Below are positions 1 to 64,000 of a stretch of 64,000 nt of DNA, one piece after another. The notes under the pieces are model-generated. The model searched no databases. It was not told the origin of the DNA and saw only the letters and a program-made list of their open reading frames with translations. The stretch covers positions 310,001 through 374,000 of the forward strand of contig NZ_JALNPR010000001.1 in assembly GCF_023541015.1 (NCBI RefSeq), written 5' to 3'. Position 1 is the stretch's first letter; each line of letters begins with the position of its first letter. Source of the DNA: Marivivens donghaensis. GTDB lineage: Bacteria; Pseudomonadota; Alphaproteobacteria; Rhodobacterales; Rhodobacteraceae. The position numbers and the translations under genes were made by a program.

Positions 1-42
1 GGATACCGCCTGCCATTCCGCTGGTGAGAGCCAATCCGTCAC
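1..42 (-). CDS. modB: ABC permease, probably molybdate permease ModB (N-terminal 14 codons only)
   Basis: Only the first 14 codons lie in the window, on the minus strand, running off the left edge. They start at GTG (40-42) and read MTDWLSPAEWQAVS. A Shine-Dalgarno GGAGG (51-55) sits 8 nt upstream. The PEWQAV-type opening is characteristic of ModB, the membrane permease of the molybdate importer (E. coli ModB begins with a very similar segment). It lies 61 nt downstream of the LysR gene on the same strand, so the two may be cotranscribed. With 14 residues the family call is a recognition by eye and another ABC permease is possible. Confidence 0.5.
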   Translation of the reverse strand, partial: MTDWLSPAEWQAVS

Positions 43-103
43 GCTGTCCGCCTCCATTCCTCGGGCTGACTATTGCGGAGTGGTGGCAGAGGAGCAAGCC
101 AGA

Positions 104-1000
104 TCAACGTCTTACTGCAGCCCGCAACCAGTCACGAAAAAGCCTGACCTCGGCGCTGGGCTCTTGGCCATCGGGAAGGATCAGGGCGTAGGCATCGCCT
201 GTTTCGAACTTTCGCCCGCTGGCCAGAACCAGAGTGCCACGGTCGAGCGATTGCCGCGCGATCACATGCGGCACGATGCCAACGCCAAGTCCCGCAATCG
301 CGGCATCGATTACCATGTCAAAGTGGTCTAGACGCGCCCCTCGTAGTGCCCGACGCGGGTCTGCCTCTCCATCGCGAAACCAGTCGAGCCAGAGGGTCGG
401 ACGAGTGGATTGCTGCAACAGGGGCAGATTCAACAGGTCGGTGTCCGACAGATTTGATGCCCCTTTGAGTAGTGCAGGGGAGGCTACGACCACCAGATTT
501 TCGGGCAAGATGATCTCTGCCGTTGATCCTGTCGGTTGATGCGTTTTGCGCATGATTGCCAGATCGACAGGATCGCGGATGAAATCCACGGGGTCGAGCC
601 GGGCAGAAATGTCGAGGCTGATGTCAGGCGCAATCGCCGTAAATCCCGGTAGGCGCGGGATCAGCCAACTGCGGACAAAGCTGGGCAGGGCGGCGATCCG
701 CAGGATTGACGTGCGCCCACCAAAGGCCATTACGCCAACAGAGGCATCGTCGAGTTGCGCCAATATGGCTTCGGCTTTGTCGAGAAAGGCATGGCCGGCA
801 GGGGACAGCACCAGCCGTTTTCGCACACGGTTAAAGAGGGCAACGCCCAGACGATCCTCAAGCGTGGCAAGTGACCGCGATACCGCGCTTTGCGTGAGGT
901 TTAAATGCCCCGCGGCGAGCGTCGTTGTGCCAAGCCGTGCACATGCGGTGAAAGACTGTAGTTCGGGAATGGATGGGGTGTAACTCTGGCGCATGTTCAT
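104..1000 (-). CDS. LysR-family transcriptional regulator (GcdR-like by context)
   Basis: 298-residue DNA-binding regulator. The N-terminal winged helix-turn-helix (about residues 10-68) carries the classic LysR pattern LTQSAVSRSLATLEDRLG. The remainder is a periplasmic-binding-protein-like effector domain. It is divergent from the glutaryl-CoA dehydrogenase gene with 93 bp between start codons, the usual layout for a LysR activator and its target. In pseudomonads a LysR protein, GcdR, controls glutaryl-CoA dehydrogenase, so the same role is inferred here. ATG at 998-1000 is taken; a second in-frame ATG lies two codons later. The LysR assignment is firm, the glutarate link rests on position. 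Confidence 0.9.
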   Translation of the reverse strand: MNMRQSYTPSIPELQSFTACARLGTTTLAAGHLNLTQSAVSRSLATLEDRLGVALFNRVRKRLVLSPAGHAFLDKAEAILAQLDDASVGVMAFGGRTSILRIAALPSFVRSWLIPRLPGFTAIAPDISLDISARLDPVDFIRDPVDLAIMRKTHQPTGSTAEIILPENLVVVASPALLKGASNLSDTDLLNLPLLQQSTRPTLWLDWFRDGEADPRRALRGARLDHFDMVIDAAIAGLGVGIVPHVIARQSLDRGTLVLASGRKFETGDAYALILPDGQEPSAEVRLFRDWLRAAVRR

Positions 1001-1093
1001 GACTATAACTCATCAAATTCAATTATTAAATCGTTTGTTTTTTGGCGCCCTTAGGGGCAGTCTCTGCGCAACTTCAGACGAAAGGTTTCCCTC
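1001..1093. promoter_or_regulatory. Divergent LysR/gcdH control region
   Basis: 93-bp AT-rich divergent spacer, followed on the gcdH side by the ribosome site AAAGGT about 8 nt before its ATG. It contains the inverted repeat ATAA (1005-1008) and TTAT (1023-1026) separated by 14 nt, a plausible but weak LysR operator. No clear -35/-10 pair is claimed. Confidence 0.4.
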
Positions 1094-2305
1094 ATGCCCG
1101 CACTCAAGCCCAAAGACGCCCCCGATCTTGGTTCCTTTGACTGGACCGATCCGCTGCGTATGTCTGGTCAGCTGACCGAAGATGAACGCATGATCGCAGA
1201 GAGTGCGCGGGCCTATGCGACCGAAAAATTGCTGCCACGGGTGAAGGACGCCTTCCTGACCGAACACACCGACCCCGCGATTTTCCGCGAGATGGGCGAG
1301 ATGGGCCTTTTGGGCGTCACAGTGCCAGAGGAATACGGCGGGCTTGGCGGGTCGTATGTCTCTTATGGCCTTGTTGCGCGGGAAATTGAGCGTGTGGACA
1401 GCGGCTACCGCTCGATGATGTCGGTGCAGTCCTCGCTCGTTATGTATCCGATCTACGCTTACGGCACCGAAGAGCAGCGGATGAAATACCTGCCGAAACT
1501 GGCGTCGGGCGAATGGATCGGCTGTTTTGGCCTGACCGAACCCGATGCGGGCTCTGACCCTGCGGGCATGAAAACCCGCGCGGAAAAGACCGCGAATGGC
1601 TACAAAATCACTGGGTCCAAAATGTGGATCAGCAACTCGCCTATTGCGGACGTGTTCGTGGTTTGGGCAAAGTCCGAAGCGCATGATGGTAAGATCAAAG
1701 GCTTCGTCCTTGAGAAAGGGATGAAGGGTCTGTCGGCGCCGAAGATCGAAAACAAGGTATCCCTGCGGGCGTCCATCACGGGTGAGATCGTCATGGACGG
1801 CGTTGAGGTGGGCGAAGATGCGCTGTTGCCCAATGTGTCGGGCCTCAAGGGACCGTTCGGCTGTCTGAACCGCGCACGCTATGGTATCGCGTGGGGCGTT
1901 ATGGGCGCGGCAGAGTTCTGCTGGCACGCGGCACGCCAATACGGTCTGGATCGTAAGCAGTTCAACAAACCGATCGCGCAGACCCAGCTTTTCCAGAAAA
2001 AGCTCGCGGATATGCAGACCGAGATTACGTTGGGCCTTCAGGCTGCGTTGCAAGTCGGTCGTTTGATGGACGCCGCTGAGGCTGCGCCAGAGATGATCAG
2101 CCTGATCAAACGTAACAACTGTGGTAAGGCGCTCGATGTGGCGCGTCACGCACGCGACATGCACGGCGGCAACGGGATTTCGGCTGAATTCGGTGTGATC
2201 CGCCATATGGTCAACCTTGAGACGGTGAACACCTATGAGGGCACGCATGACATCCACGCGCTGATCCTTGGCCGTGCGCAAACTGGTCTGCAGGCGTTCT
2301 TCTGA
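1094..2305 (+). CDS. gcdH: Glutaryl-CoA dehydrogenase
   Basis: 403-residue acyl-CoA dehydrogenase flavoprotein. Glutaryl-CoA dehydrogenase oxidises and decarboxylates glutaryl-CoA to crotonyl-CoA in lysine, tryptophan and glutarate breakdown, passing electrons to ETF. Visible motifs are the FAD/substrate segment [12 protein letters not shown] (about 145-156), KMWISNSP (176-183) and the C-terminal TYEGTHDIH (380-388), whose Glu382 aligns with the catalytic base of this subfamily. Length matches the family. Its TGA overlaps the next ATG by one base (TGATG), so it is translationally coupled to the CoA-transferase. The neighbouring CoA-transferase supports the glutaryl-CoA substrate. Confidence 0.93.
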
Positions 2306-3363
2306 TGCAACCGCTGAACGGTGTGAAAGTCGTCGAGTTGGCGCGTATTCTGGCTGGTCCTTGGGCTGGTCAGGTTCTGGCCGACCTCGGGGCAGAGGTC
2401 ATTAAGGTCGAAAGCCCCGACGGCGACGATACCCGCACATGGGGGCCACCGTTCATGGATGACGGCACCGCTGCCTATTACCATGCGACGAACGCTGGAA
2501 AATCGGTGGTGACTGCCGATTTCCGCACCGAAGAGGGGCGGCAGATCGTGATCGACCTGATCCGCAACGCCGATGTGGTGATCGAGAATTTCAAGGTCGG
2601 TGGTCTGGCGAAATACGGGCTCGACTATGCGGGGCTGTCGGCGATCAATCCGCGGCTGGTCTATTGTTCGATCACAGGGTTCGGGCAGGACGGGCCTTAT
2701 GCGGACCGTGCTGGCTATGATTTCCTGATCCAAGGCATGGCGGGCTGGATGGACCTCACAGGGGCGCCAGACGGTGAGCCGCAAAAAGTCGGCGTGGCCT
2801 TTGCTGATATCTTCACGGGGCTCTATTCGGTGATCGGTATTCAGGCCGCGCTGAAAGCACGCGAAACCACGGGGCGCGGGCAGCATGTCGATATGGCACT
2901 GCTCGATTGCGCTGTTGGGGTGCTGGCCAATCAGGGGATGAACTACCTCGTATCGGGAAATGCCCCTCGCCGTATGGGCAATGCGCATCCAAACATCGCC
3001 CCTTACGAAGTTCTTCCGACGTCGAATGGCGATATCATCGTGGCCGTTGGCAACGATGGCCAATTCCGTCGGTTCTGCGACGTGCTGGGTCTGGAGGAGG
3101 ACCCGCGCTTTGCAACAAATGCGCTGCGCGTGGCGAATAGGGTGCCCTTGCGGGACAAGGTCGTGGTGGTCCTGTCGCGATGGGATCGGTCCGAGCTTTT
3201 GTTGGCGTTGGAAAAGGCGACTGTACCAGCGGGGCCGATCAATTCGGTCGATCAGGTCTTTGCCGATCCACAGGTCGTTGCACGCGGCATGCAGGTTATG
3301 GAAAACGGTATTCCTGCAATCCGAACGCCCATTCGTCTATCAGAGACGCCGCTCCGCCGCTAA
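2305..3363 (+). CDS. CaiB/BaiF family CoA-transferase, probably glutarate CoA-transferase
   Basis: 352-residue class III CoA-transferase. The family moves CoA between acids through an aspartyl-CoA intermediate. The N-terminus reads LNGVKVVELARILAGPW, typical of the family, and the probable catalytic aspartate is Asp168 in KVGVAFADIFTG. Coupled to gcdH, it most likely activates glutarate with CoA from a donor such as succinyl-CoA, as its human relative SUGCT does. It is somewhat shorter than many relatives (about 400 residues) but begins and ends like them. The stop codon overlaps the stop of the convergent Nudix gene in a 4-nt CTAA. Confidence 0.88.
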   Translation: MQPLNGVKVVELARILAGPWAGQVLADLGAEVIKVESPDGDDTRTWGPPFMDDGTAAYYHATNAGKSVVTADFRTEEGRQIVIDLIRNADVVIENFKVGGLAKYGLDYAGLSAINPRLVYCSITGFGQDGPYADRAGYDFLIQGMAGWMDLTGAPDGEPQKVGVAFADIFTGLYSVIGIQAALKARETTGRGQHVDMALLDCAVGVLANQGMNYLVSGNAPRRMGNAHPNIAPYEVLPTSNGDIIVAVGNDGQFRRFCDVLGLEEDPRFATNALRVANRVPLRDKVVVVLSRWDRSELLLALEKATVPAGPINSVDQVFADPQVVARGMQVMENGIPAIRTPIRLSETPLRR

Positions 3364-3806
3364 CGCTGGATCGGCTCTAGTGGGTCATAGGGTGGGGCAT
3401 CTGCGTCCCCCCATGCCACCGCCGCGAGGCTATCGGGCTTTACCCTGAGTTTCGACATTTCCTCACGCGTGACCCAACGACGTTTGCTCACGATGCCTTC
3501 GGGATCGGTCCAGTCGCCAAAGGGATCGCCCGCCATAATCTGACAGCGGAAATAGAGGTCGACCTGATGGAAATCGCCCTTCGGGTCGTGGAATTCGTTG
3601 ATCAGGCAGGGTTCACCCACCTTAACGATCAGTCCCGTTTCTTCGTGCACTTCACGCGATAGGTTAGCAGGCAGGCTCTGATGCGCTTCGGCGCCGCCCC
3701 CAGGTGCACACCACAGGTGATCGCGATTTTTCCAAGCGTTCACGAGTAACAATTTGTTTTCGTGTAAAATAATGGCGCGTGTGGCAAGACGGATTGATCT
3801 GGACAT
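3360..3806 (-). CDS. Nudix hydrolase (MutT-like)
   Basis: 148-residue Nudix hydrolase, a pyrophosphohydrolase for a nucleoside diphosphate linked to another group; the substrate cannot be read. The Nudix helix is present as GGAEAHQ followed by seven residues and REVHEETGL (about 38-60). The catalytic REVHEE core is intact, but the first conserved Glu of the box is Gln. It is a single-gene unit convergent with the CoA-transferase (shared 4-nt stop overlap) and divergent from the lipase-like gene. Confidence 0.85.
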
Positions 3807-3883
3807 GCGCTACAGTGGCCTGTGCCGCAGCGTCGCGCAAGCTGGTTGATTGGATTATGCGTTTTTGCGCTTATGTGGTGTAT

Positions 3884-4618
3884 ATGAAAACTTTACTCGC
3901 CTCACTTTTGTTTCTCGCCGCTGCCCCTGCCAAGGCAGAGGATTGCGTTGTTCTGCTGCATGGGCTGGCGCGTGGGCCTGCCTCTCTGTTTGTGATGGGG
4001 GAGGTGTTAGAGGCCGAGGGCTATAAGGTCGTCAATCGCGGCTACCCGTCGACCAAGCAGCCGATTGAAGAACTCGTCGGGCAGATCACCGATGATGTGG
4101 CGGCTTGCGGGGCACGCAAGGTTCATTTCGTGACCCATTCGATGGGTGGCATCCTGATCCGTGCGTGGCTTCAGGGGCATACGCCTGTTGATATGGGGCG
4201 CGTTGTGATGCTGGCCCCGCCGAACCAAGGGTCTGAGCTGGTCGATGTATTCGGCGATTGGGAACCGTTCGAGTGGATCAACGGCCCCGCGGGCGAACAG
4301 CTCGGCACTGGGGCGGGGAGCGTGCCGCTATCGCTGGGGGATCTGAACGTTGAGGTTGGGATAATCGCGGGCGATCAGAGCCTGAACCCGATCTATTCAT
4401 CGCTGATTGACGGTCCCGACGATGGCAAAGTGTCGGTCGCGTCGACCCGATTGAAGGGCGCGGATCACATGGTTTTGCCCGTGACCCACACCTTTATGAT
4501 GAACAACCCCCAAGTCATCGCGGAGGTTGTCACCTTTTTGAAAGACGGCCGCTTCGATCGGAGCGGAGAGGTCGTCTATGACGTGATCGAAGGGCTTATT
4601 GACCCGCAGGACCCGTGA
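3884..4618 (+). CDS. Exported alpha/beta hydrolase, lipase-like
   Basis: 244 residues from the ATG at 3884, which begins a clean signal peptide ([18 protein letters not shown], cleavage expected after residue 18). The mature protein opens with [10 protein letters not shown], the oxyanion-hole region of triacylglycerol lipases and PGAP1-like hydrolases. The nucleophile elbow is THSMGG with Ser86. A late DH ([12 protein letters not shown]) likely supplies the catalytic histidine region. It acts in the periplasm or outside the cell on an ester substrate that is not identifiable. An earlier in-frame start at 3779 would bury the signal peptide. Its 3' end overlaps purK by 23 nt, tail to tail. Confidence 0.82.
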
Positions 4619-5672
4619 TGCGGTTCACGTGACCCATCTTGCGACCGGGTTTTGCGTCAGCCTTACCGTAGAGGTGGATGGCATCACCTGATTTTGCGAT
4701 CTCTGGAATGCGGTCCACGTCGTCGCCGATCAGGTTCTCCATCACAACGTTCGAATGGCGTTTGCCGTCACCCAAAGGCCAGCCCGCAACAGCGCGGATG
4801 TGCTGTTCGAACTGGTCGACCGCACAGCCGTTTTGGGTCCAGTGGCCAGAGTTGTGAACACGCGGCGCGATTTCGTTGACGATCAGCCCTTGGGGGGTGA
4901 CGAACAGCTCAACGCCCATGACGCCGACATAATCCAGCGCATTGAGGATTTTCCCAGCGAGTAGAACCGCATCCACGCCCTGCATCCCTGTGAGGTTCGC
5001 AGGAACGGTGGTGGTGTCGAGGATGCCGTCCTTGTGGACGTTTTCACCCGGATCATAGCAGGCAACTTCACCGTTGGTGCCGCGTGCGGCAATCACTGAC
5101 ACCTCGTGGGTGAAGTTCACAAAACCCTCGAGGATCGACGGCGCACCGTTCATGTCAGCAAGTGCCTGTTCCGCATCATCAGCGGATTTCAGACGCGCCT
5201 GACCTTTGCCGTCATAGCCGAACCGACGGGTTTTCAGAATGGCAGGGGTGCCAATCTCGGCGATGGCTTCGGCCAGATCGACCTCATCATCGACCGCCGC
5301 AAAGGGTGCGGTTTTCAGACCCAGATCGTTCAAGAATGCTTTTTCGACAAGGCGATCCTGCGACACGGCCAATGCCTTGCGGTTCGGTCGGATCGGGCGC
5401 ACGGATTCGAGAAGGTCCAGCGCTTCGGTCGGGATGTTTTCAAACTCGTAGGTGATCACATCGACAGAAGCCGCGAAATCAGCGAGCGCTTCGGCGTCGT
5501 CATAGGGCGCAGTGGTCACACGGTCCGCAACATGGCCCGCGGGCGGGTTCGCGCTGGGTTCATAGATGTGGGTCTTAAAGCCCAACCGCGATGCCGCGAC
5601 AGAGAGCATACGCCCCAACTGACCTCCACCAAGGATGCCAATCGTCGAACCAGGTTTCAGCATATCACTCAT
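4596..5672 (-). CDS. purK: N5-carboxyaminoimidazole ribonucleotide synthase PurK
   Basis: 358 residues from the ATG at 5670-5672. PurK converts AIR, ATP and bicarbonate to N5-CAIR in purine synthesis. It is an ATP-grasp enzyme, with the N-terminal [14 protein letters not shown], the ATP-binding [11 protein letters not shown] (about 150), [19 protein letters not shown] and the C-terminal [14 protein letters not shown]. The start chosen overlaps the end of purE by 8 nt; an alternative ATG three codons later would leave a 1-nt gap. It follows purE in one unit, the normal partner. The 3' end overlaps the convergent lipase-like gene by 23 nt. Confidence 0.95.
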
Positions 5673-6153
5673 CGACGGGCTCATCAGGAATAGAAGCAGA
5701 AAGCGCCTCGCGCCACGCATCAAGGCGGGCAGCAAGATCGGCGTCTTGGAGGGCGAGGATACCAGCGGCCATCAGGCCAGCGTTCGATGCACCCGCCGCA
5801 CCGATTGCCATGGTCGCAACGGGGTAGCCTTTGGGCATCTGAACGATGGAATAGAGGCTATCAACGCCCGACAGCGCCTTGGTCTGAACAGGGACGCCAA
5901 CTACAGGAACGCGGGTTTTCGATGCCATCATGCCCGGAAGGTGCGCCGCACCACCTGCACCAGCGATAATCACCTGAAGGCCGCGATCCGCTGCCGCCTT
6001 GCCATAGGCCCACAGGCGATCTGGCGTGCGGTGCGCGCTGACGATCTTTTTCTCGTAGGTGATGCCCAGTTCGTCGAGAATATCGGCGGCTAGTTTCATT
6101 GTCGGCCAGTCGGACTGGCTGCCCATGATGATACCGACTTGCGGTGTGGTCAT
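5665..6153 (-). CDS. purE: N5-carboxyaminoimidazole ribonucleotide mutase PurE
   Basis: 162 residues, the standard length of class I PurE, which isomerises N5-CAIR to CAIR right after PurK. The diagnostic start [22 protein letters not shown] (about 40-50) and the loop [14 protein letters not shown] are all present. It is first in the purE-purK pair, with the downstream ATG overlapping its stop. The upstream 73 bp separate it from the DUF465 gene on the same strand. Confidence 0.96.
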
Positions 6154-6226
6154 GATGTGTCCCCGCTTGGAATAGGAAGCGGCACTATAGCGAGCATGGG
6201 GCAGGGTGCAATTGCCCGCGATGCAC

Positions 6227-6445
6227 TCAGGCGATGATATCGGGGAAAATACGGTCCTCTAGGACGACGATTTTGTCCTTGAGGTTCAGTTTCTGCTTTT
6301 TCAAGCGACGCAGGGTCAGCATATCGCCTGTTCCGCGATCTTCCAGGGCATGAATAGCCTCATCCAAGTCACGGTGTTCGCGCTTGAGAACCTCAAGTTC
6401 GAAACGAAGGACCTCAATCTGTTCCATCCGTGCGGATTTATTCAT
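6227..6445 (-). CDS. YdcH/DUF465 small helical protein
   Basis: 72 residues, almost all predicted helix with heptad-like spacing ([18 protein letters not shown]..., [11 protein letters not shown]). This matches the DUF465/YdcH family of short coiled-coil proteins common in proteobacteria. Function is not established. It precedes purE on the same strand by 73 nt and may be cotranscribed with it. Confidence 0.82.
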
Positions 6446-6513
6446 GGACTCACCCGATACTTTCTCGCGCCGCGAGTTCTTAACATAAGCGGTTTGATCG
6501 ATTCCGCCTAGCC

Positions 6514-6543
6514 CTTGCAGCGGTCGGATTGAAAGACCATATT
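6514..6543 (+). promoter_or_regulatory. Possible heat-shock (RpoH-type) promoter for hsp20
   Basis: CTTGCAG (6514-6520) followed after 16 nt by CCATATT (6537-6543). This resembles the alphaproteobacterial RpoH pattern of a CTTG box and a C-T-A-T-rich -10. It lies about 60 nt upstream of the small heat-shock gene. The call is tentative, since the -35 box departs from CTTGAAA. Confidence 0.35.
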
Positions 6544-6603
6544 CAATTTATGGCTGCCGTGATCGGGGCCAATTTGACGGTCGCTTGGACGAGGACGTGT
6601 CGT

Positions 6604-7023
6604 ATGACGAAACTAACATTAGGGGCGCATCCCTACCTTCTGGGCTTTGAACAGCTGGAACGGCTGGTCGAACGCACCGCGAAATCCGGCAATGACGGAT
6701 ATCCCCCGTATAACATCGAACAAACATCAGAACGGTCCTATCGGATCACGCTGGCTGTGGCTGGCTTTTCTGAGGACGATTTGCAGATCACCGTTGAGGA
6801 CAGCAGCCTTGTCATCCGTGGTCGCCAATCGGACGACAGTGATGGTCGTATCTTCTTGCATCGCGGTATCGCGGCCCGCCAATTCCAACGGTCGTTTGTG
6901 TTGGCCGATGGCGTCGATGTTGGCGAAGCGGTGATGGAAAACGGTTTGCTGCACGTCGATTTGACGCGCAAACTCCCTGAAACAGTGGTGCAGACGATCA
7001 AGATTAGGAAAGGGTCCGAATGA
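6604..7023 (+). CDS. Small heat-shock protein Hsp20/IbpA family
   Basis: 139 residues from ATG 6604. This ATP-independent holdase chaperone keeps unfolding proteins soluble. The alpha-crystallin domain runs from about residue 35 (YPPYNIEQTSERSYRITLAV) to about 130, with the IbpA-type FLHRGIAARQFQRSFVLADGV. N- and C-terminal arms are short, as in IbpA-like members. It overlaps the DUF1150 gene by 4 nt, a conserved alphaproteobacterial pairing. An upstream in-frame ATG (6529) would add 25 residues unlike the family. Confidence 0.92.
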   Translation: MTKLTLGAHPYLLGFEQLERLVERTAKSGNDGYPPYNIEQTSERSYRITLAVAGFSEDDLQITVEDSSLVIRGRQSDDSDGRIFLHRGIAARQFQRSFVLADGVDVGEAVMENGLLHVDLTRKLPETVVQTIKIRKGSE

Positions 7024-7247
7024 TGAACGCGAAATACGATTTCAGAAACGCCCAAGACCGGATTGTTTATGTCAAATCGGTCGATGTCGCTGATCTTCCC
7101 GAAGATCTTCAGGAACAGGCAGGAGGCCGCAAACAGCTGTTTTCGGTCCATACCGAAGCGGGCGAACAGATCGCGCTCGTTGCGGATCGTCAGATGGCCT
7201 TTGTGCTGGCTCGACAAAATGACATGACACCGATGGCGGTGCATTGA
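7020..7247 (+). CDS. DUF1150 family protein
   Basis: 75 residues matching DUF1150 (IVYVKSVDVADLPEDLQEQ, LVADRQMAFVLARQNDM). Function is unknown. The gene is regularly found directly after a small heat-shock gene in alphaproteobacteria, suggesting a stress-related or chaperone-linked role. Translation is coupled to hsp20 through an ATGATG overlapping its stop, so the first or second ATG could be used. An intrinsic terminator follows within 10 nt. Confidence 0.85.
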   Translation: MMNAKYDFRNAQDRIVYVKSVDVADLPEDLQEQAGGRKQLFSVHTEAGEQIALVADRQMAFVLARQNDMTPMAVH

Positions 7248-7253
7248 TGTGAC

Positions 7254-7280
7254 AAAGGCGCCCAAGAGGGCGCCTTTTTT
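7254..7280 (+). terminator. Intrinsic terminator of hsp20-DUF1150
   Basis: 10-bp stem AAAGGCGCCC (7254-7263) with GGGCGCCTTT (7268-7277), loop AAGA, followed by a T run to 7280. Confidence 0.92.
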
Positions 7281-7289
7281 GTTTGACGA

Positions 7290-7321
7290 TTGCAAGTGCC
7301 CTAAAAATTAAATTATAATTT
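7290..7321 (+). promoter_or_regulatory. Promoter of the cytochrome b561 gene
   Basis: TTGCAA (7290-7295), 18-nt spacer, and a perfect TATAAT (7314-7319). The -10 box lies inside a 12-bp perfect palindrome AAATTATAATTT (7310-7321). A strong ribosome site AAGGAGG (7336-7342) follows. The palindrome may be an operator or only AT-rich promoter DNA. Confidence 0.55.
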
Positions 7322-7348
7322 TGTTATGTATGGATAAGGAGGCCTGAG

Positions 7349-7828
7349 TTGGCACATCCCGAAAAATTCTCAAAACCCCAAATTGTTCTGCATTGGTTGA
7401 TGTTTCTGCTCTTTTTCGTGAGCTTCTTTAGCCATGATGCGATCAAGGATAGCTACCGTGCCTTTGTCCGCGAAGGCGTGACCGATATTGGCATCGGCAC
7501 CCGTGTGCACGTGATTGTCGGTATTGCGATTTTGGCGCTCGCCGTGGTGCGTATTGTGATGCGCTTTACTCGTCCCGCACCTGTGGAAATGGGTAGCGGT
7601 GCGCAGGCTTTGCTCGCTAAGGCGGTCAAGCTCGGCCTCTATGTCGTGATGATCACGATCCCGCTGTCGGGTATCGCCGTTTGGTTTGGTGGCATCCGCG
7701 ATGCGGGCGAGGTGCATGAGGTCATGTTCACCTTGGGCCTCGGCCTTCTGGGGCTGCATATCCTCGGCGCGTTGGTCCACCAGTTCGTGTTCAAGGATAA
7801 CCTGATGGCGCGGATGAAGCTGCGCTAA
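7349..7828 (+). CDS. Cytochrome b561 family membrane protein
   Basis: 159 residues with four hydrophobic helices, the size of the bacterial diheme cytochrome b561 (CybB-like) family. Heme-ligand histidines occur in expected places: LHW (about 15), RVHVIVG (about 52), EVHEVM (about 130) and LGLHILGALVHQF (144-151). The family shuttles electrons between quinones and acceptors such as superoxide in the inner membrane. The start is TTG at 7349, chosen because AAGGAGG sits 6 nt upstream and no better start exists. It is a single-gene unit bounded by terminators. Confidence 0.85.
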   Translation: MAHPEKFSKPQIVLHWLMFLLFFVSFFSHDAIKDSYRAFVREGVTDIGIGTRVHVIVGIAILALAVVRIVMRFTRPAPVEMGSGAQALLAKAVKLGLYVVMITIPLSGIAVWFGGIRDAGEVHEVMFTLGLGLLGLHILGALVHQFVFKDNLMARMKLR

Positions 7829-7837
7829 CCCCCAAAG

Positions 7838-7866
7838 AAAAAGCCCCGCTATTGCGGGGCTTTTTT
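7838..7866. terminator. Bidirectional intrinsic terminator between cytochrome b561 and trxB
   Basis: Stem AAGCCCCGC (7841-7849) with GCGGGGCTT (7854-7862), loop TATT, flanked by A and T runs so that it can stop transcription from both sides. Confidence 0.92.
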
Positions 7867-7870
7867 GTTG

Positions 7871-8812
7871 TTACTCTTGTGCGGCGAGCCAGTGTTCTGC
7901 GTCCAGCGCCGCCATGCAGCCCATCCCCGCAGATGTGACCGCCTGACGGTATTTCGCGTCGGTCAGGTCGCCCGCAGCAAAGACGCCAGGGATCGAGGTT
8001 TCGGTCGAGCCTGGTTTCACCTTCACATAGCCACCCGAATGCAGTTCCAGCTGGTCTTTGACCAACTCGCTCGCCGGCGCGTGGCCAATAGCGATAAAGA
8101 CGCCTTTGGCTGGGACTTCGGTGATTTCGCCCGTTTCAACGTGTTTTGCACGAACGCCTGTCACGCCTTTAGGATCGCCTTCGCCAACGACTTCTTCCAG
8201 TTCGTGGTTCCAGAGCACTTCGATCTTTTCGTGCTTCAAGAGACGCTCTTGCAGGATCTTTTCCGACCGAAGCGAGTCACGGCGGTGGATCAGGGTCACT
8301 TTGGTCGCAAAGTTGGTGAGGAAGAGTGCTTCTTCGACTGCGGTGTTGCCGCCGCCGATCACAACGATTTCCTGACCGCGGTAGAAGAACCCGTCACAGG
8401 TCGCGCAGGCCGACACGCCGAAGCCCTTGTAGGCTTCTTCCGACTCCAGACCCAACCACTTTGCACGAGCACCTGTTGCAAGGATGATCGCATCGGCGGT
8501 GTAGGTGGTGCCGCTGTCGCCTTTGGCCACGAAAGGACGCTGGGACAGGTCGAGGTCAGAGATCAGGTCCATGATGATCTCACAGCCCATCGCCTTGGCG
8601 TGCTCTTCCATGTTCACCATCAGCTGCGGCCCTTGGATTTCTTTTTCACCCGGCCAGTTTTCAACTTCGGTCGTGGTGGTCAGCTGACCGCCCGGTTCCA
8701 TCCCCTGAACCAGAATCGGGTTCAGCATGGCGCGGCTTGCGTAAACGCCTGCGGTATAGCCTGCAGGGCCAGAGCCAATGATCAAAACCTTCGTGTGGCG
8801 TGCGTCAGACAT
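7871..8812 (-). CDS. trxB: Thioredoxin-disulfide reductase
   Basis: 313-residue flavoprotein that reduces thioredoxin with NADPH in the cytoplasm. The FAD site is [18 protein letters not shown] (about 11-28), the redox pair is CATC (Cys136, Cys139), and the NADPH site is [12 protein letters not shown]. The C-terminal FAD segment is [21 protein letters not shown]. Length is standard. It stands opposite an Lrp-family gene, a conserved alphaproteobacterial arrangement, and ends at a bidirectional terminator. Confidence 0.97.
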
Positions 8813-9004
8813 GTCAGCCTCTTTTCAATATCCGTTCCCCCCGATATAGCCACGCCGCCCGCCGCGGGAAAGAGGCGAGCGGGATTAAAACATTGCAAGA
8901 ATTTTATGCATGCGAATGAGAAATGAAATTGCGCAACTTTGAAATATTGTTGCGCATAAAGTTCATTCGACGTAAGGTTCGCGAAACTTTCTTTGGGGAT
9001 ACCA
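8813..9004. promoter_or_regulatory. trxB/lrp divergent control region with inverted repeat
   Basis: 192-bp AT-rich spacer between divergent genes. It holds a perfect 8-bp inverted repeat, TGCGCAAC (8930-8937) and GTTGCGCA (8949-8956), with an 11-nt AT-rich spacer, an Lrp-type site geometry. A TAAAAT (minus strand, 8901-8906) could be a trxB -10 box. The Lrp ribosome site GGGGAT is just before 9005. Confidence 0.5.
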
Positions 9005-9505
9005 ATGCCGGGCAGCAAACTCGATGAAATCGATCGCATGATCCTTGCCGAATTGCAGGCGGATGGTCGCATGACCAACGTCGAATTGGCAAAACGAGTG
9101 GGCATTTCCGCGCCGCCGTGTCTGCGTCGTGTGCGCACGCTCGAAGAGCAGGGCTATATTCGTGGGTACCACGCTGACGTGGATAGCCGCGAATTGGGCT
9201 TTGAAGTGCAGGTGTTCGCGATGGTCGGTCTGCACAAGCAAGCCGAAGCTGACCTCTCTGCCTTCGAAGAACGGTGCCGCAACTGGCCGCTCGTTCGCGA
9301 ATGTCACATGCTCAACGGTGAGGTCGACTTTATCCTCAAATGCGTGGCCCCTGATTTGCGCAGCTTCCAGAGCTTCCTGACGGGTGAACTGCTCACCGCG
9401 GACAACGTTGCGCATGTGAAAACATCGCTTGTTATCCGCTGTGCGAAGGACGAACCGGGTGTGCCGTTTGACGTGCTTGAGGAACGCCTTGCTCGCGACG
9501 CTTAG
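9005..9505 (+). CDS. Lrp/AsnC family transcriptional regulator
   Basis: 166 residues from ATG 9005. The N-terminal HTH (about 5-60, DEIDRMILAELQADGRMTNVELAKRVGIS) is followed by an AsnC/RAM ligand-binding domain (about 70-145). The family binds amino acids and acts as octamers or dimers. Its place opposite trxB is conserved in Rhodobacterales and suggests autoregulation from the shared inverted repeat. An upstream TTG (8993) was not chosen because the ribosome site lies between it and the ATG. The stop overlaps the convergent Hint gene by 4 nt (TTAG). Confidence 0.92.
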   Translation: MPGSKLDEIDRMILAELQADGRMTNVELAKRVGISAPPCLRRVRTLEEQGYIRGYHADVDSRELGFEVQVFAMVGLHKQAEADLSAFEERCRNWPLVRECHMLNGEVDFILKCVAPDLRSFQSFLTGELLTADNVAHVKTSLVIRCAKDEPGVPFDVLEERLARDA

Positions 9506-10284
9506 GCGACGTCAAACACCGTAAGATCAGCCATCCGCAAGCGCGGCTGGCAATCCATCCCGAAATCCCCGAGGTCCCGCATATGCGGGAAGAGCGGCAT
9601 GAACATGTCGAGGAGTTCGCCGCGCAAGGGGAACCGATGCGGCGCGCCGGGGTGATAGCTTTCGACCTCTAGCCCCGCGACGCTGAGGCGTTCGTGGGTC
9701 GCAAAGCCCAAGTGGAACACTTGCACGGGCGCCATCGGCGTGATTTCGATGATGCCGTCCCCATCGACGAGATCGGCCAGCGGAACAAATGCGCCGTCTT
9801 GCCCGTTGAAGGCCCTGATGCGGGGTGACGTATGAAACACACGCGCTGATGGTCCGAACATTGTGTCGTGCGATGGACGATGAAGCCCCAACGCCTCTGT
9901 CCCAACGCGGATCATGGATGTCGTTTCACTCGCCACATGCGGCACGATCATCATCGACCCTTTCCACATGAGCGTGCGGAGGCGTCCGTTGGCTGTGCGG
10001 ATGCGGTCCCCGGGCCAGAGGTCTTCGACCGCGATTGGGCCGTTTTCTGTTTGGAATAGCAGGCCACGAGCAAAGGCAGAAAAGGCTTCCTCGAACAGAG
10101 GGTGCGCGGGCGCTGTTTTCTGGAATTCATGGCAGAGGCCATCTTTGGTCAGATGGGCGACTTCGTATTTGCGCATGAGAGGCTGGTTGCGCTGAAGTCG
10201 CCCGTCTTTCCGAGCGATCCGGTCCTGAGAGACCGGTAGGTTATTTGACACGCCTAGAGCGGCTGCCGAACGGGGCATATGCAT
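9502..10284 (-). CDS. Hint-domain protein (hedgehog/intein fold), orphan type
   Basis: 260 residues from the ATG at 10282-10284, which has AAGGTGG (10291-10297) upstream. A Hint domain occupies about residues 85-220, recognisable by FARGLLFQTENGPIAVEDLWPGDRIRTANG, SHDTMFGPSARVF and the late GLEVESYHPG. In inteins and hedgehog proteins the domain starts with a nucleophilic Cys; the matching position before FARG is Ala, and no terminal His-Asn is seen, so self-splicing is unlikely. Such orphan Hint proteins are abundant in Rhodobacterales and unexplained. A longer frame reaches 10446 but lacks a good ribosome site. Confidence 0.78.
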   Translation of the reverse strand: MHMPRSAAALGVSNNLPVSQDRIARKDGRLQRNQPLMRKYEVAHLTKDGLCHEFQKTAPAHPLFEEAFSAFARGLLFQTENGPIAVEDLWPGDRIRTANGRLRTLMWKGSMMIVPHVASETTSMIRVGTEALGLHRPSHDTMFGPSARVFHTSPRIRAFNGQDGAFVPLADLVDGDGIIEITPMAPVQVFHLGFATHERLSVAGLEVESYHPGAPHRFPLRGELLDMFMPLFPHMRDLGDFGMDCQPRLRMADLTVFDVA

Positions 10285-10558
10285 ACTGGTCCACCTTACG
10301 GTTGACCTTCCGTCGGCCCCCACCGACAACATCGGGTCGTTCAACTTGACCAGAATGTGGCAGAAGTTGGTCGGACTTGTCAAAGAAATCAATGTATTGT
10401 GGATCAGCGGGTAACAAAGTGGGGTTGGCAACCTCAGATTGTTCACCTTAGGGGCGTTAATCTGGCCTTAATTTCACGCCGCTCACCCCGAATCGCAAAG
10501 AAAAAGGCGGCCACTGGCCGCCTTGAGGTCTTGGAAGTGTCTGCTTCCGAGGGAGAAA
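10285..10558. other. Intergenic stretch upstream of the Hint gene
   Basis: 274 bp without a convincing gene. A minus-strand TTGACA (10378-10383) could be a -35 box for the Hint gene, but I see no good -10 partner. The terminator of the small minus-strand gene lies at 10501-10524. Confidence 0.3.
10501..10524 (-). terminator. Intrinsic terminator of the 49-residue gene
   Basis: 9-bp stem AAGGCGGCC (10504-10512) with GGCCGCCTT (10516-10524), loop ACT. In the minus direction it is followed by a T run (plus-strand A run 10501-10505). Confidence 0.85.
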
Positions 10559-10708
10559 TCAGGCCACTTTGGCCTCTAATTCGGGGGAGGTAGTTTCTGT
10601 GCGGCGGGCGATCATCGCCTCGCGCCGCAGACCACGCGCCCAAGGCATCTGCGTGTCACAGGCTTTGGCGTCTTCGATCATAGTGGTGAGCCAGCGTTTG
10701 TTTTTCAT
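10559..10708 (-). CDS. Small conserved protein, 49 residues, function unknown
   Basis: 49 residues from the ATG at 10706-10708, with AGAGGACAG just upstream as a ribosome site. Sequence features: basic start [20 protein letters not shown], then [16 protein letters not shown] and an acidic tail. One cysteine, no membrane segment, no signal peptide. I recall similar short proteins with the MPWARG-type core in other Rhodobacteraceae but know of no function. A dedicated terminator 35 nt downstream supports a real gene. An in-frame upstream extension to 10813 lacks support. Confidence 0.65.
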
Positions 10709-10901
10709 TGCTCTGTCCTCTTGGATAGTCGTTGCCAGTTTCGGCGTTGATCCCACTATCAAGGGCACAGGCGGCAAGAGTTGGGCGAAGTTGTGAAACT
10801 TTGCCCTGTTCATGGGGAAACTGTCTCAGAACGGCGAAAGCCCTTTACGCAAAGGGGTGCGAGAGCGTGAGGCTAAGCGGAAGTGACCCGATTGTGGCGG
10901 G

Positions 10902-11660
10902 TCAGAGGCGGATCGACGCGATCAAACGGCCATAATCGGCCTCTTTTTGATGGCAGGTCCGACGGTAGCTGTAGAATCGGTCTGGGTCCGAGTATGTGCA
11001 GTGGCGCGTCCATTCTGCGGTGCCCACGCCAGCGGTGCGCAGACGGAATAGACCAAAGGCAGGAAGATCGAACATGAACTTCCCGTCTTCTTTGCCATTC
11101 ACAAAGAATCGAGCAAAGGCGGGGTCTTCGTCCAGAAACGTGTCAAAGAATTCCTGACCAACCTCATAGGCGCGTTGGCTGATGGTCGGACCAATGACTG
11201 CGACCATGTTTTCACGGTCCGCGCCGAGGTCTTCCATCGCGATAACCGTCGCTTCGAGAATGCCACTAAGCGCCCCTTTCCAGCCCGCGTGTGCGGCACC
11301 GATGACACCTGCGTCATGGTCGGCAAAGAGCACAGGTTGGCAATCGGCGGTGAGGATGGACAACGCAATGCCCGGAACATCGGTGACCAAGGCGTCGGCT
11401 TGGGCGCGGGGCGTGGTGATGTCAGACACGGTCACAACGTCAGCCGAATGCACCTGATGCACACCAATAAGAGCCTCAGGCGCCACATCCATCGCTGCGG
11501 CCACACGGCCACGGTTGATCACGACGATGTCGGATTGATCGCTGCTGCCACCACCACAGTTCAAGCCCGCAAACACGCCAGACGATGCACCGCCCCGTCG
11601 GGTAAAGAACCCGTGGCGGATCGGCATAAGGTCATCATGGGTGATAATTTCGAGCGTCAT
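10902..11660 (-). CDS. pgeF: Peptidoglycan editing factor PgeF (YfiH family)
   Basis: 252-residue member of the YfiH/laccase-domain family. PgeF hydrolyses L-Ser-containing UDP-MurNAc precursors to keep L-Ala at position one of the peptide stem; other members act as purine nucleoside phosphorylases. Zinc ligands and active-site motifs are visible: HGFFTRRGG, GVHQVHSADV, LTADCQPVLFAD, GAAHAGWKG and HCTYSDPDRFYSYRR. It ends the lgt-midA-pgeF operon with a 4-nt overlap with midA. Older annotations call it polyphenol oxidase. Confidence 0.9.
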   Translation of the reverse strand: MTLEIITHDDLMPIRHGFFTRRGGASSGVFAGLNCGGGSSDQSDIVVINRGRVAAAMDVAPEALIGVHQVHSADVVTVSDITTPRAQADALVTDVPGIALSILTADCQPVLFADHDAGVIGAAHAGWKGALSGILEATVIAMEDLGADRENMVAVIGPTISQRAYEVGQEFFDTFLDEDPAFARFFVNGKEDGKFMFDLPAFGLFRLRTAGVGTAEWTRHCTYSDPDRFYSYRRTCHQKEADYGRLIASIRL

Positions 11661-12712
11661 GGTTCCAGACCTGCGGGCGGTGTGTGGGCATCGGGGTAAA
11701 TCCCGACCACTTTGAAGAGGTCACCCATTTCTGACGGGTGGGTCAAGCGTCTATGTGCGGCGATGTGGGACTCTAACGCATCGCCCGACATTGACTGAGC
11801 CAAACTCTGCGCACGCTGCGTGATCCCGAGGCGTTCGAGAAAGACGCCTTGAGGCGTGATGCGGGTAAAGCGGGCAGGGGCTGCAGATTGGGTGATGACC
11901 TCGAAATCCACATGTGTCGTGAGGTCTGCGGTGCCCGGTGCGTCAAGCGGATCAACGGGTTTGTGTCCACGCAGGGCTTGGAGCGTGTCACCTTGGGACC
12001 GCCAATCGCCGTAATCGATGATCAACGCCGCACCGCCACGGGTGCCGATCCATTCGCCGATTTGCCCCATAATCGCGGGGAGGGCTGGGCATACTTCGAC
12101 CAGATCGCCGTCTTTGGTATCGGCGAGGCGGTGATCCAGCAGCGCAATCGGGGCGGCGGCAGATAGGCCAATGGTGAGGGTGTCACCCTCTAGCCCGACC
12201 ATCCGTTCACGCCAGCCCGTGCCGTCGCGCTGGAATTGGCGCACAGGGAGGGCGTCAAAGAATTCGTTCGCCACAAGGAACAAGGGCGCATTGGGCAGCG
12301 TCGATACATCCGCATGGAACGTCGGGTTCGGAAGGCGCGCGGATTGGGCGGCACGCAGGACGGGCGAGGCTTCGACCAGATGCAGGTCGAGCGCGTCATG
12401 GAACCCAGCGACGCCTTTGGTGGCACGAAGGATGTCTTGCATCAATGTGCCGCGACCGGGGCCGAGCTCTGCCAGAACGCCATTCGGACGGCCTTGGTCG
12501 ATCCAAGCCTGCGCCAAACACAGCCCGATCATTTCGCCAAACATCTGCGATATCTCGGGCGAGGTGACAAAGTCGCCCGTCGCACCCAGCGGATCGCGGG
12601 TGGTGTAATAGCCGTGTTCTGGGTGCAAAAGCGCCTCTGACATATAGTCAGCGAGCGTGATTGGCCCCGTCGCCGCAATCCTGCGTTTGAGGAGGTCCGC
12701 CAGCGCCGTCAT
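11657..12712 (-). CDS. Class I SAM-dependent methyltransferase, MidA/NDUFAF7 family
   Basis: 351 residues. The family includes human NDUFAF7, an arginine methyltransferase for complex I assembly. The opening LADYMSEALLHPEHGYYTTRDPLGATGDFVTSPEISQMFGE type pattern (residues 20-60) and the SAM-binding AELGPGRGTLMQDILRA (about 80-97) are diagnostic. EFFDALPVRQF is the acidic catalytic-region motif. In bacteria the role in NADH dehydrogenase assembly is inferred from the mitochondrial homologue. It overlaps both lgt and pgeF by 4 nt. Confidence 0.9.
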   Translation of the reverse strand: MTALADLLKRRIAATGPITLADYMSEALLHPEHGYYTTRDPLGATGDFVTSPEISQMFGEMIGLCLAQAWIDQGRPNGVLAELGPGRGTLMQDILRATKGVAGFHDALDLHLVEASPVLRAAQSARLPNPTFHADVSTLPNAPLFLVANEFFDALPVRQFQRDGTGWRERMVGLEGDTLTIGLSAAAPIALLDHRLADTKDGDLVEVCPALPAIMGQIGEWIGTRGGAALIIDYGDWRSQGDTLQALRGHKPVDPLDAPGTADLTTHVDFEVITQSAAPARFTRITPQGVFLERLGITQRAQSLAQSMSGDALESHIAAHRRLTHPSEMGDLFKVVGIYPDAHTPPAGLEP

Positions 12713-13590
12713 GTCCGTTTCGCCCGTGCGATCAGAACGAGGCCGATGATGATCATTGGCAGCGACAGAGTTTGCCCCATGGTCAGGCCCCAGCCGTTCA
12801 CATGAAACGCAAGGCCGAGCGGATTTCCTTCGCTGATGAATTGCGCGTCAGGTTGGCGGAAGAATTCAACGATAAAGCGCGATACGCCGTAGCCTGCGAA
12901 AAATGTCCCTGCCAAGGTCCACGGGCGTTTCAGCGCGCCTGCACGCAGCACGAGCCAGAGCATGATAAGGCCAAGGATCACGCCTTCCATCGCGGCCTCA
13001 TAGAGTTGCGAGGGGTGGCGAGCGCAGATGGGCAAGAGGCACTGCTGCGCCGCTTCAGAGGGGAAGACGACGGCCCACGGCACATCGCTCACGCGGCCCC
13101 ATAGTTCGCCATTGATGAAATTCGCCAATCGCCCGAGCAGGAGGCCCAAGGGCGCGACCATCGCCAAACAATCCGCCACCGACCCGAGCGGCAGCTTTTG
13201 ATGGCGCGAATAAAGGTAGGTCGCCACGATCACACCGAGGAACCCACCGTGGAAGGACATGCCGCCTTCCCAGACTTGAAGAACTTCAAGCGGGTTTTGG
13301 GCGTAGTAGCTAAAGCGGTAGAACAGCACATAGCCGAAACGTCCGCCCAAAATCACACCCGCGATGATCCACGTCATAAGATCTTCGAGCTGTTTGGCGG
13401 TCATCGGCGCGGTGTTCGCGGGCCAAAACGCGGGCTGTTTGAGCGACTTTGCGATCATCCACCAGCCCAGAGCGATTCCAGCGATGTAAGCGAGGGCATA
13501 CCAACGCAGCGCAAACTCCATCCCGAAGAGCGAGATGGTGAAGATTTCCGGTGACACATTCGGAAAGGCGAGAGCAGAAAGAGCGATCAT
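12709..13590 (-). CDS. lgt: Prolipoprotein diacylglyceryl transferase
   Basis: 293 residues from ATG 13588-13590. Lgt transfers diacylglycerol from phosphatidylglycerol to the lipobox cysteine of prelipoproteins in the inner membrane. Visible are about seven membrane helices, the GMSFHGGFLG segment with an essential His, and the Lgt signature LGRLANFINGELWGR. It is first in an operon with midA and pgeF. The frame stays open upstream to 13902, but that extension runs antisense through the ubiK-like gene and has no family similarity. Confidence 0.95.
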   Translation of the reverse strand: MIALSALAFPNVSPEIFTISLFGMEFALRWYALAYIAGIALGWWMIAKSLKQPAFWPANTAPMTAKQLEDLMTWIIAGVILGGRFGYVLFYRFSYYAQNPLEVLQVWEGGMSFHGGFLGVIVATYLYSRHQKLPLGSVADCLAMVAPLGLLLGRLANFINGELWGRVSDVPWAVVFPSEAAQQCLLPICARHPSQLYEAAMEGVILGLIMLWLVLRAGALKRPWTLAGTFFAGYGVSRFIVEFFRQPDAQFISEGNPLGLAFHVNGWGLTMGQTLSLPMIIIGLVLIARAKRT

Positions 13591-13693
13591 GGCCGCAGGT
13601 TTGATGGGACGAATAGTCAGAGTCAACAGGTTGCGACTTGCCCCTTTGAGGTTCGCCCCCCATATAGGGCTTAACACTGAACGGAGGCTGACA

Positions 13694-13936
13694 ATGCAGA
13701 CCCGCAATAAAATTCTAGACGACTTTTCCCAATTGATGACCAACGCTATGGGCGTGGCGCAAGGGGCCAAGGACGAAGCGCAGAACGCGATGAAATCCAT
13801 GCTGGATCGCTGGCTTGCGGACCGTGACTTTGTCACCCGTGAAGAATTCGACGCCGTTCGCGCGATGGCGCAAAAAGCCCGCGAAGAGAACGAAGCGCTC
13901 AAGGCGCGGCTCGACGCGCTCGAAGCGCAGAAATAA
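13694..13936 (+). CDS. UbiK-like accessory factor (BMFP domain)
   Basis: 80 residues from ATG 13694 with CGGAGG upstream. The protein is an amphipathic helix followed by a coiled coil (REENEALKARLDALEAQ), matching the BMFP/UbiK family. E. coli UbiK binds UbiJ and lipids to aid aerobic ubiquinone synthesis; other members are membrane-fusogenic. It is divergent from lgt (103 bp) and ends at a terminator. Confidence 0.85.
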   Translation: MQTRNKILDDFSQLMTNAMGVAQGAKDEAQNAMKSMLDRWLADRDFVTREEFDAVRAMAQKAREENEALKARLDALEAQK

Positions 13937-13943
13937 TCACCGT

Positions 13944-13974
13944 CGCCGCCCCCATCGGGCGGCGGTCCTTTTTT
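13944..13974 (+). terminator. Intrinsic terminator after the UbiK-like gene
   Basis: 8-bp GC stem CGCCGCCC (13944-13951) with GGGCGGCG (13957-13964), loop CCATC, and a T run at 13969-13974. Confidence 0.88.
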
Positions 13975-13987
13975 ATGGTGGTCTGAA

Positions 13988-15034
13988 TTGGCAGAACCGT
14001 GTTCGAAACCTGCGTTGCGTTATTTCACGCTGGCTTTCGCTGTGACCGCTGGCGGTCTTATCCTCAGTTTGGTTTTGGGGTGGAGCATCTTTGGCACCGT
14101 GGCGGGTATGTTGAACGTGCTGTTCATCACGACTGTGCTGTCGGTTCTGGAAATTTCGCTCTCATTCGACAATGCGATCGTGAACGCGAACAAACTGCGT
14201 GAGATGACCGCAGTTTGGCAGCGGCGGTTTCTGACATGGGGTATTCTGATCGCTGTCTTTGGGATGCGGATCATTTTCCCGCTGGCCGTCGTGTGTATCG
14301 CGGCCAAGATCGGGCCATGGGCGGCGGTAGAGCTCGCTTGGGCGCATCCTGACCGCTACGCCGCGATCATGGACGGTGCGCGGGTTCCGATCAGCGCCTT
14401 TGGCGGGACGTTTCTGTTGATGGTCGCGCTTTCTTACTTTTTTGACCCAGAAAAGACCGTACATTGGCTGCCTGGTGTGGAACGGATGATGTGCCGCATG
14501 TCAGGCGCGAAACTGTTGGTGGTGACGATTGTGATCGGGGTGATCACGCTTGTGTCGAACCTCTTTGATCCAGTGACAGGCCGCGCGTTTCTACAATCGG
14601 CGATCTGGGGTCTGCTGACGTTTCTGCTGGTCGATGTGCTCGGCCATTATCTGGACGCACAAAAGGCGGGTCGTGCTATTGGGCAGGCAGGTTTGGGGGC
14701 GTTCCTTTACCTTGAAGTGCTCGATGCCTCGTTCAGTTTTGACGGTGTGATCGGTGCGTTTGCGCTGACGCAAAACCTGTTCATCATCGCCATAGGCCTT
14801 GGGATCGGCGCGATGTATGTGCGGTCGATGACGGTCATGTTGGTCGAGAAAGGCACGTTGAACGAATATCGTTACCTCGAAAACGGGGCATTCTGGTCGA
14901 TCCTTGTTTTGGCCGTGGTGATGTTCTTACACGTCGAATTCCATGTGCCCGAAGCTGTCACGGGCTTGATCGGTGCGGCCCTCATCGGCGCATCCTTCGT
15001 GGCGTCTTTGCGGGATCGTAAGCTCCATGGCTGA
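13988..15034 (+). CDS. DUF475 (TerC-like) integral membrane protein
   Basis: 348 residues, about eight to nine membrane helices. The two internal repeats carry the TerC-superfamily acidic motifs EISLSFDNAIVNA (Asp61) and DASFSFDGVIGAF (about 250). TerC relatives are linked to metal-ion export (manganese, tellurite resistance); DUF475 members are not well characterised. The start is TTG at 13988, shortly after the UbiK-gene terminator, because no ATG precedes the conserved N-terminal helix. Its stop overlaps the tusA-like gene by 8 nt, so the two are coupled. Confidence 0.8.
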   Translation: MAEPCSKPALRYFTLAFAVTAGGLILSLVLGWSIFGTVAGMLNVLFITTVLSVLEISLSFDNAIVNANKLREMTAVWQRRFLTWGILIAVFGMRIIFPLAVVCIAAKIGPWAAVELAWAHPDRYAAIMDGARVPISAFGGTFLLMVALSYFFDPEKTVHWLPGVERMMCRMSGAKLLVVTIVIGVITLVSNLFDPVTGRAFLQSAIWGLLTFLLVDVLGHYLDAQKAGRAIGQAGLGAFLYLEVLDASFSFDGVIGAFALTQNLFIIAIGLGIGAMYVRSMTVMLVEKGTLNEYRYLENGAFWSILVLAVVMFLHVEFHVPEAVTGLIGAALIGASFVASLRDRKLHG

Positions 15035-15251
15035 CGTTGAGGTCGACGCCATTGGGCTGCTATGTCCCCTGCCTGTCCTGAAGGCGCGGAAAGTTCTAGC
15101 GTCGATGGCAGAGGGGCAAGTGCTGCGTATTCTCGCATCCGACGCGATGGCGCAGATTGACATGCCCGTGTTTTGTCGCGAGGCGGGGCATGAGTTTCTC
15201 GGTATGGAAGAGGTCGACCGCGGGCAGGCCTATCTGATCCGAAGGGGCTAG
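15027..15251 (+). CDS. TusA/SirA-family sulfur carrier protein
   Basis: 74 residues from ATG 15027. The fold marker is DAIGLLCPLPVLKARKVL, a CPxP motif with the sulfur-accepting Cys near residue 12. Family members hand persulfide sulfur to tRNA thiolation, molybdenum cofactor or sulfur-oxidation enzymes. Length is normal. Here it is coupled to a DUF475 membrane protein and faces mobA, so a link to molybdenum cofactor supply is possible but unproven. Its TAG shares CTAG with the mobA stop. Confidence 0.9.
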   Translation: MADVEVDAIGLLCPLPVLKARKVLASMAEGQVLRILASDAMAQIDMPVFCREAGHEFLGMEEVDRGQAYLIRRG

Positions 15252-15805
15252 CCCTTTAGGTCCTCTGGCGTGTTGAAATTGCGGAAGACGTCGCCGTCAA
15301 ACCGCACCTCGGTTGCGCCCACATATTTAGCCCAGCCCATGACGCGGCGTTCCCCAGACAGAAGGTAATCACGTAATCCCGCGGCCAGATCGACGGGCCA
15401 GACACCGACCGTAGGATGGGCGCGCCATTCGTAGTTGACCAGCGAGGCGGCGTAGGACGGTCCAGTGCCCAAACGCTCCAAAAGGTCATCGGGTAGCGAA
15501 ACGGTATCTCCCGCAATCACCCCGACATGCGAAAATCCAGAGGTCGCAGCCCATTCCATCGCAGTCAAAATACCAGAGAGCGGGCCGCAATCTGGTAGCT
15601 CATCAGGAACCACTGGCAGCCAATATGTCGCGAACCGCTGCGGGTCCCCATTCGCGTTGATCGCTATTTTGGGGGAGTGTTTGCGTAGATCCTCCAGCAG
15701 CCACTCGATCAAAGGGCGATCCCGCCACAGCATCAGGGGCTTATCGCCGCCGCCCATTCGGGTGGCCTGACCGCCTGCAAGGATCATGACTGGTGTTTGC
15801 TGCAT
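15248..15805 (-). CDS. mobA: Molybdenum cofactor guanylyltransferase
   Basis: 185 residues. MobA adds GMP to molybdopterin to make the MGD cofactor of DMSO-reductase-type enzymes. The nucleotide-binding start VMILAGGQATRMGGGDKPLM is diagnostic; the central GPLSGILTAMEW and the late FRNFNTPEDL also match. Standard length. It stands divergent from a DUF2478 gene, a family itself associated with molybdenum functions. Confidence 0.93.
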   Translation of the reverse strand: MQQTPVMILAGGQATRMGGGDKPLMLWRDRPLIEWLLEDLRKHSPKIAINANGDPQRFATYWLPVVPDELPDCGPLSGILTAMEWAATSGFSHVGVIAGDTVSLPDDLLERLGTGPSYAASLVNYEWRAHPTVGVWPVDLAAGLRDYLLSGERRVMGWAKYVGATEVRFDGDVFRNFNTPEDLKG

Positions 15806-15867
15806 TGCGTCCCTTTTCTTTCGCGGCTCAGGCTGTCATCGTGGTGCGACTTGCACAAGAGGGCATA

Positions 15868-16374
15868 ATGTTAGGCTACGTAATCGCGTCCAAAACCAGC
15901 ACCGCAAACCCAACGCTGACAGAGGCGATACGCCAGTTGCGGGCAGAGGGCGTCGTGGTCGCGGGGGCCTGCCAGATCAACGATGATCCGCAGGACGGAA
16001 GCCCTTATCACATGGACCTGCATATGATCCCGTCAGGGAGGGTGATCCGCATCAGCCAGAACCTTGGCGCCTTGTCATCGGGGTGTCGACTGGACCCGAC
16101 CGCATTGGAAGAGGCTGTGGGGCTGGTTGAGGCTTCGCTCGATGGGGCAGAGCTACTCTTGGCGAATAAGTTCGGCAAACAAGAGGCCGAGGGGCGCGGG
16201 TTCCGTCCTGTGATCGGTGCGGCACTGGCGGCGGGTATTCCCGTCCTTTTGGCTGTTCGTGATGAAACCTTGCCTGCGTTCCACGCCTTTACAGAAGGAT
16301 TGGGCGAGGAACTGCCCAACGATCCGGCGGCGATCCTTGATTGGGCTCGCCGCACGGTCGCTGAACTCGCTTAA
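15868..16374 (+). CDS. DUF2478 family protein (molybdenum-associated)
   Basis: 168 residues from ATG 15868 with AAGAGGG upstream. The C-terminal LSSGCRLDPTALEEAV and NKFGKQEAEGRGFRP segments are typical of DUF2478, a family of putative NTP-dependent proteins often encoded beside molybdate transport or cofactor genes. Its role is not established. The position opposite mobA agrees with a molybdenum-related job. Its stop forms TTAA with the stop of the convergent potI-like gene. Confidence 0.78.
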   Translation: MLGYVIASKTSTANPTLTEAIRQLRAEGVVVAGACQINDDPQDGSPYHMDLHMIPSGRVIRISQNLGALSSGCRLDPTALEEAVGLVEASLDGAELLLANKFGKQEAEGRGFRPVIGAALAAGIPVLLAVRDETLPAFHAFTEGLGEELPNDPAAILDWARRTVAELA

Positions 16375-17180
16375 TTCGCGGCTTTTTCGTCCTTGAGGCG
16401 CTGAACAACTTTGCGTTTGTTGAGCAACGATGCAGTTAGAACGCCAACGGTCACGATCCCGATCATGATGGTCGAAAGGGCGTTGATCTCGGGCGAAACG
16501 CCCAAACGCACGGCCGAGTAGATTTTGATCGGGAGGGTCGTTGCACCGGGACCCGTCACAAAGGACGCAATCACCAGATCGTCGAGCGACAAGGTAAAGG
16601 CCAAGAGCCAGCCAGACAGAACCGCGGGAAAAATGATCGGCAGCGTGACCGACATGAACGTGTCGAACGGCGTCGCGCCGAGGTCCGATGCGGCCTCTTC
16701 CAATGATTTGTCAAAGGACAAAAGGCGCGAAGAGACGACGACCGACACATAGCACATCGCAAAGGTCGTGTGCGCGAGGATGATCGTGGTCATGCCCATG
16801 CTGCCGAACATCACCTTGAACAGCAGCAAGAGCGACAGACCAAGGATCACGTCAGGCATCACGAGCGGCGCATAGGCCATCCCAGAAAACAGCGTGCGAC
16901 CCCAGAACCGTCCGCCGCGCACCAGCACATACCCTGCCAGCGTGCCAAGGATTGTTGCAAGCGTTGCCGTTGCAACGGCCACGCGGATCGTCACCCAAGC
17001 GGCATCAAGGAACGCCTCGTTATGGAACAGTGTGCCATACCATTTGGTCGAGAACCCCGCCCAAACCGTCACCAGACGCCCGCCGTTGAACGAATAGACG
17101 ATCAGCACGATCATCGGGATGTAAAGGAAGGCGAACCCGAGGGTGAGGGTGGTCAGGTTGAACCAGCTCAGCTTTTTCAT
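16371..17180 (-). CDS. potI: Polyamine ABC transporter permease (PotI type)
   Basis: 269 residues, six membrane helices. It is an inner-membrane permease of the spermidine/putrescine importer family, with the coupling EAA loop LEEAASDLGATPFDTFMSV (about 165-185). It is last in the minus-strand order potF-potG-potH-potI and overlaps potH by 4 nt. Polyamine specificity is inferred from the whole cluster and the adjacent aminotransferase and oxidase genes. Confidence 0.92.
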   Translation of the reverse strand: MKKLSWFNLTTLTLGFAFLYIPMIVLIVYSFNGGRLVTVWAGFSTKWYGTLFHNEAFLDAAWVTIRVAVATATLATILGTLAGYVLVRGGRFWGRTLFSGMAYAPLVMPDVILGLSLLLLFKVMFGSMGMTTIILAHTTFAMCYVSVVVSSRLLSFDKSLEEAASDLGATPFDTFMSVTLPIIFPAVLSGWLLAFTLSLDDLVIASFVTGPGATTLPIKIYSAVRLGVSPEINALSTIMIGIVTVGVLTASLLNKRKVVQRLKDEKAAN

Positions 17181-18082
17181 TGGTCGCCCTCCAACTGCTT
17201 TTGTTGGTTCCGCTGGAACAGAATGATCGGGATGATCAGGATCGCGAGCAGGATCACAGCCACCGCAGAGGCCACAGGCCAGTCACGGTTCGAGAAGAAC
17301 TCTTCCCACAAAACCTTACCGATCATCAGCGTGTCCGAGCCGCCCAAGAGGGACGGGATCACGAACTCACCCAAGGCAGGGATAAAGACGAGGAAACACC
17401 CAGCAACCACACCCGGAACAGAAAGCGGCACCGTGACGAGCCAGAAGGCAGAGGTGCGCGTGCAGCCGAGGTCCTCTGCCGCTTCGATCAGTGAGAGGTC
17501 CAGTTTTTCTAGAGTCGAATAGATCGGCAGGATCATGAACGGCAGGTAAGTGTAGACGATACCGATATAAACCGCGGTGTTCGTGTTCAGGATCGTCAGT
17601 GGTTCGTCGATGATGCCGAGCCACAGAAGGATCATGTTCAAGAAGCCTTCTTTGCCCAAAATTCCCATCCACGAATACACGCGGATCAGGAAGGAGGTCC
17701 AAAACGGCAGGATCACGAGCATCATCAACGTGGCGCGCCATTCCTCTGGCGCACGGGCCATGCCGTAAGCCATTGGGAAGGCCACGGCGAGCGTCAGCAG
17801 GGTCGAGATCGAGGCGATCTTGAGCGAGGACAGATAGGCCGTGTAATAGAGCGGGTCGAGCGTCAGGAAGGTGAAGTTCTCGAAATCCAACTGGCTAAAG
17901 AACGCCTTGAGCCCCGCCAAGCCCCCAGACAATTCCAAGGTGGGCGAATAGGGCGGGATCGCGATGGCGGGATCAGAGAGCGAGATCTTGATCACGATCA
18001 CGAAGGGCACGAGGAAGAACAAAAGCAACCACGTGAACGGAATTCCAATGACGATGAGGCGGCGTAGGTTCATGCCGCTCAC
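17177..18082 (-). CDS. potH: Polyamine ABC transporter permease (PotH type)
   Basis: 301 residues, six membrane helices with the N-terminal LIVIGIPFTWLLLFFLVPF. The EAA coupling motif is LIEAAEDLGCTRTSAFW. It pairs with PotI to form the channel of the importer. It overlaps potG upstream and potI downstream by 4 nt each, so all three are translationally coupled. Confidence 0.92.
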   Translation of the reverse strand: MSGMNLRRLIVIGIPFTWLLLFFLVPFVIVIKISLSDPAIAIPPYSPTLELSGGLAGLKAFFSQLDFENFTFLTLDPLYYTAYLSSLKIASISTLLTLAVAFPMAYGMARAPEEWRATLMMLVILPFWTSFLIRVYSWMGILGKEGFLNMILLWLGIIDEPLTILNTNTAVYIGIVYTYLPFMILPIYSTLEKLDLSLIEAAEDLGCTRTSAFWLVTVPLSVPGVVAGCFLVFIPALGEFVIPSLLGGSDTLMIGKVLWEEFFSNRDWPVASAVAVILLAILIIPIILFQRNQQKQLEGDQ

Positions 18083-19230
18083 TCCGTCAGGACGACACCA
18101 GCGGTGTCCGTCCAGCTAAGCCATACCTCGTCTTCCCATGTGAAATCACGGCGGGCGAGGCGGCGCGAGTTGGTCATCAAGGCGCTGACCAGTTCACCAG
18201 AGGGCAGGCGGACGTGATAGGTCGACACGTTGCCGAGGTAGCCGATGTCCTCGATCTTGCCTTTGACGTGGTTCGCACGATCGTCGAGCGGTTCACGGTT
18301 CACAGAGATCTTTTCAGGACGGATCGCATAGGACACGCGTTGACCATCCGCGATGGGGCGTTCGCAGACCGCAGTGATGGGTGCAGCACATTCGGCGAAA
18401 TGGATCGTAACGGTGTTGCCTTCGACCTTAGCGTTGCCTTCGATCAGGTTCACATCACCGATAAAGTCCGCCACGTAAACGCTATTCGGCGCTTCATAAA
18501 TGCCAGCGGGCGTGTCGACCTGAACCATCTTACCGTGGTCCATGACCGCAACGCGGGAGGCAACGGTCATCGCCTCTTCTTGGTCGTGGGTCACGATGAC
18601 AAAAGTGGTCCCCGTCTTTTCCTGAATGTCCATCAGTTCGAACTGCGTCTCGTTGCGCAGTTTCTTGTCCAATGCGCCCAGCGGTTCGTCGAGCAGCAGC
18701 AGTTTCGGTGCTTTCGCCAGAGAGCGGGCAAGGGCCACACGCTGTCTCTGACCGCCAGAAATCTGGTGCGGTTTGCGTTTCGCGAATTTGTCGAGGCGCG
18801 TTAGTCGCAGCATCTCTTTGACGCGATCGTTGATTGCATCCTTGCCCAGCCCATCACGGCGCAGACCAAAGGCGATGTTGTCCCATACGGTCAGGTGCGG
18901 GAAGAGCGCGTAGCTCTGGAACATCATGTTTACGGGGCGTTTGTTCGGGGGCACGGGAACGATGTCCTGACCACCTAGAAGAATGCTGCCCTCTGTCGGG
19001 CTCTCAAAGCCAGCGAGCATCCGCATCAACGTGGTTTTGCCGCAGCCAGACGGGCCCAAAAGCGCAAAGAATTCGCGTTCGTAAATGTCGATTGTCAGGT
19101 CATCAACGGCAGTGAAATCCCCGAACCTTTTCGTCACGTTCTTAAACTGGATCAATGGTTTGGCGTTTGGGTCATTCCAAGGTGCAAAAACATTGGTTGG
19201 ATTACTGGACGGGCGAGGGGACTGAGCCAT
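18079..19230 (-). CDS. potG: Polyamine ABC transporter ATP-binding protein (PotG/PotA type)
   Basis: 383 residues. Walker A GPSGCGKTT (about 56-64), signature ISGGQRQRVALARSLAK, Walker B LLLLDEPLGALD and the switch His in IVTHDQEEA are intact. A C-terminal TOBE domain (about 300-380) is present, as in PotA/PotG. The start is taken at ATG 19228-19230, with CCGGAG 8 nt upstream; a TTG one codon earlier is possible. A strong hairpin separates it from potF. Confidence 0.94.
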   Translation of the reverse strand: MAQSPRPSSNPTNVFAPWNDPNAKPLIQFKNVTKRFGDFTAVDDLTIDIYEREFFALLGPSGCGKTTLMRMLAGFESPTEGSILLGGQDIVPVPPNKRPVNMMFQSYALFPHLTVWDNIAFGLRRDGLGKDAINDRVKEMLRLTRLDKFAKRKPHQISGGQRQRVALARSLAKAPKLLLLDEPLGALDKKLRNETQFELMDIQEKTGTTFVIVTHDQEEAMTVASRVAVMDHGKMVQVDTPAGIYEAPNSVYVADFIGDVNLIEGNAKVEGNTVTIHFAECAAPITAVCERPIADGQRVSYAIRPEKISVNREPLDDRANHVKGKIEDIGYLGNVSTYHVRLPSGELVSALMTNSRRLARRDFTWEDEVWLSWTDTAGVVLTE

Positions 19231-19255
19231 CAAATGAACTCCGGCATAAAATGAA

Positions 19256-19285
19256 AATCCCCGCGCCGATAAAAACGGCGCGGGG
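19256..19285 (-). terminator. Intercistronic hairpin between potF and potG
   Basis: Perfect 10-bp GC stem CCCCGCGCCG (19259-19268) with CGGCGCGGGG (19276-19285), loop of 7. In the minus direction it is followed by an interrupted T stretch rather than a clean run. This suggests a leaky terminator or 3'-stabilising hairpin that keeps the binding-protein message in excess over the membrane components. Confidence 0.7.
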
Positions 19286-19299
19286 CTGGTCAGGCGCGA

Positions 19300-20385
19300 T
19301 TAGACGCCGGATTTAACGCGGGTCCACAGACGGGTCAGCAGACGCTGCTCTGCCGGACCGAACGGGGTCACGGTGTAGAGGTTTTCCAGCGTTGCTTCGT
19401 CAGGGTAAATCGCAGTGTCGCCGATCACGTCTTCGATCAGCAGCTCTTGGGACGCTTTGTTACCGTTTGCGTAGTAAACGTAGTTCGACGCATCAGCCAT
19501 ATTCTGCGCATCCATGATGAAGTTCAGGAATGCATGTGCGCCTTCTGGGTTCGGAGCATCCACAGGGATCGCCATTTGGTCGAACCACATCAGAGCGCCC
19601 TCAGTCGGAGCGTTATACGCAACTTCGACGCCGTTTTCAGCTTCTGCTGCGCGGTCACGTGCCTGAAGGATGTCGCCCGACCAACCGAAGGCTACGCAGA
19701 TTTCACCGTTTGCCAGAGCGTTGATGTATTCCGAAGAGTGGAACTTCTGGATGTACGGACGAACCGCCATCAGCACTTCTTCGGCTTTTGCGAGCGAGTC
19801 AGCGTCTTTGGCGTCTGGGTCGAGGCCCGCATAGGCGAGAGCTGCCGGAACCATTTCAGTTGGCGCGTCAAGGAAGTGAACGCCGCACTCAGCCAGCTTT
19901 TCCATGTTGGCTGGGTTGAATACCAGCTCGAGGCTGTTGATCGGTGCGTCGTCGCCCAGAAGCTCAGCCACTTTGCCAGTGTTTACGCCGATACCAGTGG
20001 TGCCCCACATGTAGTTGATCGAATAGGCGTTGCCGGGGTCATACTGCGCGGTGCGATCTTTGATCACGTCCCACAGATTGCCAGCGTTCGGCAGTTTCGA
20101 CATGTCGAGCGGCTGGAACGCGCCAGCTACGATCTGACGCTGAAGGAAGGTACCTGTCGGCACAACGACGTCGTAGCCCGAACCACCAGCCAGCATTTTG
20201 GTCTCAAGAACTTCGTTCGAGTCGAACACGTCGTAGATCAGGTCATAGCCAGTTTCGGCTTCGAACTTTTCCAAGAGCGCCTCGTCGATGTAGTCCGACC
20301 AGTTATAAACGCGCACCTCTTCTGCCATCGCAGAGCCAGCGACGAGCGCAATTGCAGCCGTCATCGGCAACCAGGTTTTTGTCAT
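19300..20385 (-). CDS. potF: Polyamine-binding periplasmic protein (PotF/SpuD type)
   Basis: 361 residues with a signal peptide ending at AMA (about residue 21). The mature start EEVRVYNWSDYIDEALLEKFE is the hallmark of PotD/PotF polyamine-binding proteins. Further matches are VVPTGTFLQRQI and YMWGTTGIGVN. It captures putrescine or spermidine in the periplasm for PotGHI. It is first in its operon, with GGGAG before the ATG, and divergent from the aminotransferase gene across 467 bp containing TTTGATCAAA palindromes. Confidence 0.93.
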   Translation of the reverse strand: MTKTWLPMTAAIALVAGSAMAEEVRVYNWSDYIDEALLEKFEAETGYDLIYDVFDSNEVLETKMLAGGSGYDVVVPTGTFLQRQIVAGAFQPLDMSKLPNAGNLWDVIKDRTAQYDPGNAYSINYMWGTTGIGVNTGKVAELLGDDAPINSLELVFNPANMEKLAECGVHFLDAPTEMVPAALAYAGLDPDAKDADSLAKAEEVLMAVRPYIQKFHSSEYINALANGEICVAFGWSGDILQARDRAAEAENGVEVAYNAPTEGALMWFDQMAIPVDAPNPEGAHAFLNFIMDAQNMADASNYVYYANGNKASQELLIEDVIGDTAIYPDEATLENLYTVTPFGPAEQRLLTRLWTRVKSGV

Positions 20386-20852
20386 ATTTCTTTCTCCCGA
20401 GTTGGTGGCCCATTCGGACCTTTTTCCCCAATTTGATCAAAAGTAGCCTACATTGCAACCTTTCTGTGTCGCAGGGGGTAAAATCATCCCGCCACGACTG
20501 AGGGCAAAAAACAAGCGGGGCTGCGTAAATGTTTTGCTATGCGGACTGTCTCTGGTCAAAAATAAGGCGTTTATTGATCAAAGAAAGAAAGGCCAGTTGA
20601 TCTGGATGCTTAGCAGTTGGGCAAATCTTGGGGGTCGAGTGGGCTTTGGGTGCGCGGCCTAGCGATTAGACCCTGCTTCGGATGACGTCCAAAGACGATT
20701 CTACGGCCCAGAGTGGGTCATGTGGGTGTGGAATTTGATCAAACTTGCTTGACGGGGCGGAGCCGTATTTCTATCCTGCCGCAGAACGCAGAAATTGCGT
20801 GTAACCTTTGCCCTCAACCCTGCGCGCGTTTCGCGCCGAAAGGAGCGCCCTC
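20386..20852. promoter_or_regulatory. potF/aminotransferase divergent control region with TTTGATCAAA sites
   Basis: 467 bp without a credible gene. It holds two exact TTTGATCAAA palindromes (20432-20441 and 20734-20743) and a related TTGATCAA core (20574-20581). One exact copy is about 45-50 bp upstream of potF, the other lies just upstream of the aminotransferase promoter. These are good candidates for a common regulator site, perhaps of the GntR protein encoded at the end of the cluster. Confidence 0.55.
20749..20777 (+). promoter_or_regulatory. Sigma-70-type promoter of the aminotransferase gene
   Basis: TTGACG (20749-20754), 17-nt spacer, TATCCT (20772-20777). The expected start near 20784 gives a leader of about 70 nt. 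The TTTGATCAAA palindrome at 20734-20743 ends 5 bp before the -35 box. Confidence 0.55.
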
Positions 20853-22244
20853 ATGAATATGATCAGCACCCAAACCCCCACAGCAGAGCTTCAGGCGCTC
20901 GATTCCGCTCACCACATGCACCCGTTTACCAACGGTGATGTTCTGGCAAAGCGCGGCGCCCGCGTTGTCACCCGCGCCGAAGGCGTGTGGCTGACCGACA
21001 GCGAAAACCACCGTATCCTCGACGCGATGTCGGGTCTGTGGTGTGTGAACATCGGCTACGGCCACGACAGCCTTGCCGAAGTTGCGGCAAAGCAAATGCA
21101 GGAACTGCCGTATTACAACACCTTTTTCATGACCACGCACGTGCCGGTTATCCAGCTTGCCAATAAGCTCGCTGAAATCGCACCGGGTGATTTGAACCAC
21201 GTGTTCTTTGCGTCCTCGGGTTCTGAGGCGAACGACACCAACTTGCGTATGGTCCGTGCATACTGGCAGGCGAAAGGTGAACCTGATCGTCAGGTCGTGA
21301 TCGGTCGTAAGAACGGCTACCACGGCTCGACCATGGCTGGCATGAGCCTCGGCGGTATGGCGGGCATGCACAAGCAGGGCGGTATCATCCCAGGCATTCA
21401 CCACATCAACCAGCCAAACTGGTGGACCGAAGGCGGCGACATGTCGCCCGAAGAATTCGGTCTCGCTCGTGCACGTGAACTCGAAGAGGCGATCCTAGAA
21501 ATCGGTCCGGAAAAGGTCGCGGCCTTTATCGGTGAACCTGTGCAGGGTGCGGGCGGCGTGATCGTTGCGCCTGAAACCTACTGGCCAGAAATCCAGCGTA
21601 TCGTTGATAAATACGGTATCCTGTTCATCTCTGACGAAGTGATCTGTGGCTTTGGCCGCACGGGTGAATGGTTCGGCTTCCAAGCCATGGGCACCAAGCC
21701 TGACATCATCACCACCGCAAAAGGCCTGTCCTCGGGCTATATTCCGATCGCGGCGTCGATTGTGAACGACAAAGTTGCGGCGGCGATTGATAGCGTTGAG
21801 TTCAACCACGGCTACACCTACTCGGGTCACCCTGTGGCCTGTGCGGTTGCGCTGGAAAACTTGCGTATCATGGAGGAACTGAACCTCGTTGATTACGTAA
21901 AGAACGATATCGCACCGTATCTGGCAGAGAAGTGGCACAGCCTTGGCGATCACCCGTTTGTTGGTGAAACCAAGATCGTTGGCATGATGGCGTCGCTCGC
22001 GCTGGTTCCTGAAAAAGGCAGCCGCAAGCCGTTCGAAGCTGCACCGGGCACCGTTGGTTTCATGACCCGCGAATGCTGCTTTGGTAACGACCTGATCATG
22101 CGTCACGTTGGTGACCGTATGATCATCGCTCCGCCGCTGGTTATCACCCGTGATGAAGTGGACGAGCTGATCGCGCGTGCCCGCAAGTCGCTCGATGAAG
22201 CCTATGAAAAAGTGAAGGCCGCAGGTCTGATGAAGTCGGCCTAA
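20853..22244 (+). CDS. Class III aminotransferase, probably putrescine-pyruvate aminotransferase (SpuC-like)
   Basis: 463 residues from ATG 20853, with AAAGGAG upstream. It is a PLP enzyme of the omega-aminotransferase class, showing FFASSGSEANDTNLRM, the PLP aspartate in FISDEVICGFGRTG and the lysine in TTAKGLSSGYIP. In the SpuC group it converts putrescine to 4-aminobutanal with pyruvate as acceptor. Specificity is inferred from the divergent polyamine importer and the coupled FAD oxidase. Its TAA overlaps the next ATG by one base. Confidence 0.88.
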   Translation: MNMISTQTPTAELQALDSAHHMHPFTNGDVLAKRGARVVTRAEGVWLTDSENHRILDAMSGLWCVNIGYGHDSLAEVAAKQMQELPYYNTFFMTTHVPVIQLANKLAEIAPGDLNHVFFASSGSEANDTNLRMVRAYWQAKGEPDRQVVIGRKNGYHGSTMAGMSLGGMAGMHKQGGIIPGIHHINQPNWWTEGGDMSPEEFGLARARELEEAILEIGPEKVAAFIGEPVQGAGGVIVAPETYWPEIQRIVDKYGILFISDEVICGFGRTGEWFGFQAMGTKPDIITTAKGLSSGYIPIAASIVNDKVAAAIDSVEFNHGYTYSGHPVACAVALENLRIMEELNLVDYVKNDIAPYLAEKWHSLGDHPFVGETKIVGMMASLALVPEKGSRKPFEAAPGTVGFMTRECCFGNDLIMRHVGDRMIIAPPLVITRDEVDELIARARKSLDEAYEKVKAAGLMKSA

Positions 22245-23539
22245 TGGACTTTCTCACCGCAAATGATCGCGTTGGGGAATACCCCGACAGTTATTATGCG
22301 GCGACAGCTACACCCCTTGACGCGTTCCCCGCGGCAAGGGGTGATTTGTCCTGCGATATCTGTGTCATCGGCGGTGGGTTCATGGGCCTATCGACTGCGC
22401 TGCATCTGGCAGAGCAGGGCTATCAGGTCACTTTGGTCGAGGCGCAGCGCGTCGGCTTTGGTGCCTCTGGTCGCAACGGTGGTCAGGTCTCTGGCGGTCA
22501 ACGTCTCCATCAGGACGATCTAGAGGAACTCGTAGGCAAGGATTTGGCCCGCAAACTCTGGGGCTTGTCGCAAGAATCCGTCGATGTCTTGCGCGGGCTG
22601 GATCAGAAATACGACACAGGCGCTGGCTGGGCCGCAGGTGTGATCGAAGCCGATCACCGCGCGCGGTTCGTGCCGCATACTCATGCCTATGTTGATAAGC
22701 TGAACACCGAATACGGCTACGATAAAATCCGCAAATTGGATCGGGATGAACTCTACGATCTTTGTCGATCAGATGCCTATCATGGTGGCGCGATTGATAT
22801 GGGCGGCGGTCACATTCATCCGCTGCGCTTTGCGCTTGGCCTTGCGCGGGCGTGCCGCGATTTGGGCGTGACCATCTATGAACAAACCCGCGTCACCCGC
22901 GTTGAAGAGGGTGAACCAGCCGTTGTGCATACCGAAGGCGCTACGATCCGCGCGCGCTATGTGGTGATGGGCTGCAATGGCTATCTGGGTCGGATGCAAG
23001 AGCGCGTCGCCGCCCGTGTGATGCCGATCAACAACTTCATCATCGCGACAGAGCCTTTGGCTGATCCTGAACTGGTGATGAAAGGCAATCATTGCGTGGC
23101 TGACAGCAAATACGTCATCAATTACTTCCGACTGTCTGAAGACAATCGGATGCTCTTTGGCGGCGGGGAAAGCTACGGCTACAAATTCCCGTCCGACATC
23201 GAAGGCGTCGTTCGCAAGGCGATGGCGCAGATTTTCCCACAGTTGAACGGTATCCGCGTCGATTACGCGTGGGGCGGGACGCTCGGGATCACGATGAACC
23301 GCCTTCCGCATGTGGAGCGGATAACGGGCAATATCCTGTCGCTCTCTGGCTTCTCTGGCCACGGCGTTGCCCTTGCCACATTCGCGGGCAAGGTCGCGGC
23401 TGAGGCCATCGCGGGACAGGCGGAAAAGTTCGACATTATGGCCTCGGTTCCTAGCCCACGGTTCCCCGGCGGTGCGGCACTACGGCATCCTCTCTTGGTA
23501 CTGGGTATGCTGTGGTTCGGTCTTAAAGATCGGTTCTGA
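22244..23539 (+). CDS. FAD-dependent amine oxidoreductase (PuuB-like, DAO family)
   Basis: 431 residues. The dinucleotide fold is CDICVIGGGFMGLSTALHLAE (split: CDICVIGGGFMG, STALHLAE, about 37-57), followed by ASGRNGGQVSGGQR, the covalent-flavin-region pattern of glycine/gamma-glutamylputrescine oxidases. The C-terminal LSGFSGHGVALATFAGK closes the FAD site. It probably oxidises putrescine, gamma-glutamylputrescine or a related amine. It is coupled on both sides (TAATG upstream, TGATG downstream). Confidence 0.88.
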   Translation: MDFLTANDRVGEYPDSYYAATATPLDAFPAARGDLSCDICVIGGGFMGLSTALHLAEQGYQVTLVEAQRVGFGASGRNGGQVSGGQRLHQDDLEELVGKDLARKLWGLSQESVDVLRGLDQKYDTGAGWAAGVIEADHRARFVPHTHAYVDKLNTEYGYDKIRKLDRDELYDLCRSDAYHGGAIDMGGGHIHPLRFALGLARACRDLGVTIYEQTRVTRVEEGEPAVVHTEGATIRARYVVMGCNGYLGRMQERVAARVMPINNFIIATEPLADPELVMKGNHCVADSKYVINYFRLSEDNRMLFGGGESYGYKFPSDIEGVVRKAMAQIFPQLNGIRVDYAWGGTLGITMNRLPHVERITGNILSLSGFSGHGVALATFAGKVAAEAIAGQAEKFDIMASVPSPRFPGGAALRHPLLVLGMLWFGLKDRF

Positions 23540-23748
23540 TGGACATTCGTCCCGCGACGCCTGCCGATTTGCCAGCGGTGCAACAGATCGTCGAAACCTC
23601 TTATGCGGACTACATCCCACTGATCGGCCGCCGTCCCGCGCCGATGGACGCAAATTATGCAGCCGCGATTGAGGCGGGACAGTTGTATGCCCTCGGCCAT
23701 CCCACGGTCGACGGATTTGATCTTATCTTTATGGAGATGGCGTTTTAG
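23539..23748 (+). pseudogene. GNAT acetyltransferase remnant with internal in-frame deletion
   Basis: 69 residues, less than half of a normal GNAT enzyme. The first 50 residues (MDIRPATPADLPAVQQIVET, then IGRRPAPMDANYAAAIEAGQ) match the N-terminus of a recognisable GNAT subfamily. The last 18 (GHPTVDGFDLIFMEM) look like its extreme C-terminus. The core beta strands with the acetyl-CoA loop (R/Q-x-x-G-x-G/A) are missing, as if roughly 80-90 codons were lost in frame. Start and stop remain, coupled to the oxidase by TGATG. It may be inert or a retained small peptide. Confidence 0.65.
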
Positions 23749-24395
23749 TCGCGCATCGACAGGCGGATCTGGTTGAACCCCTGTTCAATATCCAAACGAA
23801 TGGCGTCGCCCACGGCAGGAATATCGCCCGAACGCAGAGCCTCAACCGCGACGGCGTGACGATCGTCGAGCGAGGCCGTGCCGAACCGTCCTCGCATAAC
23901 ACGCAAGCTCGGCCCAAGGCGGAGCCAGAGCGCATCCACCAGCGCGATCACCGTCGCGGCCTGAGAGGCCGCGTAAAGCGTGCTGTGGAAACGATAGTTC
24001 TGAATCAGGTAGGTCTGAATATCGCCACGATCAATCGCGCGATTCAGGTCCTCGTCAATAGCAGCAAGCTGGTCGATCTGTTCAGGCGTGATCTTGGCCG
24101 CGGCCCACATGGCTAGCTGAGGTTCTAGCGCCAGACGGGCAAAGGAAATTTCGTCAATTTCTGCGCGGTTTAGAACGGGCAGGCCAACGCGACGGTTGTC
24201 CTTGAATTCGAGCGCGTGTTCAGAGGTCAGGCGGCGGATCGCCTCGCGCACGGGGGTCATGCCTGCATCCAGTTCAGCCACGAGGCCCTGAATGGTGACG
24301 GCCTGACCAGGCTCCATCTCGCCACAAAGGATCATATCACGAAGGCGTCGATACACCGTTTGGTGCGCGGGTTCCTTTGGCATTTCGACGTTCAC
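23745..24395 (-). CDS. GntR-family regulator with FCD domain
   Basis: 216 residues from GTG 24393-24395, chosen because AGGAGT (24403-24408) sits 7 nt upstream; a further GTG at 24437 is less likely. The N-terminal winged HTH (about 10-70, TVYRRLRDMILCGEMEPGQ and TPVREAIRRL) is followed by an FCD effector domain with metal-site-like histidines (FHSTLY, DRHAVAVEAL). Convergent with the polyamine catabolic genes (4-nt TTAG stop overlap), it is their likely regulator. Confidence 0.9.
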   Translation of the reverse strand: MNVEMPKEPAHQTVYRRLRDMILCGEMEPGQAVTIQGLVAELDAGMTPVREAIRRLTSEHALEFKDNRRVGLPVLNRAEIDEISFARLALEPQLAMWAAAKITPEQIDQLAAIDEDLNRAIDRGDIQTYLIQNYRFHSTLYAASQAATVIALVDALWLRLGPSLRVMRGRFGTASLDDRHAVAVEALRSGDIPAVGDAIRLDIEQGFNQIRLSMRD

Positions 24396-24415
24396 GTGCG
24401 GCACTCCTGCGTCTG

Positions 24416-24427
24416 ATTGGGGCCAAT
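24416..24427. promoter_or_regulatory. Candidate GntR operator, ATTGG-N2-CCAAT
   Basis: Inverted repeat ATTGGGGCCAAT about 20 bp upstream of the GntR start codon, similar in form to PdhR-type operators. It is nested with a second repeat, GGGGC/GCCCC (24419-24435). A TGATCAAA, partly matching the palindromes near potF, lies at 24448-24455. Confidence 0.4.
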
Positions 24428-24465
24428 TCTGCCCCACATCAAAGAAATGATCAAATCAGATTGTG

Positions 24466-25035
24466 TTAGTGAAGCCCGTCTGCGCCGAACTTGAGGATTA
24501 CAGGCACCACCAATTCCTCTTCGTCGGTAAGGTGGCGGTCCATCAGGCGGGTCAGATTCTCAAGCTCCGCATGAAGCGCACCCGCGCCCGTGATCAATTT
24601 TGGGCCACGATCAAGGGTCTGCAATGCCCCGTTCGCAACCTCGACAAAGCTAGAGAGGATGCCGTCCATCGCGTGGTGGTCTTTGTCCAGAATGTCAAAG
24701 CCACGGGTCACGCGGGGGTCTTTTTTCGACAGGATCGGAAAGTAGTGCTGATCCTCGATCTGATGGTGGCCATGGAGGTCTTGGACGAACATAGAGCCAT
24801 AACGCGAAATCGCGGTCGCGAACCGTTTGGGATCACCCTTGTCCATCACATCCTCGGTCGCCGTGGTCATCGCGGACAAAAGACGGCGGAAGGTCATGTG
24901 GCGGTCGAGCCAAAAGCTCACCAGCCCGTGGAAATTCGGATCGCTGGCCCAGAGGTCACGCGGGTATTCGGTGACCAACACGCGCAGCGGATCAGGGAGC
25001 CCCTTACGGTCAGTCAGGTCGAGCGAGATCGTCAT
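24466..25035 (-). CDS. Hemerythrin HHE-domain protein
   Basis: 189 residues. The iron-ligand pattern of bacterial hemerythrin-like proteins is visible: FWLDRHMTFR (His46), HGHHQIEDQHYFP (about 88-100), DKDHHAMD and LMDRHLTDEEELVVP. Such proteins bind a di-iron centre and sense or carry O2, NO or peroxide, or repair iron-sulfur clusters. Its ATG overlaps the tamB stop by one base (TGATG), so it appears to be the third gene of a tamA-tamB-hemerythrin unit. No partner explains this linkage. Confidence 0.85.
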   Translation of the reverse strand: MTISLDLTDRKGLPDPLRVLVTEYPRDLWASDPNFHGLVSFWLDRHMTFRRLLSAMTTATEDVMDKGDPKRFATAISRYGSMFVQDLHGHHQIEDQHYFPILSKKDPRVTRGFDILDKDHHAMDGILSSFVEVANGALQTLDRGPKLITGAGALHAELENLTRLMDRHLTDEEELVVPVILKFGADGLH

Positions 25036-28000
25036 CAGTAGTCCTTTTCAAAGAAAACACCGACCGAGGTATCGCCAGTGGTTCCGAACCCGCCTTTGGC
25101 AGTGAAGTCGCCGCCAAGGTCAAGGTTAAGGTTAATTTCGGTGTCGCCTTGCGATGATACGGTGACATCGGTGTAGATATTGTCGCTGAGGTATTTGCCC
25201 GCCGACAAGGCCGCATTGCCCGCGTCATCGGTGGTCACATCCAGATCATCCAATCCCGACCCTTGACGGATTTTGTCGATCAGACCACCGCCGCTGCGTC
25301 CCGTAAGGGTGCCAACGGCTGCGGCGAGTTGAACGGCTTGGAACGCGCTGATGGACGACATGTCGCGACCAAAGAGAAGCTGGGACAGAACTTCGTCTTG
25401 GGGCAGTTCAGGCGCGGAGGTAAAACTCACCTCTGGCGCGCTGGCGGGGCCTTCGACGATGACGTTTACGGTGGTGCCGTTCAGGGACTCGGTTGTCGCA
25501 ACAAAGCGGATTTTGGGGATGAAGTCGCCCTGCATGGTGATCGCGCCATCGGTCAAGGCAAAGCGTTGTTGCAAGATATCGAGCCGCCCACGGATAAGGT
25601 CGAACTGACCTGCGGGAATGATCTGCTGTGTGGTCCCTTGTAACGTAAGTCGCCCGCCAAGCTCCGCATCCAACCCGCGCCCGCGCACAAACAGACGGGC
25701 AGGGGCGTTGATTGTGATGTCGAGGCCATAGGCAGGCCCGCCACCGCCCGTGGTGGTCGCGGCTTCCCCCGTCAGTCCAGCCCGCTGGAGCGTTTGACGT
25801 ACGTCCGATGGCGCGCCGATATGGGTGACATCAGGCACATCGCCCAAGGACCCAACGGTCGAGGACGGCACCTGAATTTCCGATTGGGCCACGTCAATGG
25901 TGCCACTGATCTGCGCACCACCCGCAAGCGGCCCATTGATTGCAATCGCCCCCGTCAGGGTGCTTTCATAGAGCGTTGGATCGCGCACAACGATGTTGTT
26001 GGCTTCAACGGTTAGGGCCGAATTCAGTCCACCACTCAGCCCAACACGGCCACGCAACGCCAACCCGCCACCGAGCGAGGACGCCCCTGTCATATCCACC
26101 TGCGCTGATCCATTGGCGAGGGTGATCGTCCCGTCGAGGTCGCGCAGAGATTGGCCCAAGGTCGGCGCCGACAGCTCTGCCCGCGTGATCTGAATTTGCC
26201 CTGCGACTGCGTCGAGGGCAGCGGGGCCAGAGACGGTGAGGTTAAACCCTGCCGTGCCTGTCAAACGGCGCGGTTCTAACACGCCATTCAAGAGCGCAAG
26301 AGGTGCCGCGCCATTGATCCGCAGGTCGAGGTTCGAGCCTGCAATCTGTCCCGCGACATTGGCCGAAAGGCCCGCCGCGCCGTCTGCTTGGGTGTCGATC
26401 TGCCACGCGCCATTCTCTGTCAGGGTCGCGGTGCCTTTGGTCGTGAGCGGACCCGAGAAGTCAGGCGCGATTAGGGCAAGATCAGCAAGGCGGAGGTTGA
26501 ACTCTGCTCCACCTGTAGTGCCGTCCGTCGCGAGGGTCGCTTGGCCCGTGAGGTTCGGGAAGGTCAGCGTGAGTGGATCAACGGTGATCTGCTGGTCATC
26601 GCGGCGCAGGCGTGTCGCCAGCTGCCCAGTACCAGCCAAGATCGGGTCAAGGCTCGCATTCCCAATCGCCACGTTGCGCGTCGTCGCATTGGCGGTCAGG
26701 TCAAACACTTGGCCGTCCGCTTGGGCGGTGCCGTTGATGGTCACAGACGCGCCGCCCGAAAGGTCAAGGCCAGCAAGGGCCGCATATTGACTAAGGTCAG
26801 CCACTTCGGCGTTTAGGGTGATCGGGCCTTGGCCCTCGGCAGGCAGGTCCGCGCTGAGGTCGATCCTGTCGCCATCGCGGGTGATGACAGCCTCGGCCGT
26901 CAGGGTTCCGTCCGTCGCACGAGCGCCGTTGACCGTCACGGACAATGCGCCCGACGCCCCGTCAATCAGACCAGCCGCAGGGGTGTTGAGCGTCGCCCGT
27001 CCCAACACGCCCTCCGCCGTCAGCGCCACGGTGCCGTTCAGGGCCGTGTCACTCGATTGAAAATCAAGGCCTTCGATCCGCGTGCCCGCCTCATCCCGCA
27101 CAGCGCGGAGGGTCAGAACACCGTCCCCAGCCAAGAGCGCATCCGCCTGCGGTTGCCCGATAGACAGGTCGGTGGTGCGTGCGACAACGTCCAAATCGAC
27201 AGCGGTGCGTAGGGGGTGGACCGTGCCTTTGGCGGTCAGTTCAGCATCACCTGCAAGGTCGGGCAGACCTGCGAGGGTGGCGAACCGAGACAGGCCTTTG
27301 ACCACGACGGACAGGTCAGGTGTGATGACGATCTCGTTCCCAGTGGGGTCGATGATGGCCGATAGCTGCGCATCAATCCCTGCGCCTGACAGGGAAAATT
27401 CGCGCAGTGTCGTCCGATCATTTGCCACGTAGTCGAGCGACAATGCACCGCTCACCTCATCGCCCATCGCATCGGTCAGCCCTTCATCGTCGAGCGAAAT
27501 GCCTGTCGCGCCGTAGGTCAGGTTCGCAGTCAATCCGCTACGATTAGGGGCAATCGTGCCGCCGCCATTTAGCGTAAGGTATGGAATGGAAATTCCTGTT
27601 CGAACAAAGTCTTGCGCGTCGATCTTTGCGTTCCATTGGTCGCCGTTTGTGGCATCAAACCCAATGTCCAAAGTCGCGGACCGTAGGTAGGTTTGTGTCC
27701 CGCTGATGGGCAACAGAACGGGCGCGCCATCTGCACGACCCATGTCACCCGTCAGGGCGAAATCAATCGGCCAGCCCGTTTCGTCCAAGTTCGCCGAGCC
27801 GTTCAGCCGCAGGCTCTGTGTTTCAATGGTCAGGGCGGAAAGAGCGGTTCCCAGTTCGGTTGACCGACCCGCCGCTGCGAGCCGCACGTCAGGGCCGAAG
27901 AAGTCGCGATACTCTGGCAGGAACAGCGCGGTCACATCGCCGCCGAGGTCAAATTGGAACGTCTTTTCTGTCGAGTCAGGGGCAGTGGTGACAGAGCCAA

Positions 28001-28766
28001 ATCCAACCATCCCGCTCAACCGTGCCTGCCCATCGGTATCCAGCGCAATCGTGGCCTCATAGGCGTCCAGCGGAGCGGTGCCATCGATGCTCAGCGCGAT
28101 AGAGGGCAACCCCGGTAGATCGAGGAGCCGTGCGGCAATTCCCGCGTCCCCTTCGCGCAGGGCGAGGGTCAGGCCCAGAACGCGGCTTTCATTTGAAAAG
28201 GACCCCGTGAGGATCAATTCGCCCGTTTGCCCGTCAATCCGTTCCGCCCGTAGGTCGGCAGACCCCGCGCCGCCTGCCAATGCAGCGCTGCCTGTGATGG
28301 ACAGGGACACGGGCTCTCCGATCAGGTCGGCGCCGAGGCTCAGCGCGCCAACCGACATGTGATCGACGGTCAATGAAACGGGAAGGTCGGGCAGGGCAAA
28401 GGGTGCGCTGCTCGCGCTCGGGTCAATGGCCTGTGCTTCGGTCAGGGGTTTGCGGAGCATCGCGATACTGTCCGCCGAAAGGTCGCTCACCTCGACCCGC
28501 CCCGCCAAAAGCGCTGCGCGGTTCCAGTCTAGAACCAGACCTTGGGCGTCGAGCCAGACACCATCGGCGTCCGCAATGGTAAGCCGATCGATTTTGGCCT
28601 GCGAACTCAGCGCCCCTTGGAACCCATAGATTTGCACCTCGCGACCCGCGCCCGACAGGTTGTCGGTCAGGAAGTCGACGATCAAACCACGGTCGGCCTC
28701 TACGGTGTCTTGGGCCGCAGCAGGGATCGGCAGAGCCAATGCGAGGAGGAAGAGAAATTTCCGCAT
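25035..28766 (-). CDS. tamB: Translocation and assembly module protein TamB
   Basis: 1243 residues, length and composition of TamB. An N-terminal signal/anchor (MRKFLFLLALALPIPAAA) precedes a very long beta-helical repeat rich in G, A, D and T. The conserved C-terminal DUF490/TamB domain contains PAGQFDLIRGRLDILQQRF, LLFGRD and YLSDNIYTDVTV. AsmA-like TamB spans the periplasm and, with TamA, helps insert outer-membrane proteins and move phospholipids. It is coupled to tamA (1-nt overlap) and to the hemerythrin gene. Confidence 0.94.
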   Translation of the reverse strand: MRKFLFLLALALPIPAAAQDTVEADRGLIVDFLTDNLSGAGREVQIYGFQGALSSQAKIDRLTIADADGVWLDAQGLVLDWNRAALLAGRVEVSDLSADSIAMLRKPLTEAQAIDPSASSAPFALPDLPVSLTVDHMSVGALSLGADLIGEPVSLSITGSAALAGGAGSADLRAERIDGQTGELILTGSFSNESRVLGLTLALREGDAGIAARLLDLPGLPSIALSIDGTAPLDAYEATIALDTDGQARLSGMVGFGSVTTAPDSTEKTFQFDLGGDVTALFLPEYRDFFGPDVRLAAAGRSTELGTALSALTIETQSLRLNGSANLDETGWPIDFALTGDMGRADGAPVLLPISGTQTYLRSATLDIGFDATNGDQWNAKIDAQDFVRTGISIPYLTLNGGGTIAPNRSGLTANLTYGATGISLDDEGLTDAMGDEVSGALSLDYVANDRTTLREFSLSGAGIDAQLSAIIDPTGNEIVITPDLSVVVKGLSRFATLAGLPDLAGDAELTAKGTVHPLRTAVDLDVVARTTDLSIGQPQADALLAGDGVLTLRAVRDEAGTRIEGLDFQSSDTALNGTVALTAEGVLGRATLNTPAAGLIDGASGALSVTVNGARATDGTLTAEAVITRDGDRIDLSADLPAEGQGPITLNAEVADLSQYAALAGLDLSGGASVTINGTAQADGQVFDLTANATTRNVAIGNASLDPILAGTGQLATRLRRDDQQITVDPLTLTFPNLTGQATLATDGTTGGAEFNLRLADLALIAPDFSGPLTTKGTATLTENGAWQIDTQADGAAGLSANVAGQIAGSNLDLRINGAAPLALLNGVLEPRRLTGTAGFNLTVSGPAALDAVAGQIQITRAELSAPTLGQSLRDLDGTITLANGSAQVDMTGASSLGGGLALRGRVGLSGGLNSALTVEANNIVVRDPTLYESTLTGAIAINGPLAGGAQISGTIDVAQSEIQVPSSTVGSLGDVPDVTHIGAPSDVRQTLQRAGLTGEAATTTGGGGPAYGLDITINAPARLFVRGRGLDAELGGRLTLQGTTQQIIPAGQFDLIRGRLDILQQRFALTDGAITMQGDFIPKIRFVATTESLNGTTVNVIVEGPASAPEVSFTSAPELPQDEVLSQLLFGRDMSSISAFQAVQLAAAVGTLTGRSGGGLIDKIRQGSGLDDLDVTTDDAGNAALSAGKYLSDNIYTDVTVSSQGDTEINLNLDLGGDFTAKGGFGTTGDTSVGVFFEKDY

Positions 28767-30550
28767 CAGAACGCCTGCCCAATACCGACATAAAGGTTAA
28801 TTGATTGCCCCGCACCATCGCCCGAGGTCGGCGTCGCGAGGTCGAGGCGAATTGGCCCGATCCCCGTGTTATACCTGAGGCCAAGGCCCGCACCGCTCTG
28901 CCATTCGCCATCTTCAAAAGGAATGGAGCCACCACCGATAAAGCCTGCATCGACAAATCCGACCATCCCGATAGAAGGCGTCACGTCGATACGGGTCTCC
29001 GCCGAAATCGCGGCAAAGCTGCGCCCGCCTGTGGTTTGGCCGCCTGTTGTATAGCCAAGCGATTTATATCCTTCACCGCGCACGCTATCGCCGCCGCCAG
29101 AGTAAAATAGGTAGTCAGTCGGCGCTTCGGCGATGGACACGCCCAGGACCGATCCCAATTGGCCGCGCATGGCAAAGGTGACGTTATCGTCGGTGCCGAC
29201 GGACCTATAAATGCGCCCATCGAAATAGAGCCGACCGCCAGTGCCCGCATCGCCAAAACCGACAAAGGGCGTGAGGTCCAAGGTCGCGTAATGGCCGTTC
29301 TTGGGGTTCAACGTGGAATCCCGCCGATCCACACTGCCCGCCATGGGAAGCGTCAGAAGGGTGTAATCGCGGATACCGTTGGCATCTTCGCTTTGGGCGG
29401 TGACAAAGCCGATGCCGCCCTCGATCTCGCGATTATCGCTGAACAGTCGGGTTACAATCACCGATCCTGTCAGCTGATCGAGTTTGTAATCAGGCTCATC
29501 CTCGTGTTCGAGGGTTAAGGTCGCGACGGCTTCGGTATCAATCGAAAAGGGACGCGGGTAGGCGTAGGTCACAGTCGTCCCATAATCGACCCCGCCTGTT
29601 TCGCCTGCGATCCCCGATACGATCCCATCGACCCGCAACCGCTGTGCCCCACCTAACATGTTTCGATGCATCCAGTAGCCCGACAGTGTGAGACCATCGA
29701 CGGTCGACATCTCGACACCGTAGCCCAGACGGCGCGGCAGCTTTTCCGACACCTGCAGTTCAATCGGCATAGCGGTCCCGATCAGCGTTTCCCCTTCGAT
29801 CACAGCTACAGAGGAAAACGCCCCCGTGCGTCGCAAACGATCCGCCAGTTTTTCGGCCTCATCAGGGGAAAATACGGTGCCTTGCTGGTAGCCGACGATC
29901 CGTGTGATGGCGTCGGTGCGGACATCTTCGTTGCCAGACACGGTCAGGGGACCAAACGACACTTGCGGACCCGCATCAATGCCGACGGCCACGTTCAATT
30001 CGGCCTCGGTATGGCGCGCGGTGATCTGCTGCGATGTCGGGGTGGCCTTTGCGTGCCCCTCCGCTCGCCATGCAGCGACCGCCGCGGCAACTGCCGCCTT
30101 TACCTCGCTAGATCGCGCCGTCTGCCCTGTGGCAAATCCATCAGGTAAAACGGTCCCGTCCGCCAAAGGCGCAACACTCACCTGTCCAAAGGTGAACCGC
30201 TGGCCTGCGTTCACTTCAATCATGATTGCGCCGACGGTTTCGGGCGCATCCAGCGGCGCAATCGAAGCGGCCTCTCTCCCATCGACGCGAATAGATACCG
30301 TGCCGCCGTAATACCCTTCGGAATACAAACCCGCGATGATCCGCTGATAATCGGCCCGCGCGGCTGCAATCAAATCTTGGGCCAGAGGGGCGTCCTCGGT
30401 CGAAAGCACCGTGGCGACCAGCGAGGCTTGCCGCAGCACGGGTTCCAGATCCGCGACATCCACCGCGATGGTCAAATCTTGGGCCACGGCCGCTTGCGCA
30501 ATGATGGCAATGGAAATGCTCGACACGAGTGTTTTGAATGGTCCTGACAC
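28766..30550 (-). CDS. tamA: Outer-membrane translocase TamA (BamA/Omp85 family)
   Basis: 594 residues with a signal peptide (to about residue 23), POTRA repeats (about 25-265) and a 16-strand Omp85 barrel. The barrel shows SGGGDSVRGEGYKSLG, the conserved Omp85 loop with its VRGE motif, and ends with the aromatic C-terminus YVGIGQAF. It partners TamB. The gene is first in its unit. Confidence 0.93.
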   Translation of the reverse strand: MSGPFKTLVSSISIAIIAQAAVAQDLTIAVDVADLEPVLRQASLVATVLSTEDAPLAQDLIAAARADYQRIIAGLYSEGYYGGTVSIRVDGREAASIAPLDAPETVGAIMIEVNAGQRFTFGQVSVAPLADGTVLPDGFATGQTARSSEVKAAVAAAVAAWRAEGHAKATPTSQQITARHTEAELNVAVGIDAGPQVSFGPLTVSGNEDVRTDAITRIVGYQQGTVFSPDEAEKLADRLRRTGAFSSVAVIEGETLIGTAMPIELQVSEKLPRRLGYGVEMSTVDGLTLSGYWMHRNMLGGAQRLRVDGIVSGIAGETGGVDYGTTVTYAYPRPFSIDTEAVATLTLEHEDEPDYKLDQLTGSVIVTRLFSDNREIEGGIGFVTAQSEDANGIRDYTLLTLPMAGSVDRRDSTLNPKNGHYATLDLTPFVGFGDAGTGGRLYFDGRIYRSVGTDDNVTFAMRGQLGSVLGVSIAEAPTDYLFYSGGGDSVRGEGYKSLGYTTGGQTTGGRSFAAISAETRIDVTPSIGMVGFVDAGFIGGGSIPFEDGEWQSGAGLGLRYNTGIGPIRLDLATPTSGDGAGQSINLYVGIGQAF

Positions 30551-30662
30551 GCGTTTTTCTGCCCCTTATCACTCACCCGCTTGATGAGTTTGCTTAACCC
30601 TAACCTATCCCACTGAGAACAGGAATGCACCTCAGGTAGAGCTACGGCGCATCACATTCAGG

Positions 30663-31430
30663 TCAAGCAAATGGGTCGTCGGGATAACCAACACCGGCAA
30701 GATATAGCCCATGCGGCGGACAAACGGGGCCACAGGCTGCGCGGTCACGTGCATGGAGCGCGGCCTCCACGTCGTCAGGCGTCCATTGCCCTGCGCCAAC
30801 ACGCTCGAGCGTGCCAACAAAAGACCGCACCTGATTGTGGAGGAACGACCGTGCTCGCACGTAAAACCGTATCTCTTGCCCATCTGGACGCGCCAGCTCT
30901 TCGACGCGCAATTCATCCAATGTTCGCATCGGGCTATCAGCCTGACAAATAGACGACCGAAATGTCGTAAAATCATGCCGCCCCAAGAGCCTATTGGCCG
31001 CCTCTTGCATCGCAGCCGCATCCAACCGTTGCCGAACTTGCCAAACCAATCCCGCCTCATGCACCAATGGAGCACGGCGTGTGATGATACGGAACAGATA
31101 ACGACGTTCATTTGCCGAAAACCGTGCGTGCCAATCGTCTGCAACCTTTTCGGTGCGGACAATCGAAACTGGCAACGGCTTTAGGTGATAGTTCAACGCT
31201 TCCATCAACCGAAACGTTGTCCAATCCCGCTCTAGATCGACGTGAGCCACCTGATGGGTCGCATGAACGCCCGCATCAGTCCGCCCCGCCGCCGCGATGG
31301 TATGGGCGCGTGGCTCTAGCTTGGCCAAGGCCGCTTCAATCGCGCCTTGCACCGACAATTGCTCTGCCTGCCTTTGCCAGCCGACAAAAGGGGCACCGTG
31401 ATATTCGATCTGAAACGCGTAACGAGGCAT
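30663..31430 (-). CDS. truA: tRNA pseudouridine(38-40) synthase TruA
   Basis: 255 residues. TruA makes pseudouridine at positions 38-40 of the tRNA anticodon arm. Motifs: [19 protein letters not shown] at the N-terminus, the catalytic [10 protein letters not shown] with Asp52, and the late [13 protein letters not shown]. Standard length, single gene. Confidence 0.96.
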
Positions 31431-31485
31431 GGCCCCCGATTAGGCCGCGCTGCCCCGAAAATCAATCCCGCGCCCGCTCTGCCTT

Positions 31486-31545
31486 TGTGCTCAAAATATC
31501 CCGGGGGAGGCCGCCGCAGGCGGACGGGGGCAGCGCCCCTACACA
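31486..31545. repeat. GC-rich double-hairpin element, possible dispersed intergenic repeat
   Basis: After TGCTCAAAATATCCCGGGGG comes a block with two adjacent hairpins: CCGCC-GCA-GGCGG (31511-31523) and GGGGC-AGC-GCCCC (31527-31539). I recall similar CCCGGGGG...GGGGGCAGCGCCCC blocks scattered between genes in roseobacters. Only one copy is in this window, so its repeat nature is from memory and not shown here. Confidence 0.4.
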
Positions 31546-31593
31546 GAGCCGCCCCAAGTGCTTATCTATGACCCAATAGAGCAGGAGACTGAT

Positions 31594-33009
31594 TTGGTCC
31601 TTTCAACACTTGCCGATGGTCTAGCCCGTAGCCTTGAGACGGTCACTGACACTGTAACGGCCCCATTTTCCGATCCCGTGGTCCGTTTAGGCGTCACAGG
31701 ATTAAGCCGCGCGGGCAAGACGGTCTTTATCACCTCCCTCGTGGCTAACCTGATGGATCGGGGGCGGATGCCACAACTGGTTCCTGCGGCGAACGGTGCG
31801 ATCCGCTCGGCCTATCTTCAGCCACAGCCCGACGATACGATCCCGCGGTTCCCGTATGAGGATCACCTCGCCAAGCTCACCGCACCGCAACCGAGCTGGC
31901 CTGAGGGTACGCGCCGCATTTCCGAATTGCGTCTGTCCTTGCGTGTTCAGCCGACAGGGTTTCTGGCTGGAGTGACGGGGCCGCGCACGGTTCATATCGA
32001 TATCGTGGATTACCCCGGTGAATGGTTGCTCGATCTGGGGCTTCTTGAGAAATCCTATGCGGAATGGTCGCGTGAAACTTTGGCACGGATGGAGGGGCGC
32101 TCTGTTGCCCAATCAGCGCGAGATACGATGCACTCGGCGAAGGGTGCAGAGCCGCACGATGAGCCCACCGCAGGGGCCTTGGCCGGGAGCTTTACCGCCT
32201 ACCTGAATGCAGCCCGAGAGGAGGGGTTTTCGGACCTGTCGCCGGGGCGGTTTCTGTTGGCCGGCGATCTGGAAGGATCGCCTGTTTTGACCTTTGCGCC
32301 GCTGCCTGAAATCGACCGTGCGCCGCGTGGTTCTCTCTACCGTGAATTTGAGAGAAGGTTCGAAAGTTACAAGAATAAGATCGTAAAGCCGTTCTTTAAG
32401 GATCATTTTGCAAGAATAGATCGACAAATTGTTTTGGTTGATGTGCTGGGTGCGATCCATAATGGCCCCCGTGCGGTCGAAGATTTGCGCACCGCGATGG
32501 CCGATATTCTGGCGGCGTTTCGACCGGGGCGGAATGCGTGGCTGACGCGGCTCTTGGGTGGAAAGCGGGTGGATAAAATCCTTTTTGCAGCGACCAAGGC
32601 AGACCACCTCCACCACGGTCAACACGCCAAACTGACAGCGATCACGCAGGCCCTATTGCGCGAAGCAAAGGATCGGGCGGATTTCGCGGGTGCGCAGACC
32701 AATGCGATGTCGATTGCGGCGCTGCGCACGACGACAGAGGAGACCGTTCAACACGATGGTGCGACCATTGATGTGGTGAGGGGGCGTTTGCTGTCAGATG
32801 GGCGGCAGGCCGCGTTTTACCCTGGTGCCTTGCCTGATGATCCCGCGCATCTCCTCGCACCAGCCCGTTCGGGCGATGAAAAATGGTTGGATGCCGATTA
32901 TTCCGTGATGAATTTCGCGCCTGCGCCGCTCACCCTTCGACCGGGTGATGGTCCGCCACACATCCGGATGGACCGTGTTGCGCAATTTTTGTTGGGGGAC
33001 CGACTATGA
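31594..33009 (+). CDS. YcjX family P-loop protein (DUF463)
   Basis: 471 residues from TTG 31594, preferred because AGGAG (31583-31587) lies 6 nt upstream; a GTG at 31558 would add 12 residues. The Walker A is GVTGLSRAGKTVF (about 33-45); the YcjX pattern VHIDIVDYPGEWLLDLGLL follows at about 135. The family is a stress-linked GTPase-like protein found with YcjF, near phage-shock genes in enterics. No psp genes are seen here. It overlaps ycjF by 4 nt. Confidence 0.9.
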   Translation: MVLSTLADGLARSLETVTDTVTAPFSDPVVRLGVTGLSRAGKTVFITSLVANLMDRGRMPQLVPAANGAIRSAYLQPQPDDTIPRFPYEDHLAKLTAPQPSWPEGTRRISELRLSLRVQPTGFLAGVTGPRTVHIDIVDYPGEWLLDLGLLEKSYAEWSRETLARMEGRSVAQSARDTMHSAKGAEPHDEPTAGALAGSFTAYLNAAREEGFSDLSPGRFLLAGDLEGSPVLTFAPLPEIDRAPRGSLYREFERRFESYKNKIVKPFFKDHFARIDRQIVLVDVLGAIHNGPRAVEDLRTAMADILAAFRPGRNAWLTRLLGGKRVDKILFAATKADHLHHGQHAKLTAITQALLREAKDRADFAGAQTNAMSIAALRTTTEETVQHDGATIDVVRGRLLSDGRQAAFYPGALPDDPAHLLAPARSGDEKWLDADYSVMNFAPAPLTLRPGDGPPHIRMDRVAQFLLGDRL

Positions 33010-34004
33010 CGACCAATGGCCCTGTTTTGATCGACCTCGACACTCCGTCGCCCAGTCCCGCAGAGGCCCCGCCTGTCGATGACTTCGACGCGGGACGCCC
33101 CGTCGCGATGCAACATCTGGCGGCGCTGTCGGTGCGCAAACCTTCGCGTCTGGCAAAGTGGTTCTGGTCGCTGCTTGTCTCGCTGATTGGCTTTGTCGTG
33201 TCCTTGGCTGCGTGGGATTACGTGAACGCACTCCTCGCGCGGTCGCCCGTTTTGGGGTTGATCGTCACTGTATTGGTCGCTGGTTTTGTCGCGGTCATGG
33301 CGCTGATCTCGCTGCGGGAACTGGCAGCGTTTGGGCGGCTCAGACGGTTGGATAAGGTCCACAAAGAGGCCCAAGAGGCTATCGCGAGCAATGATTTAGC
33401 TTTGGCTCGTAATGTTCTGTCAGATATAAAGAAACTCTACAAAAATCGCGCTGATTTAGAGTGGGGATTGGCCCAGCTCTCTGACCGTGAAGCCGAGGTG
33501 ATGGACGCTGACGGTCTCTTGCAATTGGCCGAGCAAACGCTCCTCTTGCCGCTTGATGACAGGGCCCGCGCGGAGGTCGAGGCCGCAGCGCGTCAGGTCG
33601 CGACGGTTACCGCGATTGTGCCCTTGGCCTTGGCTGATCTGATCACCGCCTTGACCGCGAACCTGCGGATGATCCGTCGTATCGCAGAGATTTACGGGGG
33701 CCGTTCTGGCACCTTCGGAAGCTGGCGTTTGACTCGCACGGTGCTGACGCATCTAGTGGCCACTGGGGCCGTTGCGGTGGGTGATGATCTGATCGGAACC
33801 GTCGCTGGCGGCGGGGCCTTGGCCAAGGTGTCGCGCCGTTTCGGTGAGGGCGTGATCAACGGTGCATTGACCGCTCGGGTCGGTGTGGCCGCACTAGAAG
33901 TATGCCGCCCGCTGCCGTGGGGTGTGGCGTCAAAACCAACAGTTTCGCAAATCGTCAGCCGCGCATTGGCGGGGCTCTTTGGGCGTCCGAAGGCGGATCA
34001 ATAA
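33006..34004 (+). CDS. YcjF family membrane protein (TIGR01620/DUF697)
   Basis: 332 residues. Two membrane helices (about 58-78 and 85-105) follow a cytoplasmic N-terminus. The C-terminal DUF697 region contains ATVTAIVPLALADLITALTA and EIYGGRSGTFGSWRL. It is the constant partner of YcjX; function unknown, envelope-stress context assumed. The stop overlaps the end of convergent priA by 7 nt. Confidence 0.9.
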   Translation: MTTNGPVLIDLDTPSPSPAEAPPVDDFDAGRPVAMQHLAALSVRKPSRLAKWFWSLLVSLIGFVVSLAAWDYVNALLARSPVLGLIVTVLVAGFVAVMALISLRELAAFGRLRRLDKVHKEAQEAIASNDLALARNVLSDIKKLYKNRADLEWGLAQLSDREAEVMDADGLLQLAEQTLLLPLDDRARAEVEAAARQVATVTAIVPLALADLITALTANLRMIRRIAEIYGGRSGTFGSWRLTRTVLTHLVATGAVAVGDDLIGTVAGGGALAKVSRRFGEGVINGALTARVGVAALEVCRPLPWGVASKPTVSQIVSRALAGLFGRPKADQ

Positions 34005-36187
34005 AAACTCTGCGGGTCGATGTCGATCGACAGGCGGACGTTGTTCGGAACCCGCACCTGCGCCACCCATCGCTGGAGCGCGTTTTGCAGCGGCGCGGTT
34101 TTGTCGGCCTTGACCAGTAAGCGCACACGGTGACGGCCACGGATGCGAGCGATCGGGGCAGGGGCAGGGCCAAAGACTTGCGCCCCGATACGGGTCAGCG
34201 GGTCCGCCCGCCGCGCCAAGCCATTCCCGAGGTCAAACACCTCTTGCATGTCGGGACCAGAGATCACGATGCCAGCCATCCGCCCATAGGGGGGCACGCC
34301 TGCCGCCTTGCGCTCTGCGGCTTCGGCTTTCCAGAATTCTTCTTCGTCGCCCGATAGGATCGCGCGGATCACGTGGTGTTCAGGCTGATAGGTTTGCAGC
34401 AAGGCAATGCCGGGGGTCTCTGCGCGGCCTGCACGCCCCGCAACCTGACGCATCAGTTGGAATGTCCGTTCGGCCGCGCGAAGGTCGGAGCCCTGCAGAC
34501 CCAGATCAGCGTCAATAACGCCCACGAGCGTCAATCGCGGGAAGTTGTGCCCCTTCGCCACCAGTTGCGTACCGATGATGATGTCGGTTTCGCCGCGCCC
34601 GATCTCTTCGATCTTTTCCTTGAGCGCGCGGGCAGAGCCAAAGAGGTCGGACGACAGGACGGCGATTTTCGCGTCGGGGAAAAGCTCGGCCACTTCTTCG
34701 GCCATACGCTCCACACCCGGACCAACGGGGTTCAGTTTGCCTTCGGCCTGACAGTTCGGGCAGACCTCTGGCATGGGTTTGGTTTCGCCGCACTGGTGGC
34801 ACATGAGCCGTTTGAGGAACCGATGTTCCACCATCCGCGCGTCGCAATGATCACAGGCGATCTGATGCCCGCAGGCGCGACAAATGGTGAGCGGCGCGTA
34901 TCCACGGCGGTTAAGAAAGACGAGCGATTGTTCGCCCTTTTCCATACGGCCGATGATGGCAGAGCGCAGGCTGGGTGAAATCCAACGGCCGGAGGGGACA
35001 TCCTCTGCCCGCATGTCGATGGCTTTCATGTCGGGCAGCACCGCGTCGCCAAATCGCGAGGTCAGCGTGATCCGATCATATTTCCCCGCCTCGACATTCG
35101 CCCAGCTTTCGAGGCTTGGCGTGGCAGAGGCCAGAACCACTTGTGCGTTGTTCAGTGACGCCCGCAGGACGGCCATGTCACGGGCGTTGTATAGGACGCC
35201 GTCGTCCTGTTTGTAAGAGGTGTCGTGTTCTTCATCGACGACGATCAGGCCGAGGTCACGATAGGGCAGATAAAGCGCGGACCGTGCGCCGACGACCAGT
35301 TGCGCGTCGCCATTGCCGACCATTTTCCAGCAACGGCGGCGTTCGGTCATGGTGACGCCCGAATGCCATTCCGCAGGTTTCATCCCGAACCGAGCCTCAA
35401 CGCGCGTGATGAATTCAGAGGTCAGTGCAATCTCTGGCAATAGCACCAGCGCCTGTCGCCCAATGCGGAGCGCTTCGGCTACGGCTTCAAGGTAGACCTC
35501 GGTTTTGCCCGATCCTGTCACGCCTTTTAGCAGCGTGGTGCCATAGGCACCTGAGCGCATTTTCGCCCGCAGGGTTTCGGCGGCGGCCGCCTGATCGTCG
35601 CTCAGGTCTTTGGCACCGTAATCTGGGTCGAGTCGCGGGTAGGGCAGGTCGCGGGGGCTGTCCTCTTCGCTCACCGCGCCTTGTTTGACGAGGCCCTTGA
35701 TGACGGAGGACGAGGTGCCTGCCATCTCTGCCAGTTCGGACAGGGTAAAGGCCAAGCCGCCGTAGTCGCGCAGCACCTCTAACACGCGGGTGCGGGCGTC
35801 GGTCATGCGGTCGGGGGCAACGCTTCCCAGACGGTAAACCTTGCGCATGGATGGCGCGTCGCCCAATCCCGGTGCCCGAGTCGCGAGCCGCAGCATCGCG
35901 GACATGGTGGTCAAGGTATAGGCGCCGACCTTGGTCAGGAACTGACGCATCTCTTCGCGCATGGGCGCCACATCGAGCACCCGATTGACGGAACGCGCTT
36001 TGGACAGGTCGAACCCACCGATGCCGTCACCCCAAATCACGCCCAAGACCTTGCGCGGTCCAAGAGGCACCTCAACAAAGGCACCGCGCCAACATCCCCC
36101 CTCGGGTGCTTTGTAGTCCAGCAGACGGTCGAGGGGCTGCGCGGTCAGCACAGATACCAGCTCTCCTTCTGCGTAGAATTCTCTCAC
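33998..36187 (-). CDS. priA: Primosomal protein N' (replication restart helicase PriA)
   Basis: 729 residues. PriA recognises stalled forks and reloads DnaB. It shows the N-terminal DNA-binding domain (FVEVPLGPRKVLGVIWG), Walker A VTGSGKTEVYLEA (about 223), the DEEH box (VVDEEHDTSYKQ), and zinc-binding cysteines in CRACGHQIACDHC and CHQCGETKPMPEVCPNC. The start is GTG 36185-36187, judged by the family N-terminus. It overlaps the TGA of a 5-codon reading frame ATG-AGT-GCG-CTT-ACG (36201-36184), which may couple its translation. Confidence 0.95.
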   Translation of the reverse strand: MREFYAEGELVSVLTAQPLDRLLDYKAPEGGCWRGAFVEVPLGPRKVLGVIWGDGIGGFDLSKARSVNRVLDVAPMREEMRQFLTKVGAYTLTTMSAMLRLATRAPGLGDAPSMRKVYRLGSVAPDRMTDARTRVLEVLRDYGGLAFTLSELAEMAGTSSSVIKGLVKQGAVSEEDSPRDLPYPRLDPDYGAKDLSDDQAAAAETLRAKMRSGAYGTTLLKGVTGSGKTEVYLEAVAEALRIGRQALVLLPEIALTSEFITRVEARFGMKPAEWHSGVTMTERRRCWKMVGNGDAQLVVGARSALYLPYRDLGLIVVDEEHDTSYKQDDGVLYNARDMAVLRASLNNAQVVLASATPSLESWANVEAGKYDRITLTSRFGDAVLPDMKAIDMRAEDVPSGRWISPSLRSAIIGRMEKGEQSLVFLNRRGYAPLTICRACGHQIACDHCDARMVEHRFLKRLMCHQCGETKPMPEVCPNCQAEGKLNPVGPGVERMAEEVAELFPDAKIAVLSSDLFGSARALKEKIEEIGRGETDIIIGTQLVAKGHNFPRLTLVGVIDADLGLQGSDLRAAERTFQLMRQVAGRAGRAETPGIALLQTYQPEHHVIRAILSGDEEEFWKAEAAERKAAGVPPYGRMAGIVISGPDMQEVFDLGNGLARRADPLTRIGAQVFGPAPAPIARIRGRHRVRLLVKADKTAPLQNALQRWVAQVRVPNNVRLSIDIDPQSFY

Positions 36188-36215
36188 GTAAGCGCACTCA
36201 TTTCAGGGTTTCGGT

Positions 36216-36235
36216 TTTACCCTACCTGAGGTAAA
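36216..36235. promoter_or_regulatory. Inverted repeat TTTACC-N8-GGTAAA upstream of tal
   Basis: Perfect 6-bp arms (36216-36221, 36230-36235), 44 bp before the tal start in the 91-bp spacer divergent from priA. Could be an operator; no regulator is identified. Confidence 0.3.
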
Positions 36236-36278
36236 CGCTGACCCGACAAAGGCCAACCCACACTGTGAGGCAAATCCC

Positions 36279-36932
36279 ATGAAATTTTTTGTAGATACTG
36301 CTGACGTGGATGCAATCCGCGAACTTAACGACCTCGGTATGGTTGATGGCGTGACCACCAACCCGTCCCTGATCTTGAAATCGGGCCGTGATATCCTCGA
36401 AGTGACAAAGGAAATCGCTGAACTGGTTGACGGTCCTGTATCGGCTGAAGCTGTATCCATGGACTTTGAGACCATGCTGGCCGAAGGCGAAAAACTGGCG
36501 AAAATAGCAGACAACATCGCGGTTAAGGTTCCGCTGACCTGGGCTGGTCTGCGCGTTTGTAAGGAACTGTCCTCGCGCGGGATCATGGTTAACGTGACGC
36601 TCTGCTTCTCGGTGAATCAAGCGATTCTGGCTGCAAAAGCTGGCGCGACCTTTATCTCGCCGTTCATCGGTCGTCTCGACGATATCAACCTCGACGGCCT
36701 GCAGCTGATCGAAGATATCCGCACCGTTTACGACAACTACGGCTATGAAACTCAGATCCTCGCTGCATCTGTGCGCACCGCGAACCATGTGTCTGAATGT
36801 GCGAAAATCGGCGCTGACGTGATGACCGCTCCGCCGGCTGTGATCAAAGCGATGGCGAACCACGTTCTGACCGACAAAGGCCTCGCACAGTTCGAAGCTG
36901 ACTGGGCAAAGACAGGCCAGAAGATTCTCTAA
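36279..36932 (+). CDS. tal: Transaldolase-like protein (TalC/fructose-6-phosphate aldolase family)
   Basis: 217 residues, the short TalC/FSA type. The Schiff-base lysine lies in [12 protein letters not shown] (about Lys87). [25 protein letters not shown] and [15 protein letters not shown] are family hallmarks. Short members act either as transaldolase of the pentose-phosphate pathway or as fructose-6-phosphate aldolase; sequence alone does not settle which. Codon use is more biased to a preferred set than in neighbours, consistent with high expression. A terminator follows. Confidence 0.92.
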
Positions 36933-36956
36933 TCTTCACCTTATCCAATCTACATC

Positions 36957-36986
36957 TAGGGGCGGCCTTATCGGCTGCCCCTATTT
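36957..36986 (+). terminator. Intrinsic terminator of tal
   Basis: 11-bp stem with one G-T pair, TAGGGGCGGCC (36957-36967) and GGCTGCCCCTA (36973-36983), loop TTATC, then TTT. Confidence 0.8.
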
Positions 36987-37130
36987 GCGTTAAGTGATGC
37001 CGCTAACCTGTGGCAAAACCTGCACAATCCGCAGTCGCAGTTTTCTGCTGACTTGCGCGATGGGGCGATTTTTTACACAACCTCTCGCAAAAACCTGTTA
37101 GGGTTCGCGCAAAGCAGTATGAGGTCAGTG

Positions 37131-37838
37131 ATGAGCGGTAATCCGGAAATCGATCCGAAAGTGCGGGATTTTATTCTCTCCGATCCTGAGGTCGTTCTCG
37201 AAGATACTGATCTGATGCGCGCGCTCGTCTCTGCGAACGAACAGGCGATGGGCGGCAATATTGTTGATTTGCGCGGCATTGCGATGGCTCGGCTTGAGGC
37301 GCGTCTGGACCGCCTAGAGGACACCCACCGTAGCGTGATCGCCGCCGCCTATGAAAACCTCGCGGGCACCAATCAAATTCATCGCGCCGTGTTGCGCATG
37401 ATGGAACCCGTAAAGTTCGATGCCTTCCTTCAGGACCTCGGCACCGAAGTCGCGGAAATTCTGCGCGTCGATTCCATGCGTCTGGTTCTCGAAAGTGGGG
37501 CCGAGCAGGCGGATGACGCCGTGCGGAGCCTTGGCGATGTTCTCTCAGTGGTGAAGCCCGGATTTATCGCGGACTATATGACCAAGGGCCGTAATGCCCC
37601 GTTGCGTCAGGTGCTTTTGCGTCAGGTGCAGCCAGAGGAAAACAGCCTCTACGGTGACAAAGCGGATTACATCCGGTCCGAGGCGTGTCTACGTCTCGAC
37701 TTTGGTCCGGGGCGTTTGCCGGGGATGTTGGCGATGGGGGCAGAGGACCCGCATCAGTTTTCACCGCAGCAGGGTACGGATCTTCTTGGGTTCTTTGGCT
37801 CTGTCTTTGAACGCGCCATGCGGCGCTGGCTTGAGTGA
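37131..37838 (+). CDS. DUF484 family protein
   Basis: 235 residues from ATG 37131 with GAGGT upstream (37121-37125); an ATG at 37119 is possible. The N-terminal helix VRDFILSDPEVVLEDTDLMRAL and a coiled segment precede a GAF-like domain, the DUF484 arrangement. Function unknown. It is coupled to xerC (GTGA overlap), as in many proteobacteria, which hints at a role in chromosome segregation or recombinase control. Confidence 0.88.
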   Translation: MSGNPEIDPKVRDFILSDPEVVLEDTDLMRALVSANEQAMGGNIVDLRGIAMARLEARLDRLEDTHRSVIAAAYENLAGTNQIHRAVLRMMEPVKFDAFLQDLGTEVAEILRVDSMRLVLESGAEQADDAVRSLGDVLSVVKPGFIADYMTKGRNAPLRQVLLRQVQPEENSLYGDKADYIRSEACLRLDFGPGRLPGMLAMGAEDPHQFSPQQGTDLLGFFGSVFERAMRRWLE

Positions 37839-38767
37839 TCTCTCCTGCACTCACCGATGCGCTCGCCCGTTGGCTTGACCATGCGCGGGCGGTCGATGGT
37901 GTGGCCGAAAACACGATAAAGGCCTATCAAACAGACGTTCTCGCATTTCTTGGGTTCTTGCAAAATCACCACGGTGAACAGCAGGGCACGGTAGCGCTGT
38001 CGCGACTGACCATTTCGGACATGCGGTCATGGATGGCGCATGAACGCGGTCGTGGTGTTGCGGCGCGGTCGCTCGCGCGGATGCTTTCGGCGGTCAAATC
38101 CTTTGTGAAATGGATGGCAGAGCGAGAGGGGTTCGACCCCTCAGCGGTCCTCATGACCCGCGCCCCGAAATTCCAGAAAAAGCTACCCCGCCCACTGGCC
38201 GAAGACGCTGCCAAAGCGATGATCGACACGGTGGAACTGCAAGCCCGCGAACCTTGGGTCGCAGCCCGAGATGCGGCGGTCGTGACGTTGCTCTATGGCT
38301 GTGGTCTGCGGATATCAGAGGCGTTGGGCCTCAAGGGCCGCGACTATCCTTTGCCCAACGTTCTGAGGATCGTCGGCAAGGGCGGCAAAGAGCGTATCGT
38401 GCCCGTGATCGACGCCGCCCGTGATGCGGTGGCTGCCTATGTGCGGGACTGTCCGCATCAGATCGACCCTGACACGCCGCTGTTTCGGGGTGTGCGCGGC
38501 GGGCAACTGTCGCCCGTGATGATCCAAAAGGTGATGGCGCAGGCACGTATGCAGCTGGGCCTGCCTGCCACGGCGACCCCACATGCGCTGCGCCATTCTT
38601 TTGCCACGCATTTGTTGAACGCGGGTGGGGACTTGCGGGCCATTCAAGAATTGCTGGGTCATGCCTCGCTCAATACGACGCAGATGTATACGGCTGTCGA
38701 TACCGCCCGCCTGATGGAGGTCTATCGATCAGCGCACCCCCGCGCAGGTGCGGGATCGCGCGACTGA
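37835..38767 (+). CDS. xerC: Tyrosine recombinase XerC
   Basis: 310 residues from GTG 37835, which overlaps the previous TGA. With XerD it resolves chromosome dimers at dif during division. All catalytic residues are visible: Arg159 (LRISEA), Lys182 (GKGGKER), His250 and Arg253 (PHALRHSFATHL), His276 (LLGHASLNTTQMY) and Tyr285. The linkage to DUF484 and the lack of mobile-element genes mark it as the housekeeping XerC. Confidence 0.94.
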   Translation: MISPALTDALARWLDHARAVDGVAENTIKAYQTDVLAFLGFLQNHHGEQQGTVALSRLTISDMRSWMAHERGRGVAARSLARMLSAVKSFVKWMAEREGFDPSAVLMTRAPKFQKKLPRPLAEDAAKAMIDTVELQAREPWVAARDAAVVTLLYGCGLRISEALGLKGRDYPLPNVLRIVGKGGKERIVPVIDAARDAVAAYVRDCPHQIDPDTPLFRGVRGGQLSPVMIQKVMAQARMQLGLPATATPHALRHSFATHLLNAGGDLRAIQELLGHASLNTTQMYTAVDTARLMEVYRSAHPRAGAGSRD

Positions 38768-38806
38768 ACCCTTGCCCCTAGGGTTGCTTTCGGTCATTTA
38801 GCCCCA

Positions 38807-39505
38807 ATGACACTTTCACACAAAGCCCTCGGCGTTCACCTTCTCACCGCAACTGGCGCAGTTTTTGCGATGCTCGCGATGCTCGCTGCCGTCGATGGCA
38901 ATTGGAGCTTGATGTTCCTATGGCTGGTCGTCGCGTTCTTTGTGGATGGGATCGATGGGCCGTTGGCGCGGAAATACGACGTCAAAACCAATAGCCCGAT
39001 CTATGACGGCGTGCTGTTGGACCTGATCATCGATTACCTGACCTACGTCTTTGTGCCCGCCTACGCGCTGTTCAAACATCCAGAGATGTTGCCGGGGTGG
39101 ACGGGCTGGGTGGCGATCATGGTGATCACCTTTACCTCGGCGCTGTATTTCGCGGACACCCGCATGAAAACAAAGGACTATTCGTTCTCTGGTTTCCCGG
39201 GGTGCTGGAACATGCTGGTGCTGGTCGTTTTTGCGATCCGCCCTGATTATTGGGTGATCCTCGGCCTCGTAGTTGTGCTGTCGATCGCGATGTTCCTGCC
39301 GATCAAATTCGTTCACCCGACGCGCACCGCGCGCTGGCGGCTGGTCACGCTGCCGATGGCGCTGGCATGGACAGGGTTTGCGGGATGGGCCGCTTGGGTC
39401 GATTTCCATCCCGAAAGCTGGGCGCATTACGGGTTGGTGATCACCTCGGTTTACCTGATCGCAGCAGGCGCCATGCAGCAGGTCGTTTACGGCAAAGACG
39501 GTTAA
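38807..39505 (+). CDS. pcs: Phosphatidylcholine synthase
   Basis: 232 residues, about eight membrane helices. Pcs condenses choline with CDP-diacylglycerol to phosphatidylcholine, a route largely confined to alphaproteobacteria and some symbionts or pathogens. The CDP-alcohol phosphotransferase motif is seen as FVDGIDGPLARK ... YDGVLLDLIID (about 46-77), the variant typical of Pcs. Length fits. The stop makes a TTAA with the stop of the convergent acetyltransferase. Confidence 0.92.
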   Translation: MTLSHKALGVHLLTATGAVFAMLAMLAAVDGNWSLMFLWLVVAFFVDGIDGPLARKYDVKTNSPIYDGVLLDLIIDYLTYVFVPAYALFKHPEMLPGWTGWVAIMVITFTSALYFADTRMKTKDYSFSGFPGCWNMLVLVVFAIRPDYWVILGLVVVLSIAMFLPIKFVHPTRTARWRLVTLPMALAWTGFAGWAAWVDFHPESWAHYGLVITSVYLIAAGAMQQVVYGKDG

Positions 39506-39918
39506 AGCGGTTTTGTCATAAGGCGGTGCGGGATACCTGCATCGTCAAACTCTGGCCCCTCAGCGGTAAAGCCCAGCTTTTCATAAAACGGAATGGCGCT
39601 GACCTGCGCATCTAGGCGGGCTTCGGTGAAGCCTTTGTCGCGGGCGTGATCGAGCAGGACCTCCATCACTCGTTTGCCCAAGCCCGTCCCACGCGCTTCT
39701 TTCATCACTGCAACGCGCTGCACCTTGGCATACCCACGGTCGAGCAGGCGTGCGGTCGCCATAGGCACCCCGTCCAACCGTGCGAGGAAGTGGGTGCATT
39801 GGTCCTCTAGATCATCCAGTTCCAGCTCTGGCGGCACGTTCTGTTCGCCCACAAAAACGGTGGTGCGAATGTCATAGCAGGCCTGACGGTCTGCGGCTGT
39901 GGTGACGATCGTGATCAT
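39502..39918 (-). CDS. GNAT family N-acetyltransferase (YjcF/ElaA-like)
   Basis: 138 residues. The acetyl-CoA loop is EARGTGLGKRVMEVL (about 75-90), preceded by VQRVAVMKE. The N-terminal CYDIRTTVFVGEQNVPPELE resembles YjcF/ElaA-type enzymes. Substrate unknown. It lies 45 nt downstream of ileS beyond a terminator hairpin, so expression may depend on read-through; the ribosome site is GGGGAA. Confidence 0.88.
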   Translation of the reverse strand: MITIVTTAADRQACYDIRTTVFVGEQNVPPELELDDLEDQCTHFLARLDGVPMATARLLDRGYAKVQRVAVMKEARGTGLGKRVMEVLLDHARDKGFTEARLDAQVSAIPFYEKLGFTAEGPEFDDAGIPHRLMTKPL

Positions 39919-39934
39919 ATGGTTCCCCGTTGTG

Positions 39935-39957
39935 AAAAGGGCGCCCGAAGGCGCCCC
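39935..39957 (-). terminator. Intrinsic terminator of ileS
   Basis: 7-bp stem GGGCGCC/GGCGCCC (39939-39945 and 39950-39956) with a stable TTCG tetraloop in the minus direction, followed by TTTT (plus-strand A run 39935-39938). Confidence 0.85.
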
Positions 39958-39963
39958 GATCTA

Positions 39964-42861
39964 TTAGCCCAGTGCCGCGTCACAGCGTCCGCAGACGCCC
40001 GCGTGGCTGTGGGTGCCAACGTCTGGAAGGATTTTCCAGCAGCGTTCACATTTCTCACCGTCTGCCTTTTCAAAGACGACGGCCACGCCCTCAACTTCGC
40101 CCATGCGGAAGGCTTCAGCAGGGGCAGGGTCGTTTGTAAGCATAACGCCAGAGGTGATGCAGAGGTCGTCAAACGCAACGGTTTTCAGCGCCTCAAGCAC
40201 GTCCTTGTCGTCAACGTGGACGACAGGCGCGGCCTCAAGGCTTGCACCGATGACCTTATCGCGGCGCTGGATTTCCAGTGCAGCGGTCACGACGCGGCGC
40301 ACCTTGCGGATGCCTGCCCATTTCGCGGCCAAGGCTTCGTCTTTCCACGCTGCGGGTGTTTCTGGGATATCGACCAGATGCACTGATGCGCCGTCCTCTT
40401 TGTGACGCTCCAGCCAGACCTCTTCCATCGTGAAGACGAGGATCGGGGCCAGCCATGTGGTCAGACGGTTGAACAGGATGTCGAGAACCGTGCGCGATGC
40501 GCGGCGGTTCAGGGTATCGCCGTCACAGTAGAGCGCATCCTTGCGGATGTCGAAGTAGTAGGCCGACAGGTCCACGGTCGCAAAGTTAAAGAGCGCTTGG
40601 AATACGCCTTGGAAATCGTATTCAGCATAGCCCTTGCGAACGACTTCATCCAACTCCGCCAGACGATGCAGAACCCAGCGTTCCAGTTCTGGCATGTCTT
40701 GCGGATCAACACGGTCGGCCTCGGTGAAGTCGTTAAGCGACCCCAGCATAAAGCGCATGGTGTTGCGCAGACGACGGTAGCTGTCGGCCACGCCTTTGAT
40801 GATCTTATCGCCGATGCGCAGGTCAGCGGTGTAATCGGACTGTGCCACCCACAGACGCAGGATGTCTGCGCCGTATTCGTTGCAAACGTCTTCGGGGGCG
40901 ACGGTGTTGCCGATGGATTTGGACATCTTCATGCCTTTTTCATCCAGCGTAAAGCCGTGGGTCAGAACGCCCTTATAGGGGGCGCGACCTTTGGTGCCGC
41001 AGGCCTGAAGCATGGACGAATGGAACCAACCGCGGTGTTGGTCGGTGCCTTCGAGGTATAGGTCCGCAATGCCGTCCGCGGTGCCATCTTCACGGTCGCG
41101 CAGAACGAATGCGTGGGTCGAACCAGAGTCGAACCAAACGTCGAGCACGTCAAAGACCTGTTCGTAGTCGTCAGGGTTCGCATCGTTGCCGAACACGCGC
41201 TCTTTGAAGCCGTCGACATACCAAACGTCGGCGCCACCCACTTCGAACTCCTCAGCGATACGGGCGTTGATCGCCGCGTTGCGCAAGAGGAAATCATCTG
41301 CGGTCGGCAGGGTGTCTTTCTTCACAAAGCAGGTCAGCGGAACGCCCCACGCGCGTTGACGCGAGAGAACCCAGTCAGGGCGCGCTTCGATCATCGAATA
41401 GAGGCGGTTACGGCCCGTTTGTGGGGTCCATTTCACCAGCTGGTCGATCGAGGTCAGCGCGCGTTCGCGGATGGTTTTGCCATAGGTGTCCTGCCCGTCG
41501 TTCACGTCCTTATCGATGGCTGCGAACCACTGCGGCGTGTTGCGGTAGATAACAGGAGCCTTCGACCGCCACGAATGCGGGTAGGAGTGCTTCATCTTGG
41601 CCTTACCAAAGAGCGCGCCCGTGTAGGCCATCTGTTTGATGTTCGCGACGTTTGCGGGACCCTCTTTGCCATCGGGCAGGATCACATGCATGCCTGCAAA
41701 GATCGGCAGGTCAGCGCGGTAAGAGGAATCCTCGGTCACGTTGTAGGTCATCGGCAGGCCGAATTTCAGGCCGAGCTGATAGTCGTCGTCACCGTGCGAC
41801 GGCGCGGTGTGAACAAAGCCCGTACCAGCCTCTTCGGTCACGTGATCGCCCGGCAGCATCGGAACGTCATAGTCCCATTCGCCGTTGCCGTCCTCAACGC
41901 CACGGTAGGGGTGCGCGAGGATCATGCCTTCGAGGGCATCAGCAGCGACATCACCGACTTTTTCAAACGCAGTGACGCGAACGCCCTGCATCACGCTTTC
42001 GGCCAGCGAATTGGCGAGGAGAACAACCTCGCCAACGGTCGCGGCAGAGTGTTCGTGAACTTCGGTCACTTTATAGAGGCCGTATTCGATGGTTGGGCCA
42101 TAAGCGACAGCGCGGTTCTGCGGGATGGTCCACGGGGTGGTGGTCCAGATCACGACTGTAAAGTCGTCGCTGGATACTTTTTCGCCACCCACGACAGGCT
42201 TAAACCGCACCCAAACCTGATGGCTGGTGTGGTCGTGGTATTCGACCTCAGCCTCTGCCAGCGCGGTTTTCTCAACAGGCGACCACATCACAGGCTTAGA
42301 GCCCTGATAGAGCGTGCCGTTCATCAGGAGCTTCATGAATTCTTCGGCGATCACACGTTCCGCGTGGAAGTTCATCGTCAAATAGGGATCAGCCCAGTTG
42401 CCTGTGATGCCCAGACGTTTGAACTCTTCACGCTGGATGTCGATCCAACCTTCGGCGAACTTGCGGCATTCCTGACGGAAGTCGACAACGTTCACTTCGT
42501 CTTTGTTCTTGCCCTCAGCGCGGTATTTTTCTTCGATCTTCCATTCGATCGGCAGGCCGTGACAATCCCAACCCGGAACATAACGCGCATCTTTGCCCAG
42601 CATCTGCTGCGAACGCACGATAAAGTCCTTGAGGATCTTGTTCAGCGCGTGACCGATGTGCAGGTGGCCGTTCGCATAGGGAGGGCCATCGTGCAGGATG
42701 AACGGCGTGCGATCAGATTTTTCACGAAGGCGATCGTAGATGCCGATCTCGGCCCAACGGGCAAGCCATTCAGGCTCGCGCTGCGGCAGGCCTGCACGCA
42801 TCGGGAATTCAGTTTCTGGCAGGTTTAGGGTGTCTTTGTAGTCAGGTGTGTCGGCGCACAT
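39964..42861 (-). CDS. ileS: Isoleucyl-tRNA synthetase
   Basis: 965-residue class I synthetase. The HIGH motif is in PYANGHLHIGHALNKI (61-76), KMSKS in GMKMSKSIGN (about 643). The CP1 editing domain shows TTTPWTIPQNRA. A C-terminal zinc finger CERCW...CGRCDAALG marks the bacterial type I enzyme. Single-gene transcription unit with a structured leader and a terminator. Confidence 0.97.
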   Translation of the reverse strand: MCADTPDYKDTLNLPETEFPMRAGLPQREPEWLARWAEIGIYDRLREKSDRTPFILHDGPPYANGHLHIGHALNKILKDFIVRSQQMLGKDARYVPGWDCHGLPIEWKIEEKYRAEGKNKDEVNVVDFRQECRKFAEGWIDIQREEFKRLGITGNWADPYLTMNFHAERVIAEEFMKLLMNGTLYQGSKPVMWSPVEKTALAEAEVEYHDHTSHQVWVRFKPVVGGEKVSSDDFTVVIWTTTPWTIPQNRAVAYGPTIEYGLYKVTEVHEHSAATVGEVVLLANSLAESVMQGVRVTAFEKVGDVAADALEGMILAHPYRGVEDGNGEWDYDVPMLPGDHVTEEAGTGFVHTAPSHGDDDYQLGLKFGLPMTYNVTEDSSYRADLPIFAGMHVILPDGKEGPANVANIKQMAYTGALFGKAKMKHSYPHSWRSKAPVIYRNTPQWFAAIDKDVNDGQDTYGKTIRERALTSIDQLVKWTPQTGRNRLYSMIEARPDWVLSRQRAWGVPLTCFVKKDTLPTADDFLLRNAAINARIAEEFEVGGADVWYVDGFKERVFGNDANPDDYEQVFDVLDVWFDSGSTHAFVLRDREDGTADGIADLYLEGTDQHRGWFHSSMLQACGTKGRAPYKGVLTHGFTLDEKGMKMSKSIGNTVAPEDVCNEYGADILRLWVAQSDYTADLRIGDKIIKGVADSYRRLRNTMRFMLGSLNDFTEADRVDPQDMPELERWVLHRLAELDEVVRKGYAEYDFQGVFQALFNFATVDLSAYYFDIRKDALYCDGDTLNRRASRTVLDILFNRLTTWLAPILVFTMEEVWLERHKEDGASVHLVDIPETPAAWKDEALAAKWAGIRKVRRVVTAALEIQRRDKVIGASLEAAPVVHVDDKDVLEALKTVAFDDLCITSGVMLTNDPAPAEAFRMGEVEGVAVVFEKADGEKCERCWKILPDVGTHSHAGVCGRCDAALG

Positions 42862-43177
42862 GGTGGCGTCCTTTTCACGAAAATTCGGTCAGGATGGGTA
42901 GGATCGGTGCGAAGTCTCAGACACCTTAGCCCGGCCGCTCTGGTTTCAGAGAGCCGGGTTCGTAATTCGAATAATGATCGGGTTACGTGCCTTCATGGGC
43001 GGCTTATAGGACGGGCGGGAATTGGCGTAAAGTCTATGTGGCCACCTGACTAAAATTGCCGCATCTTGTTCTTTGTCAATGAAGGCTCAGAGTGGCTTTG
43101 CTAGAGTTAATCATGTGGTCGGTTGTGCGTTGGGACTGATCACCGATTGGGGGTTTCCGACGTCGAAAGGACGGGCC
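42862..43177. other. ileS/hemoglobin divergent intergenic region
   Basis: 316 bp without a gene. On the ileS side it contains a GC hairpin (42930-42958, CCCGGC paired with GCCGGG plus an inner CTCT/AGAG) about 70 nt before the start codon, perhaps a leader structure. I see no T-box features. On the hemoglobin side it contains an FNR-like box. Confidence 0.4.
43066..43079. promoter_or_regulatory. FNR/NnrR-like box upstream of the truncated hemoglobin gene
   Basis: TTGTTCTTTGTCAA, two differences from the Crp/Fnr-family consensus TTGAT-N4-ATCAA and conserving TTG-N8-CAA. It is centred about 105 bp before the hemoglobin start codon. Such sites respond to low oxygen (FnrL) or nitric oxide (NnrR/DnrD), fitting a hemoglobin gene. 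Confidence 0.45.
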
Positions 43178-43588
43178 ATGTCGTTACTGTCGCCCCGTTT
43201 CCCGATCTCTGAGCAGGAGGTCGAGTTGGTCGTTCACGAATTCTACGCCGTCGTGCGGACCCATCCCGGATTGGGACCCATCTTTAATAAGCATGTGACG
43301 GACTGGACGGCCCATGAGGCCAAGATCGTCAATTTTTGGCGCAACGTGATCTTTTTCGACAAGGTCTACGATGGCAATCCGATGCGTGCGCACATGCATG
43401 CGGGCGACGTGCGTCCGCAACATTTCGACGTGTGGCTCGGTCTGTTCGACTCGGTTCTGCGGCGTCACCTGAATGCGCTTCAGGCTGCGGCGTGGTCAGA
43501 ACTTGCCCATCGCATCGGGCGCGGATTGCGGATCGGCGTTGAGGAACGTCACCGTAATACGGTGAACCCACCGAGGCTCGTTGGTTAA
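43178..43588 (+). CDS. Group III truncated hemoglobin
   Basis: 136 residues from ATG 43178 with GAAAGG upstream. The 2/2 globin fold of group III is recognised by ISEQEVELVVHEFYAVVRTHP, LGPIFNKHVTDW and FWRNVIFFDKVYDGNPMRAHMHA, with the proximal His in the HMHAG region or RPQHFDVW. These proteins bind O2, NO or cyanide; physiological role in this lineage is unclear. Single gene, ending in a TTAA stop overlap with the YeeE-type gene. Confidence 0.9.
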   Translation: MSLLSPRFPISEQEVELVVHEFYAVVRTHPGLGPIFNKHVTDWTAHEAKIVNFWRNVIFFDKVYDGNPMRAHMHAGDVRPQHFDVWLGLFDSVLRRHLNALQAAAWSELAHRIGRGLRIGVEERHRNTVNPPRLVG

Positions 43589-44652
43589 AGCTCTGACACG
43601 CGCGCGATGCGCTGATCAAGTAGGAAGTCGGTAATCATACCGCCGATCCAAAATGCGGTCAGCGCGAGCCACGCGGTGCCTGCAAAGACCGATCCCCCCG
43701 TCACGCCTGCGCCAATAGCGCAGCCACCTGCGAGCATCCCGCCAAATCCCATGAGAGCCGCCCCCGTGAGGGACCGCCGCATATTGGCCTCTGATTCAAA
43801 ACCTTGGAATTTGAACTCTTTGGTGAGGACAGAGGCGAGGAACGCCCCGATGAATACGCCCGGAACGAGACCCACTGGGAATTCCAGAACGGCGTTTCCA
43901 CTATCGAGAAGGAACATCAGCGTATTGGCCGATGGGCCTGTAAATGTGGCGCTTTCGATTGGGTAGGGGTCAAAGGCCACGCGGCTCAGCGCAGTTGTCA
44001 GCGCCCAGCCCAGTGCCACGGCAAAGCCTACGCCCGCACCAAAGATCAGGCGGCTTGCGCCGATGCGGTTCTTGCGGGCGATGATCAGCGCGAGGACGGC
44101 GAGCATCAGGCCAAAGGCCAAACCGCCCCATTCTGGCAGGTGCAGCGCGGATAAGAGGTCCACATTGCGTCCGCCTGAGGTGATCCATTGCGAGGCGATC
44201 CAGTCGCGCGGTGCCTTGAGCCAGCCGCCCATTGTCATCTGCGCCACCACGGCAAAGACCATGCCCGACACCAAACTACGCAGGTTCCCTGTCGCGGCTA
44301 GAACCAGCAAACGTCCCGAACATCCCCGCGCCATGATCATACCGACGCCAAACATCAGACCGCCGACAATTGCGCCTGACCAGCTTCCGGGGATGGCCAT
44401 GATGCGTGCCTCGGGAATGTCGATGTAGCCCAAAAGCCCTGCCGCCTGCACCCAGACGACAGCCGTTGAGAAGGTCAGCAGCCAGACCGCGACCTTGTCC
44501 CCCATCTGGCGGCGGGCAAATTCTACCGTCGCAGCACGCAGGCAAAACCGCGACCGTTGGGCGGCCACGCCAAAGGTGATGCCCGTGATGACCCCCATCA
44601 AGAGAGCCGTGCGGCCTTCACCCAAAGTTTCGACGATGGACAGAAAATCCAT
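43585..44652 (-). CDS. YeeE/YedE family transporter, TsuA-like (thiosulfate uptake)
   Basis: 355 residues, about nine to ten membrane helices in two pseudo-repeats. Conserved cysteines of the family are present: AQRSRFCLRAA (about 37), MARGCSGRLL (about 110) and LAGGCAIGAGVTGG (about 315). TsuA moves thiosulfate across the inner membrane by cysteine relays. No TusA-like partner is adjacent, although a TusA gene occurs elsewhere in the window. It is divergent from an MFS gene. Confidence 0.87.
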   Translation of the reverse strand: MDFLSIVETLGEGRTALLMGVITGITFGVAAQRSRFCLRAATVEFARRQMGDKVAVWLLTFSTAVVWVQAAGLLGYIDIPEARIMAIPGSWSGAIVGGLMFGVGMIMARGCSGRLLVLAATGNLRSLVSGMVFAVVAQMTMGGWLKAPRDWIASQWITSGGRNVDLLSALHLPEWGGLAFGLMLAVLALIIARKNRIGASRLIFGAGVGFAVALGWALTTALSRVAFDPYPIESATFTGPSANTLMFLLDSGNAVLEFPVGLVPGVFIGAFLASVLTKEFKFQGFESEANMRRSLTGAALMGFGGMLAGGCAIGAGVTGGSVFAGTAWLALTAFWIGGMITDFLLDQRIARVSEL

Positions 44653-44796
44653 ATCAGTCTCCCCGCTGCGATGCCTCTTTATAGATATGAATGTCTGAAT
44701 ACTGGACTCTGAAATACGAAATCTTTGACCCAGATCAGACAGGGCGGGGCGGTAAAATCACTCGCCATACCCCATAAAAAGGCGTATCGGGCGGGT

Positions 44797-46029
44797 ATGA
44801 GACGCATTTTCCCTCTGAATGACGCAGACCAGTTGCCCCTGTGGCGACGCCCGATTGCGCTATTGTTCCTGATGGCGATGGGGATGCCCGTTGCGTTTTC
44901 GATCTGGTCGGCGCTGTTGAACAACTTCGTCGTAGAGGTCGCCAACTTCCAAGGCGATGACATCGGCCTATTGCACACCGTCCGCGAAATCCCAGGGTTT
45001 CTGGCCATCGGTGTGATTTTGATCCTGATGGTGGTGCGCGAACAGGTGCTGTGCCTTTCTGCGCTGTTGCTTTTGGGGGTGTCGACAGCGATGACCGCAT
45101 GGTTCCCGACCTTGGGCGGCATCCTGATGATCACCACCTTCAGCTCTATCGGGTTCCACTATTTTGAAACCGTGAACCAATCGCTCCAGCTCCAGTGGAT
45201 CGACAAGGCCAAGGCCCCGCAAACGCTGGGCTGGTTGATGTCTGCGGGATCGGCGGCGACCTTGGTGGCCTATGTACTGGTCGTCATGACGTGGAAGAGC
45301 TTTGATCTGTCGTTCAACACGGTCTATCTGATGTCGGGCGGCTTTACCGCGCTGGTCGCGATCTACTGCATCGTCGCCTTCCCACAGTTCGAAGCCCCGA
45401 ACCCCCAGATCAAGAAATTCATCCTGCGCCGTCGCTATGGCCTTTATTATGCGTTGCAATTCATGGCGGGTGCCCGTCGGCAGATCTTTGTCGTCTTTGC
45501 GGGCTTTATGATGGTCGAACGGTTTGGGTTTGAGGTGCATGAGATCACAAGCCTCTACCTCGTGACCCTGATCGCCAACATGCTGATCGCGCCCGTGCTG
45601 GGGAGAGTCGTCCATCTCTGGGGCGAACGCCGTGCCTTGGTGTTTGAATACACGGGTCTGATCTGTGTGTTCTTGGCCTATGGCGGCGTCTATTGGTTCG
45701 GTTGGGGCGTTGCAGTCGCCGCCGCGCTTTATGTCGTGGACCATATCTTCTTTGGCCTCGCGCTCGCGCTGAAAACCTATTTCCAAAAGATCGCCGATCC
45801 TGCGGATATTGCGCCGACCGCCGCTGTGGCCTTTACGATCAACCATATCGCGGCTGTGTTCTTGCCTGTGCTCTTGGGGCTTTTGTGGCTCTATTCTCCT
45901 TTCGCCGTTTTCATCCTTGCGGCCTGCATGGCGTTTGTTTCGCTTTGCCTATCGCTTCTTATCCCGCGTCATCCTATGGCTGGGCATGAGACTGTTTTCA
46001 CGCGGCCCGTTGCCGCTCCTGCTGAATAA
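44797..46029 (+). CDS. Major facilitator superfamily transporter
   Basis: 410 residues from ATG 44797, about twelve membrane helices. The N-terminal cytoplasmic segment MRRIFPLNDADQLPLWRRPI is followed directly by helix 1. MFS assignment rests on helix count and the cytoplasmic loop layout (FILRRRYGLYYALQFMAG begins the second half). No substrate can be named. The ribosome site is weak. It lies 12 nt before prmA and may be cotranscribed with it. Confidence 0.82.
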   Translation: MRRIFPLNDADQLPLWRRPIALLFLMAMGMPVAFSIWSALLNNFVVEVANFQGDDIGLLHTVREIPGFLAIGVILILMVVREQVLCLSALLLLGVSTAMTAWFPTLGGILMITTFSSIGFHYFETVNQSLQLQWIDKAKAPQTLGWLMSAGSAATLVAYVLVVMTWKSFDLSFNTVYLMSGGFTALVAIYCIVAFPQFEAPNPQIKKFILRRRYGLYYALQFMAGARRQIFVVFAGFMMVERFGFEVHEITSLYLVTLIANMLIAPVLGRVVHLWGERRALVFEYTGLICVFLAYGGVYWFGWGVAVAAALYVVDHIFFGLALALKTYFQKIADPADIAPTAAVAFTINHIAAVFLPVLLGLLWLYSPFAVFILAACMAFVSLCLSLLIPRHPMAGHETVFTRPVAAPAE

Positions 46030-46041
46030 GACGATACGAAC

Positions 46042-46920
46042 ATGACTGACCTCACCTATTCCGCCATCGCTGTTGTCCCCTCCCTCGAACAGGCAGAGGC
46101 GCTTGCCGCCGATTGCGAAAACCTGTGGCCAGAACCAACTGGCGTTGGCAGCTTTGAGATCGAGGATGGTTCGGGCCTCTTCGAAGTCGCGGTCTATTTC
46201 GTCGAAGAACCAGATCGGGCGGGGCTGGCGCTGTTGTCGACAATGCATGGCGCAAAGGACTTTGTGATTTCCGAAGTGCCGCAGATCGACTGGGTCGCCC
46301 ATGTGAAGCGCGAATTGGCCCCCGTTGAGGCAGGTCGTTTCTTTGTCTACGGCAGCCATGATGCGGACAAGGTCCCAGAGGATCGTATTGCGCTGCTGAT
46401 CGAAGCAGCGATGGCCTTTGGCACGGGGCACCATGGCACGACATTGGGGTGCCTACGCGCCTTGGATCGTTTGGCCGACGAAGGCTACGCACCTGCACGC
46501 ACCATCGACGTGGGCTGTGGCACCGCTGTTTTGGCGATGGGTGCGGCACGTCTGTGGCCTGACACCGTTGTTCTGGCATCCGACATTGATGCCGTCGCTG
46601 TCGAGGTCGCCGAAGCCAACCTGTCCGCCAACGGCATGTCGGGCAGCGTTCTGTGTATTGAAGCTGCAGGCTTTGACGCGCCAGAGATTGGTGCGGCGGC
46701 ACCTTACGATCTGATCTTTGCGAACATCCTCAAGGGGCCGCTGATCGCCATTGCCCCAGACATGGCGCGCCATTCGAAATCGGGCACCGTGTCGATCCTG
46801 TCGGGTATTCTGAACGAACAGGCCGATTCCGTGCTGGCAGCCTACAAAGCGCAGGGATTTGGGGTGAAAAACCGCGAATCCATCGGCGATTGGACAACAT
46901 TGACCCTGATTTTCGAGTAA
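46042..46920 (+). CDS. prmA: Ribosomal protein L11 methyltransferase PrmA
   Basis: 292 residues. PrmA trimethylates L11. The substrate-recognition N-domain is followed by AFGTGHHGTTLGCL (about 131-144), the SAM motif TIDVGCGTAVLAMGA and the catalytic-loop FANILKGPLIAIAP. Typical length for alphaproteobacterial PrmA. Confidence 0.94.
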   Translation: MTDLTYSAIAVVPSLEQAEALAADCENLWPEPTGVGSFEIEDGSGLFEVAVYFVEEPDRAGLALLSTMHGAKDFVISEVPQIDWVAHVKRELAPVEAGRFFVYGSHDADKVPEDRIALLIEAAMAFGTGHHGTTLGCLRALDRLADEGYAPARTIDVGCGTAVLAMGAARLWPDTVVLASDIDAVAVEVAEANLSANGMSGSVLCIEAAGFDAPEIGAAAPYDLIFANILKGPLIAIAPDMARHSKSGTVSILSGILNEQADSVLAAYKAQGFGVKNRESIGDWTTLTLIFE

Positions 46921-46959
46921 TGTTTCCAAATCAGTGCTCGAACGGCCCTAAATTGGACG

Positions 46960-46976
46960 AAATTAGCAGCTAATTT
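46960..46976. promoter_or_regulatory. 17-bp palindrome between prmA and the small membrane protein gene
   Basis: AAATTAGCAGCTAATTT, 8-bp perfect arms around one A. As RNA it would form a weak AT-rich hairpin followed by TTAT, so a poor terminator; as DNA it looks like an operator 54 bp before the downstream gene. Confidence 0.4.
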
Positions 46977-47029
46977 TATCGAAATATTAGGTGTTTTTGT
47001 GCGGTGGGGGCCGTGCCGGAGGTAATCCT

Positions 47030-47395
47030 ATGGCTGATAACAAAGCGACGTTCGATGCACGTCTAAAACAATTAGAGCGGACCTATCAGGTTCGTATGGC
47101 CAATGGCGTCGACCATGTGGTCCAAGATGATGGGCTGATCGTAGCGCGTGCCCGACGCTGTGCGCCCCGCATCCCGTTCAAGGGGCTGTTCACGATGGTG
47201 GTCGCGCTGATCGCGTTCAAGGTCATCGTTCTGCTTTACCTTGGTGAGATGGCTTACAATCAACGCATTGATGCAATGCGTGCTGGAACGATGCTCGACC
47301 GTGCTGGTGCGTGGCTCATGCAGGCAGACGTTGTCAGCCGCACATTGGCGGTCCAAATTGATCGTGGGGTCACCAACGTGTTGATGATGCGATAA
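47030..47395 (+). CDS. Small single-pass membrane protein, function unknown
   Basis: 121 residues from ATG 47030 with a strong GGAGGT site (47018-47023). A basic cytoplasmic N-half (ARLKQLERTYQVRM, RARRCAPRIPFKG) leads to one membrane helix (about 53-75, GLFTMVVALIAFKVIVLLYL) and a helical C-terminus. I do not recognise the family. A terminator follows, so it is a separate unit with the palindrome at 46960-46976 upstream. Confidence 0.7.
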   Translation: MADNKATFDARLKQLERTYQVRMANGVDHVVQDDGLIVARARRCAPRIPFKGLFTMVVALIAFKVIVLLYLGEMAYNQRIDAMRAGTMLDRAGAWLMQADVVSRTLAVQIDRGVTNVLMMR

Positions 47396-47418
47396 TCGTT
47401 GCAGCACCGGAAAACGCA

Positions 47419-47443
47419 AAAGGCCACCTCTCGGGTGGCCTTT
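47419..47443. terminator. Terminator between the small membrane protein and DUF1127 genes
   Basis: 10-bp stem AAAGGCCACC (47419-47428) with GGTGGCCTTT (47434-47443), loop TCTCG; A and T flanks allow action in both directions. Confidence 0.85.
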
Positions 47444-47478
47444 GTCGTATCGTCAATGACGCGTCTAGTTGGGGCGGA

Positions 47479-47688
47479 TTAGAACGACCCAGTGCGAGCG
47501 AAGTTGTAGATGTCGCCGCGGTTCAGACCGATGTCATTCAATTCACGATCGGTCAGTTTCTCCAGAACGCTCACGGTCTTGCGAGATTCGTTCCAGAGCT
47601 GAATGCTGGTGATCACGTTGTAGACGAACGAAACGGCCTGATAGGCCAGACGCGGTGTGTACGCGGTGGTGGTGTCAACCATAGCCAT
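47479..47688 (-). CDS. DUF1127 (YjiS-like) small protein
   Basis: 69 residues from ATG 47686-47688, with AAGGAC (47695-47700) at 6 nt. The C-terminal DUF1127 motif is LEKLTDRELNDIGLNRGDI (about 46-64). Small DUF1127 proteins are arginine-rich or, as here, amphipathic, often highly expressed and linked to RNA binding and phosphate or stress physiology in alphaproteobacteria. Alternative ATG starts lie at 47682 and 47703. Confidence 0.85.
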   Translation of the reverse strand: MAMVDTTTAYTPRLAYQAVSFVYNVITSIQLWNESRKTVSVLEKLTDRELNDIGLNRGDIYNFARTGSF

Positions 47689-48004
47689 AGCTTTGTCCTT
47701 CATGGGTCGGGTCGCCGCAGTGCAGCGATGTTGTCTTGGTGATCGCCATGTAGTTGCGGAAAAATTCAAAAGCTATAGTCGGTTTTGCATAGTTCTTATG
47801 CGTTTTTGGAATGCCTTATTCTTAGACAAACAGCCTTGTTTTTAAGCTCCTAATTTCGTCGCGACCGAAATTTGAAGTGTCGTTTTAGGGTCGTTTTTGC
47901 GCCCTTCGCAGGTGCGGCATGAAAATCTGCTTAATATTGCGACTTGGCGTTTGTTCTCTTTTTGTGCTACTTGTGACCGAAAGAGCATACAAAAAGGAAC
48001 AGGC
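47689..48004. other. DUF1127/ruvC divergent intergenic region
   Basis: 316 bp, AT-rich, no gene seen. It contains an inverted repeat AATTTCG (47852-47858) and CGAAATT (47866-47872) around TCGCGAC, roughly midway between the two start codons. The ruvC ribosome site is AAAAAGGAA. Confidence 0.4.
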
Positions 48005-48514
48005 ATGCGCGTCATCGGCATCGATCCGGGGCTGCGAAACATGGGGTGGGGAATCATTGATGTCTCTGGCTCGCGTCTTTCGCATGTCGCCAATGGGGTC
48101 TGTAAATCGGATGGCGCTGCGGATTTGTCGGACCGCCTGTTGTCGCTCTATTCCCAACTGACCGAGGTTTTCGCGAGTTATCAGCCTGATGCCGCAGCGG
48201 TCGAACAGACCTTTGTTAACAAGGACGCGGTTGCCACCTTGAAACTGGGGCAGGCGCGGGGGATCGCGCTGTTGGTTCCTGCTCAGGCTGGGCTGCGCGT
48301 TGGGGAATATCTGCCCAACGCCGTGAAAAAGGCGGTGGTTGGGGTCGGGCACGCGGATAAGAAACAGATCGACCATATGGTGCGGCTGCAATTGCCCGGC
48401 GTAAAAATCGCGGGCGCGGATGCGGCGGACGCCTTGGCGATTGCCATTTGTCATGCACATCATTGTCAATCAGCGGGCCATCTGTCCCGCGCTATCGCAA
48501 AGGCTGGCGTATGA
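48005..48514 (+). CDS. ruvC: Holliday junction resolvase RuvC
   Basis: 169 residues from ATG 48005. It is the endonuclease that cuts Holliday junctions after RuvAB migration. The acidic active site is visible in [11 protein letters not shown] (Asp7), [10 protein letters not shown] (Glu) and [14 protein letters not shown] (Asp near 142). Its stop overlaps ruvA (ATGA). Confidence 0.96.
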
Positions 48515-49164
48515 TTGGAAAGATTTCGGGGATCGTGGACTACAAAGGTCTGGATCATGTTCTGATCGACGTGCGCGGTGTCGGCTACATCGTCTATTGC
48601 TCCGACCGCGTGATGGCGACGATCCCTCCGATTGGTCAGGCCGTGGCCCTTTACACTGATCTTCTCGTCCGCGAGGATTTGATGCAGTTGTTCGGCTTTT
48701 CGACCTTGGTGGAAAAGGAATGGCATCGTCTGCTAACGGGCGTTCAGGGCATCGGACCAAAGGCGTCGCTTGCTATCCTTGGCACGCTTGGCCCCGAAGG
48801 AGTGAGCCGCGCGATTGCGCTAGAAGATTGGTCCGCGATTGCCCGCGCCAAGGGTGTCGGTCCAAAAACCGCACAAAAAGCCATTCTGGAACTCAAAGGC
48901 AAAGCGCCGAGTGTTATGGCAATGACGGGCACAGAGGCCACCGTTTCGGACGATGTGATCGAGGCTGAACCCGCACCGAAACCCCGCGCCGCCCCGCCCA
49001 AAGCGTCTAGCGCCCAGCCAGAGGCGCTATCGGCCTTGCAGAACCTCGGGTATTCGCCCTCTGACGCGGCGGGCGCTGTGGCGCAGGCGCTGAATGACAC
49101 GCCCGACCTCGATACCAGCCAGCTCATCCGTGCGGCGCTGAAACTCCTAGCCCCGAAAGGCTAA
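48511..49164 (+). CDS. ruvA: Holliday junction branch migration protein RuvA
   Basis: 217 residues from ATG 48511. It shows the OB-fold N-domain ([20 protein letters not shown]), the tandem helix-hairpin-helix region ([31 protein letters not shown]) and a C-terminal UBA-like domain after a Pro/Ala linker that contacts RuvB. It overlaps ruvC and lies 3 nt from ruvB. Confidence 0.96.
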
Positions 49165-49167
49165 CCG

Positions 49168-50184
49168 ATGGACCGCACCGAAGAACTAACGCCGGATCGC
49201 AAACCCTCTGACAACGACCGCGCGCTGCGTCCGCAGGGGCTAGATGAATTTATCGGTCAGGCCGATGCGCGGGCGAACCTGCGTGTGTTCATTGAATCCG
49301 CGAAAATGCGGGGCGAGGCGATGGACCACACATTGTTCCACGGCCCTCCGGGGCTGGGTAAAACGACGCTCGCCCAGATCATGGCGCGTGAGTTGGGCGT
49401 GAATTTCCGCATGACCTCTGGTCCTGTCTTGGCCAAGGCGGGGGACCTGGCGGCGATCCTCACCAACCTTGAGGCGCGGGACGTTCTGTTTATCGACGAA
49501 ATTCACCGCATGAACCCCGCGGTCGAAGAAGTGCTCTATCCCGCGATGGAGGACTATGAACTGGACCTCGTGATCGGTGAGGGGCCAGCGGCGCGGACTG
49601 TTCGGATCGAACTCCAGCCCTTTACGCTTGTAGGGGCCACGACCCGTTTGGGGCTGCTGACCACCCCGCTGCGCGACCGTTTCGGCATCCCGACGCGGTT
49701 GCAGTTCTATAACGTTGAAGAGTTGCACCAGATCGTCACCCGTGGGGCGCGGCTGCTGGGTGCGCCTGCGGATGATGATGGGGCGCATGAGATCGCGAAA
49801 CGTGCCCGTGGCACACCGCGAATTGCAGGCCGTCTGTTGCGCCGTGTCGTCGACTTTGCCGTGGTCGAAGGGAATGGCCGTGTCACCCGTCAAATTGCGG
49901 ATCGTGCATTGAACCGTCTTGGGGTGGATACGCTCGGCCTTGATGGCGCGGACCGTCGGTATATGCGCCTGATGGCTGAAAGCTATGGTGGCGGGCCTGT
50001 CGGTATCGAAACCCTCTCTGCCGCTCTGTCTGAAAGCCGTGATGCACTGGAAGAGGTGATTGAGCCTTACCTCTTGCAGCAGGGCCTCATTCAACGGACC
50101 CCACGCGGTCGGATGCTCACGCAGAGCGCGTGGCGGCATCTGGGGCTAGAAGCCCCACGCAGCCAACACGACATGTTCGATTGA
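49168..50184 (+). CDS. ruvB: Holliday junction branch migration helicase RuvB
   Basis: 338-residue AAA+ motor. Walker [15 protein letters not shown] (about 58-71), Walker [13 protein letters not shown], sensor [18 protein letters not shown], and C-terminal winged helix ([18 protein letters not shown]). It completes ruvCAB. Confidence 0.97.
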
Positions 50185-50209
50185 AAAAGCCCGCCGTTTG
50201 GCGGGCTTT
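50184..50209. terminator. Bidirectional terminator between ruvB and metG
   Basis: 10-bp stem AAAGCCCGCC (50186-50195) with GGCGGGCTTT (50200-50209), loop GTTT, A and T flanks. Confidence 0.9.
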
Positions 50210-50212
50210 CTA

Positions 50213-51925
50213 CTAGGTGCGGACGCCAGCAAAGCGTTCTTGCCACTCTTCGCGTTCCTCATCCGTGATTTTGCGGAAGAGGTTTTCGGGAACGGCAAAG
50301 CCGTGACCAGCAGGCAGGGCATTCAGTGCTGCGGCCACATCGTCAGGCCATGCGCTGTCGTCAGATTTCATTGCGGCGAGCATCGCATCAGAGGCATCAG
50401 GGATGAACGGTGCGGACAGGATCGCGTAGAAACGGATCAAGTTCAGACCGAACCGAACCTGCGCGGCAGCGGTTTCTGGGTCTTCCTTAAAGGTCGACCA
50501 CGGGGCTGCGTCTTGCAGGTATTCGTTGCCGATCACCCAGATCGCACGCAATTCACTCGCAGCTTTGCGGACTTCGATTGCATCCATAAAGCCCTCATAG
50601 GCCTTTAGGCGTTCGGTCAAAGCCGCGATAACCACCGCTTCTTTTTCGCCAAATGCGCCGCCAGCAGGGACTTCTTCGCCGAATTTGGAACGGCAGAATT
50701 TGGTGATGCGGCTGACAAAGTTGCCCAGAACGTCGGCGAGGTCTTTGTTCACCGACTGTTGGAAGTTCTCCCACGTGAATTCAGAGTCCGACGATTCAGG
50801 GGCGTGCGACAAGAGCCACCAACGCCAGTAGTCCGCAGGCAGGATTTCCAGCGCCTGATCCATGAACACGCCACGACCGCGCGAGGTCGAGAATTGGCCG
50901 CCATCATAGTTCAGGTAGTTGAACGATTTGATGTAATCGACGAGCTTCCATGGTTCGCCCGAACCAAGGATGGTCGATGGGAACGACAGGGTGTGGAACG
51001 GCACGTTATCTTTGCCCATGAACTGGGTGTAGGTCACGTCTTCTGCGCCTTTGTCGGTGCGCCACCAGCGTTCCCAATCCGCGCCTTTGCCCGCGTCGAC
51101 CCACTCCTGCGAACAGGCTATGTATTCAATGGGGGCGTCGAACCAAACGTAGAAGACTTTGCCTTCCATGCCCGGCCAATCTTCGCCGCCCTTTTTCACG
51201 GGAACTCCCCAGTCGAGGTCACGCGTGATGCCGCGGTCCTGAAGGCCGTCACCGTCGTGCAGCCATTTTTTCGCGATAGAGGTCGTCAGAACGGGCCAGT
51301 CTTTTTTGCTGTCGATCCACGCGTCCAACTGATCCTTCATCGCGGTTTGGCGCAGATAGAGGTGTTTGGTTTCGCGCATTTCCAGATCGGTCGAGCCAGA
51401 GATGGTCGAATGCGGGTTGATCAGGTCAACAGGGTCGAGCTGTTTGGTGCAGTTGTCACACTGGTCGCCGCGTGCGCTGTCGAAACCGCAGTTCGGGCAG
51501 GTGCCTTCGATATAACGGTCAGGCAGGTAGCGGCCATCGGCGTGGCTGTACATCTGGGTCTCGGACACTTCGCGGATCAGATCGTTTTCCGCCAGTTTCG
51601 CCGCGAAATGCTGGGTCAGTGCGTGGTTCTGTTCGCTTGATGACCGACCAAAGTGATCGAATGACAGGCGGAACCCTTCGGCGATGCGGGCCTGAACCTC
51701 ATGCATCTCTGCGCAATACTCGGCCACGGGCTTGCCAGCTTTGGCTGCTGCGAGTTCGGCAGGGGTGCCGTGTTCATCGGTCGAACACAGAAACAACACT
51801 TCGTTACCGCGACCACGCTGGTAGCGGGCAAAGAGGTCAGCGGGGAGCTGCGAACCCACGAGGTTTCCAAGGTGTTTGATCCCGTTAATATAGGGAATTG
51901 CCGAGGTGATCAGGTGTCTTGCCAT
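50213..51925 (-). CDS. metG: Methionyl-tRNA synthetase
   Basis: 570 residues. The HIGH-equivalent is [14 protein letters not shown] (about 13-26), with [14 protein letters not shown] after it. A four-cysteine zinc knuckle is [17 protein letters not shown] (about 143-159). The KMSKS-equivalent reads [13 protein letters not shown] (about 342), in which the second lysine is Thr. The C-terminal helical anticodon-binding domain is complete and there is no EMAP-like extension. Upstream spacer to the barrel gene is 137 bp. Confidence 0.95.
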
Positions 51926-51997
51926 TGTTCTATCCTATGCGCAGTTATCCGCCTTTTAGCGGGGCATCGTGCGGGACGCCAGCGCCTAAGGACTCTT

Positions 51998-52012
51998 CCT
52001 TATGATCTAAGG
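51998..52012. promoter_or_regulatory. Inverted repeat CCTTA-N5-TAAGG in the metG/omp spacer
   Basis: CCTTATGATCTAAGG, perfect 5-bp arms, with a third TAAGG at 51987-51991, between divergent metG and the outer-membrane protein gene. Confidence 0.28.
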
Positions 52013-52062
52013 TTAGCGTATTATTCGCGTCAGAGCAGTTCATTAAAATCGGGAACAACCCA

Positions 52063-52521
52063 ATGAAAACCCTCCTCCTCTCTGCAGCCCTCTGCTGCGC
52101 AGGTGCATTTGCCTCGGCACAAGACATTTATGCTGGCGGCGCCTTTGATTATGCGAACCCCCATTCGGGCGACGCGAGCCTTGGTATCACCGTTCTGGGC
52201 GGTATGCGTTTCGGCGCTGGCGCTGTCACGTTCGGCCCCGAAGTCGACTACAGCCTGACCAATGATGGCGACTACGGTGCGCTGCGTCTGCGTGCGATGG
52301 CGCGTCATGACACGGGCGTGATCGCTCTGATGGGTGGTCTGGGCTACACCAACTATGACCTCGACAGTGGCGGTAGTGCGGATGGCCTAAACTTTGGCCT
52401 CGGCCTCGACTACGAAATTGGCGCAAAGACCGATCTGCGCGTCGAAGTCATCCGCGACATGATGGACAGCGGTCAGTCTGATGTGACCAACATCCGCGTC
52501 GGCACGACCTACGCGTTTTAA
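52063..52521 (+). CDS. Small outer-membrane beta-barrel protein
   Basis: 152 residues with a signal peptide MKTLLLSAALCCAGAFASA (cleavage after about 19). The mature part alternates polar and nonpolar residues in short strands (AGGAFDYAN, LGITVLGGMRFGAG, LRLRAMARHDTG, IRVGTTYAF) and ends in Phe, the signal for Bam-dependent insertion. Size suggests an eight-stranded barrel of the OmpW/opacity type. Substrate or role unknown. Ends at a strong terminator. Confidence 0.78.
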   Translation: MKTLLLSAALCCAGAFASAQDIYAGGAFDYANPHSGDASLGITVLGGMRFGAGAVTFGPEVDYSLTNDGDYGALRLRAMARHDTGVIALMGGLGYTNYDLDSGGSADGLNFGLGLDYEIGAKTDLRVEVIRDMMDSGQSDVTNIRVGTTYAF

Positions 52522-52534
52522 TCCAAACCGATCC

Positions 52535-52562
52535 AAAGGGCGCCCAACAGGGCGCCCTTTTT
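52535..52562 (+). terminator. Intrinsic terminator of the barrel protein gene
   Basis: 11-bp stem AAAGGGCGCCC (52535-52545) with GGGCGCCCTTT (52550-52560), loop AACA, then further T. Confidence 0.92.
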
Positions 52563-52661
52563 CTGTGCACTCACGCAGAGTGCTGGCGGCGCCCGAGGGG
52601 TTGCGTCGACGGGCGGGACGGTTAGGGTTGCGCTAACAATTTTCTACGCGGGATTTACCAC

Positions 52662-53696
52662 ATGAACATGCTGCAACTCGGCCGGACGGGTATCGAAGTT
52701 TCTGATTGGTGCCTCGGCACGATGACCTATAGCCGCCAAACAGACCAAGACGACGCGTTTCGCCAGATGGATATGGCGCTTGAGGCGGGTATCAATTTCT
52801 TTGACGTTGCAGAGATGTATCCGGTGAACCCCGTCTTGAAAGAGACGATGGGCGATTCCGAAAAGGTTCTGGGCAATTGGTTTGCGGCGACAGGTCGTCG
52901 TAGCGAAGTTGTCGTTGCCTCTAAGATTTGCGGTGACAGTGGGTTCCGCCCCGGTGGGTATAATGGAAAATCGTTCGAAGAGGCGCTCGATGTAACGCTG
53001 TCGCGCCTGCAGACGGATTACATCGACCTCTATCAATTGCATTGGCCGAACCGTGGTAGCTACCACTTCCGTCAGAACTGGGGCTTTGATCCATCTAAAC
53101 AGGACACCGCAAAGGTCGAAGCTAACATGATTGAAACGCTCGAAGCGGCGGATCGTGCGATGAAAGCTGGCAAAATGCGGGCGATTGGTCTGTCGAATGA
53201 ATCCGCTTGGGGCACGATGAAGTGGCTGGCTTTGGCTGAAAAACATGGCCTGCCGCGCATGGCGACGATGCAGAACGAATATTCGCTTTTGTGCCGCCTC
53301 TATGACACCGACATGGCGGAACTTTCCGTGCACGAAGACATCACGCTGTTGTCCTATTCGCCTTTGGCCGCGGGTCTGCTCACAGGCAAATACCAGAACG
53401 GCGCTGTGCCCGAAGGGTCCCGTCTGTCGCTCAACGGTGATCTGGGTGGACGCAAGACCGACCGTGCCTTTGCCGCGACCCAAGCCTACCTCGATCTGGC
53501 GGCCAAACATGGTATCGATCCAGTGCACATGGCGATGGCATGGCAACGCCGCCGTCCATTCCCGATCTCGGCCATCTTTGGTGCGACGACGGCAGAGCAG
53601 TTGGCGCATCTTCTCGCGGGCGATCAGGTATCGCTCTCGGATGAGGTGATGAAAGAGATCGACGCGGTTCACCGCCAGCACCCGATGCCCTACTGA
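52662..53696 (+). CDS. Aldo/keto reductase (Tas-like)
   Basis: 344 residues. The NADPH-dependent (alpha/beta)8 fold is shown by LGRTGIEVSDWCLGTMTYS, FFDVAEMYPVNP (catalytic Asp, Tyr), VVASKICGDSG (Lys) and LYQLHWPNRG (His). The insertion and length match the Tas/YajO-type group rather than short reductases. Physiological substrate unknown. The TGA overlaps the ATG of the lipocalin gene. Confidence 0.9.
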   Translation: MNMLQLGRTGIEVSDWCLGTMTYSRQTDQDDAFRQMDMALEAGINFFDVAEMYPVNPVLKETMGDSEKVLGNWFAATGRRSEVVVASKICGDSGFRPGGYNGKSFEEALDVTLSRLQTDYIDLYQLHWPNRGSYHFRQNWGFDPSKQDTAKVEANMIETLEAADRAMKAGKMRAIGLSNESAWGTMKWLALAEKHGLPRMATMQNEYSLLCRLYDTDMAELSVHEDITLLSYSPLAAGLLTGKYQNGAVPEGSRLSLNGDLGGRKTDRAFAATQAYLDLAAKHGIDPVHMAMAWQRRRPFPISAIFGATTAEQLAHLLAGDQVSLSDEVMKEIDAVHRQHPMPY

Positions 53697-54178
53697 TGAA
53701 ATCCCTTCTGGCCCTGTCCGTCCTCTGTGCGAGCCTGATTGCCTGTGCAAAGGCAGGGCCAGAAACTATCACCAGTTATCGGGACCGCAATGTTCCGATA
53801 GCCTCGCGGGCGGTGTTTGATCCCGCTGCGTTTGAAGGGAACTGGCGTGTCGTTGCTGGGTTTCCCAATGCCGATACCCCCGATTGTGATCCCGTTCTTT
53901 CCGTTGATCGCACTATGATCCTCACGGGCTGTTCGGGCGGGAATGCCTATGCGGGTGGCCCTGCGCGGTATCTGGGGCAGGGGCGATACACAGTGGATGC
54001 TGATCCGATGTGGGTGCTCTGGTTGGCCGAAGATGGTCAAGCCGCCGTTGTCGGCACACCTGACGGATCAATGGGCGCGATCCTTGCGCGGGACACGATC
54101 AGCGCGGATCGCTATCGCGCTGCGGTCACGATGCTCGACTTCAACGGATATAAGACGGACTATCTGCAGCGTTACTGA
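53696..54178 (+). CDS. Lipocalin-like lipoprotein
   Basis: 160 residues. A lipoprotein signal peptide ends at LIAC with acylated Cys17. The lipocalin hallmark is FEGNWRVVAGFPN (G-x-W near 48-50), and the closing strand motif is LDFNGYKTDYLQRY. It likely sits in the inner or outer membrane facing the periplasm and binds a small lipid, like Blc. It is coupled to the aldo/keto reductase and overlaps the convergent Nudix gene by 7 nt. Confidence 0.83.
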   Translation: MKSLLALSVLCASLIACAKAGPETITSYRDRNVPIASRAVFDPAAFEGNWRVVAGFPNADTPDCDPVLSVDRTMILTGCSGGNAYAGGPARYLGQGRYTVDADPMWVLWLAEDGQAAVVGTPDGSMGAILARDTISADRYRAAVTMLDFNGYKTDYLQRY

Positions 54179-54858
54179 TCGAACGGGGATTTCCCGCCCA
54201 GTCGCGTGACCAGATGGGCCTCATCATCGTTGCGGAAAAACGGAACGAGGTCGGGCGCGCCAGAGTTGTGCAGGTTTTTTGCGATCTCGGCCAAAACGAC
54301 CTCTGTGATAAAGGGCAGGTCAAAGCTGCGCGCTTGATCTAGCGGCACCCATTGCAGGTGGCGTAATTCGTCCTCAGCCCCAGAGAAATCGTCGGGGTCC
54401 GTGGCGAGCCGTTCTGCATCGACGAGCAAGAACCGCGCGTCAAAGCGACGAGGGCGACCTTCGGGTGTGACGGCTCGGAAGACGAATTCTAGACCAGATG
54501 GATCAGGTAGATAGCCCGCAGCGGCAAAGCCACGCCAGCCTTGGGGGGCGTCGGGCCAGTCGCCCTTGGTCCCGATGATCTGGCCCGTTTCCTCCCACAA
54601 TTCGCGGATTGCTGCGGCGATGATCGTGGTGGCGGTGAGGTCGCTGTCTTCGTTCAGGCGGGACTGTGTTGGCTCTGACAAGTCCGCAGCCATCGGCACC
54701 AGCCCATCGTTCGGATCAATCGCGCCACCGGGGAAAACGAACTTGTCTGGCATGAACGCCGCAGAGGATCCGCGCTGGCCCATAAGGACAGCGGGATTGG
54801 TCAAACGATCACGGATAACGATGATTGTTGCAGCGTTGCGAAGTGCGGATTTGTCCAT
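54172..54858 (-). CDS. Nudix hydrolase (NUDT19-like)
   Basis: 228 residues from ATG 54856-54858, with AAGGGAA upstream. The Nudix motif is split around an insertion, as in the NUDT7/NUDT19 CoA-pyrophosphatase type: KFVFPGGAIDPND (about 41-53), then AAIRELWEETGQIIG (about 83-97). A CoA or acyl-CoA ester substrate is therefore possible. It follows the DUF983 gene by 17 nt on the same strand. Confidence 0.86.
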   Translation of the reverse strand: MDKSALRNAATIIVIRDRLTNPAVLMGQRGSSAAFMPDKFVFPGGAIDPNDGLVPMAADLSEPTQSRLNEDSDLTATTIIAAAIRELWEETGQIIGTKGDWPDAPQGWRGFAAAGYLPDPSGLEFVFRAVTPEGRPRRFDARFLLVDAERLATDPDDFSGAEDELRHLQWVPLDQARSFDLPFITEVVLAEIAKNLHNSGAPDLVPFFRNDDEAHLVTRLGGKSPFDQ

Positions 54859-54875
54859 CGTGTTCCCTTTCGGGA

Positions 54876-55265
54876 TCAGGCGTTGCCGAACCCATGCATG
54901 CGTTTCGCCCATTGCATCGCGACAATGAAGCCCTTGAACCTCGGAAGAAGATAGAGCGACAGCGCCACACAGCCAACCGTAAATCCAGTTGCCATGACCA
55001 GAGGTTCGGGGCGGAATTGAATAAAGATCACATGCATCAGGATACCCATCAGGTGACCAACGATCAGGATGGTCAGATAGGCGGGGCCATCGTCAGCGCG
55101 GTGATGCGAAAGCTCTTCACGGCAGACAGGGCATTGGTCTGCAACCTTGAGGTAGCCCACAAACATATGTCCTTCGCCACAAGAGGGACACTTGCGACGC
55201 AAACCACGCAGCACCGCTGTCTTGGTGTCGCGTTCTTCGATGATGGCTTCGACGTGTTGAGTCAT
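54876..55265 (-). CDS. DUF983 membrane protein with zinc ribbon
   Basis: 129 residues from ATG 55263-55265, with AAGGAGAG 5 nt upstream. CPSCGEGHMF (about 26-35) and CPVC (45-48) form a four-Cys ribbon, followed by two membrane helices (about 63-83 and 90-108). This is DUF983, common in alphaproteobacteria and of unknown function. It leads a two-gene unit with the Nudix hydrolase. Confidence 0.86.
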   Translation of the reverse strand: MTQHVEAIIEERDTKTAVLRGLRRKCPSCGEGHMFVGYLKVADQCPVCREELSHHRADDGPAYLTILIVGHLMGILMHVIFIQFRPEPLVMATGFTVGCVALSLYLLPRFKGFIVAMQWAKRMHGFGNA

Positions 55266-55467
55266 GCAGCTCTCCTTGGCGTAGACCCCTTCCTGATCTT
55301 TTCGTCGTAAAAAATAAAGAGGGCAATCGGTCCTTGCGGCCCGATGTCGCAAAGGGCCTCTGAGGCGTGCCGAAAAAATCTGCGACGGAAAGTCCAAGCT
55401 GCCCCGTATTAAGGTCAACCCAGGCAGTTGAGGGCCTTGGGGAGAAACCTCGAAAAGGAATACCAAA

Positions 55468-56010
55468 ATGAAAACCAAACTTATCATTGCGGCAGTTGTT
55501 GCTGGTCTTGCTGCGACTTCTGTTTCGGCTGCAGGCTTTGGTCGTGGCGACGATGCCGGTCGAATGGGTGGCCGTATGATGCAGGCGCCGATGGATTTCG
55601 CATCGCTCGATACTGATGGTGACGGCGTGCTGACCTTGGAAGAACTGCAAGCGATGCCAGCCGCGAAGTTCGCCGAAGCGGATACCGATGGTTCTGGCAC
55701 CCTGAGCCAAGACGAAGTTGCCGCAATGGTCACCGCCCAGATGGAGCAGATGGCTGCGAACCGCGCCCAGATGATGATCGCAGAGCGTGACACAGATGGT
55801 GACGGCCTTCTTTCGGCGGAGGAGCTTCAGCCGAAAAACGGTCAGGGTCTGGCGATGATGTTCGCACGTCTCGACGCGGATGCGGATGGCACAGTGACGG
55901 CCGAAGAATTCCAAACCGCGCAGGCCCAGATGGCTCAGCGGATGCAGCGTGGTGGCGAAGGCCACGGTGATCACGAACGCGGTGGGTTCTTCGGTCGCCA
56001 AAGCCACTAA
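55468..56010 (+). CDS. Exported EF-hand calcium-binding protein
   Basis: 180 residues with a signal peptide (to about residue 21). Four EF-hand loops are visible: DTDGDGVLTLEE (48-59), DTDGSGTLSQDE (72-83), DTDGDGLLSAEE (108-119) and DADADGTVTAEE (136-147), then a His/Gly-rich tail. It probably binds Ca2+ in the periplasm. It precedes the ECF sigma gene by 82 bp on the same strand with a strong hairpin between, so it may belong to that sensing cassette. Confidence 0.88.
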   Translation: MKTKLIIAAVVAGLAATSVSAAGFGRGDDAGRMGGRMMQAPMDFASLDTDGDGVLTLEELQAMPAAKFAEADTDGSGTLSQDEVAAMVTAQMEQMAANRAQMMIAERDTDGDGLLSAEELQPKNGQGLAMMFARLDADADGTVTAEEFQTAQAQMAQRMQRGGEGHGDHERGGFFGRQSH

Positions 56011-56026
56011 TCGCTAGAATAGCTTC

Positions 56027-56051
56027 GTGGCCTGCCAAACAGGTGGGCCAC
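56027..56051 (+). other. Intercistronic hairpin between the EF-hand and sigma-factor genes
   Basis: 10-bp stem with two G-T pairs, GTGGCCTGCC (56027-56036) and GGTGGGCCAC (56042-56051), loop AAACA, without a T run. It could protect the upstream message or lower read-through into the sigma gene. Confidence 0.55.
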
Positions 56052-56092
56052 TGATTGCAGCACTCAAAAAGACCAGATACCCTTGACGGTTA

Positions 56093-56683
56093 ATGGATAT
56101 GGCCTTTGATCAATATGATGGCGCGCCAGACGGAGCGCTTTTGGTGGCTTTCGCCAATGGTGACCGCGCGGCGGCACGCCTGTTGGCGATCCGATTGACG
56201 CCCCGTGCCTTGGGGCAGGCATACCGCATGTTGACCGACCGTGCCGAGGCCGAGGACGTGGTCCAAGACGCGCTTATGCGTTTGTGGAAAATCGCACCAG
56301 AGTGGCGGCAGGGTGAGGCGCAGGTGTCTACTTGGCTCTACCGAGTTGTGGCAAACCTCTGCACTGACAGATTGCGGCGGCGCAAACGCAATGTCGGGAT
56401 CGATCAGATCGCAGAACCCGAGGACCCGACGCCCAGCGTCACGGACCGAATGCAAGATGATGCGCGCCAAAAGGCGCTGACGGATGCCTTGGCGTCCTTG
56501 CCTGACCGACAGGCGCAAGCGGTGGCTTTGCGTCACCTCGAAGGGCTTGGTAATCCTGAGATTGCCGAGATCATGGAAATAAGCGTTGAGGCCGTAGAGA
56601 GCCTGACGTCTCGTGGAAAACGCGCCCTTGCAGCGATACTCGCTGGGCGCAAAGCGGAATTGGGGTTTGATGATGACCGATAA
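56093..56683 (+). CDS. ECF-type RNA polymerase sigma factor
   Basis: 196 residues. Region 2 (about 28-95) includes RAEAEDVVQDALMRLWK and STWLYRVVANLCTDRLRRRK. Region 4 (about 130-185) includes LASLPDRQAQAVALRHLEGL and the HTH NPEIAEIMEISVEAVESLTSRGKRAL. It would direct polymerase to an envelope-response regulon. The downstream gene, overlapping its last codons, looks like its anti-sigma factor. Its stop codon lies inside that gene. Confidence 0.93.
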   Translation: MDMAFDQYDGAPDGALLVAFANGDRAAARLLAIRLTPRALGQAYRMLTDRAEAEDVVQDALMRLWKIAPEWRQGEAQVSTWLYRVVANLCTDRLRRRKRNVGIDQIAEPEDPTPSVTDRMQDDARQKALTDALASLPDRQAQAVALRHLEGLGNPEIAEIMEISVEAVESLTSRGKRALAAILAGRKAELGFDDDR

Positions 56684-57038
56684 ACGGACTGACCTGACCG
56701 ATCTTGAACTCGATGATCTGTTCGCCTCGGCGCGGACGGCTGACCCCGATCCGCACGATGATTTCATGGCGCGTCTCTTTGCCGACATTGACGACGTGGC
56801 CGATGGGTTTGAACAGGTCACTTTGCCGACAGAGGAACGCCGTTCGCTCTTGGCCTCGCTTTGGGCGGCGCTGGGCGGATGGGCTGGGGCCTCTGGTCTG
56901 GCGGCTGCGGCGGCGGCGGGCTTGTGGATCGGGATTTCCCTGCCAGCGAGCCTTAGCTCTGTGACAGATGTAATTTGGGCCGATAGCGTTGATGTATCGC
57001 TATTCGCCTCCGAAGATATTCTCGGATTGGAGGGTTAA
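56673..57038 (+). CDS. Putative membrane anti-sigma factor
   Basis: 121 residues from ATG 56673 (another ATG at 56670), overlapping the sigma gene by 11 nt. The acidic cytoplasmic N-part (LTDLELDDLFASARTADPDP, DDFMARLFADIDDVADGFE) is followed by one membrane helix (about 70-93, Ala/Gly-rich) and a short periplasmic tail. This matches CnrY-like anti-sigma factors in layout, though sequence identity to a named family is not evident. The function is inferred from position and topology. Confidence 0.75.
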   Translation: MTDKRTDLTDLELDDLFASARTADPDPHDDFMARLFADIDDVADGFEQVTLPTEERRSLLASLWAALGGWAGASGLAAAAAAGLWIGISLPASLSSVTDVIWADSVDVSLFASEDILGLEG

Positions 57039-57040
57039 CT

Positions 57041-57517
57041 ATGACCACCGATACACCAAAGAGCCGGATGCGTCCGGGTCTGCGGATCTTGCTGATCGCC
57101 TCGCTTGCGCTCAACGTGATGATCATCGGCGTCGTGGCTGGCGGCATTATGAAAGGCCGCGCGCCGGGGCCGTTCGGCGGGTTCGATATGACAATTGGGC
57201 CGTTCGCGAATGCTTTGGGCGATGACGACCGTCGTGCCATCCGTTCCGAACTACGCGGACGCCACGACATTCGTCCGCCCCGCTACGAGGACCGCATCGC
57301 CGCGATGGAGGGGTTCTTGGCGGCTGTTCGCGCCGACGACTTTGACCCTGCCGCGATTGAAACGATGTTTGCCGAACAGCGCGCCCGTGCCAGCAACGCG
57401 ATGGAGGCAGGTCAGCAGGCACTGCTCAATCGGATCACCGCGATGGATAGCGACGAACGAGCACGATTTGCGGATCGTTTAGAGCGCGAATTGAGACATG
57501 GCGGTGACCGCCGCTAG
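57041..57517 (+). CDS. Membrane-anchored periplasmic sensor, CnrX/ZraP-like (metal-resistance domain)
   Basis: 158 residues. An N-terminal membrane anchor (about 12-35, LRILLIASLALNVMIIGVVAGG) is followed by a periplasmic helical domain of the Metal_resist/CnrX type (FANALGDDDRRAIRSELRG, MFAEQRARASNAMEAGQQALLNRI). CnrX senses Ni/Co and releases CnrH through CnrY. Here few metal-ligand residues (two His) occur, so the signal may not be a metal. It lies 2 nt after the anti-sigma gene, and the stop makes CTAG with pleD. Confidence 0.82.
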   Translation: MTTDTPKSRMRPGLRILLIASLALNVMIIGVVAGGIMKGRAPGPFGGFDMTIGPFANALGDDDRRAIRSELRGRHDIRPPRYEDRIAAMEGFLAAVRADDFDPAAIETMFAEQRARASNAMEAGQQALLNRITAMDSDERARFADRLERELRHGGDRR

Positions 57518-58896
57518 GCCGCTGTTCGTGCCAGTGTCACCGCATTGCGGCCTGATGATTTGCTGTCATAGAGGGCCGCATCTGCGCGTTCGATGACGTC
57601 GGTCACATCACCGTCGTCCCCCATGCCCAAGGCAACGCCGATCGACAGCGTAACCCCCACGGGCATTTTTCCAGCACCAATCGATAGGGGCGTGTTCTGC
57701 ACGATGTCGCGGATGCGCTCTGCCATTTTGCGGGCTTGATCGACGGGCGTGTCGGGAAGGGCGATCAGGAACTCTTCGCCGCCGATCCGTGCGACCAGAT
57801 CCACGCTACGCAAGTTATCGCGTAGAATGTCAGCCACGCCCGCAATGACCCGATCCCCAGCGCTATGGCCAAAGCTGTCGTTTACGAGCTTAAAATGATC
57901 AATGTCGAGCGCCATAACCGCGAAACTGCGCCCCGTGGATTTTGAACGCTCCGCCATGGCGCGAAGGTGCGGGATCGCGTAGCGGCGGTTGTAGAGCCCA
58001 GTGAGGGGATCGGTCACCGCGGCCTTTAGCCCTGTCTGAACCGTATCCCGCAATTGCGCCATCCGTTGCTTGCGCCGAATGAGCTTACGGGCCCTTAGGC
58101 CGATTTCGGCGGCACTCGCGTGAGACGGCACCACATCATTCGCGCCAATGTCGAGCGCCATGGGGGAGAGGTCGCTCCCCGCGTTGGGGGTGATCAGGAG
58201 TTGGGCGGCATGGCGCGTGTCAGTGCGGCTCCGCAAATCAGCAATGAGGCGGAACAGTTGCCGATCATCGGTGTCAGGGTCGAACCCACGTGCGTCGATG
58301 ATAAAGAGGTCGGGCACCTTGCCTTGGGCCATGAGCACATCTTCGGGCGTTTTCTGATGAACCGATGCTGCGAGGGCCGCGCCTAGGTCACGGCAGAGTG
58401 TCGCTGACTGGTCTGGCTGGGCCGCGATCAGGGTCACAGCGCCCGCCGCCACGAAAACCTCCGTCGCTTCGGCAAAGCCCAACGCGCGACTGGTATCATC
58501 ACGCAGCCGCAATTCGTCGTCCGCTGCACGAGCCCGCAATAGGCTGCGGATACGGGCCAAAAGCATCTGATCCGACATCGGTTTTTCCAGCACGTCATCC
58601 GCCCCGCAGATCAACGCGTCGAGCCGTTGGGACGGGCTATCGAAATACCCCGTGGCAATGATCGGGACATGACGGGTGTCCGCCGTGTCCCGCAAATCCT
58701 GACAAAATTCCCGCAGGGCAGGGGGCAATTGGGTCATCTCGATCAGGCAGAGGTCAAAGCCACCCTCGTTCATCGCCTCACGGGCCTCTGCAACATTGGC
58801 ACAGGGTGTCACCTGATATTGCGCCGAGGCCAGTTTGACCTTGAGCACGATGCGGTTCGTGGCAACTGTATCGATGATGAGGATTCGTCCCGCCAT
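57514..58896 (-). CDS. PleD-like diguanylate cyclase (REC-REC-GGDEF)
   Basis: 460 residues from ATG 58894-58896. Two receiver-like domains (about 1-120, 150-275) precede a GGDEF domain (about 290-460) with GGEEF at 372-376 and a product-inhibition site RSVD at 363-366, so c-di-GMP synthesis and feedback look intact. The phosphoacceptor position of REC1 is Glu53 (FDLCLIEMTQL) instead of Asp, and its acidic pair is reduced. REC2 keeps an Asp (DLFIIDARG, 201) but lacks the acidic pair and conserved Lys. Order matches Caulobacter PleD. Confidence 0.9.
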   Translation of the reverse strand: MAGRILIIDTVATNRIVLKVKLASAQYQVTPCANVAEAREAMNEGGFDLCLIEMTQLPPALREFCQDLRDTADTRHVPIIATGYFDSPSQRLDALICGADDVLEKPMSDQMLLARIRSLLRARAADDELRLRDDTSRALGFAEATEVFVAAGAVTLIAAQPDQSATLCRDLGAALAASVHQKTPEDVLMAQGKVPDLFIIDARGFDPDTDDRQLFRLIADLRSRTDTRHAAQLLITPNAGSDLSPMALDIGANDVVPSHASAAEIGLRARKLIRRKQRMAQLRDTVQTGLKAAVTDPLTGLYNRRYAIPHLRAMAERSKSTGRSFAVMALDIDHFKLVNDSFGHSAGDRVIAGVADILRDNLRSVDLVARIGGEEFLIALPDTPVDQARKMAERIRDIVQNTPLSIGAGKMPVGVTLSIGVALGMGDDGDVTDVIERADAALYDSKSSGRNAVTLARTAA

Positions 58897-58973
58897 TCTG
58901 GTTCTCCACGGCTGTGGGTTAAGGATGCGGCGAAAATGGTTAAGAAACTCTTGCACAGACGTTGGAATTCCAA

Positions 58974-59252
58974 ATGAACCGTGAACAGGCAGAGACAATC
59001 GCCCTTCGGGCCCTTGGCTGGTTGGCCGCAAATGATGACCTGTGTCCTGTGTTTTTGGGCGCAACGGGGGCGTCGATTGATGACATCCGCACGCAGGCCA
59101 CGGAACCTGCGTTTCTCGCCTCGGTTCTCGATTTTCTGACCATGGATGATGAATGGGTCGTGCAGATGTGTGATGCGCTGGAGTTGTCCTACGAAACCCC
59201 GCTTCAGGCGCGATACGCACTGCCTGGCGCTGAAAACGTCCACTGGACCTGA
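58974..59252 (+). CDS. DUF3572 family protein
   Basis: 92 residues from ATG 58974. An all-helical small acidic protein matching DUF3572 (ALGWLAANDDLCPVFLGATG, FLASVLDFLTMDDEWV). Function unknown; in alphaproteobacteria it is commonly next to the pleD-type gene, as here (divergent, 77 bp). It lies 9 nt before the HAD gene. Confidence 0.85.
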   Translation: MNREQAETIALRALGWLAANDDLCPVFLGATGASIDDIRTQATEPAFLASVLDFLTMDDEWVVQMCDALELSYETPLQARYALPGAENVHWT

Positions 59253-59261
59253 GGAACAGCC

Positions 59262-59960
59262 ATGATTGCCATCAAAGGCGTCGTCTTTGACAAAGACGGC
59301 ACGCTCTATGATTTCAATGCGACGTGGGGGGCGTGGACGCTTGGTCTTTTGACCGAAGAAGTGGGCGACGATCCTGCGCGTTTAGCAGACCTTGCGAATG
59401 TGATGGGCTACGACGTTGCGAACCGTAGGTTCCGCAAAGACAGCATTGTGATTGCGAGCACCGCCTCAGAGGTTGCCGATGCGATTATGCCGTATCTGCC
59501 GCCGCAGCCCAAAGCTGAGCTGATCGCCCGCATGAATGCCCGCGCCGCCACAGCACCGCAGGTCGAAGCGGCACCTTTAGCCGATTATCTGGATGGGTTG
59601 CGCGGTATGGGCCTAAAGCTCGGCGTAGCGACGAACGATTCCGAGGCACCTGCACGCGCGCACCTAGCTGCGTCGAATGTCGTGGATCGGTTCGACTTTA
59701 TCGCGGGCTACGATAGTGGCTTTGGTGGGAAACCTGCAGCGGGTCAGTTGATCGCTTTTTGCGATGCGACGGGGCTTGCGCCTGAGGCTTGCGTGATGGT
59801 GGGGGACAGCACCCATGACCTTCATGCGGGACGGGCGGCAGGAATGCGCAGGGTGGCAGTGCTCACGGGACTTGCAGAGGCGCCCGAACTCGCACCCCAT
59901 GCCGACGTGGTCTTACCGTCGATTGCTGAACTGCCCGCGTGGATCGCAGCGCAGGGTTAA
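59262..59960 (+). CDS. HAD-superfamily phosphatase (phosphoglycolate phosphatase-like)
   Basis: 232 residues. HAD motifs are complete: VVFDKDGTLYDF (nucleophile Asp10, acid Asp12), LGVATNDSEAPA (motif II), GGKPAAGQL (motif III Lys) and VMVGDSTHDLHAG (motif IV). The alpha-helical cap of the Gph group lies between motifs I and II. Substrate not established. Stop forms TTAA with the tetR stop. Confidence 0.9.
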   Translation: MIAIKGVVFDKDGTLYDFNATWGAWTLGLLTEEVGDDPARLADLANVMGYDVANRRFRKDSIVIASTASEVADAIMPYLPPQPKAELIARMNARAATAPQVEAAPLADYLDGLRGMGLKLGVATNDSEAPARAHLAASNVVDRFDFIAGYDSGFGGKPAAGQLIAFCDATGLAPEACVMVGDSTHDLHAGRAAGMRRVAVLTGLAEAPELAPHADVVLPSIAELPAWIAAQG

Positions 59961-60547
59961 GCGATCAGTTTCAGGACGATATCGCGGGCGCGGTCAGAGC
60001 GCGCTTTGACGTCTGTCTCTGACAGCATCGGCAGAACACCGATCACGCGGCGGATTTGCAGGTCACTGATCAAGATGTCGAGGTAGAGTTCTGCGGCTTC
60101 ATACCCTGTCATGCCCTTAGGCTCTGAAAGGTCGAATACCTGGGCGAGGATCGGAAGGATCGCATCGCGTCCACCTTCGGTAATCGTGCGGCCCAGCATA
60201 CCCGTGTCATGCACATCGCCCGCCGCAGCACGGTTGAGCACAATCGTGCGTTGGCTCGTCAACATCTGCAGCAGCTGAGGTCCAAAGGTATCGAGGATCG
60301 CAGCAAGGTCCTGATCCCCTTCGAGGCTGGAAACGAGCAGTTCGCGGGACGCGGCCACGCTGCGTTCAACCATCGACAGGAAGAGACCCTGTTTGTTGCC
60401 ATACCACTTATAGAGCGTTTCGTTCGACGCCTTCGCGCGTTTGGCAACTTCGAGCATGGAGGTCGCCTTGTAGCCTTTGAGCGACAACAAACCATAGGCT
60501 GCCGTTTCGATCTGAATACGGCGGTCGTTCTGTTTGGGTTCGTCCAT
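59957..60547 (-). CDS. TetR-family transcriptional regulator
   Basis: 196 residues. The N-terminal HTH (about 10-55) reads IQIETAAYGLLSLKGYKATSM and SNETLYKWYGNKQGLFLSMV. The C-terminal ligand domain is divergent, so ligand and targets are unknown. It lies 89 nt downstream of znuA on the same strand, which may be chance or read-through. Confidence 0.9.
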   Translation of the reverse strand: MDEPKQNDRRIQIETAAYGLLSLKGYKATSMLEVAKRAKASNETLYKWYGNKQGLFLSMVERSVAASRELLVSSLEGDQDLAAILDTFGPQLLQMLTSQRTIVLNRAAAGDVHDTGMLGRTITEGGRDAILPILAQVFDLSEPKGMTGYEAAELYLDILISDLQIRRVIGVLPMLSETDVKARSDRARDIVLKLIA

Positions 60548-60636
60548 TGGTGCCTCTTTGCCTCATGCTCGGGTGTATCGAGCAATACGGCAAAAAGGTG
60601 ACCAACTTGCTTATGAGCATACGAATGCTCTGGCGC

Positions 60637-61524
60637 CTATTCTTTGAGGCAGTCCGCAAGCACCGTCGCAATATCCAGCATGATCCCAGTGGAGCGGATC
60701 GGACCATCGGGGAGGGCCGCACCTTGGGGGTCGACCATCGCGACCTTGGCTCCTGTTCCCTCGGCCACGACCTGCGCCCATTTCGGAGAGGTTTGCGGGT
60801 CAACGAGGATACACGTCACGTCCAAATCCTGCATGATCTGGCGGAGTTCAATGATATGCGCAGCCCCTGGTGCAGAGGCATCGCTGATCGTGATCGCGCC
60901 CGCGGCAGGCATGTCGAAGGCCCGTTCGAAATAACCGAGCGCATCATGCGACACGACGAACTGACCGCCACGCACATCGGCGAGCACTTCCTCAACGGCG
61001 GATTGGGTGTCGATGATCGCCGTGGTCTGTGTGGCTGCATTAAACTGGTAGGTGGCTGCGTTGGAAGGGTCTAATTGGCCGAGCGTATTAGCCAGCGTCA
61101 TGACCCATGCGCTCTGCACATCAGGGGCGAGCCACGCGTGAGGATCAACGGCGCCATGGTCATGTTCATCGTGGTCATCGTCGTGGTGGTCGAGTTCAAT
61201 CGGAAGCCAACCTTCGGTGTCCAACAATTCAACGACCGTGGCGTCCTTGGCGAGTGTCTCAATCGGGTCCTCAAGGAAAGGGGTGAGGCCATGCCCGACC
61301 CAGACCACAACATCCGCATTTTCCAACGCAATCGCATCCGACGGGCGCATCGCGTAGTCATGCGGGCTAGCACCCGCAGGGAGCAGAACCTCGACCTCCG
61401 CCAGATCCCCCACGACGGCCTGAACCATCGACTGTATCGGCGCTGTATCCGTCACAATGCGAAGCGGCTCCGCCTGTAGGGATGTAGCGGCGAGGGTGAG
61501 TGCGGTAGCTAGACGAATCGACAT
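60637..61524 (-). CDS. znuA: Zinc-binding periplasmic protein ZnuA
   Basis: 295 residues with a signal peptide ending at LQA (18). It is a cluster A-I metal-binding protein, with GASPHDYAMRPSD (His ligand), a His/Asp-rich loop (HHDDDHDEHDHG, about 113-124), VDPHAWLAP (His) and FVVSHDALGYFERAF (His). It delivers Zn2+ to ZnuBC. Divergent from zur across 65 bp that contain a Zur-type operator. Confidence 0.95.
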   Translation of the reverse strand: MSIRLATALTLAATSLQAEPLRIVTDTAPIQSMVQAVVGDLAEVEVLLPAGASPHDYAMRPSDAIALENADVVVWVGHGLTPFLEDPIETLAKDATVVELLDTEGWLPIELDHHDDDHDEHDHGAVDPHAWLAPDVQSAWVMTLANTLGQLDPSNAATYQFNAATQTTAIIDTQSAVEEVLADVRGGQFVVSHDALGYFERAFDMPAAGAITISDASAPGAAHIIELRQIMQDLDVTCILVDPQTSPKWAQVVAEGTGAKVAMVDPQGAALPDGPIRSTGIMLDIATVLADCLKE

Positions 61525-61554
61525 CGGGGCCTCTTGTGGTTGCAGGTCGGCGTC

Positions 61555-61583
61555 GATATACTGGTGATGTTATAACATAACAA
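61555..61583 (-). promoter_or_regulatory. znuA promoter overlapping a Zur box
   Basis: Minus-strand TTGTTA (61578-61583), 17-nt spacer, TATATC (61555-61560). The spacer contains the Zur-type palindrome at 61568-61582, so bound Zur would block this promoter. Confidence 0.5.
61568..61582. promoter_or_regulatory. Zur operator
   Basis: TGTTATAACATAACA: arms TGTTAT and ATAACA around AAC, with a nested perfect TGTTATAACA. It agrees with the AT-rich GTTAT/ATAAC palindromes known for alphaproteobacterial Zur. It lies 8 bp before the zur start codon and within the znuA promoter. Confidence 0.75.
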
Positions 61584-61589
61584 GATGCC

Positions 61590-62069
61590 ATGCCCCATAA
61601 AATCAGCGGTTTTGCGCCGCACGATCATACCAGTTGTATCCATTCGGCGCTTCAGGCGGCTGAAAACGCCTGTGCAGAACGCGGGGCGCAGTTCACGCCT
61701 GTGCGTCGTCGGGTTCTGGAAATATTGCTCGAATCCCATCGCGCGTTGGGGGCCTATGATGTCCTCGCGCGGCTCACGACCGAAGGGTTGGGGTCTAAGC
61801 CCCCCGTGGCGTACCGCGCGCTTGGGTTTCTGGTCGAACAGGGGTTTGCGCATCGGATCGAACGGCTTAACGCCTTTGTCGCCTGCACACATCCTGGTGC
61901 GACCCACGATCCCGCGTTCATGATTTGCCGCGCTTGTCACAAGGTCGCCGAAGCCGAAACCGCGCCGTCCGTGCTATCGGATGCGATTGGGGACAGCGGT
62001 TTTAGCATCGAACAGACCGTGATCGAGGCCGAGGGCCTGTGCCCCGCATGCCAAGAGGACCACGCATGA
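61590..62069 (+). CDS. zur: Zinc uptake regulator Zur (Fur family)
   Basis: 159 residues. Fur-family repressor with HTH RGAQFTPVRRRVLEILL and ALGAYDVLARL, the metal-site region FVACTHPGATHDPAFMICRACH, and structural-zinc CxxC pairs (CRAC, CPAC). Zn-bound Zur represses znuA and its own operon. The ATG is only 8 bp from the operator and lacks a clear ribosome site, so a leaderless or very short-leader transcript is possible. It overlaps znuC by 4 nt. Confidence 0.94.
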   Translation: MPHKISGFAPHDHTSCIHSALQAAENACAERGAQFTPVRRRVLEILLESHRALGAYDVLARLTTEGLGSKPPVAYRALGFLVEQGFAHRIERLNAFVACTHPGATHDPAFMICRACHKVAEAETAPSVLSDAIGDSGFSIEQTVIEAEGLCPACQEDHA

Positions 62070-62812
62070 GCCTTTTGACCGCACAGAACATCCACGTCCG
62101 CCATGGTGCGGCGACGGTTTTGCACAACGTCAGCTTTGCTATCCAGAAAGGCGAGATCGTCACCATTGTCGGTCCCAACGGATCGGGGAAATCGACGCTT
62201 CTGCGCACGCTCATTGGGGCGTTGCAGCCGACCTCTGGACAGGTGGTGCGCAAGGCAGGGCTAAAGATCGGATATGTGCCGCAAAAACTGCATGTGGACG
62301 CGACGATGCCGATGACGGTGCGGCGGTTCTTGGACCTGCCGACGCGGGTCACGGATGCCGAGGCCGAAGCCGCATTGACGCGAACGGGCGTTGTGGGGAT
62401 CGGCACACGCCCATTGGACGGATTGTCAGGTGGGCAGTTTCAGCGTGTTCTTTTGGCACGGGCGATCCTGTCGTCCCCTGATATCCTGATGCTGGATGAG
62501 GCGACGCAGGGCCTTGATCAACCGGGGTCGGCGGCGTTCTACCAATTGATCGAAGACCTGCGCGATAGCCTCGGCTGTGCGGTTCTGATGGTGAGCCACG
62601 AGCTTCACGTTGTGATGAGCGCTTCGGACCGTGTGATTTGCCTCAACGGTCACGTCTGTTGCGAAGGCACGCCAGAGGTCGTTTCGGCTGCCCCCGAATA
62701 TCGCCAGTTGTTCGGCACGGGAACCAAAGGGGCGCTCGCGCTTTATCGCCATGATCACGATCACGGGCATGACCACGATCATCCCCATTGCCATCACGAG
62801 GACGCACACTGA
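62066..62812 (+). CDS. znuC: Zinc ABC transporter ATP-binding protein ZnuC
   Basis: 248 residues from ATG 62066. Walker A VGPNGSGKSTLL (about 37-48), signature LSGGQFQRVLLARA, Walker B ILMLDEATQGLD and switch His SHELHVV. The last 22 residues (227-248) contain ten His and one Cys, an unusual metal-binding tail for a cytoplasmic ATPase. Coupled to zur upstream and znuB downstream. Confidence 0.95.
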   Translation: MSLLTAQNIHVRHGAATVLHNVSFAIQKGEIVTIVGPNGSGKSTLLRTLIGALQPTSGQVVRKAGLKIGYVPQKLHVDATMPMTVRRFLDLPTRVTDAEAEAALTRTGVVGIGTRPLDGLSGGQFQRVLLARAILSSPDILMLDEATQGLDQPGSAAFYQLIEDLRDSLGCAVLMVSHELHVVMSASDRVICLNGHVCCEGTPEVVSAAPEYRQLFGTGTKGALALYRHDHDHGHDHDHPHCHHEDAH

Positions 62813-63594
62813 TGCTCAGCGATTTCATCATGCGTGCGGCCCTCGCGGGCGTTGGAACGGCGATTGCGGCGGGCTTCCTCGGGTCGTTCGTCGTCTGGCG
62901 GCGGATGGCCTATTTCGGCGATGCGACCGCACACGCGGCGGTTCTGGGTGTGGCGATTGCGCTGGGCTTTCAAGTGTCGATCTTGGGCAGCGTGGGCGTT
63001 GTGGCGGTGCTGATGGCGGTCGGCCTATGGGCGCTGACGGGGCGCGGGTTTGCCGCTGATACGGTGCTGGGCGTCTTGTCTCACGGAGCGCTAGCGCTCG
63101 GCCTTTTGGCGGTGGCACTGGTGCCCTCGGCGCGGGTTGATCTGGACACATATTTGTTCGGCGATGTTCTGACGGTGAGCAAAACGGATTTGGCAGTGAT
63201 CTGGGGCGGCGCGGCTGTGGTCGTGGGCGTCCTCGCGTGGCGCTGGTCGCGGATGTTGACGGCAACGGTGTCGCCCGATCTGGCCTATGCGGCGGGCATC
63301 GATCCACGTCGTGAGCAGCTTATCCTGACGCTCCTGCTCGCAGGCGTTGTGGCCGTGTCGATCAAGGTCGTCGGCGCGCTCTTGATCACCGCGCTCCTCA
63401 TCATTCCTGCCGCTGCGGCCCGTAACCTGTCCCGCACACCCGAAGCGATGGCGGTCATCGCGGTTGTCTGTGGGATCGTTGCGGCGCTTGGCGGGGTGGG
63501 GCTGTCGTTTACCCTAGACACCCAAGCGGGCCCTTCAATTGTCTGCACGGCGGCGGCTCTGTTCGTGCTGAGCCTGTTGCGCCGCCGTGCGTGA
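62812..63594 (+). CDS. znuB: Zinc ABC transporter permease ZnuB
   Basis: 260 residues from ATG 62812 (TGATG overlap with znuC). About eight membrane helices of the ABC-3 metal permease family, with FVVWRRMAYFGDATAHAAVLG and KVVGALLITALLIIPAAAAR. It forms the Zn2+ channel with ZnuC and ZnuA. Confidence 0.95.
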   Translation: MLSDFIMRAALAGVGTAIAAGFLGSFVVWRRMAYFGDATAHAAVLGVAIALGFQVSILGSVGVVAVLMAVGLWALTGRGFAADTVLGVLSHGALALGLLAVALVPSARVDLDTYLFGDVLTVSKTDLAVIWGGAAVVVGVLAWRWSRMLTATVSPDLAYAAGIDPRREQLILTLLLAGVVAVSIKVVGALLITALLIIPAAAARNLSRTPEAMAVIAVVCGIVAALGGVGLSFTLDTQAGPSIVCTAAALFVLSLLRRRA

Positions 63595-63605
63595 CCTTAT
63601 TCATC

Positions 63606-64000
63606 TCAGGCCGCTTTAGCAGTCTGAGTGAGCAGCGTTTCCGCGATCTGCACAGCGTTCAGCGCAGCCCCTTTGAGCAGTTGATCGCCCGATACGAACA
63701 TCGCGATGGTCTGACCTGTCGGATCACCGAGGTCCGTGCGAATACGGCCGACCAGAACGTCTTCAATCCCTGAGGCTTCGGACGGCATCGGGAAATGGTT
63801 CGCGTCACGGTTATCAACAAGCCGAACACCCGCAGCGTTTTCCAACTGCGCACGCACCGATTCAGGCGACACATACTGATCAAACCGCACCGAAATCGCG
63901 AGCGAATGGGCGCGAAGGACAGGCACGCGCACGCAGGTGATCCCGATAGGCAGACGCGGATGGGCGAGGATGCGGCGGGTTTCCTCAACGACTTTCAGTT
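63606..64000 (-). CDS. asd: Aspartate-semialdehyde dehydrogenase (C-terminal part, runs off the right edge)
   Basis: About 131 C-terminal residues, open to the window edge on the minus strand. It makes aspartate semialdehyde for lysine, threonine and methionine. The fragment begins KVVEETRRILAHPRLPIGITC and contains CVRVPVLRAHSLAISV, whose His is the catalytic acid-base region of Asd. IEDVLVGRIRTD and a C-terminal FVSGDQLLKGAALNAVQIAE match the family. The catalytic Cys lies outside the window. It converges on znuB with an 11-nt gap and no terminator. Confidence 0.92.
   Translation of the reverse strand, partial: LKVVEETRRILAHPRLPIGITCVRVPVLRAHSLAISVRFDQYVSPESVRAQLENAAGVRLVDNRDANHFPMPSEASGIEDVLVGRIRTDLGDPTGQTIAMFVSGDQLLKGAALNAVQIAETLLTQTAKAA

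Follow-up and report, generated by a model that had tools for sequence, protein, structure and literature searches.

A conserved EF-hand protein, ECF sigma factor, anti-sigma factor and Spy/CnrX-superfamily gene unit in Rhodobacteraceae: a probable envelope-signalling system of the CaBP-SigV kind

Introduction

What does an exported EF-hand protein do beside an ECF sigma factor and the membrane partners of that sigma factor? In Marivivens donghaensis (Rhodobacteraceae), genes for an EF-hand protein, an ECF sigma factor, a one-helix anti-sigma factor and a membrane-anchored Metal_resist protein follow each other in this 5' to 3' order, all on the (+) strand of a stretch of 64,000 nucleotides that was analysed as a whole and is called the window here (NCBI RefSeq assembly GCF_023541015.1, contig NZ_JALNPR010000001.1, positions 310,001 to 374,000). 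A first-pass annotation, made from the letters alone, took the unit for a CnrHYX-like cassette with the EF-hand protein as its possible input. Little is understood of calcium signalling in the bacterial periplasm, and we found one paper in which an EF-hand protein is linked with the ECF sigma factor encoded next to it, and which leaves the membrane link open (PMC13171946). A search of openly licensed papers returned none on the present unit in Rhodobacteraceae. The locus offers a candidate for such a link, namely the anti-sigma factor together with the Spy-like protein, and it yields a sharp promoter motif and a short list of targets that are directly testable. The best explanation, to which we assign a probability of roughly 0.7, is that it encodes an envelope-signalling unit of the CaBP-SigV kind.

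The gene unit

Open reading frames, strands, coordinates and component identities are confirmed as the first-pass annotation had them (Table 1), including the overlap of the sigma and anti-sigma genes (14 nt, or 11 nt if the anti-sigma factor starts at its second ATG) and the 2-nt gap between the anti-sigma and Metal_resist genes. Family matches to PF00036, NF009176 and PF13801 back three of the four identities, and the anti-sigma factor is recognized by position and helix.

Table 1. Features of the unit in window coordinates
Feature	Position	Strand	Basis
ECF-type promoter of the EF-hand gene, CGACGGAA-N14-CGTATT	55383..55410	+	Fixed-spacing motif, matrix score
Exported protein with four EF-hand loops (CaBP-like)	55468..56010	+	PF00036/PF13202, 4 stretches
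Stem-loop between EF-hand and sigma genes (possible partial terminator, without U-tract)	56027..56051	+	Folding
Putative own promoter of the sigma operon, TTGCAG ... GATACC (low confidence)	56055..56081	+	TTG...TA pattern in relatives
ECF sigma factor (PRK12524 family, SigV-like by context)	56093..56683	+	NF009176, 300.7 bits
One-helix anti-sigma factor	56670..57038	+	Position, 14-nt overlap, single hydrophobic helix, conserved GGW and G.WIG
Membrane-anchored Metal_resist (Spy/CnrX-superfamily) protein, presumed sensor	57041..57517	+	PF13801, AlphaFold model

The EF-hand protein carries four EF-hand stretches (PF00036, 79.5 bits) behind what was judged by eye to be an N-terminal export signal. 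In all four loops, D at position 1, G at position 6 and E at position 12 are invariant across 20/20 aligned proteins, a set that excludes loci L037 and L042, and again in an alignment of 22 sequences. The protein is predicted to bind Ca2+. The NCBIfam names XopAW and lanmodulin were set aside, their scores being below cut-off and reflecting the EF loops only. The sigma factor exceeds the NF009176/PRK12524 cut-off of 264 bits (about 300 bits in the genome search as well), and in profile scores against the PDB it lies nearer SigW (95.8 bits), SigE and RpoE than CnrH (58.2 bits); in a Caulobacter control the PRK12524 model scores below its cut-off. The anti-sigma factor has no Pfam or NCBIfam match up to E 1. 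Its one hydrophobic helix was identified by eye, and the GGW and G.WIG motifs are conserved in the alignment.

A search of the window genome returned one PF13801 match and, at E 0.001, five proteins with sigma-70 region 2, whose open reading frames read as RpoD, two RpoH, an RpoE followed by a ChrR-like gene, and the ECF sigma factor of the locus. The RpoE is therefore the sole other ECF among the region-2 matches, a count that would overlook an ECF too divergent for the model. Near the unit, at window positions 60637-61524 on the (-) strand, lies a gene that by eye encodes a ZnuA-like binding protein with a His/Asp-rich loop.

Conservation

All close relatives examined share the arrangement, and it extends into further families of the class. 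The presumed sensor has a match in 26/41 genomes, including 23 of the 25 of the same family (window genome included), and in all 23 the EF-hand and sigma genes stand beside it in the same order. Among the 21 loci L028-L048, tblastn recovered the anti-sigma gene in all but L043 and L047 (19/21), and it did not find the gene in L052 either. Neighbouring genes recur in the same 21 loci (DUF983 in 19, NUDIX in 18, DUF3572 downstream in 18 and HAD in 16).

A search of public genomes with the sigma alignment gave 524 sigma relatives, and among the best 80 the EF-hand gene is present in 80, the anti-sigma gene (by profile) in 79 and the sensor gene in 80. These 80 are the closest sigma relatives, so that their figures do not measure a wider rate; judging by their titles, which nearly all carry 'Rhodobacteraceae bacterium' or what we take to be genera of that family, few come from elsewhere (e.g. 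L261 and L300). The first-pass annotation had staked its reading on the EF-hand gene being conserved with the other three, and both surveys found this to be so; recurrence in 23/23 same-family sensor-positive genomes and in the best 80 of 524 sigma loci rules out chance co-occurrence.

In a class survey of 192 genomes the sensor has a match in 77, 74 of them outside the family, and 40 of these 74 loci, mostly the higher-scoring ones, were read. The sigma gene adjoins the sensor gene in 40/40; an EF-hand gene stands upstream in 19/40 and downstream in one, with none upstream in 21/40.

The promoter of the EF-hand gene

Across relatives, the regions 5' of the EF-hand gene share a fixed motif, CGACGGAA-N14-CGTNT. 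In the form GACGGA-N15-CGT it occurs at fixed spacing in 21 of 22 loci, the window among them, and the twenty-second (L037) carries a weaker form of it. The 21 sites picked by this pattern gave a matrix whose background, at a score of at least 8, is 11 matches in 523,614 positions (32 minus the 21 training sites). At this threshold the promoter is found in 79 of the best 80 of 524 sigma loci, and in the sole miss, L302, the contig ends with only about 530 nt 5' of the sigma gene. On both strands of these 80 loci (1.35 Mb), CGACGGAA-N14-CGT occurs 74 times, a number equal to that of the EF-hand promoters that carry it. The core GGAA-N14-CGT is present in 76 of the 79 promoters. In other families the motif precedes the EF-hand gene in 13 of 19 loci and is absent from six.

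A common ECF promoter had been expected before both 55468 and 56093. The first expectation was borne out and the second was not, and because the ECF promoter was found only before the EF-hand gene, this gene is most likely a target, or output, of the neighbouring sigma factor. The proposal that the EF-hand protein serves as input thus gives way, and a role as input only is unsupported for a gene that carries an ECF promoter; an input by feedback may exist alongside, as proposed for CaBP in the available text on Caulobacter (PMC13171946). That the locus sigma factor itself recognizes the motif and drives the EF-hand gene seems to us highly probable. The cabp promoter of Caulobacter, mapped by 5'RACE, consists of a -35 GGAAA, 13 nt and a -10 CGTTCA, and has low activity without SigV, although the text as available holds no proof of direct SigV binding (PMC13171946).

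The EF-hand gene might instead be driven by another ECF, SigT/EcfG-like or ECF26-like, its place beside the sigma gene being only synteny. Both cabp and sigV are indeed also SigT-dependent according to the accessible text (PMC13171946), and some relatives of the window genome carry further ECFs that could share the motif. The window genome, however, shows in the region-2 search only the locus ECF and the ChrR-linked RpoE, and keeps the motif; moreover, in three other-family loci that have no upstream EF-hand gene (L358, L369 and L381) the motif lies immediately upstream of the sigma open reading frame or at its start. We regard control by another ECF as improbable.

The gap between the EF-hand and sigma genes

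None of the best 80 of 524 sigma loci has a copy of the ECF motif in the gap from the EF-hand stop codon to the sigma start (0/80), an absence with which read-through into the sigma gene from the promoter at 55383 is compatible. The gap of the window folds at -24.0 kcal/mol, and the 70 nt 3' of the EF-hand stop have a folding z below -2 (30 mononucleotide shuffles per locus) in 53 of these 80 loci. Within 55 nt before the sigma ATG, the pattern TTG-N19..22-TA[GT][CGA] occurs in 35 of the 80, against 1.4 expected from shuffles; the window's own TTGCAG ... GATACC fits it inexactly. Stem-loop and pattern together suggest a separate promoter, from which sigma factor, anti-sigma factor and sensor would probably be transcribed. 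A strict sigma-70 promoter scan of the window gave 0 promoter-like sites, and a terminator scan did not pick up the stem-loop, returning one terminator-like site on the other strand where 2.1 were expected.

Further motif sites and predicted targets

Exact motif copies total 80 in 37 family genomes taken together, against 18 for the reversed pattern. A sigma orthologue (above 150 bits; partial in G044) is present in 34 of the 37; the three genomes without one (G014, G045 and G051) hold 0, 0 and 1 exact sites, and three others (G024, G043 and G050) have the sigma factor and no exact motif. Relaxed forms of the motif show no enrichment over their reverse in the window genome (22 vs 18, and 26 vs 26 in a looser form), and relaxed sites there were counted as targets only if backed by relatives.

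Three further targets are predicted from their upstream sequences: an RND efflux operon, the gene of a DUF4405 membrane protein and that of a tiny membrane peptide. A relative of the RND adaptor is encoded in 23/25 family genomes, and in 18 of the 23 a motif scoring at least 8 lies within 350 nt upstream; the misses are G005 (6.5), G009, G012, G019 and G022. The set includes one distant and atypical member (G014) and two near-identical pairs (G000/G006 and G003/G004), and the count leaves out a weaker second match in G013 (L205, score -3.2) and the other-family loci L203 and L204. The RND permease of the window genome matches PF00873, a family that does not separate drug from metal pumps. DUF4405 relatives were found in 7/41 genomes, four of them at 32-37% identity, and the motif precedes the gene in 7/7; the RND site of the window genome departs from the strict pattern by one mismatch, as does its DUF4405 site. 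A hydrophobic open reading frame of 23-31 residues with an AGGAG-like site follows the motif in 7/7 genomes of the genus and in G012; five of these eight came from a scan (5/24 hydrolase loci), and G003, G004 and G012 were recognized by eye. None was seen beside the hydrolase gene in other family genomes. One such frame (MPTVYLL..., 23 aa) lies behind an exact motif copy at G000:C5:341147-341173 (L110, L177).

Other sites were noted and are not listed as targets. The exact motif precedes cytochrome b561-like genes in four genomes (L118, L127 and L145 by eye, L122 by Pfam), which were dropped because a second ECF relative, present in each of these genomes, may be what actually drives them. A site at G000:C4:109684, before a metallophosphoesterase-like gene, has its only counterpart in one close relative, L111, and we make no claim for it. 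Exact copies also stand before an rpoH-like gene (by eye) in G002 and G008 (L126, L136), before the gene of a second, different EF-hand protein in G009 and G011 (L137 by Pfam, L139 by eye), and, in two close relatives, upstream of a tRNA-like gene and a dCTP-deaminase-like gene (L114, L121).

The presumed sensor

The Metal_resist protein scores 59.1 bits against PF13801 (cut-off 29.2), and its AlphaFold model (pLDDT 83.9) has a helix at residues 12-37 followed by a helical domain. In a profile search against solved structures Spy came at E 7e-4, NccX at 0.24 and CpxP at 0.68, with unrelated chains at 0.05-0.2 in between; in Foldseek Spy came first (E 0.03), ahead of CpxP (0.08) and CnrX (0.4), with none below 0.001. 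Spy thus stands above CnrX and NccX in both searches, and the TM-scores are alike (0.39 for CnrX/NccX, 0.29-0.38 for Spy). With matches this weak and TM-scores this close, membership in the Spy/CnrX superfamily is supported and a choice within it is not.

The metal site of CnrX has histidine ligands. For the CnrYXH sensor, Met123 and an octahedral metal site are described in the available text of PMC7689651. The first-pass annotation had noted few metal ligands in the window protein, correctly so, as it has two histidines and no cysteine. Histidine is absent from 5/22 orthologues and numbers fewer than three in 16/22, and the periplasmic part has fewer than three in 51 of the best 80 of 524 public loci. 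As no His or Cys is invariant in the alignment and His is missing altogether from those five orthologues, a CnrX-type site is not a trait of this family, and a transition-metal stimulus is judged unlikely from the same residues.

These residues also weigh on the possibility of a true CnrYXH-type system, in which the sensor would bind Ni, Co, Cu or Zn, free the sigma factor and induce an efflux pump, the EF-hand protein being incidental. The same three component types are present, CnrX and NccX match the fold with TM-scores like those of Spy, an RND pump is a predicted target, and one methionine, M135, is nearly invariant. The scarcity of histidine, the higher rank of Spy and the recurrence of the EF-hand gene in 80, and of its promoter in 79, of the best 80 of 524 loci nevertheless make this very unlikely, and the permease family is one that drug and metal pumps share.

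The resemblance to Spy invites another explanation, a general envelope-stress system in which the Spy-like protein would sense unfolded protein or the state of the lipids. The EF-hand protein would stabilize the envelope in a Ca2+-dependent manner, Ca2+ having no signalling role. It would account for Spy being the best match in sequence and fold, with CpxP close, and for predicted targets that are envelope proteins (RND pump, DUF4405 protein and tiny membrane peptide). Those Spy matches are weak, however (E 7e-4 in the profile search and 0.03 at best in Foldseek), and the similar Caulobacter promoter is induced by EGTA, and also by acid, according to the accessible text (PMC13171946). We consider this explanation on balance unlikely.

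Proposed mechanism

On the preferred reading, a signalling unit of the CaBP-SigV kind in the envelope, the one-helix anti-sigma factor would keep the ECF sigma factor at the inner membrane, and the anchored Spy/CnrX-like protein would control this hold from the periplasm; we think these joint roles very likely. Disturbance of the periplasm would release the sigma factor. Calcium limitation or acid is suggested as the cue by analogy with Caulobacter, a suggestion to which we give slightly less than even odds. Freed sigma factor would then transcribe from CGACGGAA-N14-CGTNT promoters, its most conserved product being the neighbouring periplasmic EF-hand protein, which, binding Ca2+, would probably feed back on the pair of sensor and anti-sigma factor. 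For Caulobacter, too, CaBP feedback is proposed, and assays in the available text disagree on whether CaBP is needed for EGTA induction (PMC13171946).

A broader version is conceivable, in which the unit is a class-wide alphaproteobacterial loop of calcium homeostasis: a Spy-fold, non-metal sensor would read the calcium state of the EF-hand protein induced by its own sigma factor, the feedback loop so closed would also set the RND pump, the DUF4405 protein and the tiny peptide, and the anti-sigma/Spy-like pair would be the membrane link of Caulobacter. This generalization is speculative, and we think it rather doubtful.

Comparison with known systems

By its score the sigma factor is a member of NCBIfam PRK12524 (NF009176), a model without a stated function, to which partner genes and a promoter are added here. 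With the periplasmic proteins Spy, CpxP and ZraP the presumed sensor has the helical domain in common, Spy being its best, though weak, profile and fold match; it differs from them in being anchored in the membrane and encoded with a sigma/anti-sigma pair.

The resemblance to CnrYXH and NccYXH of Cupriavidus lies in an ECF sigma factor, a one-helix anti-sigma factor and an anchored PF13801 sensor that are encoded together, and in an RND pump as target, which is only predicted here. The gene order of CnrYXH is Y-X-H, and its sigma factor autoregulates its own operon. Here the order is sigma, anti-sigma, sensor; no metal site is conserved, an EF-hand partner is present, and no ECF promoter was found before the sigma gene. 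Of the CnrHYX-like cassette that the first-pass annotation had proposed, the three-component architecture thus survives, whereas gene order, metal site and sigma relatedness are not those of Cnr. Membership was rejected on the sensor ligands, on gene order and on a sigma factor nearer SigW than CnrH: lacking a conserved histidine site and having another gene order and, by the motif search, another promoter layout, the locus is not a CnrYXH member.

The closest parallel is cabp-sigV of Caulobacter vibrioides (CCNA_02838/CCNA_02837), described in 2026 as a periplasmic EF-hand protein and an ECF sigma factor (PMC13171946). In both, the gene of an exported multi-EF-hand protein lies directly 5' of an ECF gene on the same strand, and both have GGAA-N14-CGT with identical spacing, GGAAA-N13-CGTATT in the window and GGAAA-N13-CGTTCA before cabp. 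The differences, as far as the available text of that paper goes, are four EF-hands here and three in Caulobacter, a separate sigV promoter that lies inside cabp there, and a membrane component that is unknown there and for which an anti-sigma factor and a Spy-like protein are named here; targets beyond the EF-hand gene are also predicted here. Caulobacter has a PF13801 protein above cut-off, and by analogy the anti-sigma/Spy-like pair is a candidate for the link missing from its circuit. Likened to CaBP-SigV by layout and context, the Marivivens locus is a real, conserved variant of this recently described system.
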